Shown here in pieces: positions 1 through 64,000 of a stretch of 64,000 nucleotides of DNA. Both the position numbers and the translations under genes were made by a program. Every line of letters starts with the position of its first letter. Within the stretch, counting starts at the first letter, position 1. The notes beneath the pieces were generated by a model that searched no databases, was not told where the DNA came from, and saw only the letters and a program-made list of their open reading frames with translations. The stretch is from Salinirubrum litoreum (lineage in GTDB: Archaea; Halobacteriota; Halobacteria; Halobacteriales; Haloferacaceae), in NCBI RefSeq assembly GCF_020567425.1, contig NZ_JAJCVJ010000002.1:1157068-1221067 (forward strand), given 5' to 3'.

Positions 1-971
1 AGCGACTGACACTCGCCGTCGACGAGCCGATGAACCTCGTCGTGCAGGGACCGCCGGGTGCGGGCAAGACCGCCGCCGTGCGCGCGCTGGCCCGCGAGGC
101 CCACGCGGACCCCGACAACGACCTCGTGGAGATCAACGTCGCGGACTTCTTCGACCGGACGAAAACGGAGATCCGCAACGACCCACGCTTCGCGCCGTTT
201 CTGGAGGGGCGAAGCCGGATGGCGAAACGCGACATGATCAACCACGTGCTGAAGGAGTCCGCGAGCTACGCGCCGGTCTCCGGCCAGTACAAGACGGTCG
301 TGCTGGACAACGCCGAGGCGATCCGCGAGGACTTCCAGCAGGCCCTGCGCCGCGTGATGGAGAAGCACCACCGGACGACCCAGTTCGTCATCACGACCCG
401 CCAGCCCTCGAAGCTGATCCCGCCGATCCGGTCGCGCTGTTTCCCGGTGCCGGTGCGCGCGCCGACGACCGACGAGATCCGGGACGTCCTCGCCGGGATC
501 GCCGACGCCGAGGAGATCGAGTACGACGCCGACGGCCTGGAGTTCGTCGCCGGCTACGCCGACGGCGACCTCCGGAGTGCGATCCTCGGCGCGCAGGCGA
601 CCGCGGTCGAACACGACGAGATCACGATGCAGTCGGCCTACGAGGTCCTCGGCGAGGTCGGCTGGGACGACGAACTCGCCTCGGTGCTGTCGGACGCGGA
701 GGTCGGCGACTTCACCTCGGCCCGGAAGACGCTCGACGACCTGCTGGACGACGAGGGCTTCGACGGCGGGACCCTGCTCGCAGAACTGCTCCGGGTCGCG
801 CGCAAGAAGTACGATGGCGACGACCTCGCGCGTCTGCACCGACTCGCCGGTCGGATCGACCTCGACCTGGCCGAGGGCACCGACGACCGTCTCCACCTGA
901 CCCACCTGCTGACGCTGTGGGCGACCGGCGAGACCGGCGAGCGCCGGGGCATCCGGGAGCAGTCGGCGTGA
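1..971 (+). CDS. Replication factor C small-subunit-like AAA+ ATPase (5' end outside window)
   Basis: Clamp-loader-type AAA+ ATPase. The reading frame is open from base 3, ahead of the first ATG at 30, so the real start lies upstream. Visible motifs are a Walker A GPPGAGKT, a Walker B-like VVLDNAE in place of the usual DExx, and the clamp-loader SRC box in IRSRCFPVPV. The C-terminal half is helical, as in RFC small subunits. Haloarchaea usually carry two RFC small-subunit genes, and the second one next to a phosphatidylserine-type decarboxylase is a familiar arrangement, so this is probably that second small subunit. The stop codon overlaps the GTG start of the next gene (GTGA at 968-971), which points to translational coupling. 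The family is clear; the exact subunit is inferred. Confidence 0.88.
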   Translation, partial: RLTLAVDEPMNLVVQGPPGAGKTAAVRALAREAHADPDNDLVEINVADFFDRTKTEIRNDPRFAPFLEGRSRMAKRDMINHVLKESASYAPVSGQYKTVVLDNAEAIREDFQQALRRVMEKHHRTTQFVITTRQPSKLIPPIRSRCFPVPVRAPTTDEIRDVLAGIADAEEIEYDADGLEFVAGYADGDLRSAILGAQATAVEHDEITMQSAYEVLGEVGWDDELASVLSDAEVGDFTSARKTLDDLLDDEGFDGGTLLAELLRVARKKYDGDDLARLHRLAGRIDLDLAEGTDDRLHLTHLLTLWATGETGERRGIREQSA

Positions 972-1645
972 CGACCGACGACGCAGGTGACGCCGGTTCC
1001 GCGTCTGACTCGACGCCGGACGACTCTCTCGACCGCCACCAGCCACCGAGTCGCGTGCCGGGGTTCGCCCCCGGCGTCGAGCGGTTCGGGACCGCCCTGC
1101 TCGTCGGGACGCTGGCGACCGCCGTGCTGTTCACGCCGGTCGTCGCGCTCCTGCCGGCCGCGCTGGTCGCGTTCGTGTGCTACTTCTTCCGCGATCCGGA
1201 TCGGTCGCCGCCGGACGCACGGATCGTCGCGCCCGCAGACGGTCGGGTCTCCGTGATTCGCGAAGAGGGCGACCGCGTCCGGGTCGGCGTGTTCATGAAC
1301 GTCACCGACGTCCACGTGAACCGCGCACCGGCCGACGGCGAGGTGGTCGCCGTCACCCACCGACCGGGAGCCAACAAGCCGGCGTTCGCGAAGGACTCGG
1401 ACCGGAACGAGCGCGTCGACATCGACTGTGGCGACTACGACCTGTCGCTGATCGCTGGCTGGTTCGCCCGGCGCATCCACCCCTACGTGACCGAGGGCGA
1501 CAGCCTCCGGCAGGGCGAGCGCGTGGGCCACATCGACTTCGGGTCGCGGGCCGACGTGTTGTTGCCACCGGAACTCGGTGTCGAGGACGTGGCCGTCGAG
1601 AGAGGCGACACGGTACGAGCAGGCGAGACGGTCCTCGTAGAGTAG
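968..1645 (+). CDS. psd: Archaetidylserine/phosphatidylserine decarboxylase
   Basis: Pyruvoyl-dependent decarboxylase that turns archaetidylserine into archaetidylethanolamine; in haloarchaea this lipid pathway is tied to the archaeosortase-linked anchoring of surface proteins. I chose GTG 968, which overlaps the preceding stop, over an in-frame ATG at 917 lying inside the previous gene. The 225-residue product has an N-terminal hydrophobic pair of segments (about residues 38-75), a conserved block with VNRAPADGEV, and the self-cleavage site FGSRADVLLP near the C-terminus, where Ser193 would become the pyruvoyl group. The length matches the short archaeal form of the family. Confidence 0.9.
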   Translation: MTTDDAGDAGSASDSTPDDSLDRHQPPSRVPGFAPGVERFGTALLVGTLATAVLFTPVVALLPAALVAFVCYFFRDPDRSPPDARIVAPADGRVSVIREEGDRVRVGVFMNVTDVHVNRAPADGEVVAVTHRPGANKPAFAKDSDRNERVDIDCGDYDLSLIAGWFARRIHPYVTEGDSLRQGERVGHIDFGSRADVLLPPELGVEDVAVERGDTVRAGETVLVE

Positions 1646-1666
1646 ACGACGACGCGGTTCGCGGCG

Positions 1667-1730
1667 ACCGACCGAGTTCGTGACCGACCGAGTTCGTGAC
1701 CGACCGAGTTCGTGACCGACCGAGTTCGTG
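1667..1730 (+). repeat. Four tandem copies of a 16-bp unit
   Basis: The unit accgaccgagttcgtg is repeated four times without a mismatch (1667-1682, 1683-1698, 1699-1714, 1715-1730), right after the decarboxylase stop and before the mutase promoter. It carries no open gene. The perfect identity suggests recent slippage or expansion. Confidence 0.95.
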
Positions 1731-1801
1731 ACCGGCGACGCACGACGCCCAGACCGCCCCAACCAGAATCCTTAATGATCGGTCCGGCAAAACTTGCATC
1801 C

Positions 1802-3502
1802 ATGTACGACGAGGACGAACTCGCCGAGATACGCGACTCACGGGAGGAGTGGGAGGCCGAGACCCGCGACCCGGTCCGCGAGCAGTACGGCGAGCGACAG
1901 GAGCGGTTCGCCACGGTCTCGAACCACGAGATCGAGGACCTCTACACACCCGCCGACGTGGCCGACATCGACTACGACGAGGACCTCGGCTTCCCCGGCG
2001 AGTTCCCCTACACGCGAGGCGTCTACCCGACGATGTACCGGGGTCGGACGTGGACGATGCGGCAGTTCGCCGGCTTCGGCACCGCAGAGGAGACCAACGA
2101 CCGCTTCCACTTCCTCGTCGAGAACGGGCAGACCGGCCTCTCGACGGCCTTCGACATGCCCTCGCTGATGGGCAAAGACTCCGACGACCCCCTCTCGGAC
2201 GGCGAGGTCGGGAAGGAGGGCGTCGCGGTCGACACGCTCCGGGACATGGAGATTCTCTTCGACGGCATCGACATCGGCGACGTCTCCACCTCCTTCACGA
2301 TCAACCCCTCCGCGCCGGTGATCTACGCGATGTACGTCGCCTTGGCCGACCAGCAGGGCGTCCCGCGCGAGCAGATTCGCGGCACCCTCCAGAACGACAT
2401 GCTGAAGGAGTTCATCGCCCAGAAGGAGTGGGTCATCCCGCCGGAGCCGAGTCTCGACATCGTCACCGACACCATCGAGTTCGCCGTGCGGGAGACCCCG
2501 AAGTTCCGACCCGTCTCCATCTCGGGGTACCACATCCGGGAGGCTGGGTCGACTGCGGTTCAGGAGTTGGCCTTCACGCTCGCAGACGGCTTCGCGTACG
2601 TCGAGGACGCCATCGACCGAGGGATGGACGTGGACGAGTTCGCCCCACAGCTCTCCTTTTTCTTCAACTCGCACAACTCGATCTTCGAGGAGGTCGGCAA
2701 GTTCCGCGCCGCCCGGCGCATCTACGCCCGGATCATGGACGAGTGGTACGACGCGGGCACGCCCGCCTCGAAGCAGTTGAAGTTCCACACGCAGACCGCC
2801 GGCCAGTCGCTCACGGCCCAGCAACCGCTGAACAACGTGGTGCGCGTCACGATCCAGGCGCTCGCGGGGGTGCTGGGCGGCACGCAGTCGCTCCACACCA
2901 ACAGCTTCGACGAGGCACTCGCGCTCCCCTCCGAGCAGGCAGTGCGGGTCGCCCTGCGGACCCAGCAGATCATCGCCGAGGAGTCCGGCGCGGCCGACAG
3001 CATCGACCCGCTCGCGGGGAGTTTCATGGTCGAGTCGCTCACCGAGGAGATCGAAGCGGAGGCGATGGCCTACATCGAGGAGATCCGCGAGATGGGCGAC
3101 GGGTCGGTGCGCGACGGCGTGCTCGAGGGCATCGAACAGGGCTACTTCCACCGCGAGATCCAGGACGCCTCCTACGAGTACCAGGAGCGCGTCGAGTCCG
3201 GCGAGGAGACGGTCGTCGGCGTCAACGCCTACGAGACCGAGGAGGACACCCGCCCCGAGGTGCTGAAGGTCGACGAGGAGACGCAGGACCGCCAACTCGG
3301 TCGTCTCGCGGACGTGAAGGCGGACCGCGACGACGACGCGGTGGAGGCGTCGCTCGATGCGCTCCGCGAGGCGGTCGACTCGGGCGAGAACGTGATGCCG
3401 TACATCGTGGACGCGGTGAAGGCGTACGCCACGATGGGCGAGATCATGGACGTGTTCGAGCGCAAACACGGCTCCTACCGCGAGACGATCGGACTGGCGT
3501 AA
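1802..3502 (+). CDS. mcmA: Methylmalonyl-CoA mutase, large (catalytic) subunit
   Basis: Catalytic chain of the B12-dependent interconversion of methylmalonyl-CoA and succinyl-CoA, used in propionate metabolism and, in many haloarchaea, the methylaspartate cycle. The 566-residue product carries the TIM-barrel substrate domain only (blocks YPTMYRGRTWTMRQFAGF, SISGYHIREAGSTA, TQTAGQSLTAQQPLNNVVR). The C-terminal B12-binding domain is absent, so it needs a separate small subunit, which is not in this window. I chose ATG 1802 because a TATA-like cttaatg at about 1770-1776 lies some 28 bases upstream; an upstream in-frame ATG at 1775 falls inside that box. Confidence 0.95.
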   Translation: MYDEDELAEIRDSREEWEAETRDPVREQYGERQERFATVSNHEIEDLYTPADVADIDYDEDLGFPGEFPYTRGVYPTMYRGRTWTMRQFAGFGTAEETNDRFHFLVENGQTGLSTAFDMPSLMGKDSDDPLSDGEVGKEGVAVDTLRDMEILFDGIDIGDVSTSFTINPSAPVIYAMYVALADQQGVPREQIRGTLQNDMLKEFIAQKEWVIPPEPSLDIVTDTIEFAVRETPKFRPVSISGYHIREAGSTAVQELAFTLADGFAYVEDAIDRGMDVDEFAPQLSFFFNSHNSIFEEVGKFRAARRIYARIMDEWYDAGTPASKQLKFHTQTAGQSLTAQQPLNNVVRVTIQALAGVLGGTQSLHTNSFDEALALPSEQAVRVALRTQQIIAEESGAADSIDPLAGSFMVESLTEEIEAEAMAYIEEIREMGDGSVRDGVLEGIEQGYFHREIQDASYEYQERVESGEETVVGVNAYETEEDTRPEVLKVDEETQDRQLGRLADVKADRDDDAVEASLDALREAVDSGENVMPYIVDAVKAYATMGEIMDVFERKHGSYRETIGLA

Positions 3503-3604
3503 CCCGTCTAGAGACCGAGCGGCGCTCGCACGCCGGGGGCGTCCGGTCGCAGGGGGGGTCCGAACCCGATGCACTTACGGTCCTCCTGTGACTTGACGAA
3601 AGAG

Positions 3605-3880
3605 ATGGAGGGCGTACTCTGGTACGTGTTGACCGGGACCCGTGGCGGCGGGAACCGGGTGCGTATCATGAAAGCGATCGACGAACGCCCTCGCAACGCC
3701 AACAAACTCGCCGAGTCGCTCGACCTCGACTACACGACGGTCAGACACCACCTCGACGTGTTGCAGGACAACGACATCGTCGAGAAGAAGGGCGGCGACT
3801 ACGGCGCGATCTACATCCCCTCGAACCGCGTCCGGACCCACTGGGACGTGGTCGAGCAGATAATGGAGCAGGTAGAGTGA
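3605..3880 (+). CDS. Small winged-helix DNA-binding protein
   Basis: A 91-residue ArsR/MarR-like winged-helix protein. The recognition-helix region reads ANKLAESLDLDYTTVRHHLD, followed by a wing (VEKKGGDYGAIYIPS) and a short C-terminal helix. Start ATG 3605 was chosen because a TATA-like cttacgg lies about 30 bases upstream; an in-frame ATG at 3569 overlaps that box. It probably acts as a transcription regulator; no ligand domain is present. It stands alone, followed by the small membrane protein gene at 3963, whose own promoter is separate. The target genes are not evident. Confidence 0.8.
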   Translation: MEGVLWYVLTGTRGGGNRVRIMKAIDERPRNANKLAESLDLDYTTVRHHLDVLQDNDIVEKKGGDYGAIYIPSNRVRTHWDVVEQIMEQVE

Positions 3881-3930
3881 CGACGACGAGCCCACAGGCC
3901 GTTCAGATTCCGGACAGAGTTTGGAAAGAG

Positions 3931-3957
3931 TATAAACGCGACTGCCGACTAGGAGGT
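3931..3957 (+). promoter_or_regulatory. TATA box and Shine-Dalgarno for the 3963 gene
   Basis: tataaacg at 3931-3938 is a strong archaeal TATA element, 32 bases upstream of ATG 3963. aggaggt at 3951-3957 is a full Shine-Dalgarno sequence five bases before that ATG, which is unusual beside so many leaderless-looking genes here. Confidence 0.65.
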
Positions 3958-3962
3958 GTCAC

Positions 3963-4265
3963 ATGGCGATCTGGCTGGACGTAGCGCGAGTCGCGGCAGG
4001 TGTCAACATCCTGTTACTGCTCGGGTTGAGCTACGTCTGGGTCCGGAACTACGCCGAGTTCCGGTCGAAACACACGCTGGCGCTGATGCTGTTCGGTCTC
4101 CTCCTCCTCGTGGAGAACGCCGTCGCGCTGTACGTCTTCTCGCTGGACCCCATCCTCAGCGCGTGGATCTCCTCGTCTGACCCCATCGCCCAGTGGGCGA
4201 TGATGGTGCTCCGCCTGCTGGAGTTCGGCGCGCTGGCGATCATGGCGTGGGCGACGTGGGACTGA
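3963..4265 (+). CDS. Small three-helix membrane protein, paralogue of 58263-58592
   Basis: A 100-residue protein of unknown function with three predicted membrane segments (about residues 7-27, 38-60 and 75-97). Conserved polar islands are WVRNYAEFRSKHT between helices 1 and 2, EN at 51-52 in helix 2, LDP at 61-63 and the terminal WATWD. The protein encoded on the minus strand at 58263-58592 shares all of these (FRSKHT, ENAIALY, LDP, WITWD), so the two are paralogues. The paralogue sits in an operon with a ferritin-like Tat protein. A charged, histidine-containing loop conserved between the copies suggests a specific partner or ligand rather than a mere anchor. Confidence 0.8.
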   Translation: MAIWLDVARVAAGVNILLLLGLSYVWVRNYAEFRSKHTLALMLFGLLLLVENAVALYVFSLDPILSAWISSSDPIAQWAMMVLRLLEFGALAIMAWATWD

Positions 4266-4399
4266 CGCGGCCGCGTCTCCTGGCCGTGCTGTGACGCCTA
4301 CACCACGGCGACCTGGCCGTCGTCTCTCGCTTTCTCTCGCGGTGAGTGCCACCTCGTGAGGTAGGTTTATCACGGATCATTCTGACCTTTCGAACGGCT

Positions 4400-6391
<1,992 letters not shown>

Positions 6392-6404
6392 AGCGACCGT
6401 CAGC

Positions 6405-6420
6405 AGTTCTCATTTTTCGC
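6405..6420 (+). terminator. Probable T-run terminator after acs
   Basis: A short T-run (catttttc, Ts at 6413-6417) follows the acs stop in the 63-base gap before the convergent gene at 6455. Archaeal RNA polymerase typically terminates at such runs. Confidence 0.45.
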
Positions 6421-6454
6421 CGACGACTCGTTCGAGTGCGCCACAGCAGATCGT

Positions 6455-6715
6455 CTACTCAGCGCCGACCCACTCGCGGATGCAGGTCTCGTTACAGAGG
6501 TAGTGTCGCTCTACGCCCGTCCGCGAACTGCGACCGTTTCGTCTCAGCCGAACGAGCAGGTGTCGCTCCTGTAAGAGCAGGTCGACGCCGCAGTTCGCAC
6601 ACGCCTCGCTCGACTCGTCGGTCAGGTCCCAGACGTGGTGTCTGGCGACACGCCCGATGGTCGTGTCGCTGTCGTACTCACGAGGCGTCGCACCGGTGTA
6701 CTCCGAGAGTGCCAT
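6455..6715 (-). CDS. Small CxxC / CxxxC zinc-finger protein
   Basis: An 86-residue soluble protein with a CANC pair (Cys39, Cys42) and a CNETC pair (Cys74, Cys78) separated by a basic strand-rich stretch, so it likely binds one zinc ion. Such single-zinc miniproteins are common in haloarchaea and are mostly uncharacterised. Start ATG 6713-6715 was preferred over an earlier in-frame ATG because an AT-rich box (complement of gattttcc near 6745) lies about 30 bases upstream. It is convergent with acs. No function can be assigned. Confidence 0.65.
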   Translation of the reverse strand: MALSEYTGATPREYDSDTTIGRVARHHVWDLTDESSEACANCGVDLLLQERHLLVRLRRNGRSSRTGVERHYLCNETCIREWVGAE

Positions 6716-6925
6716 ACCACGCGGTACTCCCCGCCCACTCAAGAGATTTTCCGGGGTAGCGGTACGGAGAAATATAGTCCCACACACACTGTGTCGGCGC
6801 TATAGAGCAGTGGGGAGTCGTATCGAGAGTCGGCGGTCGTCGGCGACGACGCCGGTCCGGTCGGGTGGTTCGTCGGTCGTCACGCCCAAAACTATATCAC
6901 GAACGTTTCGGTACGTTTCGGTGAG

Positions 6926-8536
6926 ATGGAGAAGCCACTTCTCGTCACCGACTTTCTGGACAGGGCGCGGGAGTACTACGGCGACCACGAGGCGGTGCTC
7001 GCGACGACCGGCGAGCGGTACACCTACGAGGAACTCGGTGCGCGCGCAGACGGCGTCTCGGCGCTCCTGCAGGCGAAGGGCATCGAGAAGGGGGACCGCG
7101 TCGCGGTGCTCGACCCGAACACCCACTACCACCTGGAGATGGCCTACGGGTCCATGCAGATCGGGGCGATCCACACCCCGCTGAACTACCGGCTGGTGCC
7201 GACCGACTTCGAGTACATCCTCTCGGACGCGGGCGTGGACGCGGTGTTCGCCGACCACGAGTTCGCCGAGAAGATCGAGGCGGTCCGCGACGAGATACCG
7301 ACCGAGACGTTCCTCACCGACGACCCCGACGCCGTGGAGGGCGACTGGGAGGGCATCGAAGACGTGCTGGAACCGGGGGCGGACTACGACCGCCCGGAGA
7401 TGCACGAAGACGAGACGATCACGATCAACTACACCTCGGGGACGACCGGCGACCCCAAGGGGGTCTGTCGGACCCACCGCACCGAGACGCTCCACGCCTA
7501 CCTCATCTCCCACCACCAGGAGATCACCGACGACGACGTCTACCTCTGGACGCTCCCGATGTTCCACGTCAACGGGTGGGGCCACATCTACGCCGTGACG
7601 GGCAACGGCGCACGCCACATCTGCACGCGCGGCGTGGACGTGGCGGAGGTGTTCGACCACATCGCGGCGGAGGACGTGTCGTACTTCTGTGCCGCGCCGA
7701 CCGTCCTCAAGCGCCTGCTGGACTACGAGGCGGACCACGACGTGACCGTCACCGGCGAGAACCCGGTCCGGGTGGCGACCGCCGGCGCGGCCCCACCCGA
7801 GGCGACCATTCGTGGTATCGAGGACGACTTCGGCTGGTACCTGAAACACGTCTACGGCGCGACCGAGACCGGGCCGCTCATCACCACCTCCGACGCCAAG
7901 CGGTTCTTCGATCAAGCGAGTCAGGAGCGGTTCGCCGTCAAGAAGCGACAGGGGATCGGCTACCTCGGCACCGAGATCCGCGTCGTCGACGACGACGGGA
8001 CCGACGTGCCACGGGACGGGCAGACGATCGGCGAGATCGTCGTGCGCGGGAATCAGGTGATGGACCGCTACTGGAACAAACCGGAGGCGACCGAGGAAGC
8101 CTTCTCGGATCGCGTCGAGGGCTACTACCACATGGGTGACCTCGCGGCGGTCGACGAGAACGGTTTCCTGATCATCCAGGACCGCAAGAAGGACATCATC
8201 ATCTCCGGCGGGGAGAACATCTCCAGTCTCGAACTCGAAGACACCCTGTTCGAGCACCCGGAGGTGGACGACGTGGCCGTCATCCCCGCCCCCTCCGAGG
8301 AGTGGGGTGAGACGCCGAAGGCGTTCATCGTTCCCCGGTCGGGCGATCCGATGGAACCCCGGACGACCCACGAGGAACTGCGCGACTTCTGCCGGGAGCG
8401 CGTGGCGTCGTACAAGGTGCCCGGCGAGTTCGAGTTCGTCGCGGAACTGCCGAAGACGGCGACCGGGAAGATCCAGAAGTACGAACTCCGCCAGCGCGAG
8501 TGGGACGACGAAGAGCGGATGATCGGCGAGGGGTGA
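6926..8536 (+). CDS. AMP-forming acyl-CoA synthetase (fatty acid CoA ligase type)
   Basis: ANL-superfamily adenylate-forming ligase of 536 residues. It has the phosphate loop NYTSGTTGDPKG, the motif YGATETGP that contacts the adenylate, the hinge aspartate region MGDLAAVDENGF, and RKKDIIISGGENISS. The C-terminal catalytic lysine lies in KTATGKIQKYELR. The closest familiar relatives are medium/long-chain fatty-acid CoA ligases (AlkK type); the substrate cannot be read from sequence. A TATA-like actatatc at about 6891 lies some 30 bases before ATG 6926. It probably feeds beta-oxidation and complements the acetate-activating enzyme just upstream. Confidence 0.88.
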   Translation: MEKPLLVTDFLDRAREYYGDHEAVLATTGERYTYEELGARADGVSALLQAKGIEKGDRVAVLDPNTHYHLEMAYGSMQIGAIHTPLNYRLVPTDFEYILSDAGVDAVFADHEFAEKIEAVRDEIPTETFLTDDPDAVEGDWEGIEDVLEPGADYDRPEMHEDETITINYTSGTTGDPKGVCRTHRTETLHAYLISHHQEITDDDVYLWTLPMFHVNGWGHIYAVTGNGARHICTRGVDVAEVFDHIAAEDVSYFCAAPTVLKRLLDYEADHDVTVTGENPVRVATAGAAPPEATIRGIEDDFGWYLKHVYGATETGPLITTSDAKRFFDQASQERFAVKKRQGIGYLGTEIRVVDDDGTDVPRDGQTIGEIVVRGNQVMDRYWNKPEATEEAFSDRVEGYYHMGDLAAVDENGFLIIQDRKKDIIISGGENISSLELEDTLFEHPEVDDVAVIPAPSEEWGETPKAFIVPRSGDPMEPRTTHEELRDFCRERVASYKVPGEFEFVAELPKTATGKIQKYELRQREWDDEERMIGEG

Positions 8537-8674
8537 GTGCTTCGCCGGTGGGCCGACGAGGGGAGCATTCCCGAATCCGGTCGCTGTCGGCGACTCTCGG
8601 CGACGTAACGACTTACTAAGCTGTCTTGCGGCGTGAGAAAGGGTTTTTATTCACCCGTTTGTTGGGTTTGTGTG

Positions 8675-9025
8675 ATGGACGACGACCAGACGATCGAGGA
8701 GATCCTCGACACCATCGGGGACACCGAAGCACGGCGCGTGCTGGCGGCAGTGAGTCGGGACTCCCTCTCGGCGAAGGAACTCGGCGAGGAACTCGACCTC
8801 TCACTGCCGACGGTGTACCGCCGGCTGGAGATCCTCCAGGAACACGATCTGGTCACTTCGCGCACCCTCGTCGCGGAGAACGGGAACCACTACAAGGTGT
8901 TCGAGTGCAACTTCAACAGCACCGTCATCTCGCTGGACGACGACGAGTACAACGTCCGCATCTACCGGGAGGACAACCTCCCGGACCGGTTCTCGGATCT
9001 CTGGGACGACCTCAGTGGAGCGTAG
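8675..9025 (+). CDS. Winged-helix transcriptional regulator
   Basis: A 116-residue ArsR-like winged-helix protein. The HTH reads AKELGEELDLSLPTVYRRLE and is followed by a wing (LVTSRTLVAENGNHYKVFE) and an acidic C-terminal tail. Start ATG 8675 is preferred because ttttttat at 8643-8650 is a good TATA box about 28 bases upstream; an in-frame ATG at 8633 precedes the box. The next gene, 9132-9404, encodes a small membrane protein. Regulator and membrane-protein pairs of this kind recur in haloarchaea, and the pair may form a membrane-linked sensing unit, which is inference. Confidence 0.82.
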   Translation: MDDDQTIEEILDTIGDTEARRVLAAVSRDSLSAKELGEELDLSLPTVYRRLEILQEHDLVTSRTLVAENGNHYKVFECNFNSTVISLDDDEYNVRIYREDNLPDRFSDLWDDLSGA

Positions 9026-9131
9026 GGGAGCGAGGGGACAGCGGGCCGCGACCGGGGAGCGACTGCGTCGGCCCCGATTTCGCTGTCGACGGTCGGAGAT
9101 TTAATGACGGGTCGGGTGCGACACATCGACG

Positions 9132-9404
9132 ATGGTTTCAGCCGCGTGGATCGCGCTCAGTGTCATGCGTCTCGTGCTGTTCGGTCTCGCACTCGGGTTG
9201 ACGCTCATCAGTTTTCAGGCCTACACCAAGAAGCAGACCGACCGACTCCAGTACGCCTTCATCGGCTTCGCGTTCATCAGCATGGGCGTCGCGCTGATGA
9301 CGCTGACGACACAGCTCACGGACACGCTCGTGCTGTTCCAACTGGTTCTCACTATCCCCTTCATCATCGGCTTCAGCATGCTGTACGTCTCGCTGTTCCG
9401 GTGA
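9132..9404 (+). CDS. Small three-helix membrane protein partner of the winged-helix gene
   Basis: A 90-residue hydrophobic protein with three predicted membrane segments (about residues 5-27, 40-60 and 66-88) and one basic loop (AYTKKQTDRLQ) between the first two. It resembles the small haloarchaeal membrane proteins regularly encoded beside winged-helix regulators (a DUF7521-like pairing; the family name is from memory and not certain). A TATA-like gatttaatg at about 9098 lies some 30 bases upstream of ATG 9132, so it has its own promoter although it follows the regulator by only 106 bases. Confidence 0.72.
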   Translation: MVSAAWIALSVMRLVLFGLALGLTLISFQAYTKKQTDRLQYAFIGFAFISMGVALMTLTTQLTDTLVLFQLVLTIPFIIGFSMLYVSLFR

Positions 9405-9524
9405 CCGACCGGGTCTGTCGCCACCCCCTCGACACGTGTGGTGTCCACCGGATTCTCACACTCGGAACGAGCCCCCGAGTTTCCCCGAGCGCAGGTCTCG
9501 CCCCGTCTCCATCCGCCGTCGTCT

Positions 9525-9587
9525 CTTCACGACCGGCATATTCTCCCGGTAGAGGGCGTCTGGGTGCGTTTCGAGACCGAGTGTGAA
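9525..9587 (+). repeat. 63-bp inverted repeat, left copy
   Basis: This copy matches the reverse complement of 9904-9966 at 48 of 63 positions by my count, without gaps. The core ttctcccggtaga and both ends (cttcac and gtgtgaa) are identical. In one frame the two copies read ILPVEGVWVRFETEC and ILPVEAVWQGFKAEC, with several silent differences, so a small coding origin is possible. Confidence 0.8.
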
Positions 9588-9903
9588 GCTACTCGGCGGG
9601 TGTCGTGGCTGTCGGCTGTGCTCACGTAGAACTGGTTCTCAGGGCATGAAACGCCCGCGTAACGCAGATTCGGGTTCGTCTCCTGAGGGTGTCTCTGCGC
9701 CGTCCGTCCTCACGCTCGGGGAAATCGCCAGACGGAACCCGAGTGTGAAGATTTCGAGGCCCGAGAGACGGCTTTCGACCACCAGCCTGACCTTCGATGC
9801 GGCGCTCGTCGCCCTTCGAGAATCCGTCGTATTCGAGCCGTTCGAGACGTCAGACTGCTGAATCCGGGATTCATTGTCGATCTCTGATACACTCTCGTCG
9901 GCG

Positions 9904-9966
9904 TTCACACTCGGCCTTGAACCCTTGCCACACCGCTTCTACCGGGAGAATACGTCGATTGTGAAG
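9904..9966 (-). repeat. 63-bp inverted repeat, right copy
   Basis: This is the minus-strand partner of 9525-9587, with 316 bases between the copies. See the left copy for the match and the shared peptide reading. Confidence 0.8.
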
Positions 9967-10024
9967 ATACGATGGCGCGTGCTGACGGCGCTATCGAGGC
10001 GCTCGGCGGTGCTCGACTGGCGGG

Positions 10025-10130
10025 GCCGTGTGTGACTCTGACTGCGTATGACTCACGGAGGCCGTGTGTGACTCTGGTTGTGTGCGACTCACGGAGGCCG
10101 TGTGTGACTCCCGGGGGGCGCGTGACTCTC
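10025..10130. repeat. Three tandem copies of a 36-bp unit
   Basis: gccgtgtgtgactc recurs at 10025, 10061 and 10097, an exact 36-base period. The first two units share the ending gactcacgga and the third is diverged. The array is non-coding as far as I can tell and lies upstream of the membrane-protein gene at 10259. Confidence 0.85.
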
Positions 10131-10258
10131 CAGCAGTCGTCGATACACGCGACATCGTCTCCGGACTGCCCCCGTCTCGTGTCTACTCGTCGCGTCTCGC
10201 CGTCACTACAGCCAACGGTTGCGCTTACAGAAGGGATATCGCCCCCACTGCACACGAC

Positions 10259-10765
10259 ATGCCCATGGCGGACGACAAACACCGTGACGAGCGAGCGACC
10301 CGAGACGTAGCGCAGGGCGGCGTCTCGACTGTACTGTTCGGGTCGGGCCCACTCACCGCGCGCTGGCGACGACTCGCCGGGGTCGCGCTCGGACTCGCAC
10401 TCGTGACCTTCACGGGGTACGAACTCGGTGTGTTCGCCGTCTCGGGAGGCGTCGTCTTCGTTCCGGCCCACGCCGCGCTGGTCTGTCTCCTCGCCGCTGG
10501 CTGGGCAGGCTACGCCCGAGAGGGACTGCTCGGCGGCTGGCTGCTCGCCGTGGCCACGCTTCTCGGCTGGCAAGCCGAGTGGGCTACAGAGATCTCTGCA
10601 CGCCCGCTCGTCGAGCGCATCGCCTACGTCGTCGAACCGACTGGCCTCGCGGTCCTCGCGGTACTGGGCGCGATACTGGCCGTGCTCGGCTTCTCCGTCG
10701 GCGCGGTCGGCCGGTGGAGCGTCGAGCGACTCCGGGCTGGCAGGCAGGTGTCGACCGACGGCTGA
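10259..10765 (+). CDS. Membrane protein of unknown function
   Basis: A 168-residue protein with an N-terminal charged segment and about four membrane helices (near residues 40-60, 66-86, 95-112 and 125-150), ending in a basic tail. No family is recognised. ATG 10259 is chosen because a TATA-like gcttacag lies about 32 bases upstream; a second in-frame ATG two codons later is an alternative. The open frame continues upstream through the tandem repeat, but that part looks non-coding. It lies alone at the edge of the accessory stretch. Confidence 0.6.
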   Translation: MPMADDKHRDERATRDVAQGGVSTVLFGSGPLTARWRRLAGVALGLALVTFTGYELGVFAVSGGVVFVPAHAALVCLLAAGWAGYAREGLLGGWLLAVATLLGWQAEWATEISARPLVERIAYVVEPTGLAVLAVLGAILAVLGFSVGAVGRWSVERLRAGRQVSTDG

Positions 10766-11027
10766 GTGGCGTGGTGTGTGGTGAGTGGGTTCGGACACGC
10801 GCACATCATCTCCGGCTGTAGACACTCTGATTGTCTGAATCAACTGAACCAGCCCGCTGTGCGTAGTGAACTGTTTCACAGTCGCTCATATCCACAGTAC
10901 GCTCACTGAGATCTACAGAGAACGCAAAGCGAGTGCCGCTGGGCGTGACTTCGAGGCAGTTCACTCGTCGGCTCGGGGAACGTGAACTGTGGACGGAGAG
11001 CGGTGAACAGTCGAGTGACGTGAGCCC

Positions 11028-11168
11028 CTATTCGTTTTCGAGGGCGTCGTAAATCTCGCGATGTTCGTCTCGGTCTGCCTTGGCGACCCGTATCACCAGT
11101 TCCCGACGGATGTCGTCCATCACGTCGTCGAGTGGCGTGCGGTCGCCAGTCTGCTCTTCTGTCGCCAT
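11028..11168 (-). CDS. 46-residue protein, possible antitoxin partner of the Doc-like gene
   Basis: A very small, highly charged, predicted helical protein (residues include PLDDVMDDIRRELVIRVAKA and the tail YDALENE). It starts 25 bases after the stop of the Doc-like gene on the same strand, so the two are likely co-transcribed. Small charged partners of Doc proteins commonly neutralise the toxin by completing its active-site cleft, but the classical Phd antitoxin is encoded upstream and is longer. Position and size suggest an antitoxin; no family motif confirms it. Confidence 0.5.
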   Translation of the reverse strand: MATEEQTGDRTPLDDVMDDIRRELVIRVAKADRDEHREIYDALENE

Positions 11169-11193
11169 ACGTCGTCGTTGTCCACGAGTCCGG

Positions 11194-11682
11194 TTAATCG
11201 TTCGGGTCCGTCGAATCGTCAGCAAGTTTATCGAGTCCGTACTCGACGAGGTCGCCTCGCCACTCTGCGATGACGTCGTTCAGATCGACCTCGATGGTAT
11301 TCGTTCGGAGATATTCGAGCACGTCGTCCTCGTCGACCGTCGTCTCGTCCGTCCCGAACTGCTTCAGTATCGCTCTCATATCGTTGTCGTACTCGAAGCG
11401 GTACCCGTTGAGCACATAGAAGACGACCACTGTGTTGAGCGCGGTACGTTTGTTTCCGTCCACGAACGGATGATTGGCAACGAGGAGCCGAAGGAGATGA
11501 AACGCCTTCTCGTGAATCGTTTCGGGGACCTCGCCGAAATTCCCTTCGCTGACGTACGCCAGGGCGAATTCGATATCTCCACGGCGATGGACGCCGGGGC
11601 TGGTGTCCGGATACTCGGAGACGATGTCCTCGTGGATGTTGAGCACGTCGTCGACAGACGGATACCAGAACGAGTCGGTCAT
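11194..11682 (-). CDS. Doc/Fic-family protein (death-on-curing type toxin)
   Basis: A 162-residue all-helical Fic-fold protein. The active-site motif HPFVDGNKRTAL (His71, Asp75, Lys78, Arg79) matches the Doc subclass HxFx(D/N)xNKR, not the AMPylating Fic motif HPFx(D/E)GNGRxxR. Doc proteins use this site to phosphorylate EF-Tu in bacteria; the archaeal target is unknown. ATG 11682 begins the conserved FWYPSVDDVLNIHE region, so the longer in-frame extension is not used. A tiny charged ORF follows on the same strand. Probably a toxin-antitoxin pair in the accessory segment. Confidence 0.85.
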   Translation of the reverse strand: MTDSFWYPSVDDVLNIHEDIVSEYPDTSPGVHRRGDIEFALAYVSEGNFGEVPETIHEKAFHLLRLLVANHPFVDGNKRTALNTVVVFYVLNGYRFEYDNDMRAILKQFGTDETTVDEDDVLEYLRTNTIEVDLNDVIAEWRGDLVEYGLDKLADDSTDPND

Positions 11683-12222
11683 CGGCGGCACATCACACCG
11701 AACGGACCTATTGGTTTCTCTCTCCGACGGCGTTCTCGGCGGATACAGGTGACGCGTTGGCGAACAGACCGGCGTCGCAGGTACAAGTGAATAGCGCGGT
11801 CCAGCCGAGTCGAAATACTGGATCTGATCAGGGACTCCACGCATCGAACGCGCTGGCGACGCGCCCAGTCTGCAGCACCGGCGTAACAACGGATCAGCAG
11901 CTGAGCGTTGCAATAGTGCCGGAATCTGCTAATCTGCCGTCTCGCGCGTGCCGCTGACTGTGTCGTTCACCGGTCGGAGGTGTGACGCTCCCTTTTAGCT
12001 CACGAAGTGTGGTTCTCGCAGGGCGTGAAGTCTCCGCTTCGTCTGCTCATCTCTCCGGATGGTTCGCGTGTCTGTTTTAAGGCGTTCGTCGACATGGTCC
12101 GGCGGGTGTGCTGTGTGAGTCAAGATGTTCAGGAGCGTGACCGCGAGCGGTTTCTCGCTCACACTGCGTGTGATGCGAGCGTTAACAAGCGAGAACGAAG
12201 CCACCGACCCCCGGAGTTGTGC
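11683..12222. other. 540-bp intergenic region between divergent Doc and HNH genes
   Basis: I see no supported gene. It contains the two divergent promoters: a possible box for the downstream gene is gcgttaac near 12179-12186, and another tttaa is at 12075-12080. Short open frames on both strands show no recognisable motif. Confidence 0.5.
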
Positions 12223-13404
12223 ATGACCGACGAGTTAGATGCCGAGACGCTGCTCGACGCGCTGATCGAACTCGCCGAGGAGCTGGGCGAGACGCCTACC
12301 CGCACGCAGATGAACGAGTTCGGGCGGTACTCACACGCGCCGTATTATCGTGTGTTCGGGAGCTGGAACGACGCCCTGCGGGCGGCGGGGTTGACGACGA
12401 ACCACGAGAACGACGTGGCTCGGGAGGCGCTGGTTGCAGAGTTGCGGCGGCTGGACGACGAACTGGATCGACTTCCTCGGTTCGACGACATGGAGGAGTA
12501 CGGCGAGTACTCGGGGTACACCTATCTTCGCCGGTTCGGGTCGTGGTCCGAGGCGAAGGAGGCCGCAGGGTTGGCTGGCGAGCGGCGGACCTCGCGGCGG
12601 ATTACGGAGTCGGAACTGGTGGACGCACTTCTCGAACTGGCAGAGGTGCTGGGTCGTGCCCCGACGCAGGTCGAGATGAACGAACTGGGTGAGTTCTCCC
12701 AGCGGCCGTACTACCGGGTGTGGGGGTCGTGGGCAGATGCACTGGAAGCTGCCGGACTCGATGCGAACCACCGAAACGATATCTCGAACGCGAAACTTAT
12801 CGCAGAGCTACGACGCCTCGACGACGAACTCGGCCACGCCCCTCGTGAAGAAGACATGCGTGAAGACGGTGTTTTCTCGGTTCAGCCGTACATCACAGCG
12901 TTCGGGTCGTGGACAGCAGCGTGGGATGCGGCAGGTCTCGAATATCGAACGCGCTATCCGGCCAGTGTGTCCCGCGAAGCACTGATAGACGCGATCCACT
13001 CACTCGCCGACGAACTGGGGTACGTTCCATCGCGTGAAGACATGATCAGAGATGGTGCGTATTCGCGGACGCCGTTCGAGTACGTATTTGGGTCGTGGAG
13101 TGCCGCGCTGGAAGCGGCCGGATTCCGACCGTACCGGATCACAGACACCGATTCGGAGTACGTCTACTACGGATCGGACTGGCCCGCACAGCGCGAGCGG
13201 GCACTCGACCGAGACGAGTGGCAGTGCCAGCGATGCGGGATGACGAACGCTGAACACCTGACCGAGTACGGATCGAGTCTTCACGTCCACCACATCCGCA
13301 AGTTAGTCACGTTCGAGGACAGCGAAGAGGCGAACCGGCTAGAGAACCTACAGACGGTCTGTCGGGACTGCCACGCGAAAGTCGAGCGACGCTCACACGA
13401 GTAA
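12223..13404 (+). CDS. HNH endonuclease with five homing-endonuclease-associated repeats
   Basis: A 393-residue modular protein. Five repeats of about 50 residues occupy residues 8-57, 67-117, 130-179, 190-239 and 252-301. Each has a helix-turn-helix ending in the signature (F/W)GSWxxAxxAAG(L/F), preceded by a P-rich turn (ETPTRTQM, GRAPTQVEM, GYVPSREDM). The C-terminal HNH nuclease spans about 319-390, with zinc cysteines 335/338 and 380/383 and catalytic His356-His357. Repeats of this type are thought to read DNA in modular fashion in front of HNH or GIY-YIG nucleases. Start ATG 12223 opens directly into repeat 1; in-frame upstream ATGs at 12007 and 12094 lack a fitting promoter. It is not inside another gene, so it may be a free-standing homing or defence nuclease. 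Confidence 0.88.
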   Translation: MTDELDAETLLDALIELAEELGETPTRTQMNEFGRYSHAPYYRVFGSWNDALRAAGLTTNHENDVAREALVAELRRLDDELDRLPRFDDMEEYGEYSGYTYLRRFGSWSEAKEAAGLAGERRTSRRITESELVDALLELAEVLGRAPTQVEMNELGEFSQRPYYRVWGSWADALEAAGLDANHRNDISNAKLIAELRRLDDELGHAPREEDMREDGVFSVQPYITAFGSWTAAWDAAGLEYRTRYPASVSREALIDAIHSLADELGYVPSREDMIRDGAYSRTPFEYVFGSWSAALEAAGFRPYRITDTDSEYVYYGSDWPAQRERALDRDEWQCQRCGMTNAEHLTEYGSSLHVHHIRKLVTFEDSEEANRLENLQTVCRDCHAKVERRSHE

Positions 13405-13791
13405 GTTCGAGCACACAGTAGAACACGAATCCCCCTCGATTCTAAACGCTCGAACTGTCGTACTGTTGCTCAGGATTCAAACGAAACGCCGGTCTTCGAG
13501 GGTTGAGACCGTGCTTAAACCGCTTTTCTGCATCGAGTCAGACAGATGAATATTCGCCGGCAAATCGCAGGACAACGCGGTGTTAGGGAGGCATTTAACG
13601 AGAGAGAAAATCGTAGAACCTTTTAAGTGCTAGTGGTCTGTAGCCGGAGGTAAGCACGCATCGAAGACTGGCCCAACTGGTAGGTACGGGGTACAAATCC
13701 CCGTTCGTCGTCGTATTACGGCGGTGCTACCGCCGGGCGATGCAGGACGGACCGGTCGTCGGTGTCCGTGCAAAGGAAACCAAACGAAACC
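13405..13791 (+). promoter_or_regulatory. Pilin promoter and long structured 5' leader
   Basis: No gene is visible. ttttaagtg at 13621-13629 is a likely TATA box, placing the transcript start near 13650 and leaving a leader of about 140 nt, exceptional for this window. Within the leader, 13687-13703 is a 5-bp stem with a 7-nt loop tacaaat, the size of a tRNA T-arm, preceded by a D-loop-like aactggtagg. 13719-13735 is a 7-bp perfect hairpin with a gct loop. The region before 13610 is AT-rich. Confidence 0.55.
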
Positions 13792-14322
13792 ATGAAACTT
13801 ACAAGCGCACTCAAGGACTTCGTTTCAGGCGAAGATCGAGCTGTATCACCTGTAATTGGCGTGATCTTAATGGTGGCGATCACGGTAATTCTTGCCGCTG
13901 TGATAGGGACGTTCGTGCTGGGTCTCGGGGACAGCCTGCAAAATACGACACCGACCGCTAGTGTAAATTTCGCTGATTCGTCAGATACGTACGATGCCTC
14001 CGATAGTGACGCGATAGTCATCTCTCACAACTCTGGCGACGACTTGCCTTACGCTGACACCCAGATCGTCCTTCGAGACGCAGTTGACAACGAACAGTTG
14101 GCCGAGTTCGATCAAGGCTGGAGCGAAGGTGAACTGACTGCGAATCTCAATGCTAACGACTGGACCTCCAGTCAGAACGCATTCACCACTGGCGACTCAA
14201 TCACGATCAATGACAACGACGGAACGGGCGGGAACGTTGATCTGACCGGTGACGTAACAGTTCAGGTCATTCACAAGCCCACCGGTAACACCGTATCGTC
14301 TGGTACGGTGACGGTCAGCTAA
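13792..14322 (+). CDS. Type IV pilin (PilA-like)
   Basis: A 176-residue archaeal pilin with a class III signal. The basic leader ends in GEDR, and cleavage before AVSPVIGV by prepilin peptidase would release the mature protein. The hydrophobic helix [19 protein letters not shown] (residues 18-36) is the assembly and membrane segment conserved among haloarchaeal adhesion pilins. The rest is a threonine-, asparagine- and aspartate-rich beta domain. Codon use is more AT-rich than in the neighbours, as is common for variable surface proteins. ATG 13792 lies far from the promoter, so the transcript has a long leader. No pilus motor or peptidase genes are nearby. Confidence 0.88.
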
Positions 14323-14415
14323 GCCGACCACCCCTCCTTCCATATTTTCACCGACAAGTAGCCACAGCCACCCCCAAACCGCCACCTTTTACCGCCGACC
14401 AGATATACGAGCGAC

Positions 14416-14982
14416 ATGGACCAGTTGCGGCAGTCCCTGTTAGACGCGCCGATCATCGAGAAGGGAGACTACGAGTACTTCGTCCACCCGATCAGCGACG
14501 GGGTGCCGATGCTGGAACCGGGCCTCCTGCGTGAGATCGTCATCCGGATCATCCGGAAGGCGAACATCGAGGACGTCGACAAGATCGTCACGCCGGCCGC
14601 GATGGGCATCCACATCTCCACGGCCGTCTCGCTGATGACCGACATCCCCCTCGTGGTCATCCGGAAGCGGGAGTACGGACTCGACGGCGAGGTGGCGCTG
14701 TCCCAGCAGACGGGCTATTCGGACAACGAGATGTACATCAACGACGTGACCGAGGGCGACCGCGTGCTGGTGCTGGACGACGTGCTCTCGACGGGTGGGA
14801 CGATGAAGGCCGTCCTCGGTGCCCTAGACGGCATCGGCGCGGACGTGGCCGACGTGGTCGCGGTGATCAAGAAGGCCGGCCCGAACAAACTCGACGACAG
14901 CCCCTACGAGGTGAAGACGCTGATCAACGTCACCGTCGAGGACGGCGAAGTCGTCATCGTCGACGAACACGGCGACGGCTGA
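14416..14982 (+). CDS. hpt: Hypoxanthine/guanine phosphoribosyltransferase
   Basis: Purine-salvage enzyme that joins hypoxanthine or guanine to PRPP. The 188-residue product has the PRPP-binding loop [13 protein letters not shown] (residues 117-129) and upstream blocks typical of archaeal Hpt/Apt-like proteins ([29 protein letters not shown]). It starts at ATG 14416, about 30 bases after a TATA-like cttttacc (near 14388), and is monocistronic. The archaeal subfamily is annotated as HGPRTase; adenine specificity cannot be excluded from sequence alone. Confidence 0.88.
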
Positions 14983-15423
14983 GTCGGCGAGTGCAGAACA
15001 GGTACGCGACGAACAGCACCTCGATCTGAGCGCGACGTTCTCGACTGTGCCGAGTAGGTAGGTGACGAGCAGGTACGCGACGAGTAGGTAGGTGACGAGC
15101 AGGTACCTCAGGAGCGTCCGATCCGAGCGGACAGGCGACGACTGACCACAGTGCGAGACGACACGAGACGACAGCGCCAGCCCTGCCTCCCGTTCGATTC
15201 GACAGCGCCGACCCTTGGCCGGACGACTCGACAAGCGGGTATCGACCGGAGCCGACTCACGGGTGCCAGCGTCTCTGACGGAAGATCGTGAGGGACCGTC
15301 GGAGATCGGGCCGTTTGCAGTCGGAGGTATTTTCCGAAACCGCATGACGCAACGGGACTTGATGACTGAAGTTTCCGCTTTCCTTATCGAAGCTTATTTG
15401 AATCGAACGGCATACTACGAGGT
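14983..15423. other. 441-bp intergenic region with a 30-bp repeat and the ABC operon promoter
   Basis: No gene is supported. It contains two identical 26-base blocks 30 bases apart (15051-15076 and 15081-15106). The ABC operon promoter is gcttattt at about 15393-15400, some 28 bases before ATG 15424. Confidence 0.6.
15051..15106. repeat. Direct repeat, 26 bases, period 30
   Basis: cgagtaggtaggtgacgagc followed by aggtac occurs at 15051 and again at 15081 without mismatch. A diverged relative (aacaggtacgcgacgaacag) lies at about 14998-15017. Confidence 0.9.
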
Positions 15424-17316
15424 ATGCCATCTGGCAACAAGCCAACTGACGAGGAGCCGACGAAGCTCCTCTTTCCGAAGCGACGCAGTTTCTTGAAGAC
15501 GCTCGGCGTCGGCGGGGCCGCGGCCGGACTCGCCGGCTGTTCCGGGACGCAGAACCCCGGCGAGGAGACGACGACCGGCGGCGAGACGGAGACGGACAGC
15601 GGCATGACCGAGACCGACACCGGCGGAGAGCTCCCTTCGGGCTACGTGGCCGGTGCCGGCACCGACGCTCAGTCGCTGAACTTCCTGTCCATCGCCGACG
15701 TGCCGTCTGCGGACCGGGTCGGGTTGACACTCGACAGCGCCTACGCGATCACGACCGACAACGAGGTCTTCCCGCTGTGGGCGGACATCTCCTCGGACGA
15801 CGGCCGCGTCTACACGGTCGAACTCCGCGACAACCTCCAGTGGGGCGCGGACTACGGCCAGATGACGAGCGAGGACTGGGTCTACATGATCAAGGAGGTC
15901 TTCCAGGCCGACGACAACTGGGCCGGCTTCCCGAACCAGAGCGACTGGCAGCGCGGCGGCGAGGCCATCCCGGTCGAGAAGACGGGCACCACCTCCTTCG
16001 AGATCCAACTCCCGGAGGTCGACCCGGCGTTCCCGCTCAAGCCGATCATGTGGGGTGCGTTCTGTATGCCGAAGGGCATCATCGAGAAGTACCGCCCGGA
16101 CGGCGACCAGGAGGGCCTCGCACAGGACGAGGAGGTCCAGACGCTGGCGTACTCCGGCAACCTCGGGCCGTACAACTTCGAGACGTGGGACCGCGAGTCG
16201 GCGTTCGTCGCCACGCGCAACGAGGACTACTACATGCGCGAGGCCTCGGACGTGCCGGACGCCTGGACCGAGGCACCGTACTTCGACTCCTACACGTATC
16301 AGGTCATCCCGGAGGAGTCCACGCGACTGTCGGCGCTCCAGACCGGCGAGATCGACGCCTCCGGCATTCCGGAGACGAAGGTCAGCCAGTTCGAGGGGCT
16401 CGACAACGTCGACGTGAAGGTGATCCCGCAGGCGTTCATGAGTTCGCTCATCTACAACCAGCGGGCGAACGGCAACTTCTACGAGGCGCTCCGGCTGAAG
16501 GGCGTCCGGCAGGCACTCGCACACGCCGTCAACAAGCAGGCCATCGCGGACAACATCCTGCGTGGGTACGCGACGGTCGCACACACCTTCCAGCCGCAGT
16601 TCTCCGACTGGTACGTCGACGACCAGGTGACCGAGTACGGCGTCGGGGACACCTACGACCCCGAGACCGCCCGGAACATGCTGGAGAACAACCTCGACAG
16701 CACGCCGTACAGCTACGACGGCGACACCATCGTCGACGGCGACGGCGACCCGGTCACGCTGGAACTCGTCTTCGCACAGGGGACCGAGACGACCCAGACG
16801 ACCGCCGAGTTCATCGCCCAGGAGTACGGCAACATCGGACTCGACGTGGAAGTGACGGGCGTCCAGTTCAACACGCTCCTGAACAAGTACGTCTCCAACA
16901 GCTACCAGGGAAGCGGCGAACCCGAGTTCAACGCCGGCCCGTACAACGGTGGCAACCGGGACAACTCCGTCAGCCCGGAGTCGTGGGACCTGATGACCGG
17001 CATCATCTTCAACACGTACCCACGGACGCCCTCGTCGACGCGTGACTTCACGATCAAGCAGGGCGGGATCAACTACTACGGCTACTACCCGGAGACGGAC
17101 TTCAACGCGCTGTTCGACGAGGCGACGACGACCGTCGACGAGGACGCCCGCAGAGAGGTGTACTCCGACATCTTCGGTGCGCTCTCGGAGGAACAGCCGT
17201 TCAACTTCCTCAACATGGGCGTCGACATCATCGGCTACGACTCCCGCGTCGAGGGGCCGGTCGAGGAGTTCGGCAACGGGTGGGACAGCCAGATCTGGCA
17301 GTTCGCCCAGCAGTAA
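15424..17316 (+). CDS. Dipeptide/oligopeptide ABC transporter substrate-binding lipoprotein
   Basis: Extracellular solute-binding protein family 5, 630 residues. The N-terminus has a Tat signal with lipobox (KRRSFLKTLGVGGAAAGLAG then Cys39), so it is exported folded and lipid-anchored. A Thr/Gly/Glu linker (about 43-65) precedes the ligand-binding domain with family blocks such as LRLKGVRQALAHAVNKQAIA and YDPETARNMLE. It heads a five-gene operon with two permeases and two ATPases. The family binds di- or oligopeptides, nickel, sugars or opines; the substrate cannot be told from sequence. Confidence 0.92.
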   Translation: MPSGNKPTDEEPTKLLFPKRRSFLKTLGVGGAAAGLAGCSGTQNPGEETTTGGETETDSGMTETDTGGELPSGYVAGAGTDAQSLNFLSIADVPSADRVGLTLDSAYAITTDNEVFPLWADISSDDGRVYTVELRDNLQWGADYGQMTSEDWVYMIKEVFQADDNWAGFPNQSDWQRGGEAIPVEKTGTTSFEIQLPEVDPAFPLKPIMWGAFCMPKGIIEKYRPDGDQEGLAQDEEVQTLAYSGNLGPYNFETWDRESAFVATRNEDYYMREASDVPDAWTEAPYFDSYTYQVIPEESTRLSALQTGEIDASGIPETKVSQFEGLDNVDVKVIPQAFMSSLIYNQRANGNFYEALRLKGVRQALAHAVNKQAIADNILRGYATVAHTFQPQFSDWYVDDQVTEYGVGDTYDPETARNMLENNLDSTPYSYDGDTIVDGDGDPVTLELVFAQGTETTQTTAEFIAQEYGNIGLDVEVTGVQFNTLLNKYVSNSYQGSGEPEFNAGPYNGGNRDNSVSPESWDLMTGIIFNTYPRTPSSTRDFTIKQGGINYYGYYPETDFNALFDEATTTVDEDARREVYSDIFGALSEEQPFNFLNMGVDIIGYDSRVEGPVEEFGNGWDSQIWQFAQQ

Positions 17317-17337
17317 TCGGCTCTCACACCGATTTCT

Positions 17338-18315
17338 ATGAGATGGTACATCGCACGCAGAGTCGCGTGGGCGGGAGTCGTGGCGTTCGTGATCCTGACG
17401 ATCACGTTCGTCCTGTTAGACCTCGCGCCCGACGCACAGCTCGCACAGGTACAGTTCCAGGCGGCCTCGGGCGGCGGGGACGCACAGTCGGCCGCAGAGG
17501 CCTACCGCGAGCGGCGCGGCCTCGACGGCCCGCTGTGGCAACGCTACGCCGACTACCTCACGAACCTGTTCACCGGCGACTGGGGCTGGTCGGACACGCG
17601 CTCACAGCCGGTCACGGAGGCCATCCTGACGGCTATCCCGTACTCGATGATGTACTCCATCCCGTCGATCATCCTCTCGACGGTCATCGGGATGGGCATC
17701 GGGCTCTACTCCGCGCTCAACCAGTACACGAAGACCGACTACGCCGCGACGTTCGTGGCCTTCTTCGGCATCTCGATCCCGAACTTCTGGTTCGGCATCG
17801 TCCTGTTGCTGGTGTTCGCGGTCGAACTCGATCTGGTGCCGGTGTTGTTCAACGCCGACACCGCGATCAACGACACGTTCTCGCTGGCGAACGCCAAGCA
17901 ACTCGTCCTGCCCGTCTTCGTGCTGGCGACGGGCGCGATGGCGTCCAACATGCGGTACGCCCGCGCCGAGGCACTGGAGTACGTGCAGGCGGAGTTCGTG
18001 AAGACGGCCCGCGCGAAGGGGGCGACCGGCTGGCGGATGTTGACGCGACACATCCTCCGGCCGACGCTCGTGCCCCTCTCGACACTCCTCGTCGGGGACT
18101 TACTCGGCCTGATCCTCTCGGCGTCGTATCTCGTCGAGGTGGTCTTCGGCATCCCCGGTCTGGGTCGACTGAGTCTGGACGCGATCCGGAATCAGGACAC
18201 CGCGCTCGTGCTGGGGACGACGCTGATCCCGGTGTTCATCGCCGTGATCGGCAACCTGCTGCAGGACATCGCCTACGTGATCTTGGACCCGCGAATCGAC
18301 TACGGTGATCGCTGA
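17338..18315 (+). CDS. dppB: ABC transporter permease, DppB/OppB type
   Basis: Inner-membrane permease of the peptide/nickel uptake system, 325 residues with six predicted helices. The N-terminal block MRWYIARRVAWAGVVAFVIL is typical of DppB. The cytoplasmic loop KTARAKGATGWRMLTRHIL is the EAA motif that docks onto the ATPases. It starts 21 bases after the binding-protein gene and its stop overlaps the next ATG (TGATG at 18313-18317), so the genes are translationally coupled. Confidence 0.92.
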   Translation: MRWYIARRVAWAGVVAFVILTITFVLLDLAPDAQLAQVQFQAASGGGDAQSAAEAYRERRGLDGPLWQRYADYLTNLFTGDWGWSDTRSQPVTEAILTAIPYSMMYSIPSIILSTVIGMGIGLYSALNQYTKTDYAATFVAFFGISIPNFWFGIVLLLVFAVELDLVPVLFNADTAINDTFSLANAKQLVLPVFVLATGAMASNMRYARAEALEYVQAEFVKTARAKGATGWRMLTRHILRPTLVPLSTLLVGDLLGLILSASYLVEVVFGIPGLGRLSLDAIRNQDTALVLGTTLIPVFIAVIGNLLQDIAYVILDPRIDYGDR

Positions 18316-19502
18316 TGGCGGCAGATACCCCCTCCGACCGGTTCGAGGACGTCGACTGGGACGAGGTCGGCGGCCAGGTCGGCGTGCGGTCGCCGACCCA
18401 GTGGGCCGCACTCGTCGCCTTCGGCGCCGTGGCGCTCTCGCTCGTCTACGACGTGTTCTTCGCGGGCGGGGATCCGACCTTCGAGTTCACCGTCGCCGGC
18501 TTCGAGTACGTCTGGGACGTGACCTCGGTCGACTGGCTGTTCGTGACGACGCTGCTCGTGTTGTTCTTCTACGCGGTCGTCCCGCTGGCTCAGAACCCAC
18601 GGATGACGGCGTACTACTGGATGGAGTTCAAGAAGAACAAGCCCGCCGTGGTGAGTCTCGGCTTCCTCCTGGTGATCTTCTTCGTCGGGACGGTCGGGAC
18701 GGTCTTCATCCAGCCGCCGGAACTGAACGTGATCGCCTCCTACCAGCCCCCGGTGTTCGCGAGCGTCGACGCCTCCGTGCCGAGTAGCTGTGTCGGCGAC
18801 GTGACGAACGGTCGCTGTCAGGGCACCTGGGAGTACCCGCTCGGGACGACCGGCGACGGGAAGGGCATCCTGAAGATGGTCATCTTCGGGATGCGGGTCA
18901 GTATGCAGGTCGGGCTGATCGCCATGCTGATCTCGATCTTCATCGCCACCCTGGTCGGGGCGACGGCGGCGTACGCCGGCGGCTGGGTCGACGAGGTGCT
19001 GATGCGCTACGTCGACATCCAGCTTACCTTCCCGACGTTCTTCCTGTTCCTCTTCTTGGCGTACCTCTACGGGGGGAGCCTGTTCATCCTGATCATGATC
19101 TTCGGGGTGACGGGCTGGGGCGGCATCGCCCGGATCATCCGGAGCGAGGCGCTCCAGCGCAACGAAGAGGAGTACATCAGAGCCGCACAGAGCGCGGGCG
19201 CCTCGGGGCTGTACGTCGTGCGCCGGCACATGGTGCCGAACGTGTCGAACTCGATCATCACGGCCGCGACGTTGAACATCCCGATCCTGATCCTCTCGGA
19301 GGCGGCGCTCTCGTTCATCGGTGTCGGCGACGTGACCGTCCCCTCGTGGGGACAGGTCATCGCGTCGGGGCGAGGGGACCTCTCGACGGCGTGGTGGATC
19401 TCGACGATCCCCGGGGTGTTCCTCTTCTTGACGATCCTCGCGTTCAACTTCCTCGGTGACGCACTGAGAGACGCACTCGACCCACGACAGGAGACGCAAT
19501 GA
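18315..19502 (+). CDS. dppC: ABC transporter permease, DppC/OppC type
   Basis: Second permease of the operon, 395 residues, longer than bacterial DppC (about 300). The extra length is an N-terminal region with two additional hydrophobic segments (about residues 32-55 and 75-95) before the conserved core, and an extracellular loop with a Cys pair (SSCVGDVTNGRC). The EAA loop is IRAAQSAGASGLYVVRRHMV. It overlaps the following ATPase gene by four bases (ATGA at 19499-19502). The core assignment is firm; the role of the extra helices is unknown. Confidence 0.92.
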   Translation: MAADTPSDRFEDVDWDEVGGQVGVRSPTQWAALVAFGAVALSLVYDVFFAGGDPTFEFTVAGFEYVWDVTSVDWLFVTTLLVLFFYAVVPLAQNPRMTAYYWMEFKKNKPAVVSLGFLLVIFFVGTVGTVFIQPPELNVIASYQPPVFASVDASVPSSCVGDVTNGRCQGTWEYPLGTTGDGKGILKMVIFGMRVSMQVGLIAMLISIFIATLVGATAAYAGGWVDEVLMRYVDIQLTFPTFFLFLFLAYLYGGSLFILIMIFGVTGWGGIARIIRSEALQRNEEEYIRAAQSAGASGLYVVRRHMVPNVSNSIITAATLNIPILILSEAALSFIGVGDVTVPSWGQVIASGRGDLSTAWWISTIPGVFLFLTILAFNFLGDALRDALDPRQETQ

Positions 19503-20578
19503 GCCAGCCACTACTCGCCGTCGAGGGCCTCCGGACGCACTTCCACACCGACGAGGGAACGGTCCGGGCGGTCGACGGCATCGACTTCGAGGTGCATCGT
19601 GGGGAGACCGTCTGTATCGTCGGGGAGTCCGGCTCCGGGAAGACCGTCGCCTCGGAGACGATCACACAGCTCATCCCCTCGCCGCCCGGCGAGATCGCCG
19701 GCGGGACGATCACCTTCGACGGCGAGGACATCACGAACCTCTCGGAGAAGCGCCTGCGGACGATCCGCGGCGGGCGGATCGGCCACGTGTTCCAGAACCC
19801 GCAGGGGGCGCTGAACCCGGTCTACACCGTCGGCTGGCAGATCGTCGAGGCGGTCCAACTCCACAGCGACCTCTCGAGAGACGATGCGCGTCGGAAGGCG
19901 ATCGACCTGCTGGACCGGGTAGGCATCCCGGAAGCCAGTGCGCGCTTCGACGACTACCCACACGAGTTCTCCGGCGGGATGAAACAGCGCATCGTCATCG
20001 CGATGGCGCTGGCCTCCGAACCGGACCTGCTGATCGCCGACGAACCCACCACGGCACTCGACGTGACGATCCAGGCGCAGATTCTCCGCCTCCTGCAGGA
20101 CCTACAGGAGGAGTTCGACATGGCGATCCTGCTCATCACCCACGACCTCGGCGTCGTCGCCGAGATCGCCGACCGCGTCGTCGTGATGTACGCGGGGAAG
20201 GTGATGGAGGCCGGCGACGTCTACCGCATCTTCGAGGATCCGGCCCACCCCTACACGCGGGCACTGCTCGACTGTCTGCCCGGCAGGGGCGGCGACACGC
20301 GCTCTATCGGCGGGTCGCTCCCCGACCCGACCGACCCGCCGGACGGCTGTCGGTTCGCGGCCCGCTGTCCGCACGCGGTCGAGGACTGTCACGTCGGCGA
20401 CCAGCCACCGATGTACGACGTCGGGCCGGGCGACCACGAGGTCTCGTGTGTCCACTTCGCGCCCGGCGGCGATCCGAGCGTCGTCCTCGGGAGCGACCAG
20501 TCGGTCGAGACGAGCGCGGGTCGCGCAGACGGCGGGCGACCGGAGTCCGGGCCGAGCGAAGGAGGTGAGAGCCGATGA
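19499..20578 (+). CDS. dppD: Peptide ABC transporter ATPase, DppD type
   Basis: First ATPase of the importer, 359 residues. It has Walker [10 protein letters not shown]-loop [10 protein letters not shown], signature FSGGMKQR, Walker [13 protein letters not shown] and the switch His in LITHDLG. The C-terminal oligopeptide-transporter domain carries four cysteines ([14 protein letters not shown] and SCVHF); in related DppD proteins such a set holds an iron-sulfur cluster. It overlaps the next gene by four bases (ATGA at 20575-20578). Confidence 0.93.
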
Positions 20579-21891
20579 GCACAGACGACAGTCCGGTGCT
20601 CGAAGTCCGGAACCTGGAGAAACACTACCCCGTCACGGAGGGCGTGTTGAAGCGTGAGGTCGGCCGCGTCCGTGCAGTGGACGGCATCAGCTTCGACGTC
20701 CACCGAGGCGAGACGGTCGGTATCGTCGGCGAGTCGGGCTGTGGGAAGTCCACGGCTGCGACCTCGCTGCTCCGACTGGAAGACCCGACCGGCGGGCAGG
20801 TGCTGTTCGAGGGCGAGGACATCACCGAGTACAGCAAGGCCGAGTTGAAGCAGTTCCGCCGGGACGCCCAGATGATGTTCCAGGACCCCTCGGCGAGCTT
20901 CGACCCCCGGATGTCGGTCGGCGAGTCGGTCGCCGAACCGCTCGTCATCCACGGGTTGAACGACCGGGGGCGGCGACGTCGGATCGTCCAGGACCTCTTC
21001 GAGCGTGTCGGCCTGTCGGCCGACGACGTGGACCGGTATCCACACGAGTTCTCCGGCGGGCAGAAACAGCGCATCGCGCTGGCCCGCGCGCTCGTGTTGA
21101 ACCCGAAGCTGATCGTCGCCGACGAACCGACGAGCGCGCTCGACGTCTCGATCCAGTCGGAGATCCTCGGCTTGATGTCGGACGTCCAGGAGGATTTCGA
21201 CCTCTCGATCGTCTTCATCAGCCACGACATGGGCGTCATCCGCGAGGTGTGCGACCGCGTCGCGGTGATGTACCTCGGCGAGATCGTCGAACTCGCGCCG
21301 ACCGAGGAGCTGTTCGGCAATCCACAGCACCCCTACACGCGGGCACTGCTGGGGTCGATCCCACAGCCAGACCCGCGCCAACGCGGCCAGGGCGTCAGGC
21401 TCACCGGCGACGTGCCGTCGCCGAGCAACCCGCCCGCAGGCTGTCGGTTCCACACGCGCTGTCCGGAGATCATCCAGCCCGAGGGCTACGACTTCGACCA
21501 GCCGGTGTGGCGCTCGGTGATGGACTTCCGGGTCCGCCTCCGACAGGGGGAGATCGATCTCGACGCGGTTCGCCGGTTCCTCGGCGACGAGGAGGCGGTC
21601 GAGAACCCCGACCTCGTCGACGACAGCGAGGTCGAGGCGGCCATCCGCGAGGAGTTCGACATCCCCGAGCGACTCTCGGATTCGGACGCCGAGGCGGTGC
21701 TGTCGGAGGCGTTCGAGTGGGTCGTGGACGGCGACTTCGAGGCGGCGAACGACCTGCTGGCCGACGAGTTCGAGACGGTCTGTGAGCGCGAGCCACCCGA
21801 ACTGGCAGAGACCGACGCGGGCCACCCGGCCTCGTGTCACCTGCACAGCCCGGCCGACCCGGTCGAACCGACTGCGTCGGCGGACGACTGA
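20575..21891 (+). CDS. dppF: Peptide ABC transporter ATPase, DppF type, with an acidic insertion
   Basis: Second ATPase of the importer, 438 residues against the usual 330 or so. The nucleotide-binding domain is complete: GESGCGKST (52-60), Q103, FSGGQKQR (159-166), LIVADEP (179-185) and His217. The C-terminal four-cysteine motif is split: Cys290 and Cys296 lie in CRFHTRC, then about 100 acidic residues (297-402) intervene before Cys403 and Cys421. This insertion is predicted helical and unlike the bacterial protein. The stop codon lies inside the first unit of a 41-bp tandem repeat. Confidence 0.92.
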   Translation: MSTDDSPVLEVRNLEKHYPVTEGVLKREVGRVRAVDGISFDVHRGETVGIVGESGCGKSTAATSLLRLEDPTGGQVLFEGEDITEYSKAELKQFRRDAQMMFQDPSASFDPRMSVGESVAEPLVIHGLNDRGRRRRIVQDLFERVGLSADDVDRYPHEFSGGQKQRIALARALVLNPKLIVADEPTSALDVSIQSEILGLMSDVQEDFDLSIVFISHDMGVIREVCDRVAVMYLGEIVELAPTEELFGNPQHPYTRALLGSIPQPDPRQRGQGVRLTGDVPSPSNPPAGCRFHTRCPEIIQPEGYDFDQPVWRSVMDFRVRLRQGEIDLDAVRRFLGDEEAVENPDLVDDSEVEAAIREEFDIPERLSDSDAEAVLSEAFEWVVDGDFEAANDLLADEFETVCEREPPELAETDAGHPASCHLHSPADPVEPTASADD

Positions 21892-21984
21892 CGGCCGACG
21901 CACCCGACCTGACTGCGTCGGCGGACGACTGACGGCCGACGCACCCGACCTGACTGCGTCGGCGGACGACTGACGGCCGACGCA
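21871..21984 (+). terminator. Three tandem 41-bp units, each a hairpin, at the end of the ABC operon
   Basis: actgcgtcggcggacgactg is repeated at 21871, 21912 and 21953, an exact 41-base period. Each unit contains tgcgtcggc and its complement gccgacgca around a 12-base loop, a 9-bp hairpin. The dppF stop (21889-21891) is in the loop of the first. The array could serve as a transcription terminator, mRNA 3' stabiliser or processing site; no T-run follows directly. Confidence 0.7.
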
Positions 21985-22262
21985 GGCGAACTGCCTGCCT
22001 CCGCAGATCGACGCGGCCACAGTTCCCACGTCGACAGCCGACCGACGGCCGATAGGCTTTTGCTCCTCGGACCGACGACTCGTCGTCTCCCGGCCGACTA
22101 AATACTACGAGCGTCGAAACCGCAAGCAAGCGACGTGTTCGGTGTCACTCCCCCGGGTTCTAATCGCCCGACAACGCCGGGGTGCATCGCTTGCCGCTAT
22201 CCAGACGGTCATCAACGATCTGTTACAAAGGTTTAAACTTGCGCTTGCCTTTCGTCACAGTA
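21985..22262 (+). promoter_or_regulatory. Upstream region and promoter of tfb
   Basis: There is no gene between the repeat array and tfb. A strong TATA element, tttaaactt, lies at 22230-22238, about 30 bases before ATG 22263. Further upstream, ctaaatac near 22098 may be a second box. Confidence 0.55.
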
Positions 22263-23216
22263 ATGGAGCGTCCTACCCGACAGCGCGCGCGTCAGCAGGA
22301 ATCGGAGCAGGAGGCGGACGAAGGGGTACAGTGCCCCGAATGCGGTTCTGACGAGATCATCACGGACGCAGACCAGGGGGAACTCGTCTGTGACGACTGC
22401 GGGCTGGTGTTGGACGAACGCTCGATCGACCGGGGGCCGGAGTGGCGGGCGTTCAACCACTCGGAGCGACAGAGCAAGTCCCGCGTCGGCGCGCCGATCA
22501 CCGAGACGATGCACGACCGGGGGCTGACGACGACGATCGACTGGAAGGACAAGGACGCCTACGGACGCTCGCTCTCCTCGGAGAAGCGATCTCAGATGCA
22601 CCGCCTGCGCAAGTGGCAGGAGCGCATCCGGACGAAGGACGCCGGCGAGCGCAACCTGCAGTTCGCACTCAGCGAGATCGACCGCATGGCGAGTGCGCTC
22701 GGCGTCCCGCGTTCGGTCCGCGAGGTCGCCTCCGTCATCTACCGGCGCGCACTGAACGAGGACCTCATCCGGGGGCGCTCTATCGAAGGCGTCGCCACGA
22801 GCGCGCTGTACGCCGCCTGTCGACAGGAGGGCATCCCGCGCTCGCTCGACGAGGTGGCCGAAGTGTCCCGCGTCCCACAGAAGGAGATCGGCCGTACCTA
22901 TCGCTACATCTCACAGGAACTCGGCCTCGAACTCCAGCCGGTCGACCCGAAACAGTTCGTCCCCCGCTTCGCCTCCTCGCTCGGCCTGAGCGAGGAAGTC
23001 CAGGCGAAGGCGACCGAGATCATCGACGTGTCCGCAGAGCAGGGCCTGCTCTCGGGCAAGTCGCCGACCGGCTTCGCCGCCGCCGCCATCTACGCCGCCT
23101 CCCTGCTGTGCAACGAGAAGAAGACACAGCGCGAGGTCGCCGACGTGGCGCAGGTGACCGAAGTCACCATCCGCAATCGCTATCAAGAGCAGATCGAAGC
23201 GATGGGCTTCCGGTAG
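22263..23216 (+). CDS. tfb: Transcription initiation factor IIB (TFB)
   Basis: Basal transcription factor that bridges TBP-bound TATA DNA and RNA polymerase. The 317-residue protein has an N-terminal zinc ribbon (Cys24, Cys27, Cys43, Cys46), a B-finger/linker region with [12 protein letters not shown], and two cyclin repeats (about 125-205 and 220-300). The second ends in [16 protein letters not shown], which recognises the BRE. Haloarchaea encode several TFBs; which one this is cannot be determined here. The start is set by the TATA box 30 bases upstream. Confidence 0.95.
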
Positions 23217-23298
23217 GACACAGCCGCCGTTTCTCTCGTCGTTCGTCCTCCCGAGTAGTCACGACGCTCGGGAGCCGTGAGAGAGACGCAACCGCCGG

Positions 23299-25122
23299 TC
23301 AGTCCGCGACGAAGACGACCACGCGCTCGTTCCACAGCCGATACCGGTACTCGGTCGCGGTGTAGCCGTCACCGAGTGTCCGCGAGAGTGCCCCACGCTG
23401 GCCGGCCAGGGCGATCACGACCGCCGGCGGGTCGTCCACCGTGTCGAGTTCCTCGACGGTCCGGACGCTGTCGGTCGTCGCGCCGGTTCGCTCGACGTAC
23501 CACGCGAGAGGGAGGCGGTTCCCCCAGCGGTCGCTGACGGGCGGGAACTCGTTCTGTGAGGCCGAGGGCGTGTAGAACTGGTCGCCGACGTACACCACGT
23601 CGGTTCCCTCGTGGCCCGCGACCGCAGCCGAGACGTTCGCGTGGAACCCGTCGAGGTCGTCGGCCGGTTGGGCGTAGTCGGCGAGCCGATCCGCGCGGTC
23701 CGGCTGGCCGACCGCGTTCTCGGTGGCCGGGACCGCCACCCCACCGGCGAACGCGACGAGTAGCAGGGTGACGGCCGCGACGTTGCCGGCCTCGCTCCGC
23801 CCCGCGCTCTCTCGGCCCCACCGGACCAGTCCGGCGAGACCGACGGCGGCCGGAAACGCCAGCGGCGCGGTGACGTAGACGAGGAGCCACGGCCCGAGCG
23901 TCTCGCTCGCGATGGGGAACAGCAGGAGCGCGGTCCCGCCCCACAGCGAGCCGAAGGTGACGAGGCCGCGCGGTCGCCCCTCGCGGTAACGGTCCCAGAG
24001 GAAAGCGGCGACCGCGAGCAGGAGAACCGGGAGCGCGACCGCCGCGACGAGTCCGGCGAAGTCGGCGAGGTACGGCAGGACGGCGTGGCCCTCGCGGTTC
24101 ACGATCCAGACGCCCCAGACCGCCGAGGCGGGCCGGACCAGCGACTCGACGAGCACCGTCGGAAACGTCGCGGGTCGCCAGAGACTCGCGCCGCCGAAGG
24201 GGCCGGCCCGCGGCGCGAAGAACGTGACGAGGACGACGACCGCCAGCAGGGCACCGCGAGCGACCGGCGTCACCGCCTCGCGGGCCGAGGGCAGACGCTC
24301 TGCGAGTTCGGTGAGACCGGCCGCAGGGCCGTCGCCACGCCGGAGGAGTCGCTGGTCGGCGACGACGTAGCCCGCGAACAGCACGCAGGCGAGCGTCGGG
24401 AGGACGAACGCGGAGGTCGTCAGGGCCAGCGTCCCACAGAGGAGGCCGGCGTAGACCCACCGACGCGGCGTCGCGCCGGTCGGAGCCTCGGTCGCGCCGG
24501 GGCGCTGGCTGGCGACGTAGCCGTCGTAGGCTCGGAGCAGACAGCCGACCGCGAGGACCGTGAAGACGACGAGCGGTACGTCGCCCCGCGAGAACCGCGA
24601 GAAGTACAGCAGCGCGGGTTCGACCGCGAACAGCGCCGCGAGTGCGAGCGTCTCGTCGTCCCGGAGCCGTCCCCGAAAGAGGAGTGCGGTCGCCGGGAGT
24701 AGGCCGCCGAGGAGTGCGGGAACGAGTCGGGCGGTCGTGTCCGAGGGTCCGAACAGGGCGAAGACGTGGCGGTTGACGATCTGGAGGAAGGGACCGCCGG
24801 CGACCGGGCGGTACTGGAAGAAGCCGGTCTCGAGGTAGCGCAGGGTCCAGTAGCCGACGCGGGCCTCGTCCCAGTGGAAGCTCCGGGTGCCGAGCCCCGC
24901 GAGTCGCACGACGAGTGCCACGAGGACGATGCCGGCGACCGCGAGGGTGGTCCGGTCGCGGGACAGGAGGGGTGTCGTCGCGGTGCGGGCGTCGGTCCTT
25001 GTCACGGTTCTGGCGTCGGCCGTCTGCTCGGCGTGTTGTGTCGGTTCGGAGTCCTCTGCCGGCGTGCTGTCCGGGGGAGAAGGGGAGGGCGGGGTGTCCG
25101 ACTCGGGGTCGTCGTCGGGCAT
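23299..25122 (-). CDS. Agl23-type multi-spanning membrane protein
   Basis: A 607-residue integral membrane protein with a Pro/Thr/Asp-rich cytosolic N-terminus (to about residue 55) and about 11-12 helices. It has the glycosyltransferase-39/PMT-like start GLGTRSFHWDEARVGYWTLR, in which the DE pair sits in the first extracytoplasmic loop, and SRFSRGDVPLVVF. It belongs to the flippase-activity-associated Agl23 family, found near N-glycosylation genes, although none is next to it here. It probably acts on a dolichol- or lipid-linked sugar. ATG 25122 is preferred to an in-frame ATG seven codons earlier. Confidence 0.8.
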   Translation of the reverse strand: MPDDDPESDTPPSPSPPDSTPAEDSEPTQHAEQTADARTVTRTDARTATTPLLSRDRTTLAVAGIVLVALVVRLAGLGTRSFHWDEARVGYWTLRYLETGFFQYRPVAGGPFLQIVNRHVFALFGPSDTTARLVPALLGGLLPATALLFRGRLRDDETLALAALFAVEPALLYFSRFSRGDVPLVVFTVLAVGCLLRAYDGYVASQRPGATEAPTGATPRRWVYAGLLCGTLALTTSAFVLPTLACVLFAGYVVADQRLLRRGDGPAAGLTELAERLPSAREAVTPVARGALLAVVVLVTFFAPRAGPFGGASLWRPATFPTVLVESLVRPASAVWGVWIVNREGHAVLPYLADFAGLVAAVALPVLLLAVAAFLWDRYREGRPRGLVTFGSLWGGTALLLFPIASETLGPWLLVYVTAPLAFPAAVGLAGLVRWGRESAGRSEAGNVAAVTLLLVAFAGGVAVPATENAVGQPDRADRLADYAQPADDLDGFHANVSAAVAGHEGTDVVYVGDQFYTPSASQNEFPPVSDRWGNRLPLAWYVERTGATTDSVRTVEELDTVDDPPAVVIALAGQRGALSRTLGDGYTATEYRYRLWNERVVVFVAD

Positions 25123-25206
25123 CGTCCTGCTCTGCAGGCGCACGGGATAGAAGCGTTTCGTCTCCGGTTCGCAAGCGTGAAGCCTGCCGGGGGTCGTGGT
25201 CCGACC

Positions 25207-25551
25207 ATGAGCGTGCTGGAGTCGTTGCCGCCACGACCACTGCCCGAGAGCGCGGTCGCGGCACTGAACCGGAGCGAGTCGGTCGACCTCGTGGTCTCGG
25301 TCGGCGTGACGACCGGCCCGGCGGGAGACGCGGAGTCGGACGACGAGAGACGGGAGGACCCGGGCGGTCCCGCGACCGGACTGCTGGTCGTCACCGACTC
25401 GTGGGCGAAGGGCCTCGCGCTGTCACCGGAGGACGGCTGGCAGGTCGTCGAGACGGTGTCGCTGGCGGAGGCCGAGCGGTTCGAGGCGTTACAACGGGCC
25501 GAAGACGCCGTGTTGGCGTTTCAGGCCGACGAGTCAGAGCGGTCGGACTGA
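25207..25551 (+). CDS. Uncharacterised small acidic protein
   Basis: A 114-residue soluble protein with a hydrophobic strand (VDLVVSVGV), an acidic low-complexity loop (DAESDDERREDPGG), a second strand (TGLLVVTDSWAKG) and an amphipathic C-terminal helix. No family is recognised. ATG 25207 fits the start of the conserved-looking part, and the gene is divergent from the Agl23-type gene. It looks like a haloarchaea-specific protein. Confidence 0.6.
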   Translation: MSVLESLPPRPLPESAVAALNRSESVDLVVSVGVTTGPAGDAESDDERREDPGGPATGLLVVTDSWAKGLALSPEDGWQVVETVSLAEAERFEALQRAEDAVLAFQADESERSD

Positions 25552-25644
25552 GTCGGGGCGAGTCTGATCGAGTCGGACCGAAGCCGACCGAGCCACCCTG
25601 TACGGGACGGAAGCCCTTACTTGCCTGCCGCCACTTCGACGGGT

Positions 25645-25869
25645 ATGAGCAATCGCGTCGTGCAGGGACGGATGGTGACTTCGGAGACACTCGCGGAACT
25701 GATCGAGGGTGAGCGCCCGATGGAGGCGGAACCCATCGAGGACGCCGACCGCGACTGTCCGGAGTGCGGGGGCAACGTCCTCTCGGTGGGGTACATGCCG
25801 AGTGTCACCGAGTTCGTGACGGCCTACAAGTGTCAGGACTGCGACTGGGGCGAGTCGGATAGAGACTGA
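25645..25869 (+). CDS. Small zinc-ribbon protein (DUF5795-like)
   Basis: A 74-residue protein with a two-pair zinc ribbon, CPEC (38-41) and CQDC (63-66), joined by a beta hairpin, after a short helical N-terminus (TSETLAELIEGE). It resembles the haloarchaeal DUF5795 family; this name is from memory. A TATA-like cccttact at about 25615 lies some 28 bases before ATG 25645, matching a leaderless start. Likely a DNA-, RNA- or protein-binding zinc protein; the role is unknown. Confidence 0.72.
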   Translation: MSNRVVQGRMVTSETLAELIEGERPMEAEPIEDADRDCPECGGNVLSVGYMPSVTEFVTAYKCQDCDWGESDRD

Positions 25870-25980
25870 CGCGGGCCGTCTCTGTCGACCGACCGTCGCC
25901 TGACGGAGGCTATCCACGACACCACGGCCACCGAGCGCTCGGCCGACGACCTTTTGCGCGCCCCACGCACACCGACAGTC

Positions 25981-26988
25981 GTGCGACGAGTCGTGCGGTT
26001 TGCCGTCGGTGCGACGCTGGGTGTCGGAGCGCTGGTCGCGTATCTCTGGGTCGTCGGCGTCGACACCGTCCTCGCCAGAGCCGCGCAGATCGCGCCGTGG
26101 GCGTTCGGCCTCGTCGTCCTGCTCGTGGTCCTCGAAGGGATCGCAGACGGCATCGGCGTCTGGGCGTCGATCCGCCCGCTGGGTGACGGGCTCTCGGCTC
26201 CGCAGGCGGTGCAGTTCGCGCTGGCGGGCGACTTCTTCGACACGCTCAGTCCGGCCGGCCCGGTGAGTTCCGAACCGATCATGGCCCGGTTCATCGGCGT
26301 CACGACCGCGACGACCTACAGCGACGCGCTCGGCGTCCGGTCGGTGGCGAAGTACGTCAAGTCCGGCGCACAGATCCTCGTCTCGACGCTGGTCGCCGGG
26401 GTCGTCCTCCTCGGCGGCGACCTGCCGCAGTATCTCGTCGCGACGATGGGCGGGACCGTCCTCGGCCTGGTGGTCGCGGGCGCGGTGCTCGTCCGGTTCC
26501 GCGCCGGCCTGTCGAAACCGCTGGTCGTCGGCCTGACGCCGGTCGTCTCGCTCGTCTCCGGACTCTACCGCGAGGAGCCACACGACCGGTCGGTCGTCGA
26601 GGCGGCGGTCGAGCGGTTCTGGACGCGGATCGTCCGGTTCCGCGAGTCGCCCGAACTGCTCCTGTTGATCGCGGTCGGCGGGGTCACGGAGCAGCTTCTC
26701 ACCGCCGCCGCGCTGTGGGTCGCGCTGGCCGGCACCGGGACGACCGTTCCCTTCCTGCCGATTCTCGCGGTCGTGCCCCTGCCGCAGATCGCCAGCGTGG
26801 TGCCGATTCCGGGGAGCCTCGGCGCGAAGGACGTGTTGCTGAGTGGCGCGCTGACGCTGACGACCGGCGCGGCTTCGGCGGCGACGCTGGCGGCCGTGTT
26901 GGTCGTCAGGACCGTCTCGATTCCGTTCGGTGTGTCTGCCGGCGGGCTGTGTGTGGCGTTTCTGCGTGGCTGGCGGCCGGGTGTGTGA
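25981..26988 (+). CDS. Flippase-like / lysylphosphatidylglycerol synthase-type membrane protein (UPF0104)
   Basis: A 335-residue integral membrane protein with about eight helices. The family block LAGDFFDTLSPAGPVSSEPIMARF (from about residue 80) and the C-terminal PIPGSLGAKDVLLSGAL are typical of the UPF0104 / AglD-related group, which includes proteins linked to lipid or glycolipid transfer in archaea. I chose GTG 25981 because the T-rich box ccttttgc lies about 28 bases upstream; the frame extends slightly further back. It may act with the Agl23-type protein encoded about 1 kb away, which is inference. Confidence 0.8.
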   Translation: MRRVVRFAVGATLGVGALVAYLWVVGVDTVLARAAQIAPWAFGLVVLLVVLEGIADGIGVWASIRPLGDGLSAPQAVQFALAGDFFDTLSPAGPVSSEPIMARFIGVTTATTYSDALGVRSVAKYVKSGAQILVSTLVAGVVLLGGDLPQYLVATMGGTVLGLVVAGAVLVRFRAGLSKPLVVGLTPVVSLVSGLYREEPHDRSVVEAAVERFWTRIVRFRESPELLLLIAVGGVTEQLLTAAALWVALAGTGTTVPFLPILAVVPLPQIASVVPIPGSLGAKDVLLSGALTLTTGAASAATLAAVLVVRTVSIPFGVSAGGLCVAFLRGWRPGV

Positions 26989-27018
26989 ACCTCTTCGATG
27001 CCGAGACAGACTCCCGAG

Positions 27019-27609
27019 TCACGGAATCTCTTCGACAACGACCGGAAGATCGGCGGCCGTCTCCCACTCTACACACCTGTCTCCCGTCAACAGCGCCGCG
27101 ACGTGTGATGCGGCCATACCGTTGTCGTACCGGTCACGCTCGGTGTCATCGTCCCGATACCGGCGCTTCAGGACCCACGTCTTCGGTCGGTACTCCGGTG
27201 CGAACAGCAGCCCGAGTTCCCAGACGTACCCGCCGTCGAAATCCTCGACGACTGCGACCACATGTGAGGCTCGACCGCAGAGGATGTCGAACACCCGAAC
27301 CCACAGTTCGATTTCCTCTGGTGTGAGTCCGTAGTCTTCGAGTCTCGTCGCCATCGCCGGCGGATCGGTCCGGTCGTCGAGCAGATCGTAGACCGTCTTC
27401 CGTCGGGTCGCCGCCCCAGTCTCACCGCCCGCACCCGCGACGAGATACCTACGTTCGTGGTTCCGGAACCGACTCATTTGTTCGCCGTTGACGAGGTCTT
27501 TGACGCGCTGGTGTTCAGTCGGTGTAAGCGATACTGACTCGACTTCGGTCAGTATCTCGTCCGCGTTCGGAACTGTCTCGTCGGTCTCCCGGTCGCCTGG
27601 GTCACCCAT
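27019..27609 (-). CDS. Uncharacterised protein, possible deoxyribosyltransferase/TIR-like fold
   Basis: A 196-residue soluble protein. After an acidic N-terminus it has RRYLVAGAGG (53-62), like a first Rossmann strand, and a block DILCGRASHVVAVVEDFDGG then YVWELGLLFAPE (108-139). This resembles the nucleoside 2-deoxyribosyltransferase / TIR-like pattern, in which an acidic residue before a glycine-leucine helix (here Glu131) is catalytic. The resemblance is weak and family membership is inferred. It is transcribed divergently from a winged-helix gene, and the shared 149-bp region contains inverted repeats. Confidence 0.6.
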   Translation of the reverse strand: MGDPGDRETDETVPNADEILTEVESVSLTPTEHQRVKDLVNGEQMSRFRNHERRYLVAGAGGETGAATRRKTVYDLLDDRTDPPAMATRLEDYGLTPEEIELWVRVFDILCGRASHVVAVVEDFDGGYVWELGLLFAPEYRPKTWVLKRRYRDDDTERDRYDNGMAASHVAALLTGDRCVEWETAADLPVVVEEIP

Positions 27610-27758
27610 CGCTCCAATGATCTCACTGAATCTTTTTCAATTGTGCGCTCACTGGCTACTCACTGTTGATTTGAATCGACAACAGTTGCGCTAGCACTTG
27701 CGGTAGCATCCTCATTTGAGCACAAGTGCTTATGATGCTGGCCAACAGAGTGAGACGT
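27610..27758. promoter_or_regulatory. Divergent promoter region with two inverted repeats
   Basis: A perfect 8-bp inverted repeat (agcacttg at 27693-27700 and caagtgct at 27723-27730) ends on the TATA-like gcttatga just upstream of the plus-strand regulator. Another pair, ctgttg (27663-27668) and caacag (27680-27685), lies nearer the middle. An A-rich box (complement of ctttttcaatt near 27640) serves the minus-strand gene. These are candidate operators for the encoded regulator. Confidence 0.5.
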
Positions 27759-28181
27759 ATGCAACCGACGACTACGCAACGTCGGCAGTCCGATGGTCCG
27801 GACGACTTCGACACGTGGCGTGCGCTCCAGAAGTCGACCGACAAGAAACGGGCAGACATCATCGCCGACCTCGTCGGCCACCCGAGCGGACTGGCGAGCG
27901 TCGAAGAACTCGACTACATGAACCCTCCGCTGAGTGAAGACGCCATCCGTCGACACCTGAACACGCTCCGTGAGGTGGGCGTCGTCAGACGCCGAGAGTT
28001 CGAGACTGGGAATCGCGTCCAGGGGTATCCGTACCAGTTCTACGAGATCACCGAGGAGGCACGCGCGCTGTTCGACCGGAACGGACTGTTTCCGGAGTCG
28101 GCGTGGCAACGGCAGTACGCGAGCGTCGAAAAGACGTCCAGAATCCGTGAGATCGAATCGATGCCGCGTCCAGAGGTGTAG
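27759..28181 (+). CDS. Winged-helix transcriptional regulator
   Basis: A 140-residue protein with an N-terminal helical lead (DDFDTWRALQKSTDKKRADI), a winged helix whose recognition helix is LSEDAIRRHLNTLREVGVV, a wing region with Tyr-rich YPYQFYEIT, and a short C-terminal helix. It resembles ArsR/PadR-like haloarchaeal regulators. ATG 27759 was preferred over ATGs at 27732 and 27735 because those fall in the TATA-like gcttatga. It is divergent from 27019-27609, with inverted repeats between them, so it probably controls that gene and itself. Confidence 0.75.
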   Translation: MQPTTTQRRQSDGPDDFDTWRALQKSTDKKRADIIADLVGHPSGLASVEELDYMNPPLSEDAIRRHLNTLREVGVVRRREFETGNRVQGYPYQFYEITEEARALFDRNGLFPESAWQRQYASVEKTSRIREIESMPRPEV

Positions 28182-28329
28182 CTCGGTTCGGGGATCGGAG
28201 TCCCGACTCCGAGTCGAACGCATGTCTGTGGGACACGTTCAAACACACAGTCAAGTGTCGCGCATGGGGCCTGCATCTGGAGAGATCGGGCTTGAAGAAA
28301 CCGCACTCCGACTGAGAACGAGATAGTCG

Positions 28330-29841
28330 TCAGTCGCCGCCGCCGCCGAACATGTTCCGCATCATCGGGTGCATCTCCATCAACTGCTCTTCGGCGATCT
28401 CCTCGTAGAGTTTGTAGGTGATGGAGACCGTCAGCAGGAGGCCGGTCCCGGAGACCTGCCCGATGGTGCCGAGCATGTTCGCCATCACGGCGAGCAGGCC
28501 GACCAGCGCGCCGCCGATGACGGTCACCTGCGGGATGTACCGCTCCATGACCTTCTCGATCACCTGCGGGTTCCGCCGGAAGCCGGGGATCTGCATCCCG
28601 GAGTTCTGGATCTGCTTGGCGGTCGCCTCCGGCCCCATGCCGGTGGTCTCCACCCAGAAGATGGCGAAGATGGCCCCGCCGATCAGCATGAACGTCAGGT
28701 CCACCAAGACGCGGATGATGATCTGCCACGGCTCGACTGCCGTGGGCGTCAGCCCGATGAACCACATCCAGTCGGAGCGTGCCTGGATCGGGGCGAGGTA
28801 GTAGAACACCCCGCCGACGACCTGTCCCTGCTGGGTGTAGTCACCGAGCCAGACGGGCATCGTCGCGCCGAGTTGGCTGTTGAGGATGCGGCCGAGGAAC
28901 TGGATGTTCGCCTGCAGTGCGCGGACGAGGATCATCGGCAGGACGCTGGCGTAGATGAGCTTCACCGGGAAGCGACCGCGCGCGCCCTTCACCCGGGCGT
29001 GCGAGAGGGGAATCTCGACGCGGACGGACTCGGCGTAGACGACGATACCGAAGATGAGCACCGTCGTCACCAGCGCGAGGATGTCGCCGGTCCCGAGCAG
29101 CAGGTCCTGGATCCCGGTCGGCGTCAGCACCGAGCCGGAGCCGAGCTGGATCTCACCGGTGATGATGGCGATCCAGGTGGCGATGAAGCCGTCCTGACTC
29201 GCTTGGGAGAGCCCCTGCCACGCGAACAGGCCGCCGACGAGCTGCTGGCTCACGCCCGCGATGATGAACAGCCCGACCCCGCTGCCGACGCCCCACTTGG
29301 AGACGATCTCGTCCATGAACAGGATCAGGATACCGCCGACCGCGATCTGCGCGAAGATCAGCGTCTTCACGCCGTTCGTCGCGGTGCCGCCGGTACTGCC
29401 GAACAGCGACTGTGCGACCGCGTCGCTGGCGGGCAGGAAGTTCCCGGCGAACACCATCGGCAGGCCCGTCAGGAAGATCATCACGACGACCAGGAGCTTC
29501 TGGAGCCCCTGGTAGAGGATCTGATCACGCGGGTCGTCGGTGTCCAGGCCGAGCAGGTCGGCCCCGCCGAGCAGTTGCAGGACGATGCTCGCGGTGACGA
29601 TGGGACCGATCCCCAGTTGGAGGACCGACCCCTGCTGTCCCGCGAGGATGCTCCGGAACTGGCCGTAGAAGTCGCCCTCGACGGTGCCGAGGCCGAACAA
29701 CGTGACGTTCGTCAGGAAGAAGTACAACACGAGGATCCCGGCGGTCCAGCCGAGCTTCCGCCTGAAGGGGACGTGCCCCTCTGGCCGGGCCACGGAGGGC
29801 ATCCGCGTGAGTACCGGTTCGGCGGCTTCTTTCCATCCCAT
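28330..29841 (-). CDS. secY: Preprotein translocase subunit SecY
   Basis: Channel subunit of the Sec translocon, 503 residues with ten predicted helices. It starts MGWKEAAEPVLTRMPSV and has the family blocks GIGPIVTASIVLQLL (lateral-gate region) and ESVRVEIPLSHARVKGARGR (cytosolic loop C5 that meets the ribosome). The C-terminus is Gly/Met-rich (MMRNMFGGGGD). ATG 29841 was chosen over an in-frame ATG four codons earlier; a TATA-like cctacaaag (minus strand, about 29866-29874) lies about 30 bases upstream. Its usual neighbours, ribosomal-protein genes and adk, are absent; the next upstream gene is hemD. Confidence 0.95.
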   Translation of the reverse strand: MGWKEAAEPVLTRMPSVARPEGHVPFRRKLGWTAGILVLYFFLTNVTLFGLGTVEGDFYGQFRSILAGQQGSVLQLGIGPIVTASIVLQLLGGADLLGLDTDDPRDQILYQGLQKLLVVVMIFLTGLPMVFAGNFLPASDAVAQSLFGSTGGTATNGVKTLIFAQIAVGGILILFMDEIVSKWGVGSGVGLFIIAGVSQQLVGGLFAWQGLSQASQDGFIATWIAIITGEIQLGSGSVLTPTGIQDLLLGTGDILALVTTVLIFGIVVYAESVRVEIPLSHARVKGARGRFPVKLIYASVLPMILVRALQANIQFLGRILNSQLGATMPVWLGDYTQQGQVVGGVFYYLAPIQARSDWMWFIGLTPTAVEPWQIIIRVLVDLTFMLIGGAIFAIFWVETTGMGPEATAKQIQNSGMQIPGFRRNPQVIEKVMERYIPQVTVIGGALVGLLAVMANMLGTIGQVSGTGLLLTVSITYKLYEEIAEEQLMEMHPMMRNMFGGGGD

Positions 29842-29970
29842 ATACCGGCACACACCGGTCCCGTCTTTGTAGGTGCTTCGCTTTCGCCCCCGACCCGGAT
29901 CGCTCCCGTCACCCGTCAGCCCGGCCGCGAACCGACGATTCGAGGTCTCGACCCCTGCTCGGCTCGCTGC

Positions 29971-30759
29971 TCACTCGTGGTAGGTCGGACTGGCGAACTC
30001 GACGGTCTCACACGCCAGCGTCTCGAAGTCGGCCCTCGCGGGGACCACGTCGACCGGGATGCCGACACCGCGCGCGGTCTCGGCGGTCGGGTCGCCGATG
30101 ACGCCGACGACCGCCTCGCCCAGCCCCGCGACTGCGTCGGCCCGCACACCCCGCGCCGCCGCCGCGTCGAGGAAGTTCTCGACCGTCAGCGACGAGGTGA
30201 ACAGCGCGACGTCGAGGTCGCCTGCCGCCGCGCGCTCGGCCGACTCGCCCGCGCTCTCGGGCCGGACGAGTCGATAGAGGACGGTCTCGTGGACGTCCGC
30301 GCCGGCCTCGCGCAGGCCGTCGAGCAGGACCGCGCTCCCGTGGTCGCTCCGGGCGACCTCGACGCGCGCGCCGCTCACTTCGTCTGCGAGTCGCTCGACG
30401 AGACCGGCCGAGGAGAACGTCTCCGGCACGACGTCGACCGGGTAGCCGGCCCGCCGGAGCGCGTCGGCGGTGCTGTCGCCGATGGCACAGACCGTGGTGT
30501 CCTCGGCCGGGTTCCAGCCCGCGTCGGCGACGAGTTCGACGCCGGTCTTGCTCGTGAAGATCACGTAGTCGCCCGCCTCCGGCGTCGCGCCGGTCGGGTC
30601 CACCGCGAGCATCGGATCGGCGACCGCCTCGCAGCCGAGCGATTCGAGCAGTTCGACCGCGTCTGCGAGACGCTCGTCGTCCGGGCGGAAGACGGCGACC
30701 GTGAGTCGCTTGTCCGCGTTTCCGGCAGGAGTCGTCTCGGTGTCCTCGTCACTCGGCAT
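29971..30759 (-). CDS. hemD: Uroporphyrinogen-III synthase
   Basis: Cyclises hydroxymethylbilane with inversion of ring D to uroporphyrinogen III. The family is poorly conserved, but the 262-residue length and landmark motifs fit: TVAVFRPDDERLADAVELLE, YVIFTSKTGVELVAD and VALFTSSLTVENF. The position at the end of a hemC-cobA-hemD cluster is decisive. Its start overlaps the 3' end of the methyltransferase gene by 11 bases, implying coupled translation. Confidence 0.9.
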   Translation of the reverse strand: MPSDEDTETTPAGNADKRLTVAVFRPDDERLADAVELLESLGCEAVADPMLAVDPTGATPEAGDYVIFTSKTGVELVADAGWNPAEDTTVCAIGDSTADALRRAGYPVDVVPETFSSAGLVERLADEVSGARVEVARSDHGSAVLLDGLREAGADVHETVLYRLVRPESAGESAERAAAGDLDVALFTSSLTVENFLDAAAARGVRADAVAGLGEAVVGVIGDPTAETARGVGIPVDVVPARADFETLACETVEFASPTYHE

Positions 30760-31555
30760 CGTCGGCTCCCTCCCTGCGGTCGGTCGCCGACTGGGTTTCG
30801 AGGAACTGCCGCACCCGGTCGCGGGTCCCGGCCACCTCGCCGATCACGGTGATCGCGGGCGGTTCGATCCCCGCCTCGTCCCGCACGTCGACGATGGTGT
30901 CGAGGGTCCCACACGCCACGCGCATGTCGGGCCACGTCGCGCGCTCCACGAGTGCGACAGGCGTGTCGGGGTCCATCCCGGCGTCGCGCAGTTCGGCGGT
31001 GTACTGTGGCAGTTTACCGACGCCCATCAGCACGACGATGGTCCCGCCGGTCGCCGCGAGGGCGTGCCAGTTCACCGCCGACTCGTCTTTCGTCGGATCC
31101 TCGTGACCGGTGACGAACGAGACCGACGAGGCGTGATCGCGGTGCGTGACGGGGATGTCGGCAACCGCCGGTCCGGCGATGGCGGAGGTGATCCCCGGCA
31201 CGACCTCGGCGGGGATACCGGCTTCCGCGAGGTGTTCGAGTTCCTCGCCGCCGCGCCCGAAGACGAAGGGGTCGCCGCCCTTCAGTCGGACCACGGTCTT
31301 GCCCTCGCGGGCCAGTTCGACGAGGCGGCGGTTGGTGTACTCCTGTGGCGTCCACTCGCCGCCAGCGCGCTTGCCCACGTCCTCGCGTTTCTCCTCGGGG
31401 ATCTGTCCGAGAATCTCCGGACCGGGGAGTTTGTCGTGGAGGACCACGTCCGCCTCCTCCAGCAGGCGGGCCGCCTTCAGGGTCATGAGGTCGGGGTCGC
31501 CGGGACCACTGCCGACGAGGTAGACCCGCCCGACCGTCTCCGACTGCTCGCTCAT
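30749..31555 (-). CDS. cobA: Uroporphyrinogen-III C-methyltransferase
   Basis: SAM-dependent enzyme that makes precorrin-2, the branch point to cobalamin, siroheme and, in archaea, the alternative heme pathway. The 268-residue protein has the N-terminal VYLVGSGPGDPDLMTLKA, the signature RLKGGDPFVFGRGGEE (SAM site) and VPGITSAIAGPA. It starts one base after the hemC stop and overlaps hemD by 11 bases. The gene is a stand-alone methyltransferase, not fused to the dehydrogenase/ferrochelatase. Confidence 0.95.
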   Translation of the reverse strand: MSEQSETVGRVYLVGSGPGDPDLMTLKAARLLEEADVVLHDKLPGPEILGQIPEEKREDVGKRAGGEWTPQEYTNRRLVELAREGKTVVRLKGGDPFVFGRGGEELEHLAEAGIPAEVVPGITSAIAGPAVADIPVTHRDHASSVSFVTGHEDPTKDESAVNWHALAATGGTIVVLMGVGKLPQYTAELRDAGMDPDTPVALVERATWPDMRVACGTLDTIVDVRDEAGIEPPAITVIGEVAGTRDRVRQFLETQSATDRREGADDAE

Positions 31556-31556
31556 C

Positions 31557-32747
31557 TCACGCTCCCTCCTCCTCGGTGTCGTCGTCGGGGTCGTCGGTCG
31601 TCTCGGTGGTTTCGTCGGCCGTGTCGTCGCGGTCGGAGTCGTCTGTCGTGTCAGCCGTCCCGATGTCCTCGCGTTTCGCGGCCTCGATCAACTCGTCTGC
31701 GCCGTCGTCGATCATCTCGCGGGCCAACTCGCGGGCGTCGCGTGCGTGGCGTTCCACGTCGATGTCCCGCGACCGCTCCACCACCTCCTCGCCGTCCCGC
31801 GAGAGCACGACCGCCTCGGTGTGGACGTAGCCGCCCTGCAGGACCGCGTGGACACCGACCGGGGCGACACAGCCCCCGCCGAGGGTGTTGAGGACGGTGC
31901 GCTCGACCGTCGTCTCGACGCGACTCCGGGGGAAGTCCAGCGCGGACTGGATCGTCTCGACCACCTCGGGGTCGCTGGCGGTGATCGCCAGCGCGCCCTG
32001 TCCCGGCGCGGGGACGAACTCCCACGTCCCGAGGCGCTCGTACTCGACGTGGTGCAGGAGACCCGCCCGCTCCAGTCCGGCCTCGGCCATGACGAGGGCG
32101 TCGTACTGCACGTCGACGTCCTGTTCGAGCGCGCGCCGCTCCAGTTCGGAGAGCGAGTCGAACCAGTCGTCGATGTCCCGTTCGAACTCGGGGTCGTACG
32201 CCTCCTCGCCGGTGTGGCCCTTCGCCTCGCGGTCGTCCTCGACGCGGGCCTCGTGTTCGGCCTGCAGGTCGCCGGCCAGCAGTTTGGCGATGCGGGTGTC
32301 GACGTTCCCCCGGATCGGTTCGACCGTCAGGTCCGGGCGCTCACGCAGAATCTGCGCGCCGCGCCGGAGCGATCCGGTGCCGACGACCGCGTCCGGCGGG
32401 AGATCACGGAGTTTCGTCCCGTCGGTCGTGACGAGCAGGTCGTTGGGGCTGGCGCGTTCGGGGACGGCGGCGATCACGAGGTCGTCGGGCGAGTCGGTCG
32501 GCACGTCCTTCAGGGAGTGGACCGCCGCGTCCACCTCGCCCGAGAGGACCTTCTCGTCGAGACTCCGGACGAACGCGCCGGTCTTGCCGAGTCGGTGGAT
32601 CAGTTCGTCGGGCAGTTCGTCGCCGGTCGTGGAGACCTCGACGAGGTCCACGTCACGACGGGTCGTGGCGAGTGCCTCCTGTACCGTGGCGGCCTGCCGG
32701 AGGGCGAGGTCCGACCCTCTGGTGGCGAGACGAAGTGTGTCGCTCAT
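31557..32747 (-). CDS. hemC: Porphobilinogen deaminase (hydroxymethylbilane synthase)
   Basis: Polymerises four porphobilinogen molecules. The 396-residue chain is longer than usual (about 310). The cofactor cysteine is Cys293 in LGGGCVAPVGVHA, and the active-site region includes HSLKDVPT and RGNVDTRIAKLL. Two additions stand out: an acidic insertion of about 52 residues (159-211) between RGNVDTRIAKLL and YDALVMAEAGLERAG, and an Asp/Thr/Glu-rich tail (361-396). Both look like halophilic surface additions. First gene of hemC-cobA-hemD. Confidence 0.95.
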   Translation of the reverse strand: MSDTLRLATRGSDLALRQAATVQEALATTRRDVDLVEVSTTGDELPDELIHRLGKTGAFVRSLDEKVLSGEVDAAVHSLKDVPTDSPDDLVIAAVPERASPNDLLVTTDGTKLRDLPPDAVVGTGSLRRGAQILRERPDLTVEPIRGNVDTRIAKLLAGDLQAEHEARVEDDREAKGHTGEEAYDPEFERDIDDWFDSLSELERRALEQDVDVQYDALVMAEAGLERAGLLHHVEYERLGTWEFVPAPGQGALAITASDPEVVETIQSALDFPRSRVETTVERTVLNTLGGGCVAPVGVHAVLQGGYVHTEAVVLSRDGEEVVERSRDIDVERHARDARELAREMIDDGADELIEAAKREDIGTADTTDDSDRDDTADETTETTDDPDDDTEEEGA

Positions 32748-32970
32748 ACCCGACCGTGTGCGACCGGGACGGAAAAGTGAATCAGTTCGACGCGACTCGC
32801 GTCGCTCGCCGTCTGCTCCGTCTCACTCCGCCCCGTTCTCGGTCGTCGCCGCCGCCCGACGCACCGCGTTCTGTGCAAACGTCTCGATAGTCGCGCTGTC
32901 GAGGGCCGTCTGCGGGGTGGTGCCGGTGCAAAAGAAACTGCTTAACAGGTTCGGGCGAAAACCCCACCAC

Positions 32971-33030
32971 ATGCTCAACCCAGGGACACCTGTTCCGCCG
33001 AGGAAACTCGCCGAGAGGTGTCTTTCGTGA
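32971..33030 (+). CDS. Possible 19-residue leaderless leader ORF before mrpE
   Basis: ATG 32971 lies about 28 bases after a TATA-like cttaacag (32941-32948), the position where transcription would start, so the transcript would begin with this ORF (MLNPGTPVPPRKLAERCLS). Its TGA (33028-33030) overlaps the mrpE GTG (33027-33029). Internal gaggtg at 33015-33020 would serve as Shine-Dalgarno for mrpE. It may be a leader peptide or coupling uORF. It is out of frame with mrpE, so it cannot be an N-terminal extension. Confidence 0.4.
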   Translation: MLNPGTPVPPRKLAERCLS

Positions 33031-34067
33031 CTGGCGCTCGACTCCTCGTCCCCGTCACGGACACGGGGACGCTCCGCAGTACGGTCGAGTACGCCGTTCG
33101 CCAGGCGACCGAACACGCCGCCGAGACCGGTGAGTCGGCGACGGTCCACTTCGTCTATCCCGTCTCCGAACGACTGACCTTCGAGACGGAGACCGACGAG
33201 ACGCGGCGCGCACAGACACTCCTCGACCAGGTGAGCGTCTGGGCGGACGAGGACCGTGGCGACGACGAGACGGCGGTGACGTTCGAGACGGCGCTGATCG
33301 GCACGCGCGAGTTCCTGTTCAGCCCCAGCGACTACGCGGACATCTTCGTCGAGTACGCCCGCGAGCACGACCTCGACCTCGTCGTGTTCGACCCCGGATT
33401 CAGTCCCCTCGGCACGACGCCGCTCCTGCCCCCGATCGAGAACGGGGTCCGCCGGGCCGGCATCGAGGTTCAGGACGCGCCGGTCCAGCGAGAACGCCGG
33501 GGGTCGCGGCTCGTCCGACGCGGGACGATCGTGCAGTACTTCGCACTGTTCGCCGCGTCGTTCGGCTTCTATCTGCTCCTGGCTGGCTCTCTCGCGCCCT
33601 TCGAACTCGCGACGGGCGTGATCAGCGCGGGCGTCGTGGCGACGGCACTCTGGGGCATCTCGCTCACGCGGCCCGTCGATCCGATCCGGGGCGGCAAGCA
33701 ACTCGCCCGGTTCGCCCTGTACGTGCCGTATCTGCTGTTCGAGATCGCGAAGGCCAACTTCGAGGTCGCCTACGTCGTCCTCCACCCCGACCTGCCGATC
33801 GACCCGGAGATGGTGGAGTTCGACGCGGCGGTGTGGTCGACGCTCCCGGTCACGACGCTCGCCAACAGCATCACCCTCACGCCGGGCACGCTGACCGTCG
33901 ACGTCTCGAAGCGCCACTTCACCGTCCACACGCTCACGGGCGACTCGCGCGAGGAACTGTTCTCCGGTTCGCTCGAACGAGCAGTGCGGTTCCTGTTCTA
34001 CGGCCGGGCGGCAGCACGCATCCCGAGTCCGCTGGAACGCCGCCAGACCGAGGAGGAAGCGGAGTGA
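33027..34067 (+). CDS. mrpE: Mrp antiporter subunit E with N-terminal UspA-like domain
   Basis: Subunit of the multi-protein Na+/H+ antiporter. The first 150 residues form a UspA-like cytosolic domain (ARLLVPVTDTGTLRSTVEYA, DLDLVVFDPGFSPLG). The second half (about 165-335) is the MrpE membrane domain with two to three helices and the block NSITLTPGTLTVDV. I chose GTG 33027, which has gaggtg six bases upstream and matches the usual start of the domain; GTG 33018 is also possible. First gene of a nine-gene operon; its stop overlaps mrpF (TGATG). Confidence 0.9.
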   Translation: MTGARLLVPVTDTGTLRSTVEYAVRQATEHAAETGESATVHFVYPVSERLTFETETDETRRAQTLLDQVSVWADEDRGDDETAVTFETALIGTREFLFSPSDYADIFVEYAREHDLDLVVFDPGFSPLGTTPLLPPIENGVRRAGIEVQDAPVQRERRGSRLVRRGTIVQYFALFAASFGFYLLLAGSLAPFELATGVISAGVVATALWGISLTRPVDPIRGGKQLARFALYVPYLLFEIAKANFEVAYVVLHPDLPIDPEMVEFDAAVWSTLPVTTLANSITLTPGTLTVDVSKRHFTVHTLTGDSREELFSGSLERAVRFLFYGRAAARIPSPLERRQTEEEAE

Positions 34068-34342
34068 TGGCGCTCGTCAACGACATCCTGCTGGGCGCAA
34101 CTGCGGCGTTCATCCTCGCCTCGCTCGTCGGGGTCTTCCGGATCGTTCGCGGCCCGACGATGCCCGACCGCGTCATCGCGGTCAACATCATCGGCTCGAA
34201 CGTCGTCATCGTCATCGCGCTCCTGGCCGCCGCCATCGGCGAACCGGGGGCGCTCGACATCGCGCTCGTGTACGCACTGTTGAACTTCCTGTTGAGCATC
34301 GCCATCTCGAAGTTCACCGTCGAACGCGGGGGGGTGCTCTGA
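34067..34342 (+). CDS. mrpF: Mrp antiporter subunit F
   Basis: A 91-residue three-helix membrane subunit with the conserved VFRIVRGPTMPDRVIAVNII between helices 1 and 2. ATG 34067 overlaps the mrpE stop. An open frame extends upstream within mrpE but is only a shadow. Second gene of the Mrp operon; its stop overlaps the following ATG. Confidence 0.92.
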   Translation: MALVNDILLGATAAFILASLVGVFRIVRGPTMPDRVIAVNIIGSNVVIVIALLAAAIGEPGALDIALVYALLNFLLSIAISKFTVERGGVL

Positions 34343-34662
34343 TGACGCCGCGCGAGATCGCCGTGCTGGTGCTCGCCATCGGCGGCGTCTTCTTCGCTGT
34401 CGTCGCCGTCGTCGGCCTCGTCCGACTCCCCGACCTCTACACGCGGGCACACAGTACCTCGAAGAGCGAGACGCTGGGGGCCGTCCTGATGCTCGCGGCG
34501 GTCGCCATCGCGTTCGAGGGCAACCTGTCGACGGTGAAGACGATCCTGCTCCTGGTGTTCATGTTCCTCACGAACCCGACTGCCGCACACGCCATCGTCC
34601 GCGCGGCGGCAGACCAGGGGATCGAACCCTGGACCACCGACACGGAGGGGGACGACTCGTGA
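34342..34662 (+). CDS. mrpG: Mrp antiporter subunit G
   Basis: A 106-residue three-helix protein with the family signature VGLVRLPDLYTRAHSTSKSE and the C-terminal motif FLTNPTAAHAIVRAA. It overlaps both neighbours by a few bases. Small accessory membrane subunit of the antiporter. Confidence 0.93.
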   Translation: MTPREIAVLVLAIGGVFFAVVAVVGLVRLPDLYTRAHSTSKSETLGAVLMLAAVAIAFEGNLSTVKTILLLVFMFLTNPTAAHAIVRAAADQGIEPWTTDTEGDDS

Positions 34663-35195
34663 CCGGAGTCGTCGAGGTCGTCATGCTCGTGTTCGTGGCG
34701 AGCTGTGCGTTCGCCACGGCGATGCTCCGGGACGTGCTCGGGTCCATCATCGCGTTCGGCGCGTACAGCCTCGGCATCTCGATCATCTGGGTGTTCCTGC
34801 GGGCGCCCGACGTCGGACTCACGGAGGCCGCGGTCGGGGCGGGCGTCATGACCATCCTGTTCCTGGCGACCATCGCGAACACGACGCGTCCGGCCGACGA
34901 CCGGACCTTCGAACGCGTCGACCCCCGTGCCGCAGTCGTCGCGCTCGCCCTCGTCGCGGTGCTGTCCACGACGCTCGTCGCTCTGCCCCCGGTGGGGGCC
35001 GCAGACTCGGCGGTGGTGACCGACGACGTGACGAGATACTACCTGGACAACGCCTACGACGAGACCGGGGTGGAGAACGCCGTGACGGCCGTGCTCGCGG
35101 CCTACCGTGGCTTCGACACGCTCGGGGAGGCCACGGTCGTCTACGCGGCCGGCGTCGGTCTCCTGATCGTCCTCAAGAAGGAGGTGTTCAGATGA
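34659..35195 (+). CDS. Mrp antiporter MbhD-like subunit (DUF4040)
   Basis: A 178-residue membrane protein that corresponds to the MbhD/MbhE-like C-terminal part of bacterial MrpA: four to five helices with FGAYSLGISIIWVFLRAPDVGLTEAAVGAG in the middle (about residues 27-56). It is a separate gene here, so the bacterial MrpA fusion is split. The start is GTG 34659, overlapping mrpG. Confidence 0.87.
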   Translation: MTGVVEVVMLVFVASCAFATAMLRDVLGSIIAFGAYSLGISIIWVFLRAPDVGLTEAAVGAGVMTILFLATIANTTRPADDRTFERVDPRAAVVALALVAVLSTTLVALPPVGAADSAVVTDDVTRYYLDNAYDETGVENAVTAVLAAYRGFDTLGEATVVYAAGVGLLIVLKKEVFR

Positions 35196-35662
35196 GTACG
35201 AACCCACCCGACGACGAGTCCCGCTCGGCGTACGTCGAGAGTCCGATCATCATGACGACGGTCCGTATCATCACGCCGTTCGTCTTCACCTTCGGCCTGT
35301 TCGTCATGTTCCACGGCGCGGGCTCCTCTGGCGGCGGCTTCCAGGGCGGCGTCATCGTCGGGACCGTCGTGTTCATGCTCGCCGTCGCGTTCGGCACCGA
35401 GTCGACTCGCGTCTGGGCCGGCCCGAAACTCCTCATCGCGCTGATCAGCCTCGGCGTCTTCGCGTTCCTGCTCATCGGTCTCGGCTCGGTGGTGCTCGGC
35501 GGTGGCTTCCTGGAGTACGACGTGTACGGCATCAAGGACGCCTCGAAGTACGGCATCGAGGCCGTCGAACTGGCCATCGGCCTCGTCGTCTCGGGGACCG
35601 TAACCGGGCTCTTTTTCGTCATCGTCTCTGGCATACAGGACAACGTGAGTGATACACAGTGA
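35192..35662 (+). CDS. mrpB: Mrp antiporter subunit B
   Basis: A 156-residue membrane protein of the MnhB family with four helices. The signature GLFVMFHGAGSSGGGFQGGVIV (from about residue 36) is diagnostic of the family. Start and stop overlap the neighbouring genes by four bases each. Confidence 0.92.
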   Translation: MSTNPPDDESRSAYVESPIIMTTVRIITPFVFTFGLFVMFHGAGSSGGGFQGGVIVGTVVFMLAVAFGTESTRVWAGPKLLIALISLGVFAFLLIGLGSVVLGGGFLEYDVYGIKDASKYGIEAVELAIGLVVSGTVTGLFFVIVSGIQDNVSDTQ

Positions 35663-36015
35663 TCGAGTTCTTCGCCGCGCGGGTCTACTATCTCGTGTCG
35701 TTCCTGCTTTTGGGGGTCGGCACGTACATGATGATCGGGAGTCCGAACCTCGTGAAGAAGGTCATCGGGATGAACGTCTTCCAGACGGGGATCTTCCTGT
35801 TCTTCATCGTCATCGCGTTCGTCGAGGGCGCGAGCCCGCCGCTGCTCACGGCACCAGCGCCCTACGTGAGTCCGCTCCCGCACGTGTTGATCCTCACCGC
35901 CATCGTCGTCGGCGTGAGCCTCACGGCCGTCGCACTCGGGCTCATCGTCCGGATATACGACGAGTACGGCACCCTGAACGAGGAGGCTATCCAGAAGGTG
36001 GTCGGCGATGACTGA
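35659..36015 (+). CDS. mrpC: Mrp antiporter subunit C (NuoK-like)
   Basis: A 118-residue NuoK/MnhC homologue with three helices. It has KKVIGMNVFQTGIFLFFI in helix 2 and PLPHVLILTAIVVGVSLTAV in helix 3. Start is GTG 35659. It is homologous to complex I NuoK; together with the three NuoL/N-like subunits it forms the ion-translocating core. Confidence 0.92.
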   Translation: MIEFFAARVYYLVSFLLLGVGTYMMIGSPNLVKKVIGMNVFQTGIFLFFIVIAFVEGASPPLLTAPAPYVSPLPHVLILTAIVVGVSLTAVALGLIVRIYDEYGTLNEEAIQKVVGDD

Positions 36016-37522
36016 CCTCCCCGCACTCCTCGTCGCGGCCCCGCTCGTGGGCTCCGTCGTGGTGATGCTCGCCGGCCTCGTTCGCTCTGAGAGCGGCTGG
36101 CCCGTCGCGGCCGTGGCGAGCCTCGTCCAGACAGGCATCGCCGCCGCGCTCGCCGTCCGTGCGTTCGGTCCCGACCCGGTACGCTACGTCGTCGGCGGGT
36201 TCGACGCGCCGTTCGGCATCGAACTCGTCGTCGACGGGGTGTCCGCGACGATGGCCGTGCTGGTGGCCGTCGTCGCGCTCGGCGTCCTCGGGTACGCTCG
36301 CGCCGCGGGGCCGCGGTCGAACGCCTTCTACGCGACGTACCTCCTGCTCGTCGCCGGCCTGTCCGGGATGAGCGTCACCGGGGACGTGTTCAACATGTAC
36401 GTCTTCTTAGAGATCACGGGACTGGCCGCGTACGCGCTGGTCGCCAGCGGCGAGGGCGGCCGGTCCGCCCGCGCCGCGCTCAAGTACCTCCTCGTCGGCA
36501 CCATCGGTGCCTCGCTGTTCCTCCTGGGCATCGGCTTCGCGTACGTCGCGACGGGGACGCTCAACATGGCCGACCTCTCGACACAGCTCGCGGCAGTCGG
36601 CTACGCGTCGCCACTGGTCCAGGCGTCGTTCGGCCTCCTCGTCGTCGGCCTGTTCGTCAAGATCGCCGTCTTCCCGGTCCACACGTGGCAGCCGGCCGCC
36701 TACGCCGGTGCGCCCGACTCGGTGAGCGCGCTCATCTCCGCGCTCGTCTCGACGATCGCGGCCTACGCGCTGATTCGGCTCGTCTTCACGGTGTTCACCG
36801 TCGACTTCCTCCTCACGAACGCCTTCGCACAGACCGTGCTGATCGCCGGCGCGATCGTGAGCATCGTCGTCGGCAGCGTGCTCGCGGTCGCCCAGCAGGA
36901 GGTCAAGCGGATGCTCGCCTACTCGTCGGTCTCGCAGTTCGGCCTGGTCGTCGGTGCCATCGCGGTCGCCAACGGGACGGCGCTGACGGGGGCGGTCATC
37001 CACCTCGTCGGCCACGCCATCATGAAGGGCGGGCTGTTCCTCACGAGCGGCCTCGTCGCCAGCGCGACCGGTGCCCGGACGGTCGACGACTACCGCGGCC
37101 TCGCCGAGCGCTTCTCGGCGGGAGCGGCGGTGTTCGGCGTGCTCGCGCTCGCCATGGTCGGCGTCCCGCCGGCGATCGGGTTCGTCGGCAAGTGGTACAT
37201 CGCGCTCGGGGCCGTCGAGGCCGGGTCGTGGCCGCTCGCCGTCGTCATCCTCGGGAGTACGCTGCTGACGCTGGCGTACTTCGCTCGCATCATCGAACGG
37301 ATGTTCTTCCGTGAACCGGCCACGGACACCACGACCGACACGCCGCTCGTCACCGACGGCGAAGGCTCCGAGGCCGGAGGCTCCGACGCCGACCCGTCGG
37401 TCGTCTCTGTCGGGATGCAGACGACGGTCCTGCTGGCGGCCGTGCTCGCGATCGTCCTCGGCGTCGCCGCCTTCGAGTACGGACAGCTCCTCGAACCAAC
37501 AATCGAACGTCTCCTCGCATGA
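36008..37522 (+). CDS. mrpD: Mrp antiporter subunit D, first NuoN/L-type subunit
   Basis: A 504-residue, roughly 14-helix proton-conducting subunit. It has family blocks MYVFLEITGLAAYALVA (a helix-5-type glutamate), FPVHTWQPAAYAGAPDSVSALISAL (a lysine/histidine helix and loop) and VKRMLAYSSVSQFGLVVGA. It overlaps mrpC and the following gene. Equivalent to MrpD or NuoN; it carries the ion pathway with its two sister subunits. Confidence 0.93.
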   Translation: MTDLPALLVAAPLVGSVVVMLAGLVRSESGWPVAAVASLVQTGIAAALAVRAFGPDPVRYVVGGFDAPFGIELVVDGVSATMAVLVAVVALGVLGYARAAGPRSNAFYATYLLLVAGLSGMSVTGDVFNMYVFLEITGLAAYALVASGEGGRSARAALKYLLVGTIGASLFLLGIGFAYVATGTLNMADLSTQLAAVGYASPLVQASFGLLVVGLFVKIAVFPVHTWQPAAYAGAPDSVSALISALVSTIAAYALIRLVFTVFTVDFLLTNAFAQTVLIAGAIVSIVVGSVLAVAQQEVKRMLAYSSVSQFGLVVGAIAVANGTALTGAVIHLVGHAIMKGGLFLTSGLVASATGARTVDDYRGLAERFSAGAAVFGVLALAMVGVPPAIGFVGKWYIALGAVEAGSWPLAVVILGSTLLTLAYFARIIERMFFREPATDTTTDTPLVTDGEGSEAGGSDADPSVVSVGMQTTVLLAAVLAIVLGVAAFEYGQLLEPTIERLLA

Positions 37523-39288
37523 CCGAAGTAGACTCACTCAGACCGCTCGTCGCAGTGCTCGTCTCGGCTGCCGCCATCGTCCCGATTCTCCTGTCGGGGA
37601 GTCGACCGAACCTCCGCGAGGGGTGGACCCTCCTCGCGGCCGTGACGGGACTCGGGATCGTCGCCAGCATGGTCCCGGGCGTCCTCGCGGGGACGGTCTA
37701 CGTGACCGACCTCGGCACGTTCGTCCCGGGCGTGGCGTTCACGCTCACCGCCGACCCGCTCGGTATCCTCTTTGCGCTGCTGGCGAGTCTGCTGTGGGTC
37801 GTGGCCAGTTTCTACAGCATCGGCTACATGCGCGGGCTGGACGAACACGACCAGACCCGCTACTTCGCGGCGTTCGCGGGCAGTATCTCCGCGGCGGTCG
37901 GGGTCGCCTTCGCCGCCAACCTGCTCGTCCTGTTCGTCTTCTACGAACTGCTGACGGTGGCGACCTACCCGCTCGTCGCTCACGACGAGACCGACGAGGC
38001 GCGGGCGGCCGGGCGGAAGTACCTCGCGTACACCTTCGGCGGTGGCGTCGCGGTGTTCGCCGGTGCGATTCTGGTGTTCTGGGCGACGGGGACGACGGCG
38101 TTCACGGCCGGCGGCATCGCCGCGCTGGCCGGGAGCGACCCCGTCGTCGCCCGCGCCGCCTTCGGCCTGCTGGTCGCCGGCTTCGGCGTCAAGGCCGCGC
38201 TCATGCCGCTGCACTCGTGGCTCCCCGACGCGATGGTCGCGCCGACGCCCGTCTCGGGGCTGCTCCACGCGGTCGCGGTCGTCAAGTCGGGCGTGTTCGG
38301 CATCGCCCGCGTCGTGCTCGACGTGTACGGGCCCGACCTGACCGGCGCGCTCGGCGTCGGCGTCGCGCTGGCGGCCGTCGCGGCGTTCACGCTGGTCGTC
38401 GCGAGTGTCATCGCGCTCCGGCAGGACAACCTCAAGCGACGCCTCGCGTTCTCGACGGTGAGCCAACTGTCGTACATCGTCCTCGGACTGGCCGTGCTCC
38501 ACCCGGTGTCGCTCGTCGGCGGCCTCCTGCACATCCCGGCACACGCGTTCATGAAGCTCACCCTGTTCTTCTGTGCCGGGGCGCTCCACGTCGAGACCCA
38601 CACCGACGACATCTCGAACATGGCGGGCATCGGCAAGCGGATGCCCCTGACGATGTCGGCGTTCGGCGTGGCGGCGCTGGGGATGGCCGGCATCCCACTC
38701 GTCGCCGGGTTCGTCAGCAAGTACTTCCTGCTCATCGGCACCATCTCGGCCGGGCAGGTCGTGTTCACGGTCGCGCTGCTCGTCTCGGGCGTCCTCAACA
38801 TCGCGTACTTCTGGCCGGTCGTCTACACCGCGTTCTTCGAGTCGCCGGGGGAGGCCGACGAGAAACCCGTCGTCGAGCACCCCCTCGGCGGCTGGTTCGG
38901 GACCCACGACGCCGCGACCGACGGCGGGCGAGAGACCGGCGACGCGCCGGCCGACACCGGTGCCGAGTCGGCCGACGCCCGGAGTGACACCGACAGCGGT
39001 GCCGGCGCGGTGGAACGCGACGACCACGGCTACGCGGAGAGCCACGAGGGGCAGGGCCCCATCGACGACCAGGAGGCCGCCGCCCAGATCCACCCCGAAC
39101 ACGGCCACGACGCCTCCCCGGCGTGGGAACACCGTCGCTGGACCGGTGAGGAGTCGACGTGGTTCATGCTGGGGCCGATCCTGTTCGCGATGGCGGGCTC
39201 GCTCGTGCTCGGTGTCGTCCCCGACACCGCCGTCTTCCTGCGAATCGTGCGTCTCGTCGTCGAGAACGTGACGGGGGTGGTCGTCTGA
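37519..39288 (+). CDS. Mrp antiporter subunit D-like, second antiporter-type subunit
   Basis: A 589-residue NuoL/M/N-type membrane protein with about 14 helices, the central FYELLTVATYPLVAHDETDEAR and PLHSWLPDAMVAPTPVSGLLHAVAVVKSG, and NLKRRLAFSTVSQLSYI. An Asp/Glu/His-rich extramembrane stretch (about residues 445-560) precedes the last helix and is unusual for the family. It was probably produced by gene duplication within the operon. Confidence 0.92.
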   Translation: MTEVDSLRPLVAVLVSAAAIVPILLSGSRPNLREGWTLLAAVTGLGIVASMVPGVLAGTVYVTDLGTFVPGVAFTLTADPLGILFALLASLLWVVASFYSIGYMRGLDEHDQTRYFAAFAGSISAAVGVAFAANLLVLFVFYELLTVATYPLVAHDETDEARAAGRKYLAYTFGGGVAVFAGAILVFWATGTTAFTAGGIAALAGSDPVVARAAFGLLVAGFGVKAALMPLHSWLPDAMVAPTPVSGLLHAVAVVKSGVFGIARVVLDVYGPDLTGALGVGVALAAVAAFTLVVASVIALRQDNLKRRLAFSTVSQLSYIVLGLAVLHPVSLVGGLLHIPAHAFMKLTLFFCAGALHVETHTDDISNMAGIGKRMPLTMSAFGVAALGMAGIPLVAGFVSKYFLLIGTISAGQVVFTVALLVSGVLNIAYFWPVVYTAFFESPGEADEKPVVEHPLGGWFGTHDAATDGGRETGDAPADTGAESADARSDTDSGAGAVERDDHGYAESHEGQGPIDDQEAAAQIHPEHGHDASPAWEHRRWTGEESTWFMLGPILFAMAGSLVLGVVPDTAVFLRIVRLVVENVTGVVV

Positions 39289-41048
39289 TGGTCGACCCAC
39301 TCGTCCCACCGTTCGTGCCGGTCCTGCTCGCGGCCGTGCTCCTCCCGTTCCTCGGGCGGCGCGCGGGCCACGTGCTGGGTATCCTCGCCACGGCCGTCGT
39401 CGTCCCGTACGTCTGGCTCTCGCCGAGCGGCCAGCATCTCGGCGTCAAACTGTTCGGCTTCGACGCCGTGCTCTACAACGTCGACCCGTTCTCGACGCTG
39501 ATGGGGCTGATCTTCGGGTTCATCGGCGCGGTCGCCGTGCTCTACTCGTGGTACTCCGAGGCGTCGACGCTCCAGACCGCCTTCGCCCTCTCGTACGTCG
39601 GGACCAGCCTCGGGGCCGTCTTCGGCGGCGACTGGCTGTCGCTCATCTTCTTCTGGGAGCTGATGGCCGTCACCAGTTCGCTACTCGTCTGGCACTACGG
39701 CGGGCGGGCGGTCCGGGCGGGCTTCCGGTACGCGCTGCTCCACGGTATCGGTGGGACGCTCCTGCTGGGGGCCGTCGTCTGGCACTACGTCGAGGTCGGC
39801 TCCTTCCTGTTCTCTGCTGCCCCCGGCGGGATGGCCGGCGCGGTCGCGCCCGTCCTCGCCGCGGTCGGTATCGGCGTCAACGTCGGCTTCATCGGTCTCC
39901 ACGCCTGGCTCCCGGACACGTACCCGCGCCCGCACGTCGCCGCGAGCGTCTTCCTGTGTGTGTTCACGACGAAGACCGGCGTCTACGGGATGTACCGGGC
40001 GTTCCCCGAGGGCAACGTCGCCATCGCGTACATGGGCGGCCTGATGGCCGTCTTCGGCGCGACCTACGCGCTGTTCCAGAACGACATGCGTCGGCTGCTG
40101 TCGTACCACATCCAGTCACAGGTCGGCTACATGGTCGCCGGCGTCGGCATCGGCACGGCACTCGGGCAGGCCGGGGCGATGGCCCACGTGTTCAACCACA
40201 TCCTCTACAAGGCACTGCTGTTCATGACCGCCGGCGTCATCGTCTACCGGACCGGGAAAGAGAGCCTGAAGAAACTCGGCGGTCTCGGCCGCGAGATGCC
40301 CGTGACGGCGGGCGCGTTCACCGTCGCCGCACTCTCCATCGCCGGCTTCCCGCTGTTCAACGGCTTCGTCAGCAAGGGTATCGTCATCTCGGCGAGTCAC
40401 TACGACTTCCCGGCGGGGCCCGCCGCAGTCGGTGACTTCCACACCCTCGAACTGCTGTTGCTCCTCGGCGGTGTCGGCACCTTCCTCTCGTTCATCAAGT
40501 TCGGCTACTACGCGTTCCTCCACGGCGAGTACGACGGCAGTGTTTCTGACGCCAACCGCGGGCAGATGGTCGCGATGGTGTCGGTCGCCGCGCTGTGTGT
40601 CTTCTACGGCATCTTCGACGGCGCGCTGTTCGGCATCCTGCCGTTCGACGTGACCGACGGGAGCGTCGTCTCGGAGGTGTACGTGACGTACACGGTCGAC
40701 CACATCGTCGAAGGCGTCGTGCTGGCCGCGATCGGACTCGTCGGCTTCGTCCTCATCAAGTCGCCGCTGGCGTCGGCCGGGCGGCTCCCGGACGTCGACA
40801 GACTGTACAACCCGGCCGCACTGTACGGGACGCGTGCGGTCGTCGTCGGCGTCACGGAGCTGTACGCCCTCGTCGACCGCACGACCGTGGCGACCACGGC
40901 ACTCGCCGGCGACGTCGTCCGGAACCCGCGGGCGACACTGGAGCGGGTCACGGGTCGGGACCGTGTCAGCCTCCGGGCCGACATGGGGACGAGCGTCGCG
41001 CTCGTCACGCTCGTCATTCTGGGCGTGCTGGCACTGCTGTTCGTCTGA
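39288..41048 (+). CDS. Mrp antiporter subunit A/D-like, third antiporter-type subunit
   Basis: A 586-residue NuoL-type subunit with about 15 helices. It has FFWELMAVTSSLLVW, FIGLHAWLPDTYPRPHVAASVFL and NDMRRLLSYHIQSQVGYMVAG. It corresponds functionally to the NuoL-like part of bacterial MrpA, whose MbhD part is the separate gene at 34659. ATG 39288 overlaps the previous stop (TGATG). Last gene of the operon; the stop at 41048 is 4 bases from the convergent MutS-like gene. Confidence 0.92.
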   Translation: MVDPLVPPFVPVLLAAVLLPFLGRRAGHVLGILATAVVVPYVWLSPSGQHLGVKLFGFDAVLYNVDPFSTLMGLIFGFIGAVAVLYSWYSEASTLQTAFALSYVGTSLGAVFGGDWLSLIFFWELMAVTSSLLVWHYGGRAVRAGFRYALLHGIGGTLLLGAVVWHYVEVGSFLFSAAPGGMAGAVAPVLAAVGIGVNVGFIGLHAWLPDTYPRPHVAASVFLCVFTTKTGVYGMYRAFPEGNVAIAYMGGLMAVFGATYALFQNDMRRLLSYHIQSQVGYMVAGVGIGTALGQAGAMAHVFNHILYKALLFMTAGVIVYRTGKESLKKLGGLGREMPVTAGAFTVAALSIAGFPLFNGFVSKGIVISASHYDFPAGPAAVGDFHTLELLLLLGGVGTFLSFIKFGYYAFLHGEYDGSVSDANRGQMVAMVSVAALCVFYGIFDGALFGILPFDVTDGSVVSEVYVTYTVDHIVEGVVLAAIGLVGFVLIKSPLASAGRLPDVDRLYNPAALYGTRAVVVGVTELYALVDRTTVATTALAGDVVRNPRATLERVTGRDRVSLRADMGTSVALVTLVILGVLALLFV

Positions 41049-41052
41049 CGAC

Positions 41053-43056
41053 TCAGAACTTCTCCAGGAGCCGTCCGTAGAAGTCGGCGTCACCCTCGCC
41101 GGCCAGTTTCTCCACGATCAACTCCGGCGTCGACCGCGAGAGGTGGTTCTTCACCGGCGACCGGTTCACCCGCAGTTCGCCGTCGACCAGGCCCTTCGCC
41201 TCGATGCCGTCGACGGCCACGTCGAAGTCCGCCGACTCCCGTATCTCGCCGGCGAGGTGAGAGACGAACACCGCCGTCGCGCCCTGTCTGTCGAGTGCCT
41301 CCAGAATCCCGGCGATGATCTTCGCCGAGGCTCCCGGCTCGGTGATCGACTCCAACTCGTCGACCAACACCAGTCGCCCGGCCGCGCCGTCCGTCAGGGC
41401 GGCGAAGTCCCGGAGCGTGCTCTCGAAGGCCCCCGCGTCCAGCGTCCCCTGGCTCTTGGCGTAGTAGTGTAGCTCCGAGACGCGGCTCAGTTCGACGGAC
41501 TCTGCGGGGACCGGCAGTCCGGCGTGTGCGAGGACGGTCACGAGCGCCACCAGATCGAGCGTCGAGGTCTTCCCCCCGGAGTTGACCCCCGACAGGAGCG
41601 TGACCCCCTCGACCGCGTAGTCCACTGGTTCGACGTCCTCGAAGTCGACGTCCAGCAGTGGCGACCGCCCGCCCTCGATGTGGAAGCCGCCCGTCGCGTT
41701 TGTTTCGTCCGTCTCGTCGCCGGGTTCTGCGAACGTCGGCAGCGTGCAGTCGAAGTCGTCGGCGAAGCGCGCGACGGCCAGTTCCACGTCCAGTTCCAGC
41801 GCGTCCCGGACCAGCGTCTCGACCGGCTCCCGGAGGTCGGAGAGCGTCTCGGCGGCCTCGGCTTTCAGTCGCCCGGCGCGCTGGTCGCGGGCGGCCTGTA
41901 GCTCCGTCCGGAGCCGCGAGACGGCCTCGTCGTTGCGCTCCATCGGGAAGGTCGGCTCCCCGCCGAACACGCGCTCTGCGAGGTCGGTCTCGCCCTCCCG
42001 GAGACGGAGGCTGTCGCACAACTGCTGGCGCGCCACGCGCATCGCCTCGTCGAAGTCGTCCGACAGCTCTCGACCGAGCAGCGAGTCCACGCGGGCACCC
42101 TGCTCCACGAGAGAGAGGAAGTCGGTCCCCTCGATGGTCACGTCGCGTTCCCGGAGCGCGTCCCGCAGGTGGTCGTTCGCGGCCGACTCGGCGGTCGAGA
42201 CGGCGGTGTCGAGGTCGTCGACCGCGTCGGTCAGTCGATCCAGTTCCGCGTCGCCGACGAGTTCACCGTCATCGTCCACACGGGCGAGTCCCTCGCGCAG
42301 ACGCTCGGGGTCACAGGGTGACTCCATCCCGCTCGCGTCGTGGACCGCCAGTGCGGCCTCGATGCGCTCGCGGTTCCGGGCGAAGAAGGCCAGCACGCGC
42401 TCGGGGACGATCTCGTCGGGCGTCTCGAAGGCGTCGGGGCGCACCTGCACGTCGCCCTCCACGTCGATGCCGGCGAACGACTCGTCGAGGACGACCACGG
42501 TCGCGTACGACCGGGCGAGTTCGGCCACGTCGCGGGCGTCTTCGACGATCTCGGCCGACAGCTCCGGAATCCGATCGCGCGCCTCGGCGTAGCGTTCGGC
42601 GTCGGTCGTCGCCAGACAGCGCTCCCGGACGCGGAAGTCGGGAGCCGGTTCGAGGGGTTCGACGCCGGAGAGGGCGTCGAGCACCGCGGGGTTCGGGTCA
42701 CGGCCCATCGCCTCGCGGGAGAACGCGCGAGCCTCCTCGATCCTGCTCGCCGCGGAACTCGGGAAGAACGTCTCCAGTCGCTTCTCGGCGTAGTCGGTGA
42801 CGGTCCGGGCCTGCAGGAGACCGAGCGCGTCGCGGTAGATCTCGCGGGCGCGGTCGGTGGCGAGGAAGCGCGCGTCGTCGCCGTGTTCCCGGCGGATCGC
42901 GCCGCGTGCGACGACCGCCGCGCGGCCCTCGCTGATCCCCGGCGCGCGGGCGAGTTCGACCACGTCGCCGCGCCGGAGTGCGTCCTCGGGGCCGTCCAGT
43001 GCGGCGAGCGCTTCGGCCGTCTTCTCGCCGACGCCCGGCACGTCCGTCAGTTCCAT
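41053..43056 (-). CDS. MutS-like ATPase with N-terminal helix-hairpin-helix motifs
   Basis: A 667-residue protein related to MutS2/MutS5-type ATPases. The N-terminus holds helix-hairpin-helix motifs (LTDVPGVGEKTAEALAAL and ARAPGISEGRAAVVARG), the middle is helical, and the C-terminal ATPase domain has Walker A LLSGVNSGGKTSTLDL and Walker B RLVLVDELESI. It lacks the MutS mismatch-recognition domain (no N-terminal Phe-X-Glu domain), so it is not a post-replicative MutS; a role in recombination or branched-DNA handling is likelier. There is no Smr nuclease domain as in bacterial MutS2. Confidence 0.85.
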   Translation of the reverse strand: MELTDVPGVGEKTAEALAALDGPEDALRRGDVVELARAPGISEGRAAVVARGAIRREHGDDARFLATDRAREIYRDALGLLQARTVTDYAEKRLETFFPSSAASRIEEARAFSREAMGRDPNPAVLDALSGVEPLEPAPDFRVRERCLATTDAERYAEARDRIPELSAEIVEDARDVAELARSYATVVVLDESFAGIDVEGDVQVRPDAFETPDEIVPERVLAFFARNRERIEAALAVHDASGMESPCDPERLREGLARVDDDGELVGDAELDRLTDAVDDLDTAVSTAESAANDHLRDALRERDVTIEGTDFLSLVEQGARVDSLLGRELSDDFDEAMRVARQQLCDSLRLREGETDLAERVFGGEPTFPMERNDEAVSRLRTELQAARDQRAGRLKAEAAETLSDLREPVETLVRDALELDVELAVARFADDFDCTLPTFAEPGDETDETNATGGFHIEGGRSPLLDVDFEDVEPVDYAVEGVTLLSGVNSGGKTSTLDLVALVTVLAHAGLPVPAESVELSRVSELHYYAKSQGTLDAGAFESTLRDFAALTDGAAGRLVLVDELESITEPGASAKIIAGILEALDRQGATAVFVSHLAGEIRESADFDVAVDGIEAKGLVDGELRVNRSPVKNHLSRSTPELIVEKLAGEGDADFYGRLLEKF

Positions 43057-43187
43057 TCGGTCTGTGTTCCGGCGGGCCGGGGCAAAAACCTTCCCGGCGT
43101 GGGGCCGGGTGTCGGGAGTTCCCCTCGTTCACCCGGTGGGTCTGCCGAAGCCAACGTGCTTTTGCCCGGCGACGGCGAAACGCGGCC

Positions 43188-44057
43188 ATGTCTCTCGACG
43201 CGAAACTGGACGCGCTCCGGGCGGACCTGGCCGACCGGGACGGCGTCCTGATCGCCTTCTCCGGCGGCGTCGACTCCTCGGTCGTCGCCACGCTGGCCCA
43301 CGAGGTACTCGGCGACGACGCGGTGGCCTGCACCGCCAAGAGCGAGACGCTCCCGGCCGCCGAACTGGACGACGCCCGCCGCGTCGCCGAGGAGATCGGC
43401 ATCCGGCACGAGATCGTCTCCTTCTCCGAGTTGGACAACCCGGACTTCGCCGTCAACGACGACGACCGGTGTTACCACTGCCGGACGATGCGCCTCGGCA
43501 AGATGTACGAGACGGCCCGCGACCTGGGCATCGAGACGGTCTGTGACGGGACGAACGCCTCCGATCCCGGGGAGGGCCACCGCCCCGGTCTCCGGGCGGT
43601 CGAAGAGTTGGAGGTCGCCTCGCCGCTGCTCCGCCACGACGTCACGAAGGCCGAGGTCCGCGAAATCGCCGACAGATTCGATCTCTCGGTCGCCGACAAA
43701 CCCTCGATGGCGTGTCTCTCCTCGCGGATCCCGACCGGGATGGAGGTGACCGAGGAGAAACTCACTCGCGTCGAGAAGGCCGAGCGACTCCTCCGGACGT
43801 GGGGCTTCGAGCAGTTCCGGGTCCGGGACCACGACGGCCTGGCCCGGATCGAGGTCGGAGAAGACGAACTGGCCCGCGCGCTCGACACCGACTTCGTGCA
43901 GGCGGCCCGCGAGCACTTCGACGACCTGGGCTTCGACCACGTCACACTGGACCTCCACGGCTACCGCACCGGGAGCGTGAGTCCGGCAGACGAGGAGAGT
44001 GAGGACGACGAACCCCTCGTCGAGGACGTGTTCGCGCAGGACTACCCCGGGCAGTAA
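43188..44057 (+). CDS. larE: LarE-like ATP-dependent sacrificial sulfur transferase
   Basis: PP-loop protein of 289 residues. SGGVDSSVVA is the pyrophosphate loop; further blocks are DGTNASDPGEGHRPGLRAV and CLSSRIPTGMEVTEEKL. In LarE a conserved cysteine of this latter region donates sulfur to the nickel-pincer cofactor. Archaeal LarE homologues may use a cluster-bound sulfur instead. No larB, larC or lactate racemase gene is in the window, so the client is unknown. ATG 43188 fits the beginning of the domain. Confidence 0.88.
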   Translation: MSLDAKLDALRADLADRDGVLIAFSGGVDSSVVATLAHEVLGDDAVACTAKSETLPAAELDDARRVAEEIGIRHEIVSFSELDNPDFAVNDDDRCYHCRTMRLGKMYETARDLGIETVCDGTNASDPGEGHRPGLRAVEELEVASPLLRHDVTKAEVREIADRFDLSVADKPSMACLSSRIPTGMEVTEEKLTRVEKAERLLRTWGFEQFRVRDHDGLARIEVGEDELARALDTDFVQAAREHFDDLGFDHVTLDLHGYRTGSVSPADEESEDDEPLVEDVFAQDYPGQ

Positions 44058-44485
44058 GACGGCGAGTACCACGCGAGCCACGCGATTTTCGGCGGCACAC
44101 TCACCAGTCAGACGGGCGGGCGCGAGTTCATCTCGCGCCGACGGTTGCAGGTAGGCACGCACGCTGAACCCGACTGGTCCACCGGGTGTTGCACGATTGG
44201 TCACGCAATCGCCGGGTGGGACTGAAAGGGGCCGGCGTCTCGACCCCGCCCCGACGCACCAAGCAGAGCGAGAGCGAAGCTCTCGCCAGCAGTCGGGCGA
44301 CTCCCGTGTCGCCCGACAACACTGGACTGAGCGAGAGCGCGGAGCGAAGCGACGCGCTCTCGTGAAGGAAGCGCGCAGGAAGTCGCGGCGGGTCGAGACG
44401 CCGGGGGCTTTCACCTCTCGCTGTCCGCGACCGATTCGACCCAGTTCCCGCCGACCGACTCAACACCAGCTATCCCGTCACCGAC
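44058..44485. other. 428-bp intergenic region holding a structured element
   Basis: No protein gene is supported. About 190 bases of it (44223-44413) form the palindromic structure listed next. Bases 44058-44222 include gcgcgagttcatctcgcgcc (44117-44136), a further short palindrome. Confidence 0.7.
44223..44413. ncRNA. Putative structured RNA or palindromic element: closing stem with three hairpins
   Basis: Direct inspection gives a closing stem in which ccggcgtctcgaccc (44232-44246) is fully complementary to 44390-44404. The stem is extended by tgaaag/ctttca at the outer ends (44223-44228 and 44408-44413) across a 3x3 internal mismatch, and by gcc/ggc inside. Enclosed are three perfect hairpins: 44268-44286 (8 bp, loop gaa), 44292-44317 (10 bp, loop tcccgt) and 44332-44362 (10 bp, loop of 11). 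This multi-branch design suggests a stable RNA, though a DNA-level palindromic element is possible. The strand is undetermined because the fold is near-symmetric. Confidence 0.55.
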
Positions 44486-45076
44486 TTACAGTTCTTTCTC
44501 GAAGTGAACCAGTTCGTACGCGCCAGCCGAAGACCGATCCACCACACGATAGCCTTCACTCGGGTAGAACTCGACGGCCGCCGCCTGCCGACTCGCGGTC
44601 GTCGCCAGCACCAGCCCGAACCCCGCGTCCCGCGCTCGGTCTTCCAGCGCGTGCAGGATCACCCGGCCGTAGCCCCGGCACTGGTGTGTCGGGGCGACTC
44701 GCATCCGGTGGAGTTCGACCGCGCCGCCGACCGACCGCTCCTCTGCGCGGCCCGCCTCGGTCGGCACGAACCCGCCCATCGCGACCAGCCGACCGTCGAA
44801 CGTCTCGGGCGGTCGGCGGTCGGACGCCCCGGTCTCACCGGTCGGCGAATCTGCCGGGATCACGCCGACGAGGAACGCGCCGCCGGTGTCGAGATACGCC
44901 GCCTCGACCCGGCGCAGGTCGTCCGTGCCCGGCACGTCCGCCGGGTCGGTGCCGGCGTCCGACAGCGCCCACTCGTGGAGCGTCCAGACCGCCTCCGCGT
45001 CCCGCGCGTCGTACGCCCGGAGCGTGAGTTCCGGATGGCTGTCGGTGTCGGAGCCGCCGCGTCTGCTGTCGGTCAC
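44486..45076 (-). CDS. GNAT family N-acetyltransferase
   Basis: A 196-residue acetyl-CoA-dependent acyltransferase. It has the acetyl-CoA loop MRVAPTHQCRGYGRVIL (Q/RxxGxG/A type) and the C-terminal block TTASRQAAAVEFYPSEGYRV. The N-terminal strands begin ELTLRAYDARDAEAVW. The acceptor substrate is unknown. I chose GTG 45076 because the domain begins some 15 residues later; the frame is open further upstream without haloarchaeal protein character. It lies next to a possible structured RNA and divergent from the cytochrome-b-like gene. Confidence 0.85.
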   Translation of the reverse strand: MTDSRRGGSDTDSHPELTLRAYDARDAEAVWTLHEWALSDAGTDPADVPGTDDLRRVEAAYLDTGGAFLVGVIPADSPTGETGASDRRPPETFDGRLVAMGGFVPTEAGRAEERSVGGAVELHRMRVAPTHQCRGYGRVILHALEDRARDAGFGLVLATTASRQAAAVEFYPSEGYRVVDRSSAGAYELVHFEKEL

Positions 45077-45184
45077 GGTCCAGCAGAGGGTCGGCCGAGA
45101 CAAGAAGCTCCCGACGCTCTCTCTGTAATCGACTGCCAGACAGCCGAAACGCTCTTTCGGCCGACGTGCCGACAGTCGATCCGG

Positions 45185-45676
45185 ATGCCAAGCCCCGACT
45201 CCGACGACACGCCCTCCCTCCTCCCGACACTCGCAGTCGCACTCGTCGCCCTCGTCGTCGGCGGCGACCTCCTGCTCCTCGCGCTCCCCGCTCCCGACGC
45301 TCTCCGACACCTGCTCGTCGGGAGCGCGGTCCTCGCGGGCGTGCTGGTCGTCGCCGTCGGTGTCCGACGCTCCCCGACCGCCGGTGTCGCGGCACTGCTC
45401 GTGCTCCCGCCGGTCGGCGTCTACGCGTACACCGGTCTCCTGCTCCCGTGGACACGACTGTCCTTCTGGGTCGGGCAGACACTCGTCGAACTGACGCTGA
45501 CGGTGCCGGTCGTCGGCGGCGTCCTCGCGCAACTGCTGTTCGCCGGCGTCACGCTCTCCCAGGCGACGCTCGAACGCGCCTTCGTGCTCCACTACGCGGT
45601 CGTCGCACTCGCCGGTCTCGCGTGCTGTGGGGCGGCGGCACCGACACTCGCGCGCAGACTGGCGCGCGAGAACTGA
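45185..45676 (+). CDS. Minimal cytochrome b-like four-helix membrane protein
   Basis: A 163-residue membrane protein with four predicted helices (about 13-34, 40-60, 66-88, 133-153). The sequence AYTGLLLPWTRLSFWVGQ (81-98) matches the helix C/cd1 region of cytochrome b/b6 (usually TGYxLPWxQxSFW), and PVVGGVLAQLLFAG then ATLERAFVLH matches the D-helix approach. His136 lies 44 residues after the aligned Ser-Phe-Trp block, as does bovine His182 by my recollection of the bovine sequence. A His14-later partner is absent (Ala150). It therefore looks like a reduced cytochrome b N-terminal domain. Annotation is inferred from motif similarity. Confidence 0.6.
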   Translation: MPSPDSDDTPSLLPTLAVALVALVVGGDLLLLALPAPDALRHLLVGSAVLAGVLVVAVGVRRSPTAGVAALLVLPPVGVYAYTGLLLPWTRLSFWVGQTLVELTLTVPVVGGVLAQLLFAGVTLSQATLERAFVLHYAVVALAGLACCGAAAPTLARRLAREN

Positions 45677-45842
45677 GCGTGTCGGCGGCCGAGCAGAAAA
45701 GTAAGTTTCCCGATATGTCTTCGGCGGACAGATCGGGTCGAGCCCCTTTCCGTCACGCGAAAAACCACTACTCGGATAGTGATATTAGCATAAATTTTCC
45801 CTCACTCAAAGTTATGTCCCTCCGGTTCGTCGGACCGTGTGC

Positions 45843-46190
45843 ATGACCGACACGTCGACACTGTTCGAGTTGCTGGCGAGTCGCCAGCGTCGGCGCCTGT
45901 TGTTCCTCCTGTGTGATGCCGAGTCGGTCGAGGTTCCGGACGGCCTCCAGTCGCGGAGTGCAGCGGCGATGACGAACGGTGACTCCTCGAAGTCCCCGAA
46001 CCACACTGTCCCGAGCGACCTCGCGGTCGAACTTCACCACACGCACCTCCCGAAACTCGCGGCGGCCGACCTGATCGAGTGGGATCAGTCCGCCGAGGCC
46101 GTCAGACGCGGCCCGGAGTTCGGCGAAGTCGAACCGGCACTCGACACCCTTCGACAGAACGCCCCTGCGTTCCCTTCGGACGTGTTCTGA
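45843..46190 (+). CDS. DUF7344-like winged-helix domain protein
   Basis: A 115-residue protein starting TDTSTLFELLASRQRRRLLFLL, then a Ser/Asn-rich linker, a helix LAVELHHTHLPKLAAADLIEWD and a short tail. This layout resembles the haloarchaeal DUF7344 group of small HTH proteins (family name from memory). A TATA-like gttatgtc near 45813 lies about 30 bases before ATG 45843, with an AT-rich tract (gatattagcataaatttt) further upstream. Probably a transcriptional regulator. Confidence 0.7.
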   Translation: MTDTSTLFELLASRQRRRLLFLLCDAESVEVPDGLQSRSAAAMTNGDSSKSPNHTVPSDLAVELHHTHLPKLAAADLIEWDQSAEAVRRGPEFGEVEPALDTLRQNAPAFPSDVF

Positions 46191-46280
46191 CCTGCTGGCA
46201 CGACTCGACGCGGCCACTCTCGACAGTCGGGTGTGACAACCGACCACACGGTTATGGCGTCGGACGGCGTACCCGGTGGT

Positions 46281-46550
46281 ATGCCCGACACCAAAGAGGG
46301 CAGAGAACGACAGGCCCGACAGGCGGAGCGCCGTCGGATGCGCCGAGACATCGAGGAGGCCCGCGAGCGTCTCGACGAGGACGAACCGCGAGCAGAGGAG
46401 AGCGAGGAGGGTGAGGCGGACCTCCTCGCGGACGACGAGACTGCGGCGGCCGCGACCGACGAGACCAGTGCCGGCGACGAGAGCGAAGACACCGAGACGC
46501 CAGCAGACGCCGGCGAGTCGGCCGATGCGGACGAGGCGACGACCGACTGA
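46281..46550 (+). CDS. Small highly charged acidic protein
   Basis: An 89-residue protein: basic coiled-coil-like start (ERQARQAERRRMRRDIEEAR) followed by an Asp/Glu/Ala/Thr-rich tail. No family is recognised. ATG 46281 has a TATA-like ggttatgg about 30 bases upstream. The low-complexity composition makes it likely to be disordered and haloarchaea-specific. Confidence 0.6.
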   Translation: MPDTKEGRERQARQAERRRMRRDIEEARERLDEDEPRAEESEEGEADLLADDETAAAATDETSAGDESEDTETPADAGESADADEATTD

Positions 46551-46600
46551 CACTCGCGCGCCGACCGAACTCAGACACCGACCGACCCTGCAGACGACAC

Positions 46601-48862
46601 TCAGAGCTTTTGTGCGTCCCGTGCCTGCTGTGCCCGCTCGTCGGCCTGTGCGAGTCGGTTCTCCGTCGCGCGGGCGAGTCCGGGCGGCAGGCCGTCGCGG
46701 GCCGCGGCGAGGCGGTCCTGTGCCCGAACCAGCCGGTCGGCCAGCGCGTCCAGCGCCGCGTCCGCGTTCCCCCGGTCGCCGGCCTCGGCGCGTTCGGCGG
46801 CGCGGCGCGCCTGGTCGGTGATCGCGGCGAGTGCCCGCGTCAGCCCACGCACCGGACCGGGGTCGGGTCGCCCGTCGTCGGTGGCGGTCCCGCCGTCGGT
46901 CGCACCGCTTCCACCGTCGGTGGTGCCGTCGTCACCGCCGGCCGCACCGTCCCCCGACCCGCCGGAACCGGAGCCGTCAGTCGCCGTGGCCGTCGTCTCG
47001 GTCGCGGTCGCCTCGCGCGCCTCGTCTGTCGTCTCCGTCTCGTCCGTCTCCCGTCCGGCGGCCGACGCGATCTGAGCGCGGGTCTCCTCGGACACGTCCG
47101 CGAGATACCTCGCCAGCACCGCCTTCCCGGTGCCGGGGTTCTCGACGCGAACCGACGACTCGTCTCCGGGGTTGACGCGGAACGCACCCACCTCGCTGTC
47201 GCTGTCGCGGACCTCGGTCGTGAACGCGCCGCCCCGGTGGAGGTACACCGCGTCCGGGCCGGACAACGGCGCGTCGTACAGCCGACCGGCGAAGTCGTCG
47301 TCGACCGCGAGGTCGGTCAACTCGCTGTCCGCTTCGCTCGGATCGACCGCCAACTTCACCGCGTCCTCGCGGGCGACGACCGGAATCTCGCCGTCGACGC
47401 CGGCGGTCGTCGGTCCCTCGTCGCCGACCGACACCTGCTCGCTGTGCGGGGCGGTCCCCGCCCGGTTCACCGTCAGTCGGTGGTCGCCGGCCGGCACGTC
47501 CCGGAGGACTGCGGTCCCCCGGAACGTCGGCACCGCCTCGGGATCGCTCTCCAAGAGGACCGCCGACTCGACCGTGCTCTCCTCGGTCGTCAGGCCCTCG
47601 CCCTCGGGCGCGTCGTCGTTCGTCACCGTCTCTCTGACCGACGCGAGCACGGTGTTGACCGGCGAGGGGTCGCCGACGGCGTCGTACCGGTCCGCGAGCG
47701 CCTGCCGGTGGCCGGGGTCGGTGATATCTGCGGCGGGGTTCTCGTACCGCTCCTGTGTCCACGGCGGACTCGTCGTCGTGATGTGGCCCGCGATCGCGTC
47801 CTCTGCGATCTTCGGCACCGCGAACTCGAAGCTCAACTGCGGGCCGGTGAACGCCGCGATCCCCTCCACCTCGCTCGTCGGCGTCAACTCGTAGGGCACG
47901 TCGTCCGACTCGCCGCCGTCCCTGTCGGCGTGGCGGAACCGGATCGCCGTCTCCCGGGCCGGCAGGTCGGTCGGGGGCGACGACAGCGCGTCGAACGACC
48001 GGACCGTCACCGCCTCGCCGACGAGGTCGCGTTCGCCGAGACTCGGCAGGTCGGGGTGCTCGTAGAGCGGCGCGCCGTCGAGTTCCGGGACGACGTAGGG
48101 CAGTCGCGCCCCCTCGTCGCGCGGCAGGCCGTAAGCGACCGGGAGGTCCGCGAGGTCCTCGACGCCCTCCAGTGCGCTGTTGGTGATGTCGGCCAGGCCG
48201 CTCCCGGTCGGGAGGCGGTCGAACCGGTCCTCGCTCTCGTTGAGCGACAGCGCACTGGAGTGTGAGCCGAGTTCCGCGAGGATTCGCGGGACGGTCTCGG
48301 GATCGGGGTCGAGGAACTCGTTGTTCGGCACGCGCCGGGAGTGGGAACTGGCGACGAACAACTGAGGCTCCCCGCTGTCGGTGTCGACGAAGACGTGGAG
48401 CACCTCCCAGTCGTGCCAGTGGAAGTTCGTCGTGAACTGGTCGAACGCCGAGTAGAACCAGTACTGGACGACCGACAGCGGCGAGTCGGCGTAGCCGACG
48501 ACGTTGTAGAACACCGCCGGGTCGGGCGGGGTCTCCGACTCTTGCATCGCCGAGGTGTACCCCTCCAGCGCGTCGAAGCCGTCGACGACCGTCTCGCCGT
48601 CCCGCTCCGATTCGTAGGGTCGCGGGTCGGTCGGGAACCAGCGTTCGTACCGGTCGAAGTACAGCGTCGGCGCGAACCGCTCGGCGAGCGTCTGCGCCTC
48701 GTCGTCGGGGACGGGAGTGGTGTCGCCGTCGTCGGCCGGTTCGGTCGCGCCACAGCCTGCGAGACCGGCGGTGCCCGCGCCCGCCAGCGTGCCGAGGAGT
48801 CGGCGACGCGAGAGGCCGAGGTCGCTCGACTGCGCGGTGTCGTCGGCCACGTTATCGCCCAC
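46601..48862 (-). CDS. Large Tat lipoprotein with a Vps62-like domain
   Basis: A 753-residue secreted protein. The Tat signal with lipobox is SRRRLLGTLAGAGTAGLAG then Cys37. A domain with PTLYFDRYERWFPTDPRPYE, VQYWFYSAFDQFTTNFHWHD and WEVLHVFVD resembles Vps62/DUF946-type proteins of eukaryotes and bacteria (about 48-240). A beta-rich middle (about 430-600, with carboxypeptidase-regulatory-like repeats such as RDVPAGDHRLTVN) follows. A Gly/Ser/Thr linker (about 625-670) then leads to a C-terminal helical coiled coil. Function unknown; it presumably sits outside the cell, lipid-anchored. Confidence 0.75.
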   Translation of the reverse strand: MGDNVADDTAQSSDLGLSRRRLLGTLAGAGTAGLAGCGATEPADDGDTTPVPDDEAQTLAERFAPTLYFDRYERWFPTDPRPYESERDGETVVDGFDALEGYTSAMQESETPPDPAVFYNVVGYADSPLSVVQYWFYSAFDQFTTNFHWHDWEVLHVFVDTDSGEPQLFVASSHSRRVPNNEFLDPDPETVPRILAELGSHSSALSLNESEDRFDRLPTGSGLADITNSALEGVEDLADLPVAYGLPRDEGARLPYVVPELDGAPLYEHPDLPSLGERDLVGEAVTVRSFDALSSPPTDLPARETAIRFRHADRDGGESDDVPYELTPTSEVEGIAAFTGPQLSFEFAVPKIAEDAIAGHITTTSPPWTQERYENPAADITDPGHRQALADRYDAVGDPSPVNTVLASVRETVTNDDAPEGEGLTTEESTVESAVLLESDPEAVPTFRGTAVLRDVPAGDHRLTVNRAGTAPHSEQVSVGDEGPTTAGVDGEIPVVAREDAVKLAVDPSEADSELTDLAVDDDFAGRLYDAPLSGPDAVYLHRGGAFTTEVRDSDSEVGAFRVNPGDESSVRVENPGTGKAVLARYLADVSEETRAQIASAAGRETDETETTDEAREATATETTATATDGSGSGGSGDGAAGGDDGTTDGGSGATDGGTATDDGRPDPGPVRGLTRALAAITDQARRAAERAEAGDRGNADAALDALADRLVRAQDRLAAARDGLPPGLARATENRLAQADERAQQARDAQKL

Positions 48863-48996
48863 CTCGTTGGGCTGCGGGTCGCGGGGCGTCCGGTCGGCCG
48901 GCGGCGGTGTGGCACCGCCGCCGAGTGCCAGTCGCTCGGCGGATCATGCCCCGGGGTAACGACGGGGGGAGAATAGGTCTTCTGACCGACGCCGGC

Positions 48997-50229
48997 TCAA
49001 ACGCCCAGCAGCGTGGCGAACAGTCGGTAGAGCCCGAAGCCGATGCCGACCGACGCCACCAGCGTCAGGAGCCAGAACCCGAGCGTGACACCGATCTTCC
49101 GTCGGGAGACGCCCGCAGACCCGCCCGCGAGGCCGCCGCCGACGACGCCGGAGATGATGATGTTGTTGAACGAGATGGGGATGCCGAGCGCGATGGCCGC
49201 CTGCGCGATGACGAACCCCGGCACCAGCGCGGCGATAGAGCGCCGGACGCCGAGTTGGGCGTACTCCCTGGAAGTCGCCTGCAGGAGTCGCGGCGCGCCC
49301 ATCCACGCCCCGCCGAGGATGCCGACCGCCCCGACCGCCAGCAGGACGATCCCCGGCAGTCCGAGTTCGCCGACGTAGAGGTTCTCCAGCGGACCGGTCG
49401 CCAGGCCGACCTGACTCCCGCCGCTGGAGAAGGCGACGAGACTCCCCAGGAGCACGAGGAAGGTCCGGACGCCGCGCTCGACCGACTGCTGGGTGCGCCG
49501 GCGGACGAACTGGAAGCTGACACCCGCGAGCAGGAGGGTCGCTACCACCGCCACGGGGTCGACACTGCCGACGACCGGCAGGGGGCCGACCGGCAGCAGC
49601 GAGCCGAGACCCACCACGCGCGCAGCGAACCCGGCGAGCGAGGCCTGCGTCGCGTCCGGCGGGGAGGGGATCACGGACAGTTGGAGGTTGGCGACGATGC
49701 CCCCGACCAGCCCCGCGAGCAGTGGCACGCCGACCGTCTCGGGGATGTCGTCCCGGCGGAGCAGCGTCGCGGTGAGGTAGGCGAGTCCACCCGACACCGG
49801 CGGCACGAGCACCCAGAAGGTGCCGATGCGGCGGTAGGTGTCGAACGCCGGGTCGCCGCCCAGCGAGAGGCCGACGCCGATCATCGCCCCGGTGGTGGCG
49901 AACGCGGCCGGCACCGGGTAGCCGGAGTAGACGCCGAAGGCCATGAACGCGGTCGCGGTCAGCAGGCCGGCGGTCGCCGCCAGCGACGTGATCGCCACGC
50001 CGTCGATCAGCCCCGCGCCGACCGTCTCGGAGATGCTCCCGCCCTGCGTCAGCGCGCCGAGTGCCGCGAGGATGCCGATGAGGAAGGCGGCCCGCATCGT
50101 GGAGATGGCGTTCGCCCCGATCGCGGGGGCGAAGGGCGGCGAGTTGCTGTTCGCACCGAGCGCCCACGCGGTCCCCAGCGCGGTCAGGGTGGCGAGCGCG
50201 AACAGCGCCCAGAAGGTCACCGTCGCCAT
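48997..50229 (-). CDS. Inorganic phosphate transporter family protein (PiT-like)
   Basis: A 410-residue membrane protein with about ten helices. It has duplicated PiT-type signature blocks: GANSNSPPFAPAIGANAIST near the N-terminus, where GANDxxNAFG is usual, and PISFNNIIISGVVGGGL in the C-terminal half. PiT proteins are phosphate symporters, but the variant signature leaves the substrate uncertain. ATG 50229 was preferred to an in-frame ATG 11 codons upstream. It is followed upstream on the same strand by a UspA-like gene, ending 58 bases before, which may regulate it. Confidence 0.82.
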   Translation of the reverse strand: MATVTFWALFALATLTALGTAWALGANSNSPPFAPAIGANAISTMRAAFLIGILAALGALTQGGSISETVGAGLIDGVAITSLAATAGLLTATAFMAFGVYSGYPVPAAFATTGAMIGVGLSLGGDPAFDTYRRIGTFWVLVPPVSGGLAYLTATLLRRDDIPETVGVPLLAGLVGGIVANLQLSVIPSPPDATQASLAGFAARVVGLGSLLPVGPLPVVGSVDPVAVVATLLLAGVSFQFVRRRTQQSVERGVRTFLVLLGSLVAFSSGGSQVGLATGPLENLYVGELGLPGIVLLAVGAVGILGGAWMGAPRLLQATSREYAQLGVRRSIAALVPGFVIAQAAIALGIPISFNNIIISGVVGGGLAGGSAGVSRRKIGVTLGFWLLTLVASVGIGFGLYRLFATLLGV

Positions 50230-50287
50230 CGCTCGCTCCCCTCCCGTCGGTCGTCGACGCACGCCGGCGTCGCCGGTCGCAGGCGGT

Positions 50288-51289
50288 TCACCGCCGGATC
50301 AGCTCCCCGAGTCGGTGCCACAGTCCCCCGACCGTGTCGCCGTCGCGGGCGACGAGCAGTGTCTGGTCGGTGCGGGCGACGACCGACCGCGGGACCGACC
50401 CGGCCAGTCGCCGCCGGAGCGGTCCCTGCCGCGTCGCGCCGAAGACGAGCACGTCGTAGTCGTCGGCGTCGGCGACGACCGCGTCGGTCACGTCCGGCGA
50501 CTCGCGGACGACACGCGAGACCGGCACGTCACGACCCAGCGCGTCCACGGCGGCCTGCGCCTCGGCGAGCACCGCCTCGGTGTCCCGGTCGCCGGTCGGC
50601 GTCGCCACCGTGTAGCAGACGACCCGCGCGTCGTTCCGGTCGGCGATGGCGACGGCGACGCGCGCGGAGACGCCGACGTGCGGGCCCCCTGCGACCGGCA
50701 GGAGGACCGACTCGACGCCGTCCGCCTCTCTCCCGATCCGTTCGACGTACAGGTCACACGAGACGCGCTCCACGAGTCGGTCGACGGTCGTCCCGAAGAC
50801 CGCGTCGCGTCGGCTGGTCGCGCCGGTCCACCCGACGACGAGCGCCGAGGGGTCCCACTGGTCGACCGCCGAGACGATGCCGCCCGCGACCGACCGGGCG
50901 ACGACCACCTGTCGGTCGACACCGACGCCGGCCGGGGTCGTCGCACTCGCCAGGAGTTCGTGGCTGTCGTCGGCGAACTCCCGCCGGATCGTCTCGTCGT
51001 CGAAGACGCCGAACGGGGAGTCGTGGGGTTTGACCGCGACCGTGACGATCCGGACCAGTCCGCTCCCGAGGCGGGCGAGGTCGCCGGCAGTCCGGACCAA
51101 CTGCTCGACGTGTGCCGGGTCGCTGACGGCGACCAGCACCGGACCGGCGTCTACCGCGTCGGGCGTGCCTGCGGTGCCGAGCGTGTCGGTCGAGTCCGGC
51201 GTGCCTGCGGTGCCGAGCGTGTCTGCCGAGTCGGGTGTGTCGGCAGTGCCGACCGTCTCGGCGGAGTCGGTCGAGTCCGGCGTGTCCAT
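50288..51289 (-). CDS. UspA-like protein with N-terminal 12-residue repeats
   Basis: A 333-residue protein of two UspA-like domains (about 50-180 and 190-325). The second contains FGATRQGPLRRRLAGSV, similar to the nucleotide-binding G-x2-G-x9-G motif. The N-terminal 48 residues are a tandem 12-residue repeat (consensus DSxDTLGTAGTP) encoded by 36-bp DNA repeats. Soluble Usp pairs like this often accompany membrane transporters in haloarchaea. The transporter at 48997 is encoded 58 bases downstream on the same strand, so the two are probably one operon. Confidence 0.82.
   Translation of the reverse strand: MDTPDSTDSAETVGTADTPDSADTLGTAGTPDSTDTLGTAGTPDAVDAGPVLVAVSDPAHVEQLVRTAGDLARLGSGLVRIVTVAVKPHDSPFGVFDDETIRREFADDSHELLASATTPAGVGVDRQVVVARSVAGGIVSAVDQWDPSALVVGWTGATSRRDAVFGTTVDRLVERVSCDLYVERIGREADGVESVLLPVAGGPHVGVSARVAVAIADRNDARVVCYTVATPTGDRDTEAVLAEAQAAVDALGRDVPVSRVVRESPDVTDAVVADADDYDVLVFGATRQGPLRRRLAGSVPRSVVARTDQTLLVARDGDTVGGLWHRLGELIRR
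51158..51265 (-). repeat. Three tandem 36-bp units inside the UspA-like gene
   Basis: Units begin at 51158, 51194 and 51230. The first two are nearly identical and the third is diverged. They are in frame and give the N-terminal 12-residue repeats. Confidence 0.85.
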
Positions 51290-51370
51290 CGCTCGACCTT
51301 GGATGCGCCCCGTGAAAAGCGTTGGCGCGTCACGCGCCCGACAGACCGGACGCGGGCGTCGATCCGGGGG

Positions 51371-52591
51371 TCACTCGGCGGCCACCACGTCCTCGTCGGT
51401 CGGCCCCTGCCCGTCGAACTCGCGGACGAACCGGTCCAGCGTCCGGGGGTCGTCCGCGCCGGGCAGTCGCCGGTCGGCCGTCTCACACTCGGCGTCGACG
51501 CCGAGTTTCTCGCACACGAGGTCGGCCGTCGCCGCGGCCATCTGCCGGTAGGTCGTCAGCTTTCCGCCGACGATGGAGGCGGCGTTGCCGACGCCGTCGT
51601 CTGCGTGATCCAGTCGGAAGAACCCGCGCGAGATGCCGCGCGCGTTCCGACTCGCCTCGTCGGGCGCGTACAGCGGCCGGACGCCCCACCACTCCCGGAT
51701 CGGGTCGGCGTCCGCCAGCGCCGGGAGCATCTCGGCACACTCCTCGATGGACACCTCGACCTCCCAGCGTTCCTGCTCGTAGTCGTCGGGGTCGTCGACG
51801 CGGACGCTGGTCGTGCCGACGACCGCCTCCGACTCGTGGGGGACGACGATGTCGCCGTCGTCGGGGTCGCGGCACCGGTTCAGGACCGGGCCGAGGCCCT
51901 CGTAGTCGAGCGACACCATCACGCCTCTGGTCGGTTGCATCTCGACGCCGACACCGAGCATCTCGCCGACCGAGCCGGCCCACGCGCCGGCCGCGTTGAC
52001 CACGTAGTCCGGTTCGACCGTGTCGTCGACGTTCCCGCCGAGTCGCACCCCGGTCACGCGCTCGTCGGCGACCGTGATCGACTCCACCGGCGCGTGCGGG
52101 TGGATCGTCGCGCCGTGGTCGCGGGCGTCGGCGGCGTTCGCGGCGACCAGCCGAGAGGGGTAGACGACGCCGTCGGGGACTTCCATCGCGCGTGCCACGT
52201 CGTCTGCGAGGCCGGGGACGCGTTCCTGGGCTGTGGTCGCGTCGAGTCGCTCGACCGGGATCCCGATCTCCTCGCAGGCGTCGTACTTGCGCTCGAAGTA
52301 GTCCGCGTCGTCCTCGGCCAGCGAGACGAACAGGCCGCCGGTGTCGCGGATGCACTCGCCCGCGATGTCGCGGACGATCTCGTTCTCCGCGATGCACTCC
52401 TCCGCGCCGACCGCGTCGGCCTCGGCGTAGCGCGCGCCGCTGTGGAGCAGGCCGTGTGAGGTCCCGGACGCGCCGCTGCCGAGTCCGCCCCTGTCCACCA
52501 GCGTCACGTCCACGCCGCGCAACGCGAGGTCGCGCGCCACGCCCGCACCGGTCGCACCGCCGCCGATCACCAGTACCGTGTTGCGTGCCAT
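51371..52591 (-). CDS. FAD-dependent glycerol-3-phosphate dehydrogenase-like protein
   Basis: A GlpA/GlpD-type flavoprotein of 406 residues. It has the N-terminal FAD motif VLVIGGGATGAGVARDLALR, then SGASGTSHGLLHSGARYA and the C-terminal ASIVGGKLTTYRQMA, which closes the substrate pocket. It lacks the C-terminal extra domain of catabolic GlpA (500-580 residues) and is not beside glpB, glpC or glpK. It may therefore be a stand-alone or divergent dehydrogenase of a related substrate. ATG 52591 fits the FAD motif; the earlier in-frame start does not. Confidence 0.82.
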   Translation of the reverse strand: MARNTVLVIGGGATGAGVARDLALRGVDVTLVDRGGLGSGASGTSHGLLHSGARYAEADAVGAEECIAENEIVRDIAGECIRDTGGLFVSLAEDDADYFERKYDACEEIGIPVERLDATTAQERVPGLADDVARAMEVPDGVVYPSRLVAANAADARDHGATIHPHAPVESITVADERVTGVRLGGNVDDTVEPDYVVNAAGAWAGSVGEMLGVGVEMQPTRGVMVSLDYEGLGPVLNRCRDPDDGDIVVPHESEAVVGTTSVRVDDPDDYEQERWEVEVSIEECAEMLPALADADPIREWWGVRPLYAPDEASRNARGISRGFFRLDHADDGVGNAASIVGGKLTTYRQMAAATADLVCEKLGVDAECETADRRLPGADDPRTLDRFVREFDGQGPTDEDVVAAE

Positions 52592-52764
52592 ACGTTCACT
52601 TGGGTCGAAGCGGCAAGACGTTGACGCCGGTCGCTCGCCGCCGTCGCTCTTCACTCGGGGTGCCGTGAACTCGGTCGCGATCGGTGGCGCGACGAGAATC
52701 TGCGCTGCTGTCGTGAGCGTCGCGTCCTCGCTCCGAGCGGTGACGGCAGTCTCACAGCCTCACG

Positions 52765-54168
52765 CTACTCCACAGCACTCGCCCCGTCCCGAACCAGTCC
52801 GTCGAGAATCTCCGGGGTCGTCGGGTGGTACGACCGGTCCGGAATCTCGCGCACGTCCAGCCCCATCTCCACCGCGAGTTGCATCGTCTTCGCCATCACG
52901 TCGGCGTGCAGATGTAGCCCCTGATACCCCAGCACGGTCCCGTCGGTGCCGACGACCAGCGAGGCCAACCCGCGCGGCGCGTCTTTCGTCTTGAACACCC
53001 CGTCGTCGCTCGCCCGCCGCGTCACGACGTGGTGGTCCAGTCCGGCCTCGACCGCCGACGCGGCCGAGTGGCCGACTCTGGCGTAGGGGTACGTCGCCAG
53101 CGCCGAGAAGACCACGTGGTGGTGGACGTTCTCGTACGCGACTCCCTCTTCGCCGCGAGCGTGCGCGAGGACGTTCTCCGCCGCCGTGAACCCCTGCTCT
53201 TTGGCGACGTGCAGGATCGGTTCCTTCCCGTTCACGTCCCCGACCACGAAGACGCGGTCGTCGTCCCGCGCCTGCATCGTGTCCCGCACCCAGTCCGGTC
53301 CCGGTTCTAGCCCAGTTCGGTCGAGTCCCAGTCCGTCCAGTGCGGGCCGGCGACCGGTGAACAGGAACAGTTCCTCGGCCTCCACGGTCTCCGGTTCCCC
53401 GTCGCGTTCGACGTGGAGGCGGACCCCGCCGTCTGCCGTCTGTTCGACGGACTGCTCGTAGCTGTTCGTCAGAATCTCCACGTCGAACTCGTCGCGGTAG
53501 ATGTCGAGCAGTTCGTCGCCGAAGTCCGGGTCCGCCTCGTCCAGCGGCCGGGCGTCGTGTTCGATCACCGTGATCTCGTCGACGCCCGACTCCCGGAGGT
53601 ACGGCACGAGTTCGAGACCGACGTAGCCGAACCCCATCACGATCCCCGACTCGGGGAGGCTGGTCGCGTCCAGCACGTCCGCGCTGGTCGAGTACGGCAC
53701 CGACTCGATGCCCGGCAGGTCCGGCACGTTGTGGGCCGACCCGGTGGCGATCACGACGTAGTCCGCCTCCATCCGCTCGTCGCCGACCTGCACGACCCGG
53801 TCGTCCACGAACGTCGCCGTCTCGTGGTGGAACTCGACGCCCTCCCGGTCTGCGAGGTCGTGGACCGCCGCCCGGCGGTGCTCCGCGAAGCCCAGCACGT
53901 GGTCGTCTTTCGTCTCGACGACCGCGTCCAGATCGACCTCGGGGGGGTCGCCGACGAGTCGGTGGTCGTGGCGAACGCGGTAGCGGTGTTCGCCGGCCGA
54001 GATGACCTCTTTCGAGGGCATACAACCACGCAGGATACAGAGCCCGCCGCCGGGGTCGCCGTCGTCCACGAGCGTCAGGCGGTCGATCTCGGTGCCGACG
54101 TGGGGTGCCAACTCCCCCGCGACGGCGACTCCCGCGCTCCCGTACGCGCCGACGATCAGAACGTGCAT
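52765..54168 (-). CDS. FAD-dependent NAD(P)-disulfide oxidoreductase (dihydrolipoyl dehydrogenase/mercuric reductase type)
   Basis: A 467-residue pyridine nucleotide-disulfide oxidoreductase. The redox pair is in LCILRGCMPSK (CxxxxC), a variant of the common GGTCLNxGCIPSK, with GGGL before it. The NADH site is GIVMGFGYVGLELVPYL, a second FAD contact is DDDRVFVVGDVNG, and the C-terminal active-site pair is in SYHPTTPEIL. No pyruvate-dehydrogenase-type partner genes are near, so the substrate is not established; haloarchaea have several such paralogues. ATG 54168 begins directly at the FAD motif MHVLIVGAYGSAG. Confidence 0.85.
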   Translation of the reverse strand: MHVLIVGAYGSAGVAVAGELAPHVGTEIDRLTLVDDGDPGGGLCILRGCMPSKEVISAGEHRYRVRHDHRLVGDPPEVDLDAVVETKDDHVLGFAEHRRAAVHDLADREGVEFHHETATFVDDRVVQVGDERMEADYVVIATGSAHNVPDLPGIESVPYSTSADVLDATSLPESGIVMGFGYVGLELVPYLRESGVDEITVIEHDARPLDEADPDFGDELLDIYRDEFDVEILTNSYEQSVEQTADGGVRLHVERDGEPETVEAEELFLFTGRRPALDGLGLDRTGLEPGPDWVRDTMQARDDDRVFVVGDVNGKEPILHVAKEQGFTAAENVLAHARGEEGVAYENVHHHVVFSALATYPYARVGHSAASAVEAGLDHHVVTRRASDDGVFKTKDAPRGLASLVVGTDGTVLGYQGLHLHADVMAKTMQLAVEMGLDVREIPDRSYHPTTPEILDGLVRDGASAVE

Positions 54169-54260
54169 ACCGCGACGACGGCGGGGCGACAAAAAGTCGT
54201 TCCCCCGGTCGTGCGACGTCGGCGTCTGAGCGACTGTTCCCAGACCCTTCTATCGCCGCG

Positions 54261-55220
54261 CTACCGCGAGATCTCGTCGCCGGACTCGGCGACGACCGCC
54301 TCAACCTCCTCGGGGCGGATCACCGCCACGTCGCCGCCGACCGTGCGCTTCAGCGAGGCGGCGGCGGCCGCGTACTCCAGCGCCGTGTCTACGTCGTCGC
54401 CGCGAATCCGCCGCGCGAGAAAGCCCGCGACGAAGGCGTCACCGGTGCCGATCGCGTCGAACGTCTCGGTCTCGAAGGCCGGTTGTTCGTAGATCTCGTC
54501 GGCGTGGAGTGCGGTCGCGCCGCTGTCGCCGCGCGTCAGGACCACGGTGTCGAAGCCGTGGTCGGTGGCGAGGCTGTGGGCGATCTCGATCGGTGTGCCC
54601 TCGCGGTCGAGGACGTTCCGAGCGTCCCGGACCGGCGCGACGAGGGTGTCGATCAGCGGGAAGAGGTCGCGGTAGGTCTCCGCCGCCGTGTCGGGGTCCC
54701 AGAGCTTCGACCGGTAGTTCAGGTCGAAGGCGGTCCGCGTGTCGGCCTCGCGGGCGGCTTCCAGCAAGGTCCGGGTCGTGGCGAGGGTGGTCGGCGAGAG
54801 CGCCGGGGTGATCCCGGAGGTGTAGAACCTCTCGGCACCCTTGATCGCGGCGACCGGCAGTTCGTCGGGCGTGACGGTCGTCACCGCCGAGTCGGCCCGG
54901 TCGTAGATGACGTTCGTGCCACGCGGCGTGCCCCCGTGTTCGAGGTAGTAGGTGCCGAGGCGGTGGTCGTCGGGGTCGGCCCACGCGACCCCGGTTCGGA
55001 CGCCGTGGCCCCGCAGTTCCCGCACGACGCGCTGACCGAGCGGCGACTTCGGGAGCTTCGACAGCCAGACCGAGTCGACGCCGAGCAGGGACGCGCCGCA
55101 GGCGACGTTGCTCTCCGCGCCGCCCGGTTGCACGTCGTAGGTGTCGGTCGTCTCCAGTCGGTCGCCGGCCGGCGGCGTCAGCCTGAGCATCGTCTCGCCG
55201 AAGGTGACGAGGTCGGTCAT
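54261..55220 (-). CDS. kdgK: 2-keto-3-deoxygluconate kinase
   Basis: PfkB/ribokinase-family sugar kinase of 319 residues, phosphorylating KDG in the semi-phosphorylative Entner-Doudoroff pathway of haloarchaea. It has the N-terminal VTFGETMLRLTPP, QPGGAESNVACGAS, and the catalytic loop FDAIGTGDAFVAGFLARR, where the Asp of GTGDA is the base. The substrate assignment relies on similarity to archaeal KdgK; a related ketosugar is possible. ATG 55220 has ggagga seven bases upstream (55228-55233) and overlaps an 11-codon uORF. Confidence 0.88.
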   Translation of the reverse strand: MTDLVTFGETMLRLTPPAGDRLETTDTYDVQPGGAESNVACGASLLGVDSVWLSKLPKSPLGQRVVRELRGHGVRTGVAWADPDDHRLGTYYLEHGGTPRGTNVIYDRADSAVTTVTPDELPVAAIKGAERFYTSGITPALSPTTLATTRTLLEAAREADTRTAFDLNYRSKLWDPDTAAETYRDLFPLIDTLVAPVRDARNVLDREGTPIEIAHSLATDHGFDTVVLTRGDSGATALHADEIYEQPAFETETFDAIGTGDAFVAGFLARRIRGDDVDTALEYAAAAASLKRTVGGDVAVIRPEEVEAVVAESGDEISR

Positions 55221-55252
55221 CGCGTGGTCCTCCGTGGTCGGTCTCGGGTCAT
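55217..55252 (-). CDS. Possible 11-residue leaderless leader ORF before kdgK
   Basis: On the minus strand, TATA-like acttataacc (55274-55283) lies about 27 bases before ATG 55252, so transcription should begin on this ORF (MTRDRPRRTTR). Its TGA (55217-55219) overlaps the kdgK ATG (55218-55220). It has four or five arginines and no other supporting evidence. It may be a translational coupling or regulatory uORF. Confidence 0.35.
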   Translation of the reverse strand: MTRDRPRRTTR

Positions 55253-55375
55253 ACTCCCCGATTCGCCCCTCCCGGTTATAAGTCCCGGCGGGTGACTTCA
55301 GGGCGGGAGAAGCGAGTACGGACTCGGCTGACAGGTTCGCGCCCCCCGAGTGATTCGGCAGCGCCGACCGCGTGG

Positions 55376-57604
55376 TCAGTCCTCGCGTCGTCGCCCGGCG
55401 TGGCCGGGGTAGTCGCGCTCGAACCGGTCGTCGATCTCGCCCCGGTCGAACCGGACGACAGTCGGTCGGCCGTGCGGGCAGGCGAAGGGGTTCGCACAGT
55501 CGTCGAGTGCGTCGAGGAGGCCGGTCATCGACCCCTCGTGGAGCGACGTGTTCCCGGTGATCGAGGGGTAACACGCCAGGTCGGCGAGCAGTGCGTCGGC
55601 CACCGCGTCCACCGTCTCGTCCCCGTCCACGCCGTCTGCCACGAACGCCGAGAGCACGTCCCGAAGGAGGTCGGGGTCCAGTGCGTCGCCGAACACTGCC
55701 GGCACGGTGCGCACCTCGACGCTCCGGTCGCCGGTCCGTCCGGCGTGGAAGCCGACCTGCGACAGCGCGTCGGTGTACTCCGCGAACAGTTCGGTCTCTC
55801 TCGCGGTGAGTTCCAGCGTCACCGGTTCCGCGAGCGCCTGTGTCGGCGTGTCGCCGGCCATCGCGTCCTGCAGACGCTCGTAGTTCACGCGCTCGTCGGC
55901 GGCGTGCTGATCGAGCAGGAGGAGACCGTCGTCGGACTCGCAGACGAGGTAGGTGTCGTCGTACTGCCCGAGCACTCTGAGACTGGGGAGGCTGTCGTAC
56001 TCGGCCTCGGGTCGGGCGTCGTCCCCGGTGAGTGTTCGCTGGCCGGTCGTGTCGCGGAAGCGGCGCGTCGAGTTCGCGTCGTCTCCCTCACTCCCTGTGG
56101 ATGGGACTTCCCCACCCCCGGAGGATGGGCCCTCCCCGCCCCCGGAGGATGGGACCTCCCCGCCCCCGGAGGATGGGACCGCTGATGCGGTCCCATCCTC
56201 GGTCGCACTCCCGGTGGTCGTGCTCCCTCGTCGAGTGTCGGAGCGCGTCGCAGGAACCGACTCCGCGTCCCACGACTCGGCCGACTCCGAATCGTGGACC
56301 GACGCCGACTCCGAGTCGCCGGCTACCGACGACCCGGAGTCGCCAGCCACCGACGAGTCGGAGTCGGTCGTCGCACCATCTTCGGCCGACTCAGGGGCGC
56401 GCGCCGCCGGCGCGCGCCCCGGTCCGGGCCGGTCGTCGTCTTCGTCCGAGTCGGCGACTCCGGAGCCGACGACGCCGGGGTCCTCGGTCGAGTCGCGCTC
56501 GCTGTCGTTCCACCCGGACTCGGGGCTGAGTTGCGTCTCTGCGGGTGCCGACCGCCCGCGCGGGGCCGAGGAGCGCACGAGGCCGGCGTCCAGCAGGGCG
56601 TCCTCGACCGCCGACTCCACGCCCGCTTTCACGCCCGCCTCGTCGTCGAACCGGACCTCCATCTTCCGGGGGTGGACGTTCACGTCCACGGATTCGGGCG
56701 GCACCTCGACGAACAGGACGGCGAAGGGGAACCGATCGGGCGCGAGTTGCCCGCCGTAGGCGTCGAGGATGGCGTCCCGGAGGACCGACGCCCGGACGTA
56801 CCGCCCGTTGACGAACGTCGAGCAGTAGTCCCGCGAGGCGCGGGTCGTCTCGGGGTGGCTGACGAGGCCGGTCACCGAGTGGACCGCGCCGGCGCGCGGG
56901 TCCGCGTCGACCCGGTGCATCGCCTCGGCGACCTCCCGCCCGTACACCGACAGGACGGTCGATTCGAGACTGCCGCGCCCCTCGGTGGCGAACACCTCCC
57001 GGTCGTCGTGTTCCAGCGAGACGGCCACGTCGGGGTTCGCCAGCGCGTACTGCGTGACGACCGTGTTGACGTGGTCGAACTCGGTCGCGTCGGTCTTCAG
57101 GAACTTCTTGCGAGCCGGCGTGTTGAAGAACAGGTCGCCGACTTCGACCGTGGTGCCCTCGGGACAGCCGGCGGGAGCCACGTCCACGACCTCGCCGCCC
57201 TCCATCCGGAGTTCGGTGCCCGCGCCCGACCCGCCACCAGCACCGGACCCGCCGCGCGGTTTCGACCTGATCGTCAACCGCGAGACCGCGCCGATCGTCG
57301 AGAGCGCCTCCCCCCGGAAGCCGAGGGTACCGACGCCGGCCTCCAGATCACCGATGTCCGAAATCTTGCTCGTCGTGTGCTCTTCGACCGCGAGTTCCAG
57401 TTGCTCGCGGCTCATCCCGATCCCGTCGTCACGGACGCGCACACCCTCCTTCCCGCCGGACTCGACCGCGACCGAGACGCGCGAGGCGTCGGCGTCGAGG
57501 CTGTTCTCGACGAGTTCCTTCACCGCCGACGCCGGGCGCTCGACGACCTCTCCCGCCGCGATTCGCTGGATGGTGTCCTGATCGAGCTGGTGGATGTCGG
57601 TCAC
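55376..57604 (-). CDS. mutL: DNA mismatch repair protein MutL
   Basis: GHKL ATPase/endonuclease, 742 residues. The N-terminal motifs are ELVENSLDADAS, DDGIGMS and GTLGFRGEALSTIGAVS. The C-terminal endonuclease carries DQHAADERVNYE, which fits DQHA(x)2E(x)4E, and a zinc-type CPHGRP near the end, so it should nick DNA. A long Ser/Asp/Gly linker (about 360-555) joins them, including a repeat of SSGGGEVP type. The start is GTG 57604. No mutS is adjacent in this window. Confidence 0.93.
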   Translation of the reverse strand: MTDIHQLDQDTIQRIAAGEVVERPASAVKELVENSLDADASRVSVAVESGGKEGVRVRDDGIGMSREQLELAVEEHTTSKISDIGDLEAGVGTLGFRGEALSTIGAVSRLTIRSKPRGGSGAGGGSGAGTELRMEGGEVVDVAPAGCPEGTTVEVGDLFFNTPARKKFLKTDATEFDHVNTVVTQYALANPDVAVSLEHDDREVFATEGRGSLESTVLSVYGREVAEAMHRVDADPRAGAVHSVTGLVSHPETTRASRDYCSTFVNGRYVRASVLRDAILDAYGGQLAPDRFPFAVLFVEVPPESVDVNVHPRKMEVRFDDEAGVKAGVESAVEDALLDAGLVRSSAPRGRSAPAETQLSPESGWNDSERDSTEDPGVVGSGVADSDEDDDRPGPGRAPAARAPESAEDGATTDSDSSVAGDSGSSVAGDSESASVHDSESAESWDAESVPATRSDTRRGSTTTGSATEDGTASAVPSSGGGEVPSSGGGEGPSSGGGEVPSTGSEGDDANSTRRFRDTTGQRTLTGDDARPEAEYDSLPSLRVLGQYDDTYLVCESDDGLLLLDQHAADERVNYERLQDAMAGDTPTQALAEPVTLELTARETELFAEYTDALSQVGFHAGRTGDRSVEVRTVPAVFGDALDPDLLRDVLSAFVADGVDGDETVDAVADALLADLACYPSITGNTSLHEGSMTGLLDALDDCANPFACPHGRPTVVRFDRGEIDDRFERDYPGHAGRRRED
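56100..56171 (-). repeat. Three tandem 24-bp units in the MutL linker
   Basis: gatgggacttccccaccccc and its near copies begin at 56100, 56124 and 56148 (period 24). They encode the eight-residue repeat PSSGGGEV/G in the linker. A fourth partial unit starts at 56172. Confidence 0.85.
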
Positions 57605-57733
57605 GCGACCGCCCTCCCGTCGGTCGCGGTCGGACGCCGCCCCCCAGTCGCGGTCACCCGCGTCGCCTCGGTAGTCATCGCCCGGTGTGACGGGTCGGCG
57701 ACCTATGAAACCCCTGTTCGGCGCGGTCGTTCG

Positions 57734-58147
57734 TCACTCGGTCGGCCGATCCGGTGCAGTCGCCCGATCCAGTGCGGTCGCCCGCCGGTCGTTCAGCAGT
57801 GGTCGCGCCGCGCTCGGCGGGAGCCACCGGTGGTCGGTGTGCTCGTCCGACAGCGAGACCTCGCGGTCGGCGCTCGTCGCCGCGTAGTAGACGAAGAACT
57901 TGCCCTTCTTCTTCTTCCGGCGCTTGCTGGCGGTGTAGACCGGTTCGGACACCCGCACGTCCAGTGTGGTCTCCTCGCGGACCTCCCGGAGCAGTGCCTC
58001 GCGGGGACGTTCCTTGCGGTCGATGCGCCCGCCGGGGAACTCCCAGTCGCCGTCGTTCGCGTCCCGGACGACGAGCACCTCGCCAGCGTCGCGGATCACG
58101 GCCTTCTGGGTCACGACCGCGCGCCACGTCTTACCCACGGCCGTCAC
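57734..58147 (-). CDS. Nudix hydrolase
   Basis: A 137-residue Nudix protein. The box is GGRIDRKERPREALLREVRE then ETTLD, which fits Gx5Ex7REUxEE, with the glycine after EE replaced by threonine. Upstream, AVVTQKAVIRDAGEVLVVRD is the first strand pair. The substrate (nucleotide or nucleotide-sugar) is unknown. The C-terminus is Arg/Asp/Thr-rich. The start is GTG 58147. It lies 129 bases from the mutL start and shares its strand. Confidence 0.85.
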   Translation of the reverse strand: MTAVGKTWRAVVTQKAVIRDAGEVLVVRDANDGDWEFPGGRIDRKERPREALLREVREETTLDVRVSEPVYTASKRRKKKKGKFFVYYAATSADREVSLSDEHTDHRWLPPSAARPLLNDRRATALDRATAPDRPTE

Positions 58148-58262
58148 CCCACACGCGGTAGTCGCTCACGTCTCGGGAGAGCGACCGGAACAGTATGAAT
58201 CCCGCCCACGCTGGCAAAACAGGAGCGCCGGCGCGACACCGCTCGTCCGTGTCGACGTGCCG

Positions 58263-58592
58263 TCAGTCCCACGTGATCCACGCCAGCACCGCCAGCGCGA
58301 CGGACTCCAGGACGTGGAGTGTCACCATCGCGCGCCACGCGACCGCCGGAACCGCAGTCGAGAACCACACAGACAGTGTCGGGTCGAGCAGGTAGTAGTA
58401 CAGCGCAATCGCGTTCTCGGCGAACAGCAGGCCGGCGAAGGTCGCCATCCCGGCGGTGTGTTTCGACCGGAACCGGACCGCGTTCCGGACCCAGATCGTG
58501 CCGAGACCGACCAACAGCAGGAGGTTCGCGCCAGCGGAGAGGCGGGCGACCGTCGCCCAGATCGGTCCCGCACCGGTCACGAGCGGGATCAT
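58263..58592 (-). CDS. Small three-helix membrane protein, paralogue of 3963-4265
   Basis: A 109-residue protein with three helices (about 15-35, 48-69 and 83-105). It shares with the protein at 3963 the blocks FRSKHT (41-46), AEN (58-60), LDP (69-71) and the terminal WITWD. It overlaps the preceding ferritin-like gene by four bases (ATGA at 58589-58592), so the two are made together. A membrane partner for the exported ferritin-like protein is a reasonable guess. Confidence 0.8.
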   Translation of the reverse strand: MIPLVTGAGPIWATVARLSAGANLLLLVGLGTIWVRNAVRFRSKHTAGMATFAGLLFAENAIALYYYLLDPTLSVWFSTAVPAVAWRAMVTLHVLESVALAVLAWITWD

Positions 58593-60019
58593 TCCTCGAC
58601 GATGAACTGGCCGGCGACCTCCGTCACCTCCGACATGGTCATCGGCTCGTCCACGCCGTTCGGGAACGGCGACTCGACGTTCAGTTCGTTCAGGAACGCG
58701 GCGTGGCGTGCCTCGACGCTGTGGATACCGATCGCGGCCGAGAAGACGGCGTCGGCCGCGACGGTCCCGGCGGCCCCCGCGTAGGCCGCGACACCGGTGT
58801 TCTCGAGTGCCTGTGCGACCGCGAGGAACTCCGAGGCGGTCTCGTAGCCGAAGTCGTAGGTCGCCTCCTCGACCGGCGTCCCGCCGAGATCAGAGACCGT
58901 CTGGCTGATCGCGTCGACGTGGGCCGCCTCGTGGGCACCGACCGTGGCGAGGTGGTCCGGCACCTTCATGGTCAGGCCGTCGTCGTAGTCGGACAGGACG
59001 TTCGCGGACATCAGTTCGTCGTCGGAGAAGTTCTCCAGGCCGTCGCGGTAGAAGGCGTTCTCGAGGTGTTCGAGCGTCAGCGCGTAGTTCAGCACGTCCA
59101 CGTCGCTCACGTCGTTGTCTGCCTTCCGGTCCTGCTCGGGTTCCTCGTCGTCGGTCAGCCCGTCGGGCAGGGACACGTCGCTGGTGATGAACTGCCCGGC
59201 GATGTCGACGACCTCGGCGACGGACCGAGCTTCGTCCACGCCGGCCGGGAACGGGGAGTCGTCGTTCACGAGGTTCAGGAACGAGGCGTGGCGCGCCTCG
59301 ACACTGTGGATACCGGCGGCGGCCTGCAGGATCTCGTTGTTCACGATGGCGGGTGCCGCACCGGCGTACGCCGAGACGCCGGTGTTCTCCAGTGCCTTCG
59401 CGGTGGCGATGAACTCGGAGGCCGTCTCGTAGCCGAAGTCGTACTCGGCTTCCATGACGGGCGTGCCGCCGAGGTCCTCGATCGTCGCCGACAGCGCGTC
59501 GACGTGGGCCTTCTCGTGGGCACCGACGGTCTGCAGGAACTCCGGCACGTCCATCCGGACGGCCTCGCCGAACGGCGACAGCACGTCGGCCATCATCAGT
59601 TCCTCGTCGGCGAACTCGTCGAGTCCGTCACGGTAGAACGCGTTCTCGAGGTGCTCGAGCGTCAGCGCGTAGTTCAGCACGTCGACGTCCGGGTTCGGCG
59701 GCTCCATCTCGGTCGGCTCCTCGGTGGGCGTCTCCGTCGGCGTCGGCGTGTCGGTCGGCGTCATCGTCGGTTCCTCGGTCGCCTGCCCGCCGTCGCCGGA
59801 ACAGCCGGCGATCGCGGCGGTGCCGGCGGCGGCCAGCCCTGCGATCATCTTCCGGCGCGTCGTGTGGCTCCGGAGGCTGTCGCCGGTGGTGTTTCCGTCG
59901 CCGGCCTCCGCATCCTCGTGGGTCGTGTGGCCGCGAAGTTCGGCGTGCTGGGCGTCGATGTCGAAGCGGTCGGTCGCGGACTGGGTCGCGTCGTGGGAGT
60001 CGCGTCGTGGGTCGGTCAT
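58589..60019 (-). CDS. Tat-exported ferritin-like protein with two tandem domains
   Basis: A 476-residue protein. Its Tat signal is unusually far in (RR at 55-56; lipobox AIAGC ending at Cys73), followed by a Thr/Pro/Glu linker (81-110) and two ferritin-like (Ferritin_2) domains, 111-278 and 306-474. Each starts DVDVLNYALTLEHLENAFYR; conserved EH, GAHE, and HSVEARHA/SFLN residues could bind iron. The domains are strikingly similar, showing internal duplication. A TATA-like ctttagtt (minus strand, near 60051) lies about 30 bases before ATG 60019. The metal content is not known. Confidence 0.82.
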   Translation of the reverse strand: MTDPRRDSHDATQSATDRFDIDAQHAELRGHTTHEDAEAGDGNTTGDSLRSHTTRRKMIAGLAAAGTAAIAGCSGDGGQATEEPTMTPTDTPTPTETPTEEPTEMEPPNPDVDVLNYALTLEHLENAFYRDGLDEFADEELMMADVLSPFGEAVRMDVPEFLQTVGAHEKAHVDALSATIEDLGGTPVMEAEYDFGYETASEFIATAKALENTGVSAYAGAAPAIVNNEILQAAAGIHSVEARHASFLNLVNDDSPFPAGVDEARSVAEVVDIAGQFITSDVSLPDGLTDDEEPEQDRKADNDVSDVDVLNYALTLEHLENAFYRDGLENFSDDELMSANVLSDYDDGLTMKVPDHLATVGAHEAAHVDAISQTVSDLGGTPVEEATYDFGYETASEFLAVAQALENTGVAAYAGAAGTVAADAVFSAAIGIHSVEARHAAFLNELNVESPFPNGVDEPMTMSEVTEVAGQFIVEE

Positions 60020-60164
60020 TGGCTTCACTCCGTTCGAGTACCTATCAACTAAAGTGCATTTTCCGAACTGTGACCGAACCGCCTGAAGAATCTCTCCGGA
60101 GGTCGGGCGAAATCTCTCCAAAATTCGTCCGGAGTCGGTCTGGGGGTGATCGGTCGGCCTGTGG

Positions 60165-61010
60165 CTACAGCCAGTCGCTCTCGCGCAGTGCCGTCCGAAG
60201 GTCGGTCGGTTCGAAGTCGTACACCCGGTGCAGTCGGTCGGGATCGACCACGTCGGCCGACTCGGCCACGAACTCGGCGAACGTCGCCATCCCGCCACCC
60301 ATCGCCTCGCGCGGGATCGGTCGCGGGTCGACCCCGTGACCCACCACGTCGCTCACCGCCTCGGCGAGTTCCGGCAGAGAGACGACCGCGCCCGCGAGTT
60401 CGATCGTCTCGCCCGCGAACCGGTCGGGGTCGCGGAACGCCCGGACCGCCAACCGGCCGACGTCGCGGTGATCGACGAACGCGAAGCGTTCTCCCTCGGG
60501 GATCGGAAACGACAGCGTCCCGGACGCGATCTCGTCCCGGTTCCGGGCGAGGTTGCTCACGAAACTGTGCGGGCGGACGATCGTCCAGCGCATCGGCGAC
60601 TCGCGGAGTCGCTGCTCGACCGCGAACTTCGCGGCGACGTGCGGGACGTGACCCCCCGCACCGGCGTTCCCGCCGGAGGAGAAGACGAGGTGCCCGACGC
60701 CGGCCGCCTCCGCGGCCGCGACGACCGTCTCACCCTGTCGGCGCTCGGCGTCGGCACCACCGGTGGTCAGCAGGAACACGTCAGTTGCGTCGGTCTCGGC
60801 GAGCACGCGATCCATCGACTCCCGGTCGGTCGCGTCACCCTCGACGACCGTGACGCCGCGCTCTGCGAGGGCGCGGGCGCTCTCGCTGTCGGGGTCGCGG
60901 GTCAGACCGAACACCTCGAAGTCGGCGTCGTCGGCGAGCAGGGCGTCGACCACCGCGCCGCCCTGCCTCCCGGTCGCGCCGACGACGAGGACTCTCAGTC
61001 CCCTGCTCAC
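60165..61010 (-). CDS. NmrA-like NAD(P)-binding protein
   Basis: Short-chain-dehydrogenase-like Rossmann protein of 281 residues. LVVGATGRQGGAVVDALL is the NAD(P) loop. It resembles NmrA/HSCARG family redox sensors (FSSGGNAGAGGHVPHVAAK, WTIVRPHSFVSN). It overlaps the upstream gene by four bases (GTGA at 61007-61010), so the two oxidoreductases are one operon. No catalytic tyrosine-lysine pair of classical SDRs is seen at the usual spacing, so it may act as a sensor or isomerase. Confidence 0.82.
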   Translation of the reverse strand: MSRGLRVLVVGATGRQGGAVVDALLADDADFEVFGLTRDPDSESARALAERGVTVVEGDATDRESMDRVLAETDATDVFLLTTGGADAERRQGETVVAAAEAAGVGHLVFSSGGNAGAGGHVPHVAAKFAVEQRLRESPMRWTIVRPHSFVSNLARNRDEIASGTLSFPIPEGERFAFVDHRDVGRLAVRAFRDPDRFAGETIELAGAVVSLPELAEAVSDVVGHGVDPRPIPREAMGGGMATFAEFVAESADVVDPDRLHRVYDFEPTDLRTALRESDWL

Positions 61011-61672
61011 GCCGGACCCACCTTCGGCGCGTCGTGAACGTACAGGTCGTCCTCCACGCAGTCGAGCAGGAACCGGGCCACGTCGGCCCGCGCGACAGCC
61101 TCGAAGCCCAGCGAGACGTCGCCGGCCGCGTAGTCACCTGCGCCCTCGCCGTCGACGAGTCGTGGGGCGCGGACGACCGTCCAGCGCGTGTCGCTCTGCT
61201 TGACGCGAGCGACGTGCTCGGCGGCGTCCGCGAGGACTTCGCGGGCGACCAACTTGAGCAGGCCACCCATCACCCGGCCGGTCATCGACACCGACTCCCC
61301 GTCCTCGCGGACGCCGGCACCGACGAGCGTGACGAACCGGTCCACCTCGTGGTCGGCCATCGCGTCGAGGACGTGGTCGCCGGCGACGGTCAACAGGTCG
61401 TCGGGGCTCCCGTCGGTCTGGCCGAGCGTGCTGACGACGGCGTCCGCGCCCGCGACCGCCGCCGAGACCCCCTCGCCGGTGTAGGCGTCGCCCTCGATCA
61501 CGACGAGTCGGTCGTCGTAGTCGGCGGGCGAGAGGGGGAGTCTCTCGGCGTCGCGGACGAACGCGACGACGGTGTGGCCGTGGTCGAGTGCCCGTTCGAC
61601 GAGGGGGAGACCGGTTCTGCCACTCGCGCCGAAGACGGCGATACGCCGAGAAGCCGATTCGTCTGCTGTCAT
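61007..61672 (-). CDS. NAD(P)H-binding oxidoreductase (SDR-like)
   Basis: A 221-residue atypical short-chain dehydrogenase with IAVFGASGRTGLPLVERAL at the N-terminus and RFVTLVGAGV and VVRAPRLVDG later. It is the first gene of a two-gene operon with 60165-61010 and is divergent from an HxlR regulator. ATG 61672 starts the domain; the longer frame extends into the promoter. Such HxlR plus oxidoreductase pairs are typical of redox- or aldehyde-responsive systems, which is inference. Confidence 0.85.
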   Translation of the reverse strand: MTADESASRRIAVFGASGRTGLPLVERALDHGHTVVAFVRDAERLPLSPADYDDRLVVIEGDAYTGEGVSAAVAGADAVVSTLGQTDGSPDDLLTVAGDHVLDAMADHEVDRFVTLVGAGVREDGESVSMTGRVMGGLLKLVAREVLADAAEHVARVKQSDTRWTVVRAPRLVDGEGAGDYAAGDVSLGFEAVARADVARFLLDCVEDDLYVHDAPKVGPA

Positions 61673-61801
61673 GCCCTTCGATACGGCTTCTGAAGTGAAA
61701 TACTGTGAACTTCGAAGTATCGGAGTCACTACGAAGTCGGGGAGTGAGCGCCGAGGCTCCCGAGAGCGAAGTTTATCGCTTCAGCTGTCGTAGTGACCCG
61801 G
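61673..61801. promoter_or_regulatory. Divergent operator/promoter region for HxlR and oxidoreductases
   Basis: gtcactacga (61725-61734) and tcgtagtgac (61788-61797) are exact inverse complements 53 bases apart. The second lies between the TATA-like gtttatcg (about 61771) and the regulator ATG 61802. gaagtgaaatactgtgaac (61692-61710) sits near the minus-strand promoter. These are candidate HxlR sites. Confidence 0.5.
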
Positions 61802-62221
61802 ATGACGGCCGGTAGTTCGGACACGAGTGGTGAGATCGCGAGGAAGACAGCCGACGACACCGGCGACTGCTCGCGCGGGCAGTTCTCAGCGGCCGAGGTG
61901 GCGCGCATCGACGGCACCGTCGCGGACCTGTTGACCCTGCTCGGGAGGGCACACACGATGGCGATTCTGCGCGTCTTCGCCGACGAGTCGGGGCCACTGC
62001 GCTTCTCGGAGATCGAGTCTGCGCTGGGAATCTCGCCGAACACGCTCTCGGAGCGCCTGAAGGAGTTGACGGCGACCGGGTTGCTCACGCGGTCCGCGTA
62101 CAACGAGATCCCGCCCCGGGTGGAGTACGCCGCGACCGACCGCGCCGAGGCACTGTTTCCGGTGTTCGGCCACCTCGCAGACTGGGCGCGGAGTCACGAA
62201 CTGGACACACTCGAAGCGTGA
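61802..62221 (+). CDS. HxlR-family transcriptional regulator
   Basis: A 139-residue winged-helix protein. The core LLTLLGRAHTMAILRVFADE, then RFSEIESALGISPNTLSERLKELTATGLL, is the HxlR domain. The wing follows (SAYNEIPPRVEYAATDR) with a C-terminal helix for dimerisation. Cysteine occurs only near the N-terminus (Cys at about residue 24), a possible redox switch. It probably controls the divergent oxidoreductase operon and itself through the inverted repeats at 61725 and 61788. Confidence 0.9.
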   Translation: MTAGSSDTSGEIARKTADDTGDCSRGQFSAAEVARIDGTVADLLTLLGRAHTMAILRVFADESGPLRFSEIESALGISPNTLSERLKELTATGLLTRSAYNEIPPRVEYAATDRAEALFPVFGHLADWARSHELDTLEA

Positions 62222-62269
62222 GCGGGCAGAAGTCACGGCGTGCGGCGGCGGAGACCGAGGCGTGCGTTG

Positions 62270-62722
62270 TCAGGGAGCCACCGTGTCCCGGCCACGAGTC
62301 AGTGCGCCGACGCTGGCGACGGCCGCGACGACGTGCATCGACGCGAGGCTGAGCAGGACGCCGAGCGTCACCGCCGGGTCCGAGAGGTACAGCGCGACGT
62401 TCGGCGCGAACGACAGCAGGAGCGCCACGGCCGCGACCCGGACGAAGGTCCGATCCGGGTCCGTCACCCGGCGTGCGAGCAGGGCGTAGACGACGGTCGC
62501 GCCGAGTGCCCCGAGCAGGGAGACGAAGATCACTGGTCCGTACGCGAGTGCCATGAACGGCGGGACCGCCCCCGACGCGAGGATGGCGGCCAACAGCAGG
62601 GCGTTGGCGGCGGCCGAGAGCAGGAGTGCGAGCGCCCCCCGGCGGACTATCGCGGTGGTGGTGAAGCGAGCGGTGGTGACTCCGGTGGTCGAGTCGAGTG
62701 ACTCGGAGACGGTAGTTGACAC
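62270..62722 (-). CDS. DUF6069-like membrane protein
   Basis: A 150-residue protein with four predicted membrane helices (about 32-55, 63-86, 98-118, 124-144). It has RRGALALLLSAAANALLLAA, MALAYGPVIFVSLLGALGA and DPDRTFVRVAAVALLLSFAP, the pattern of DUF6069 proteins. No internal ATG fits, so I take GTG 62722 as start; the N-terminus is less certain than the rest. Function unknown. Confidence 0.75.
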   Translation of the reverse strand: MSTTVSESLDSTTGVTTARFTTTAIVRRGALALLLSAAANALLLAAILASGAVPPFMALAYGPVIFVSLLGALGATVVYALLARRVTDPDRTFVRVAAVALLLSFAPNVALYLSDPAVTLGVLLSLASMHVVAAVASVGALTRGRDTVAP

Positions 62723-62891
62723 GAGTGAGATACGCCCGCTGAGAGCATGAACGTACGTCGTGGTGTGTGGTATCACTGCTGTAGTGTGGTCGATTCCCCG
62801 GGTCGGAAGCGTCGGAACAGACCGGACCGCCACCGATCGAGTCCGGGCGCAATCCAGACAACCTAAGACGATCCACACAGTACCCCGTGTC

Positions 62892-63479
62892 GTGCCGCAG
62901 TTCCACTACCCCTGTCCCGGCTGTTCGACCACGAACAGCCTCCACCGCGCCGACTGCCAGTTCGAGGGCGTCGCGTGGCAGGCAGTGGAGAAGGCCTACA
63001 CCGACATCGTCGCCCGACTCGCGGCCGGTCCGACCCCGGAGGCCGCCCTGCGCGACGCGGTCCACGGCGAGTGGGACGCGCTCCACCAGTCCGCGCTGCA
63101 GCGCCTCCAGCGCAACGAGCGTGTCGTCGAGGAGGAGGGGAACCTCCGCCTGCTGACCGCCGCCGAGTACAAGGAGCGCGTCTCCGAACCGACCCGCGAG
63201 CCGATGGCGACCCTCTACCGGAAGGGGAGCGTGCCGGGCTGTCACGACAACGCCGTCTTCGCCATGATCGCGTGGTACGAGTTCGTCGGCCTGTCGTGGC
63301 CCGAGACGAAGGAGAACGTCGTGGCGTGGCTCCGCGACTCGGGGTCGTGGGAGCGTGGCGGCTTCGAGGAGGCCACGCCGGGCGAACTCGTCGAGAAGAA
63401 ACGCCACGTCTACGAGCAGGGGTACGGCTGGAAGGAGAAGGCCCGCGCCGCGAAGGCCGTCATCGACCGCCACGCCTGA
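62892..63479 (+). CDS. Uncharacterised protein with an N-terminal zinc knuckle
   Basis: A 195-residue soluble protein. An N-terminal CPGCSTTNSLHRADC (Cys8, Cys11, His18, Cys22) probably binds one zinc. A helical part with repeated Arg/Glu and Trp residues follows (VAWQAVEKAYTDIV, MIAWYEFVGLSWPETKE). I chose GTG 62892 because a TATA-like cctaagac lies about 30 bases upstream. No family is recognised; a nucleic-acid role is possible. Confidence 0.65.
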   Translation: MPQFHYPCPGCSTTNSLHRADCQFEGVAWQAVEKAYTDIVARLAAGPTPEAALRDAVHGEWDALHQSALQRLQRNERVVEEEGNLRLLTAAEYKERVSEPTREPMATLYRKGSVPGCHDNAVFAMIAWYEFVGLSWPETKENVVAWLRDSGSWERGGFEEATPGELVEKKRHVYEQGYGWKEKARAAKAVIDRHA

Positions 63480-63605
63480 GCGACCGGTCCGGCCCACGCT
63501 GTCGCTCCACTCGACTACGCCGAGCGATCACGCATCCGACTCGATCGCGCCGAGCCATCGCTCACCACACAAACGTTACACGTCCCGCAGGCGTACTCCC
63601 GCCGA

Positions 63606-64000
63606 ATGAGCGCACCCGAGACGGCGACCGCCGGCCAGTCCAGCGATGGATCGGCCATCCCCGCCGGTGGCTCCCGGCGCGCCGTCGCGACCGTCGTCGC
63701 CATCGTCTTCATCGATCTGCTGGGCTTCGGCATCGTCATTCCCATCCTCCCCTTCTACGTCCGGAGCTTCGGCGTCAGCGACGTGTTCATCGGCCTGCTG
63801 GCGGCCTCCTACTCGCTCACGCAGTTCGTCTTCGCGCCCTACCTCGGCCAACTCTCCGACCAGCGCGGTCGCCGGCCGGTCCTGATGCTCTCGCTGGCCG
63901 GGAGCGCCGTGGCGTGGACCGTCTTCGGACTGGCCGCCGAGACGACCGCGCTGTTCGGGGTGGTCGGTGGACTGGCGACGCTGTTCGCTTCCCGGATGCT
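63606..64000 (+). CDS. MFS transporter (3' end outside window)
   Basis: The N-terminal 131 residues of a major facilitator superfamily transporter are visible. The first helix pair is IVFIDLLGFGIVIPILPFYV, and the loop 2-3 signature GQLSDQRGRRPVL is motif A of the family. The drug/H+ antiporter (TetA-like) type is the closest general match; substrate unknown. The start is ATG 63606, with the promoter-like acgttaca near 63575. The gene is cut by the window edge. Confidence 0.88.
   Translation, partial: MSAPETATAGQSSDGSAIPAGGSRRAVATVVAIVFIDLLGFGIVIPILPFYVRSFGVSDVFIGLLAASYSLTQFVFAPYLGQLSDQRGRRPVLMLSLAGSAVAWTVFGLAAETTALFGVVGGLATLFASRM

Follow-up and report, generated by a model that had tools for sequence, protein, structure and literature searches.

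A nested hairpin element between larE and a GNAT gene

The window analysed here, a stretch of 64,000 nucleotides from the Salinirubrum litoreum genome, carries a nested hairpin element at 44223-44413, flanked on one side by larE (TIGR00268; 43188-44057, + strand) and on the other by a GNAT gene (PF00583; 44486-45076, - strand). The two genes are convergent and the element lies between their 3' ends, in agreement with the intergenic placement proposed in a first-pass annotation of the sequence, which is borne out by gene calls and domain matches. Every stem named in that annotation is also present. CCGGCGTCTCGACCC (44232-44246) and GGGTCGAGACGCCGG (44390-44404) form a perfect 15-bp stem, hereafter P1, which is lengthened on the outside by six further pairs (44223-44228 with 44408-44413), located beyond a GGG/GGG internal loop (44229-44231/44405-44407), and on the inside by three further pairs (GCC at 44248-44250 with GGC at 44387-44389). 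The stem encloses three hairpins, of 8 bp (44268-44275/44279-44286), 10 bp (44292-44301/44308-44317) and again 10 bp (44332-44341/44353-44362). The predicted fold of 44223-44413 (-122.8 kcal/mol) is more stable than that of dinucleotide-shuffled sequences (-84.4 +/- 4.6 kcal/mol; z = -8.35), with none of 200 shuffles matching it, and the minus strand of the same interval yields a good fold as well (z = -6.96). Four conserved G tracts, contributed by a foot at 44214-44220 and by the internal loop (44229-44231 and 44405-44407), constitute a candidate G-quadruplex closing the stem.

A blastn search of the source genome with 44180-44430 returned 75 matches on several contigs, many of them full length, at 73-90% identity. 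The alignments among these own-genome copies start at 44093-44137 and end at 44424-44465, so that the unit in the window spans about 370 bp and the conserved sequence extends past the limits first drawn, to about 44093-44464. It comprises the following features, the conserved central part being designated core B:

44093-44464, + strand: whole repeat unit, made up of the upstream module, core B and the right flank, delimited from own-genome copies
44097-44178, + strand: lineage-specific upstream module, present in about two dozen own-genome copies
44103-44109 and 44172-44178, + strand: closing stem of the upstream module (ACCAGTC/GACTGGT), enclosing a hairpin (44119-44126/44132-44139)
44179-44213, + strand: spacer separating the upstream module from core B, from the copy alignment
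44214-44418, + strand: core B including the accessory hairpin module (covariance model R1, 84.3 bits, E = 1e-14)
44214-44220, + strand: GGGTGGG foot, which has the form GGGYGGG in 127 of the 138 elements
44224-44228, + strand: outer helix, 5' strand GAAAG, pairing with CTTTC at 44408-44412
44229-44231, + strand: 5' GGG of the GGG/GGG internal loop
44232-44246, + strand: P1, 5' strand (the 15-bp stem of the first-pass annotation)
44260-44265, + strand: conserved CAAGCA loop, after which the accessory hairpins are inserted
44266-44319, + strand: accessory two-hairpin module (the first two hairpins), missing from minimal copies
44332-44362, + strand: core tip hairpin (the third hairpin)
44390-44404, + strand: P1, 3' strand
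44405-44407, + strand: 3' GGG of the GGG/GGG internal loop, preserved in 137 of the 138 elements
44408-44412, + strand: outer helix, 3' strand CTTTC, pairing with GAAAG at 44224-44228
44413-44464, + strand: right flank common to own-genome copies, continued in other copies by 22-24 bp tandem repeats

The closing stem of the upstream module is invariant across own-genome copies, and hence covariation neither supports nor refutes its pairing. In the right flanks of own-genome copies (e.g. L003, L008, L025) the tandem repeats of 22-24 bp, of which TGCGACAGATTCGACCGAGTTCTC is an example, are expanded to numbers that vary from copy to copy. In many copies (e.g. L002, L013, L029) about 500 bp of the left flank is taken up by long low-complexity tracts of the GCGACAGCACC and CCGCGACAGC types together with a reverse-strand instance of a motif, designated motif A, that recurs in composite elements.

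Covariation in core B

Minimal copies of core B, about 105-150 nt long and taken from the source genome and from other genera, share the consensus GGGYGGGACUGAAAG-GGG-[P1]-..-CGACGCAAGCAC-..-[tip hairpin]-..-GAGCGCAGCGAGUC-..-[P1']-GGG-CUUUC, which combines a long stem and the tip hairpin with purine-rich loops and a strictly conserved GGG/GGG internal loop. Comparison of own-genome copies reveals that the spelling of the outer stem varies from one copy to the next and that the partner strand varies to match, while the unpaired segments remain constant. An RNAalifold analysis of 30 minimal copies identified 33 pairs, 23 of which present compensatory changes, with 96.4% of the alignment cells paired. 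The covariation score of this alignment (0.464) was not equalled by any shuffled alignment (0.145) and dropped to 0.062 or less when the partner strand was slid. A larger, model-fitted alignment of 92 copies gave compensatory changes at 27 of the 33 pairs and a covariation score of 0.578, versus 0.156 for shuffled alignments. Compensatory base changes, which the first-pass annotation had proposed to look for in homologues, are thus found in the stems of core B in excess of both shuffled and slid controls, one of the properties of a structured RNA family. The suggestion that the element might be a stable RNA was in this respect partly right, the core showing the covariation of a structured RNA.

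Within the source genome alone, P1 occurs in about eight paired alleles, and pairing over 10 bp is perfect in 22 of the 28 own-genome copies that lack a stem insert. Other copies of the element carry extra hairpin modules within either P1 strand. The accessory two-hairpin module of the window copy is found at the same position, after CAAGCA, in other genera (L041, L044). Core helices are kept by compensatory change, and optional hairpin modules sit at fixed loops. Double-hairpin elements are known from fungal mitochondrial DNA, and the insert at 44266-44319 is similar to them as a GC-rich two-hairpin module that is present or absent at the same loop, a likeness of form only. The strand on which the structure acts was also addressed through the ratio of G.U to A.C pairs. 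This ratio was 115:23 in the model-fitted alignment, and most of the excess disappeared in a model-free count over the first ten P1 pairs (24:16, p = 0.27, or 19:9, p = 0.09); strand asymmetry is hence not used here as proof of RNA.

Distribution and composite organization

Core B is dispersed in the source genome in at least 45 copies. The covariance model detects about 46 matches in this genome at E <= 2e-5, a number that rises to 55 at E <= 1e-3, and within the 64-kb window it matches only the copy at 44214-44418. Across the class, 197 of the 244 Halobacteria genomes sampled, and 65 of 75 genera, contain core B according to the model (E <= 1e-6), often with ten to more than forty copies per genome; the remaining 47 genomes gave no match at that threshold. 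A sample of 148 genomes drawn from the whole phylum yielded 21 hits, every one of them within the Halobacteria and none in the 124 genomes of other classes. The search for haloarchaeal copies that had been proposed for this element therefore recovers it as a repeat both in the source genome and across the Halobacteria. Core B also matches 149 haloarchaeal plasmid records. A viral origin was considered and rejected, as GGGYGGGACTGAAAGGGGC is absent from viral contigs and no B-like DNA occurs in phage records. Rfam 15, searched at the gathering threshold and at E <= 1, has no match in the window and gave only two miRNA noise matches (E 0.45-0.69) in six other element loci. A structured element found in about 80% of the sampled Halobacteria genomes is thus without an Rfam entry, and the covariance model eases both its annotation and its search in existing RNA-seq data. 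Neither the signature sequences of the element nor its topic were found in the open-access papers searched, and it may have been described elsewhere under another name.

The first-pass annotation had also contemplated a regulatory leader. In the source genome, the orientation of the element with respect to its flanking genes is distributed over the four arrangements as 11, 9, 9 and 8, that is, randomly, and the genes on either side of the window copy converge on it, which speaks against a leader; cis-regulation was rejected on account of the random gene orientation. Its intergenic location and its position between convergent gene ends in the window would suit an element that terminates or attenuates the transcription of neighbouring genes in cis, but the near-equal frequency of the four orientations and the change of neighbours with each copy make this explanation, which we disfavour, highly improbable. 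The position next to larE is not conserved either: among 80 larE loci from other species, none carries core B directly downstream of larE, two carry it on the opposite side of the gene, and one has a weakly scoring match about 700 bp downstream. Dispersal without positional conservation is accordingly a property of the family.

Core B usually forms the right half of a composite whose second domain lies close upstream, at 10-39 bp. One type of composite has an inverted copy of B as its left half, separated by a gap of 21-28 bp in nearly all of at least 15 loci. In a second type it is motif A, ending in GGCTGGGGAGG and located 10-39 bp from B. In the source genome the left half consists of lineage-specific modules, such as that at 44097-44178, upstream of which a motif A on the reverse strand and repeats of the GCGACAGCACC type are often present. 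No consistent promoter was found upstream of own-genome copies, and the gap between head-to-head B-B pairs is too small for one. In one genus (g14; L113, L115, L119, L120, L123, L126, L129) many copies present a TATA-like ATTTATAA about 30-40 bp past the 3' end of B, which may be an outward promoter, an inward promoter or the trace of a site preference.

These data bear on whether each B with its upstream domain could be a noncoding RNA gene whose product binds a haloarchaeal protein, the whole forming a multi-copy family of trans-acting small RNAs for which mobility is secondary. The strong covariation, the near-invariant purine-rich loops, the GGG/GGG loop, the retention of the element across the class and the preservation of pairing in diverged copies of a single genome are all consistent with such a family. 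We nonetheless consider it unlikely, in view of the lack of a consistent upstream promoter, the narrow gap of head-to-head pairs, the lack of positional conservation and the 47 Halobacteria genomes without a match.

Mobility, plasmid linkage and interpretation

Presence and absence of composites differ among close relatives: an A-B composite inside about 450 bp is present in five species of one genus and missing from two others. In the genera g23 and g24, B-B composites of about 320-430 bp, without a transposase gene, end in inverted repeats of the GGTACTGTTTAGAT type. Among 14 such composites, three are flanked by perfect 8-bp target duplications and two by duplications matching at 6/8 positions, and four more show a 7/7 duplication, read from the flanks, if one end is moved by one base; in a control, 0.5% of mismatched flank pairs reached at least 6/8. 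IS6 elements generate 8-bp target duplications, and IS6-type (DDE_Tnp_IS240) transposase genes in the genomes G082 and G044 have ends of the same type as the composites, one of these genes being flanked by a perfect CTAGTACC duplication. Based on the shared ends, the 8-bp duplications and the short, near-identical copies, the B-B composite of g23 and g24 is therefore a MITE of IS6 type, and IS6-type transposition has taken place in these two genera. Four copies in G082 (L218-L221), whose ends are inverted repeats of the form GGTACTGTTTAGAT...ATCTAAACA(G/C)TAC(C/T), are more than 99% identical over most of 377 bp (about 350-377 bp), after which the similarity ends abruptly; they point to recent activity of this 377-bp composite. 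The composites resemble the IS6 family in their GGTACTGTTTAGAT-like terminal inverted repeats and 8-bp duplications, and differ from it in having no transposase gene and an interior made of two B cores; most members of the B family, including the window copy, lack these ends.

The own-genome copies are old and diverged. They are 60-75% identical over about 800-1000 bp and have low-complexity flanks, so that no boundary or target duplication can be defined for them; boundaries were likewise not definable for the composites of G014. The right flanks of own-genome copies lack the IS6-type end motif and the source genome (G000) has no PF13610 match for an IS6 gene; the window copy is thus not itself an IS6-type MITE. 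The earlier proposal of a palindromic mobile element is likewise partly right, the family being dispersed and mobile in relatives.

Transposase-free mobile repeats of haloarchaea have been described in Haloquadratum walsbyi as MITEs, PATEs and SMRs, with MITEs defined by a target duplication and by terminal inverted repeats like those of a known transposon, a definition that the g23/g24 composite fits, and with PATE palindromes related to IS605-type transposons (PMC3119063). The B family belongs to this broad class and differs in its conserved, covarying core. An origin as PATE or from IS605/IS1341 was rejected on the basis of gene neighbourhood, none of the nine tnpB and three Y1 genes of G000 being near any element copy. 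REP/BIME sequences, which are intergenic, present in many copies and associated with a RAYT gene, consist of hairpins that carry a conserved foot at the 5' end and are paired head to head across a short spacer. The B family shares the head-to-head pairs, 5' foot, short spacer, intergenic location and many copies, but B cores are 3-5 times longer, and assignment to REP/BIME with RAYT was rejected, as no copy lies near the Y1 genes (C2:1, C2:12904 and C1:1707883).

The IS6-type anatomy in two genera and the perfect hairpin inserts at many places could also be accommodated by a purely selfish MITE family, in which the covariation would arise from template-switch (quasi-palindrome) repair of hairpins with neither selection nor any role as RNA, and the non-significant strand asymmetry of the model-free count is compatible with this account. 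Template switching, however, sits poorly with loops that stay near-invariant while stems vary, with old, diverged copies that are still paired, and with a single core kept across the class in composites with different ends, and the account appears rather improbable to us.

On plasmids, core B is linked to a particular gene. At each of six plasmid loci that were examined over their full length, B lies near a divergent gene for a protein of about 290-300 aa, the C-terminal part of which has an OB fold like that of replication factor A or SSB (RPA-like). Among 35 plasmid records listing both features, B lies 438-553 bp upstream of the divergent RPA-like start in 26; six others have it on the same side but farther away, and three do not. 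In plasmid PHS2 a gene for an ATP-binding protein is located between the two. The interval of about 450 bp between B and the RPA-like gene contains further conserved, hairpin-rich sequence, and the gene itself recurs in 190 haloarchaeal plasmid records (e.g. pHME132, pHMA155, pHALXA02, PHS2; L210-L215, L217). One explanation of this linkage is that B acts at the DNA level as a single-strand structure which RPA-like proteins handle, for instance as a signal in replication, transfer or priming, with the plasmid copies next to the RPA-like gene being functional and chromosomal ones derived. The recurrent distance, the hairpin-rich interval and the SSB-like OB fold would agree with it. Dozens of chromosomal copies, however, have no RPA-like gene, and the linkage may reflect common descent of one plasmid backbone; we take this explanation to be decidedly improbable.

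On balance, we favour the reading that the element is a class-wide haloarchaeal, non-autonomous, modular and structured intergenic repeat, each copy of which acts as a folded strand, likely RNA, and which is moved in trans. The comparative sequence evidence suggests a previously undescribed repeat that probably acts as folded RNA within the transcripts that carry it. Under this reading, the transposase would act in trans, being supplied in g23 and g24 hosts by ordinary IS6-family elements, and the repeat would be moved by whichever transposase fits its current ends. Each copy would be a folded single strand, most likely RNA in the 3' UTR or intergenic transcript carrying it, where it could contribute to the stability, processing or insulation of the message or be bound by a host protein. 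Selection would act against the loss of pairing copy by copy, so that old copies would come to differ in stem letters and yet stay paired. Points that weigh against this reading are the lack of a consistent promoter upstream of own-genome copies, the absence of space for one in head-to-head pairs, and the failure to find IS6 ends or an IS6 gene in the source genome. A more tentative version, to which we give clearly less weight, is that B is an undescribed functional domain of noncoding RNA or single-stranded DNA in nearly all haloarchaea, built on a stem that the GGG/GGG loop and the GGGYGGG foot would clamp, possibly as a G-quadruplex favoured by the multimolar potassium inside these cells. 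Such a domain would have been captured by different transposons and linked on plasmids to an RPA-like protein, and its dozens of copies would be kept folded by a host or plasmid function and not by selfish spread alone.

The closest parallels among small repeat families are BOX, RUP and SPRITE of Streptococcus pneumoniae, which lack a transposase, are nearly confined to the pneumococcus and its close relatives and were judged likely to affect co-transcribed genes (Croucher et al. 2011, PMC3049150). Like them, the haloarchaeal family has many dispersed intergenic copies with extensive secondary structure and no transposase; unlike them, it is class-wide, shows strong stem covariation and combines its core with varied partners and ends. 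It accounts for part of the seemingly empty intergenic DNA of haloarchaea. If its role is that of an RNA, it would rank with the most abundant structured RNA domains in archaea; if it is no more than a parasite, it exemplifies a fold retained throughout an entire class.

An additional gene was encountered on the plasmids and considered as a mobilizing enzyme, an option that was set aside, with nothing indicating that it acts on B. This gene (L210:1327-2328, L212:1457-2419, L214:1323-2456, L215:1399-2361) often stands beside the RPA-like gene and encodes a protein that combines a C2H2 zinc finger, three to four copies of HNH_repeat and HNH, and that resembles a free-standing homing endonuclease.
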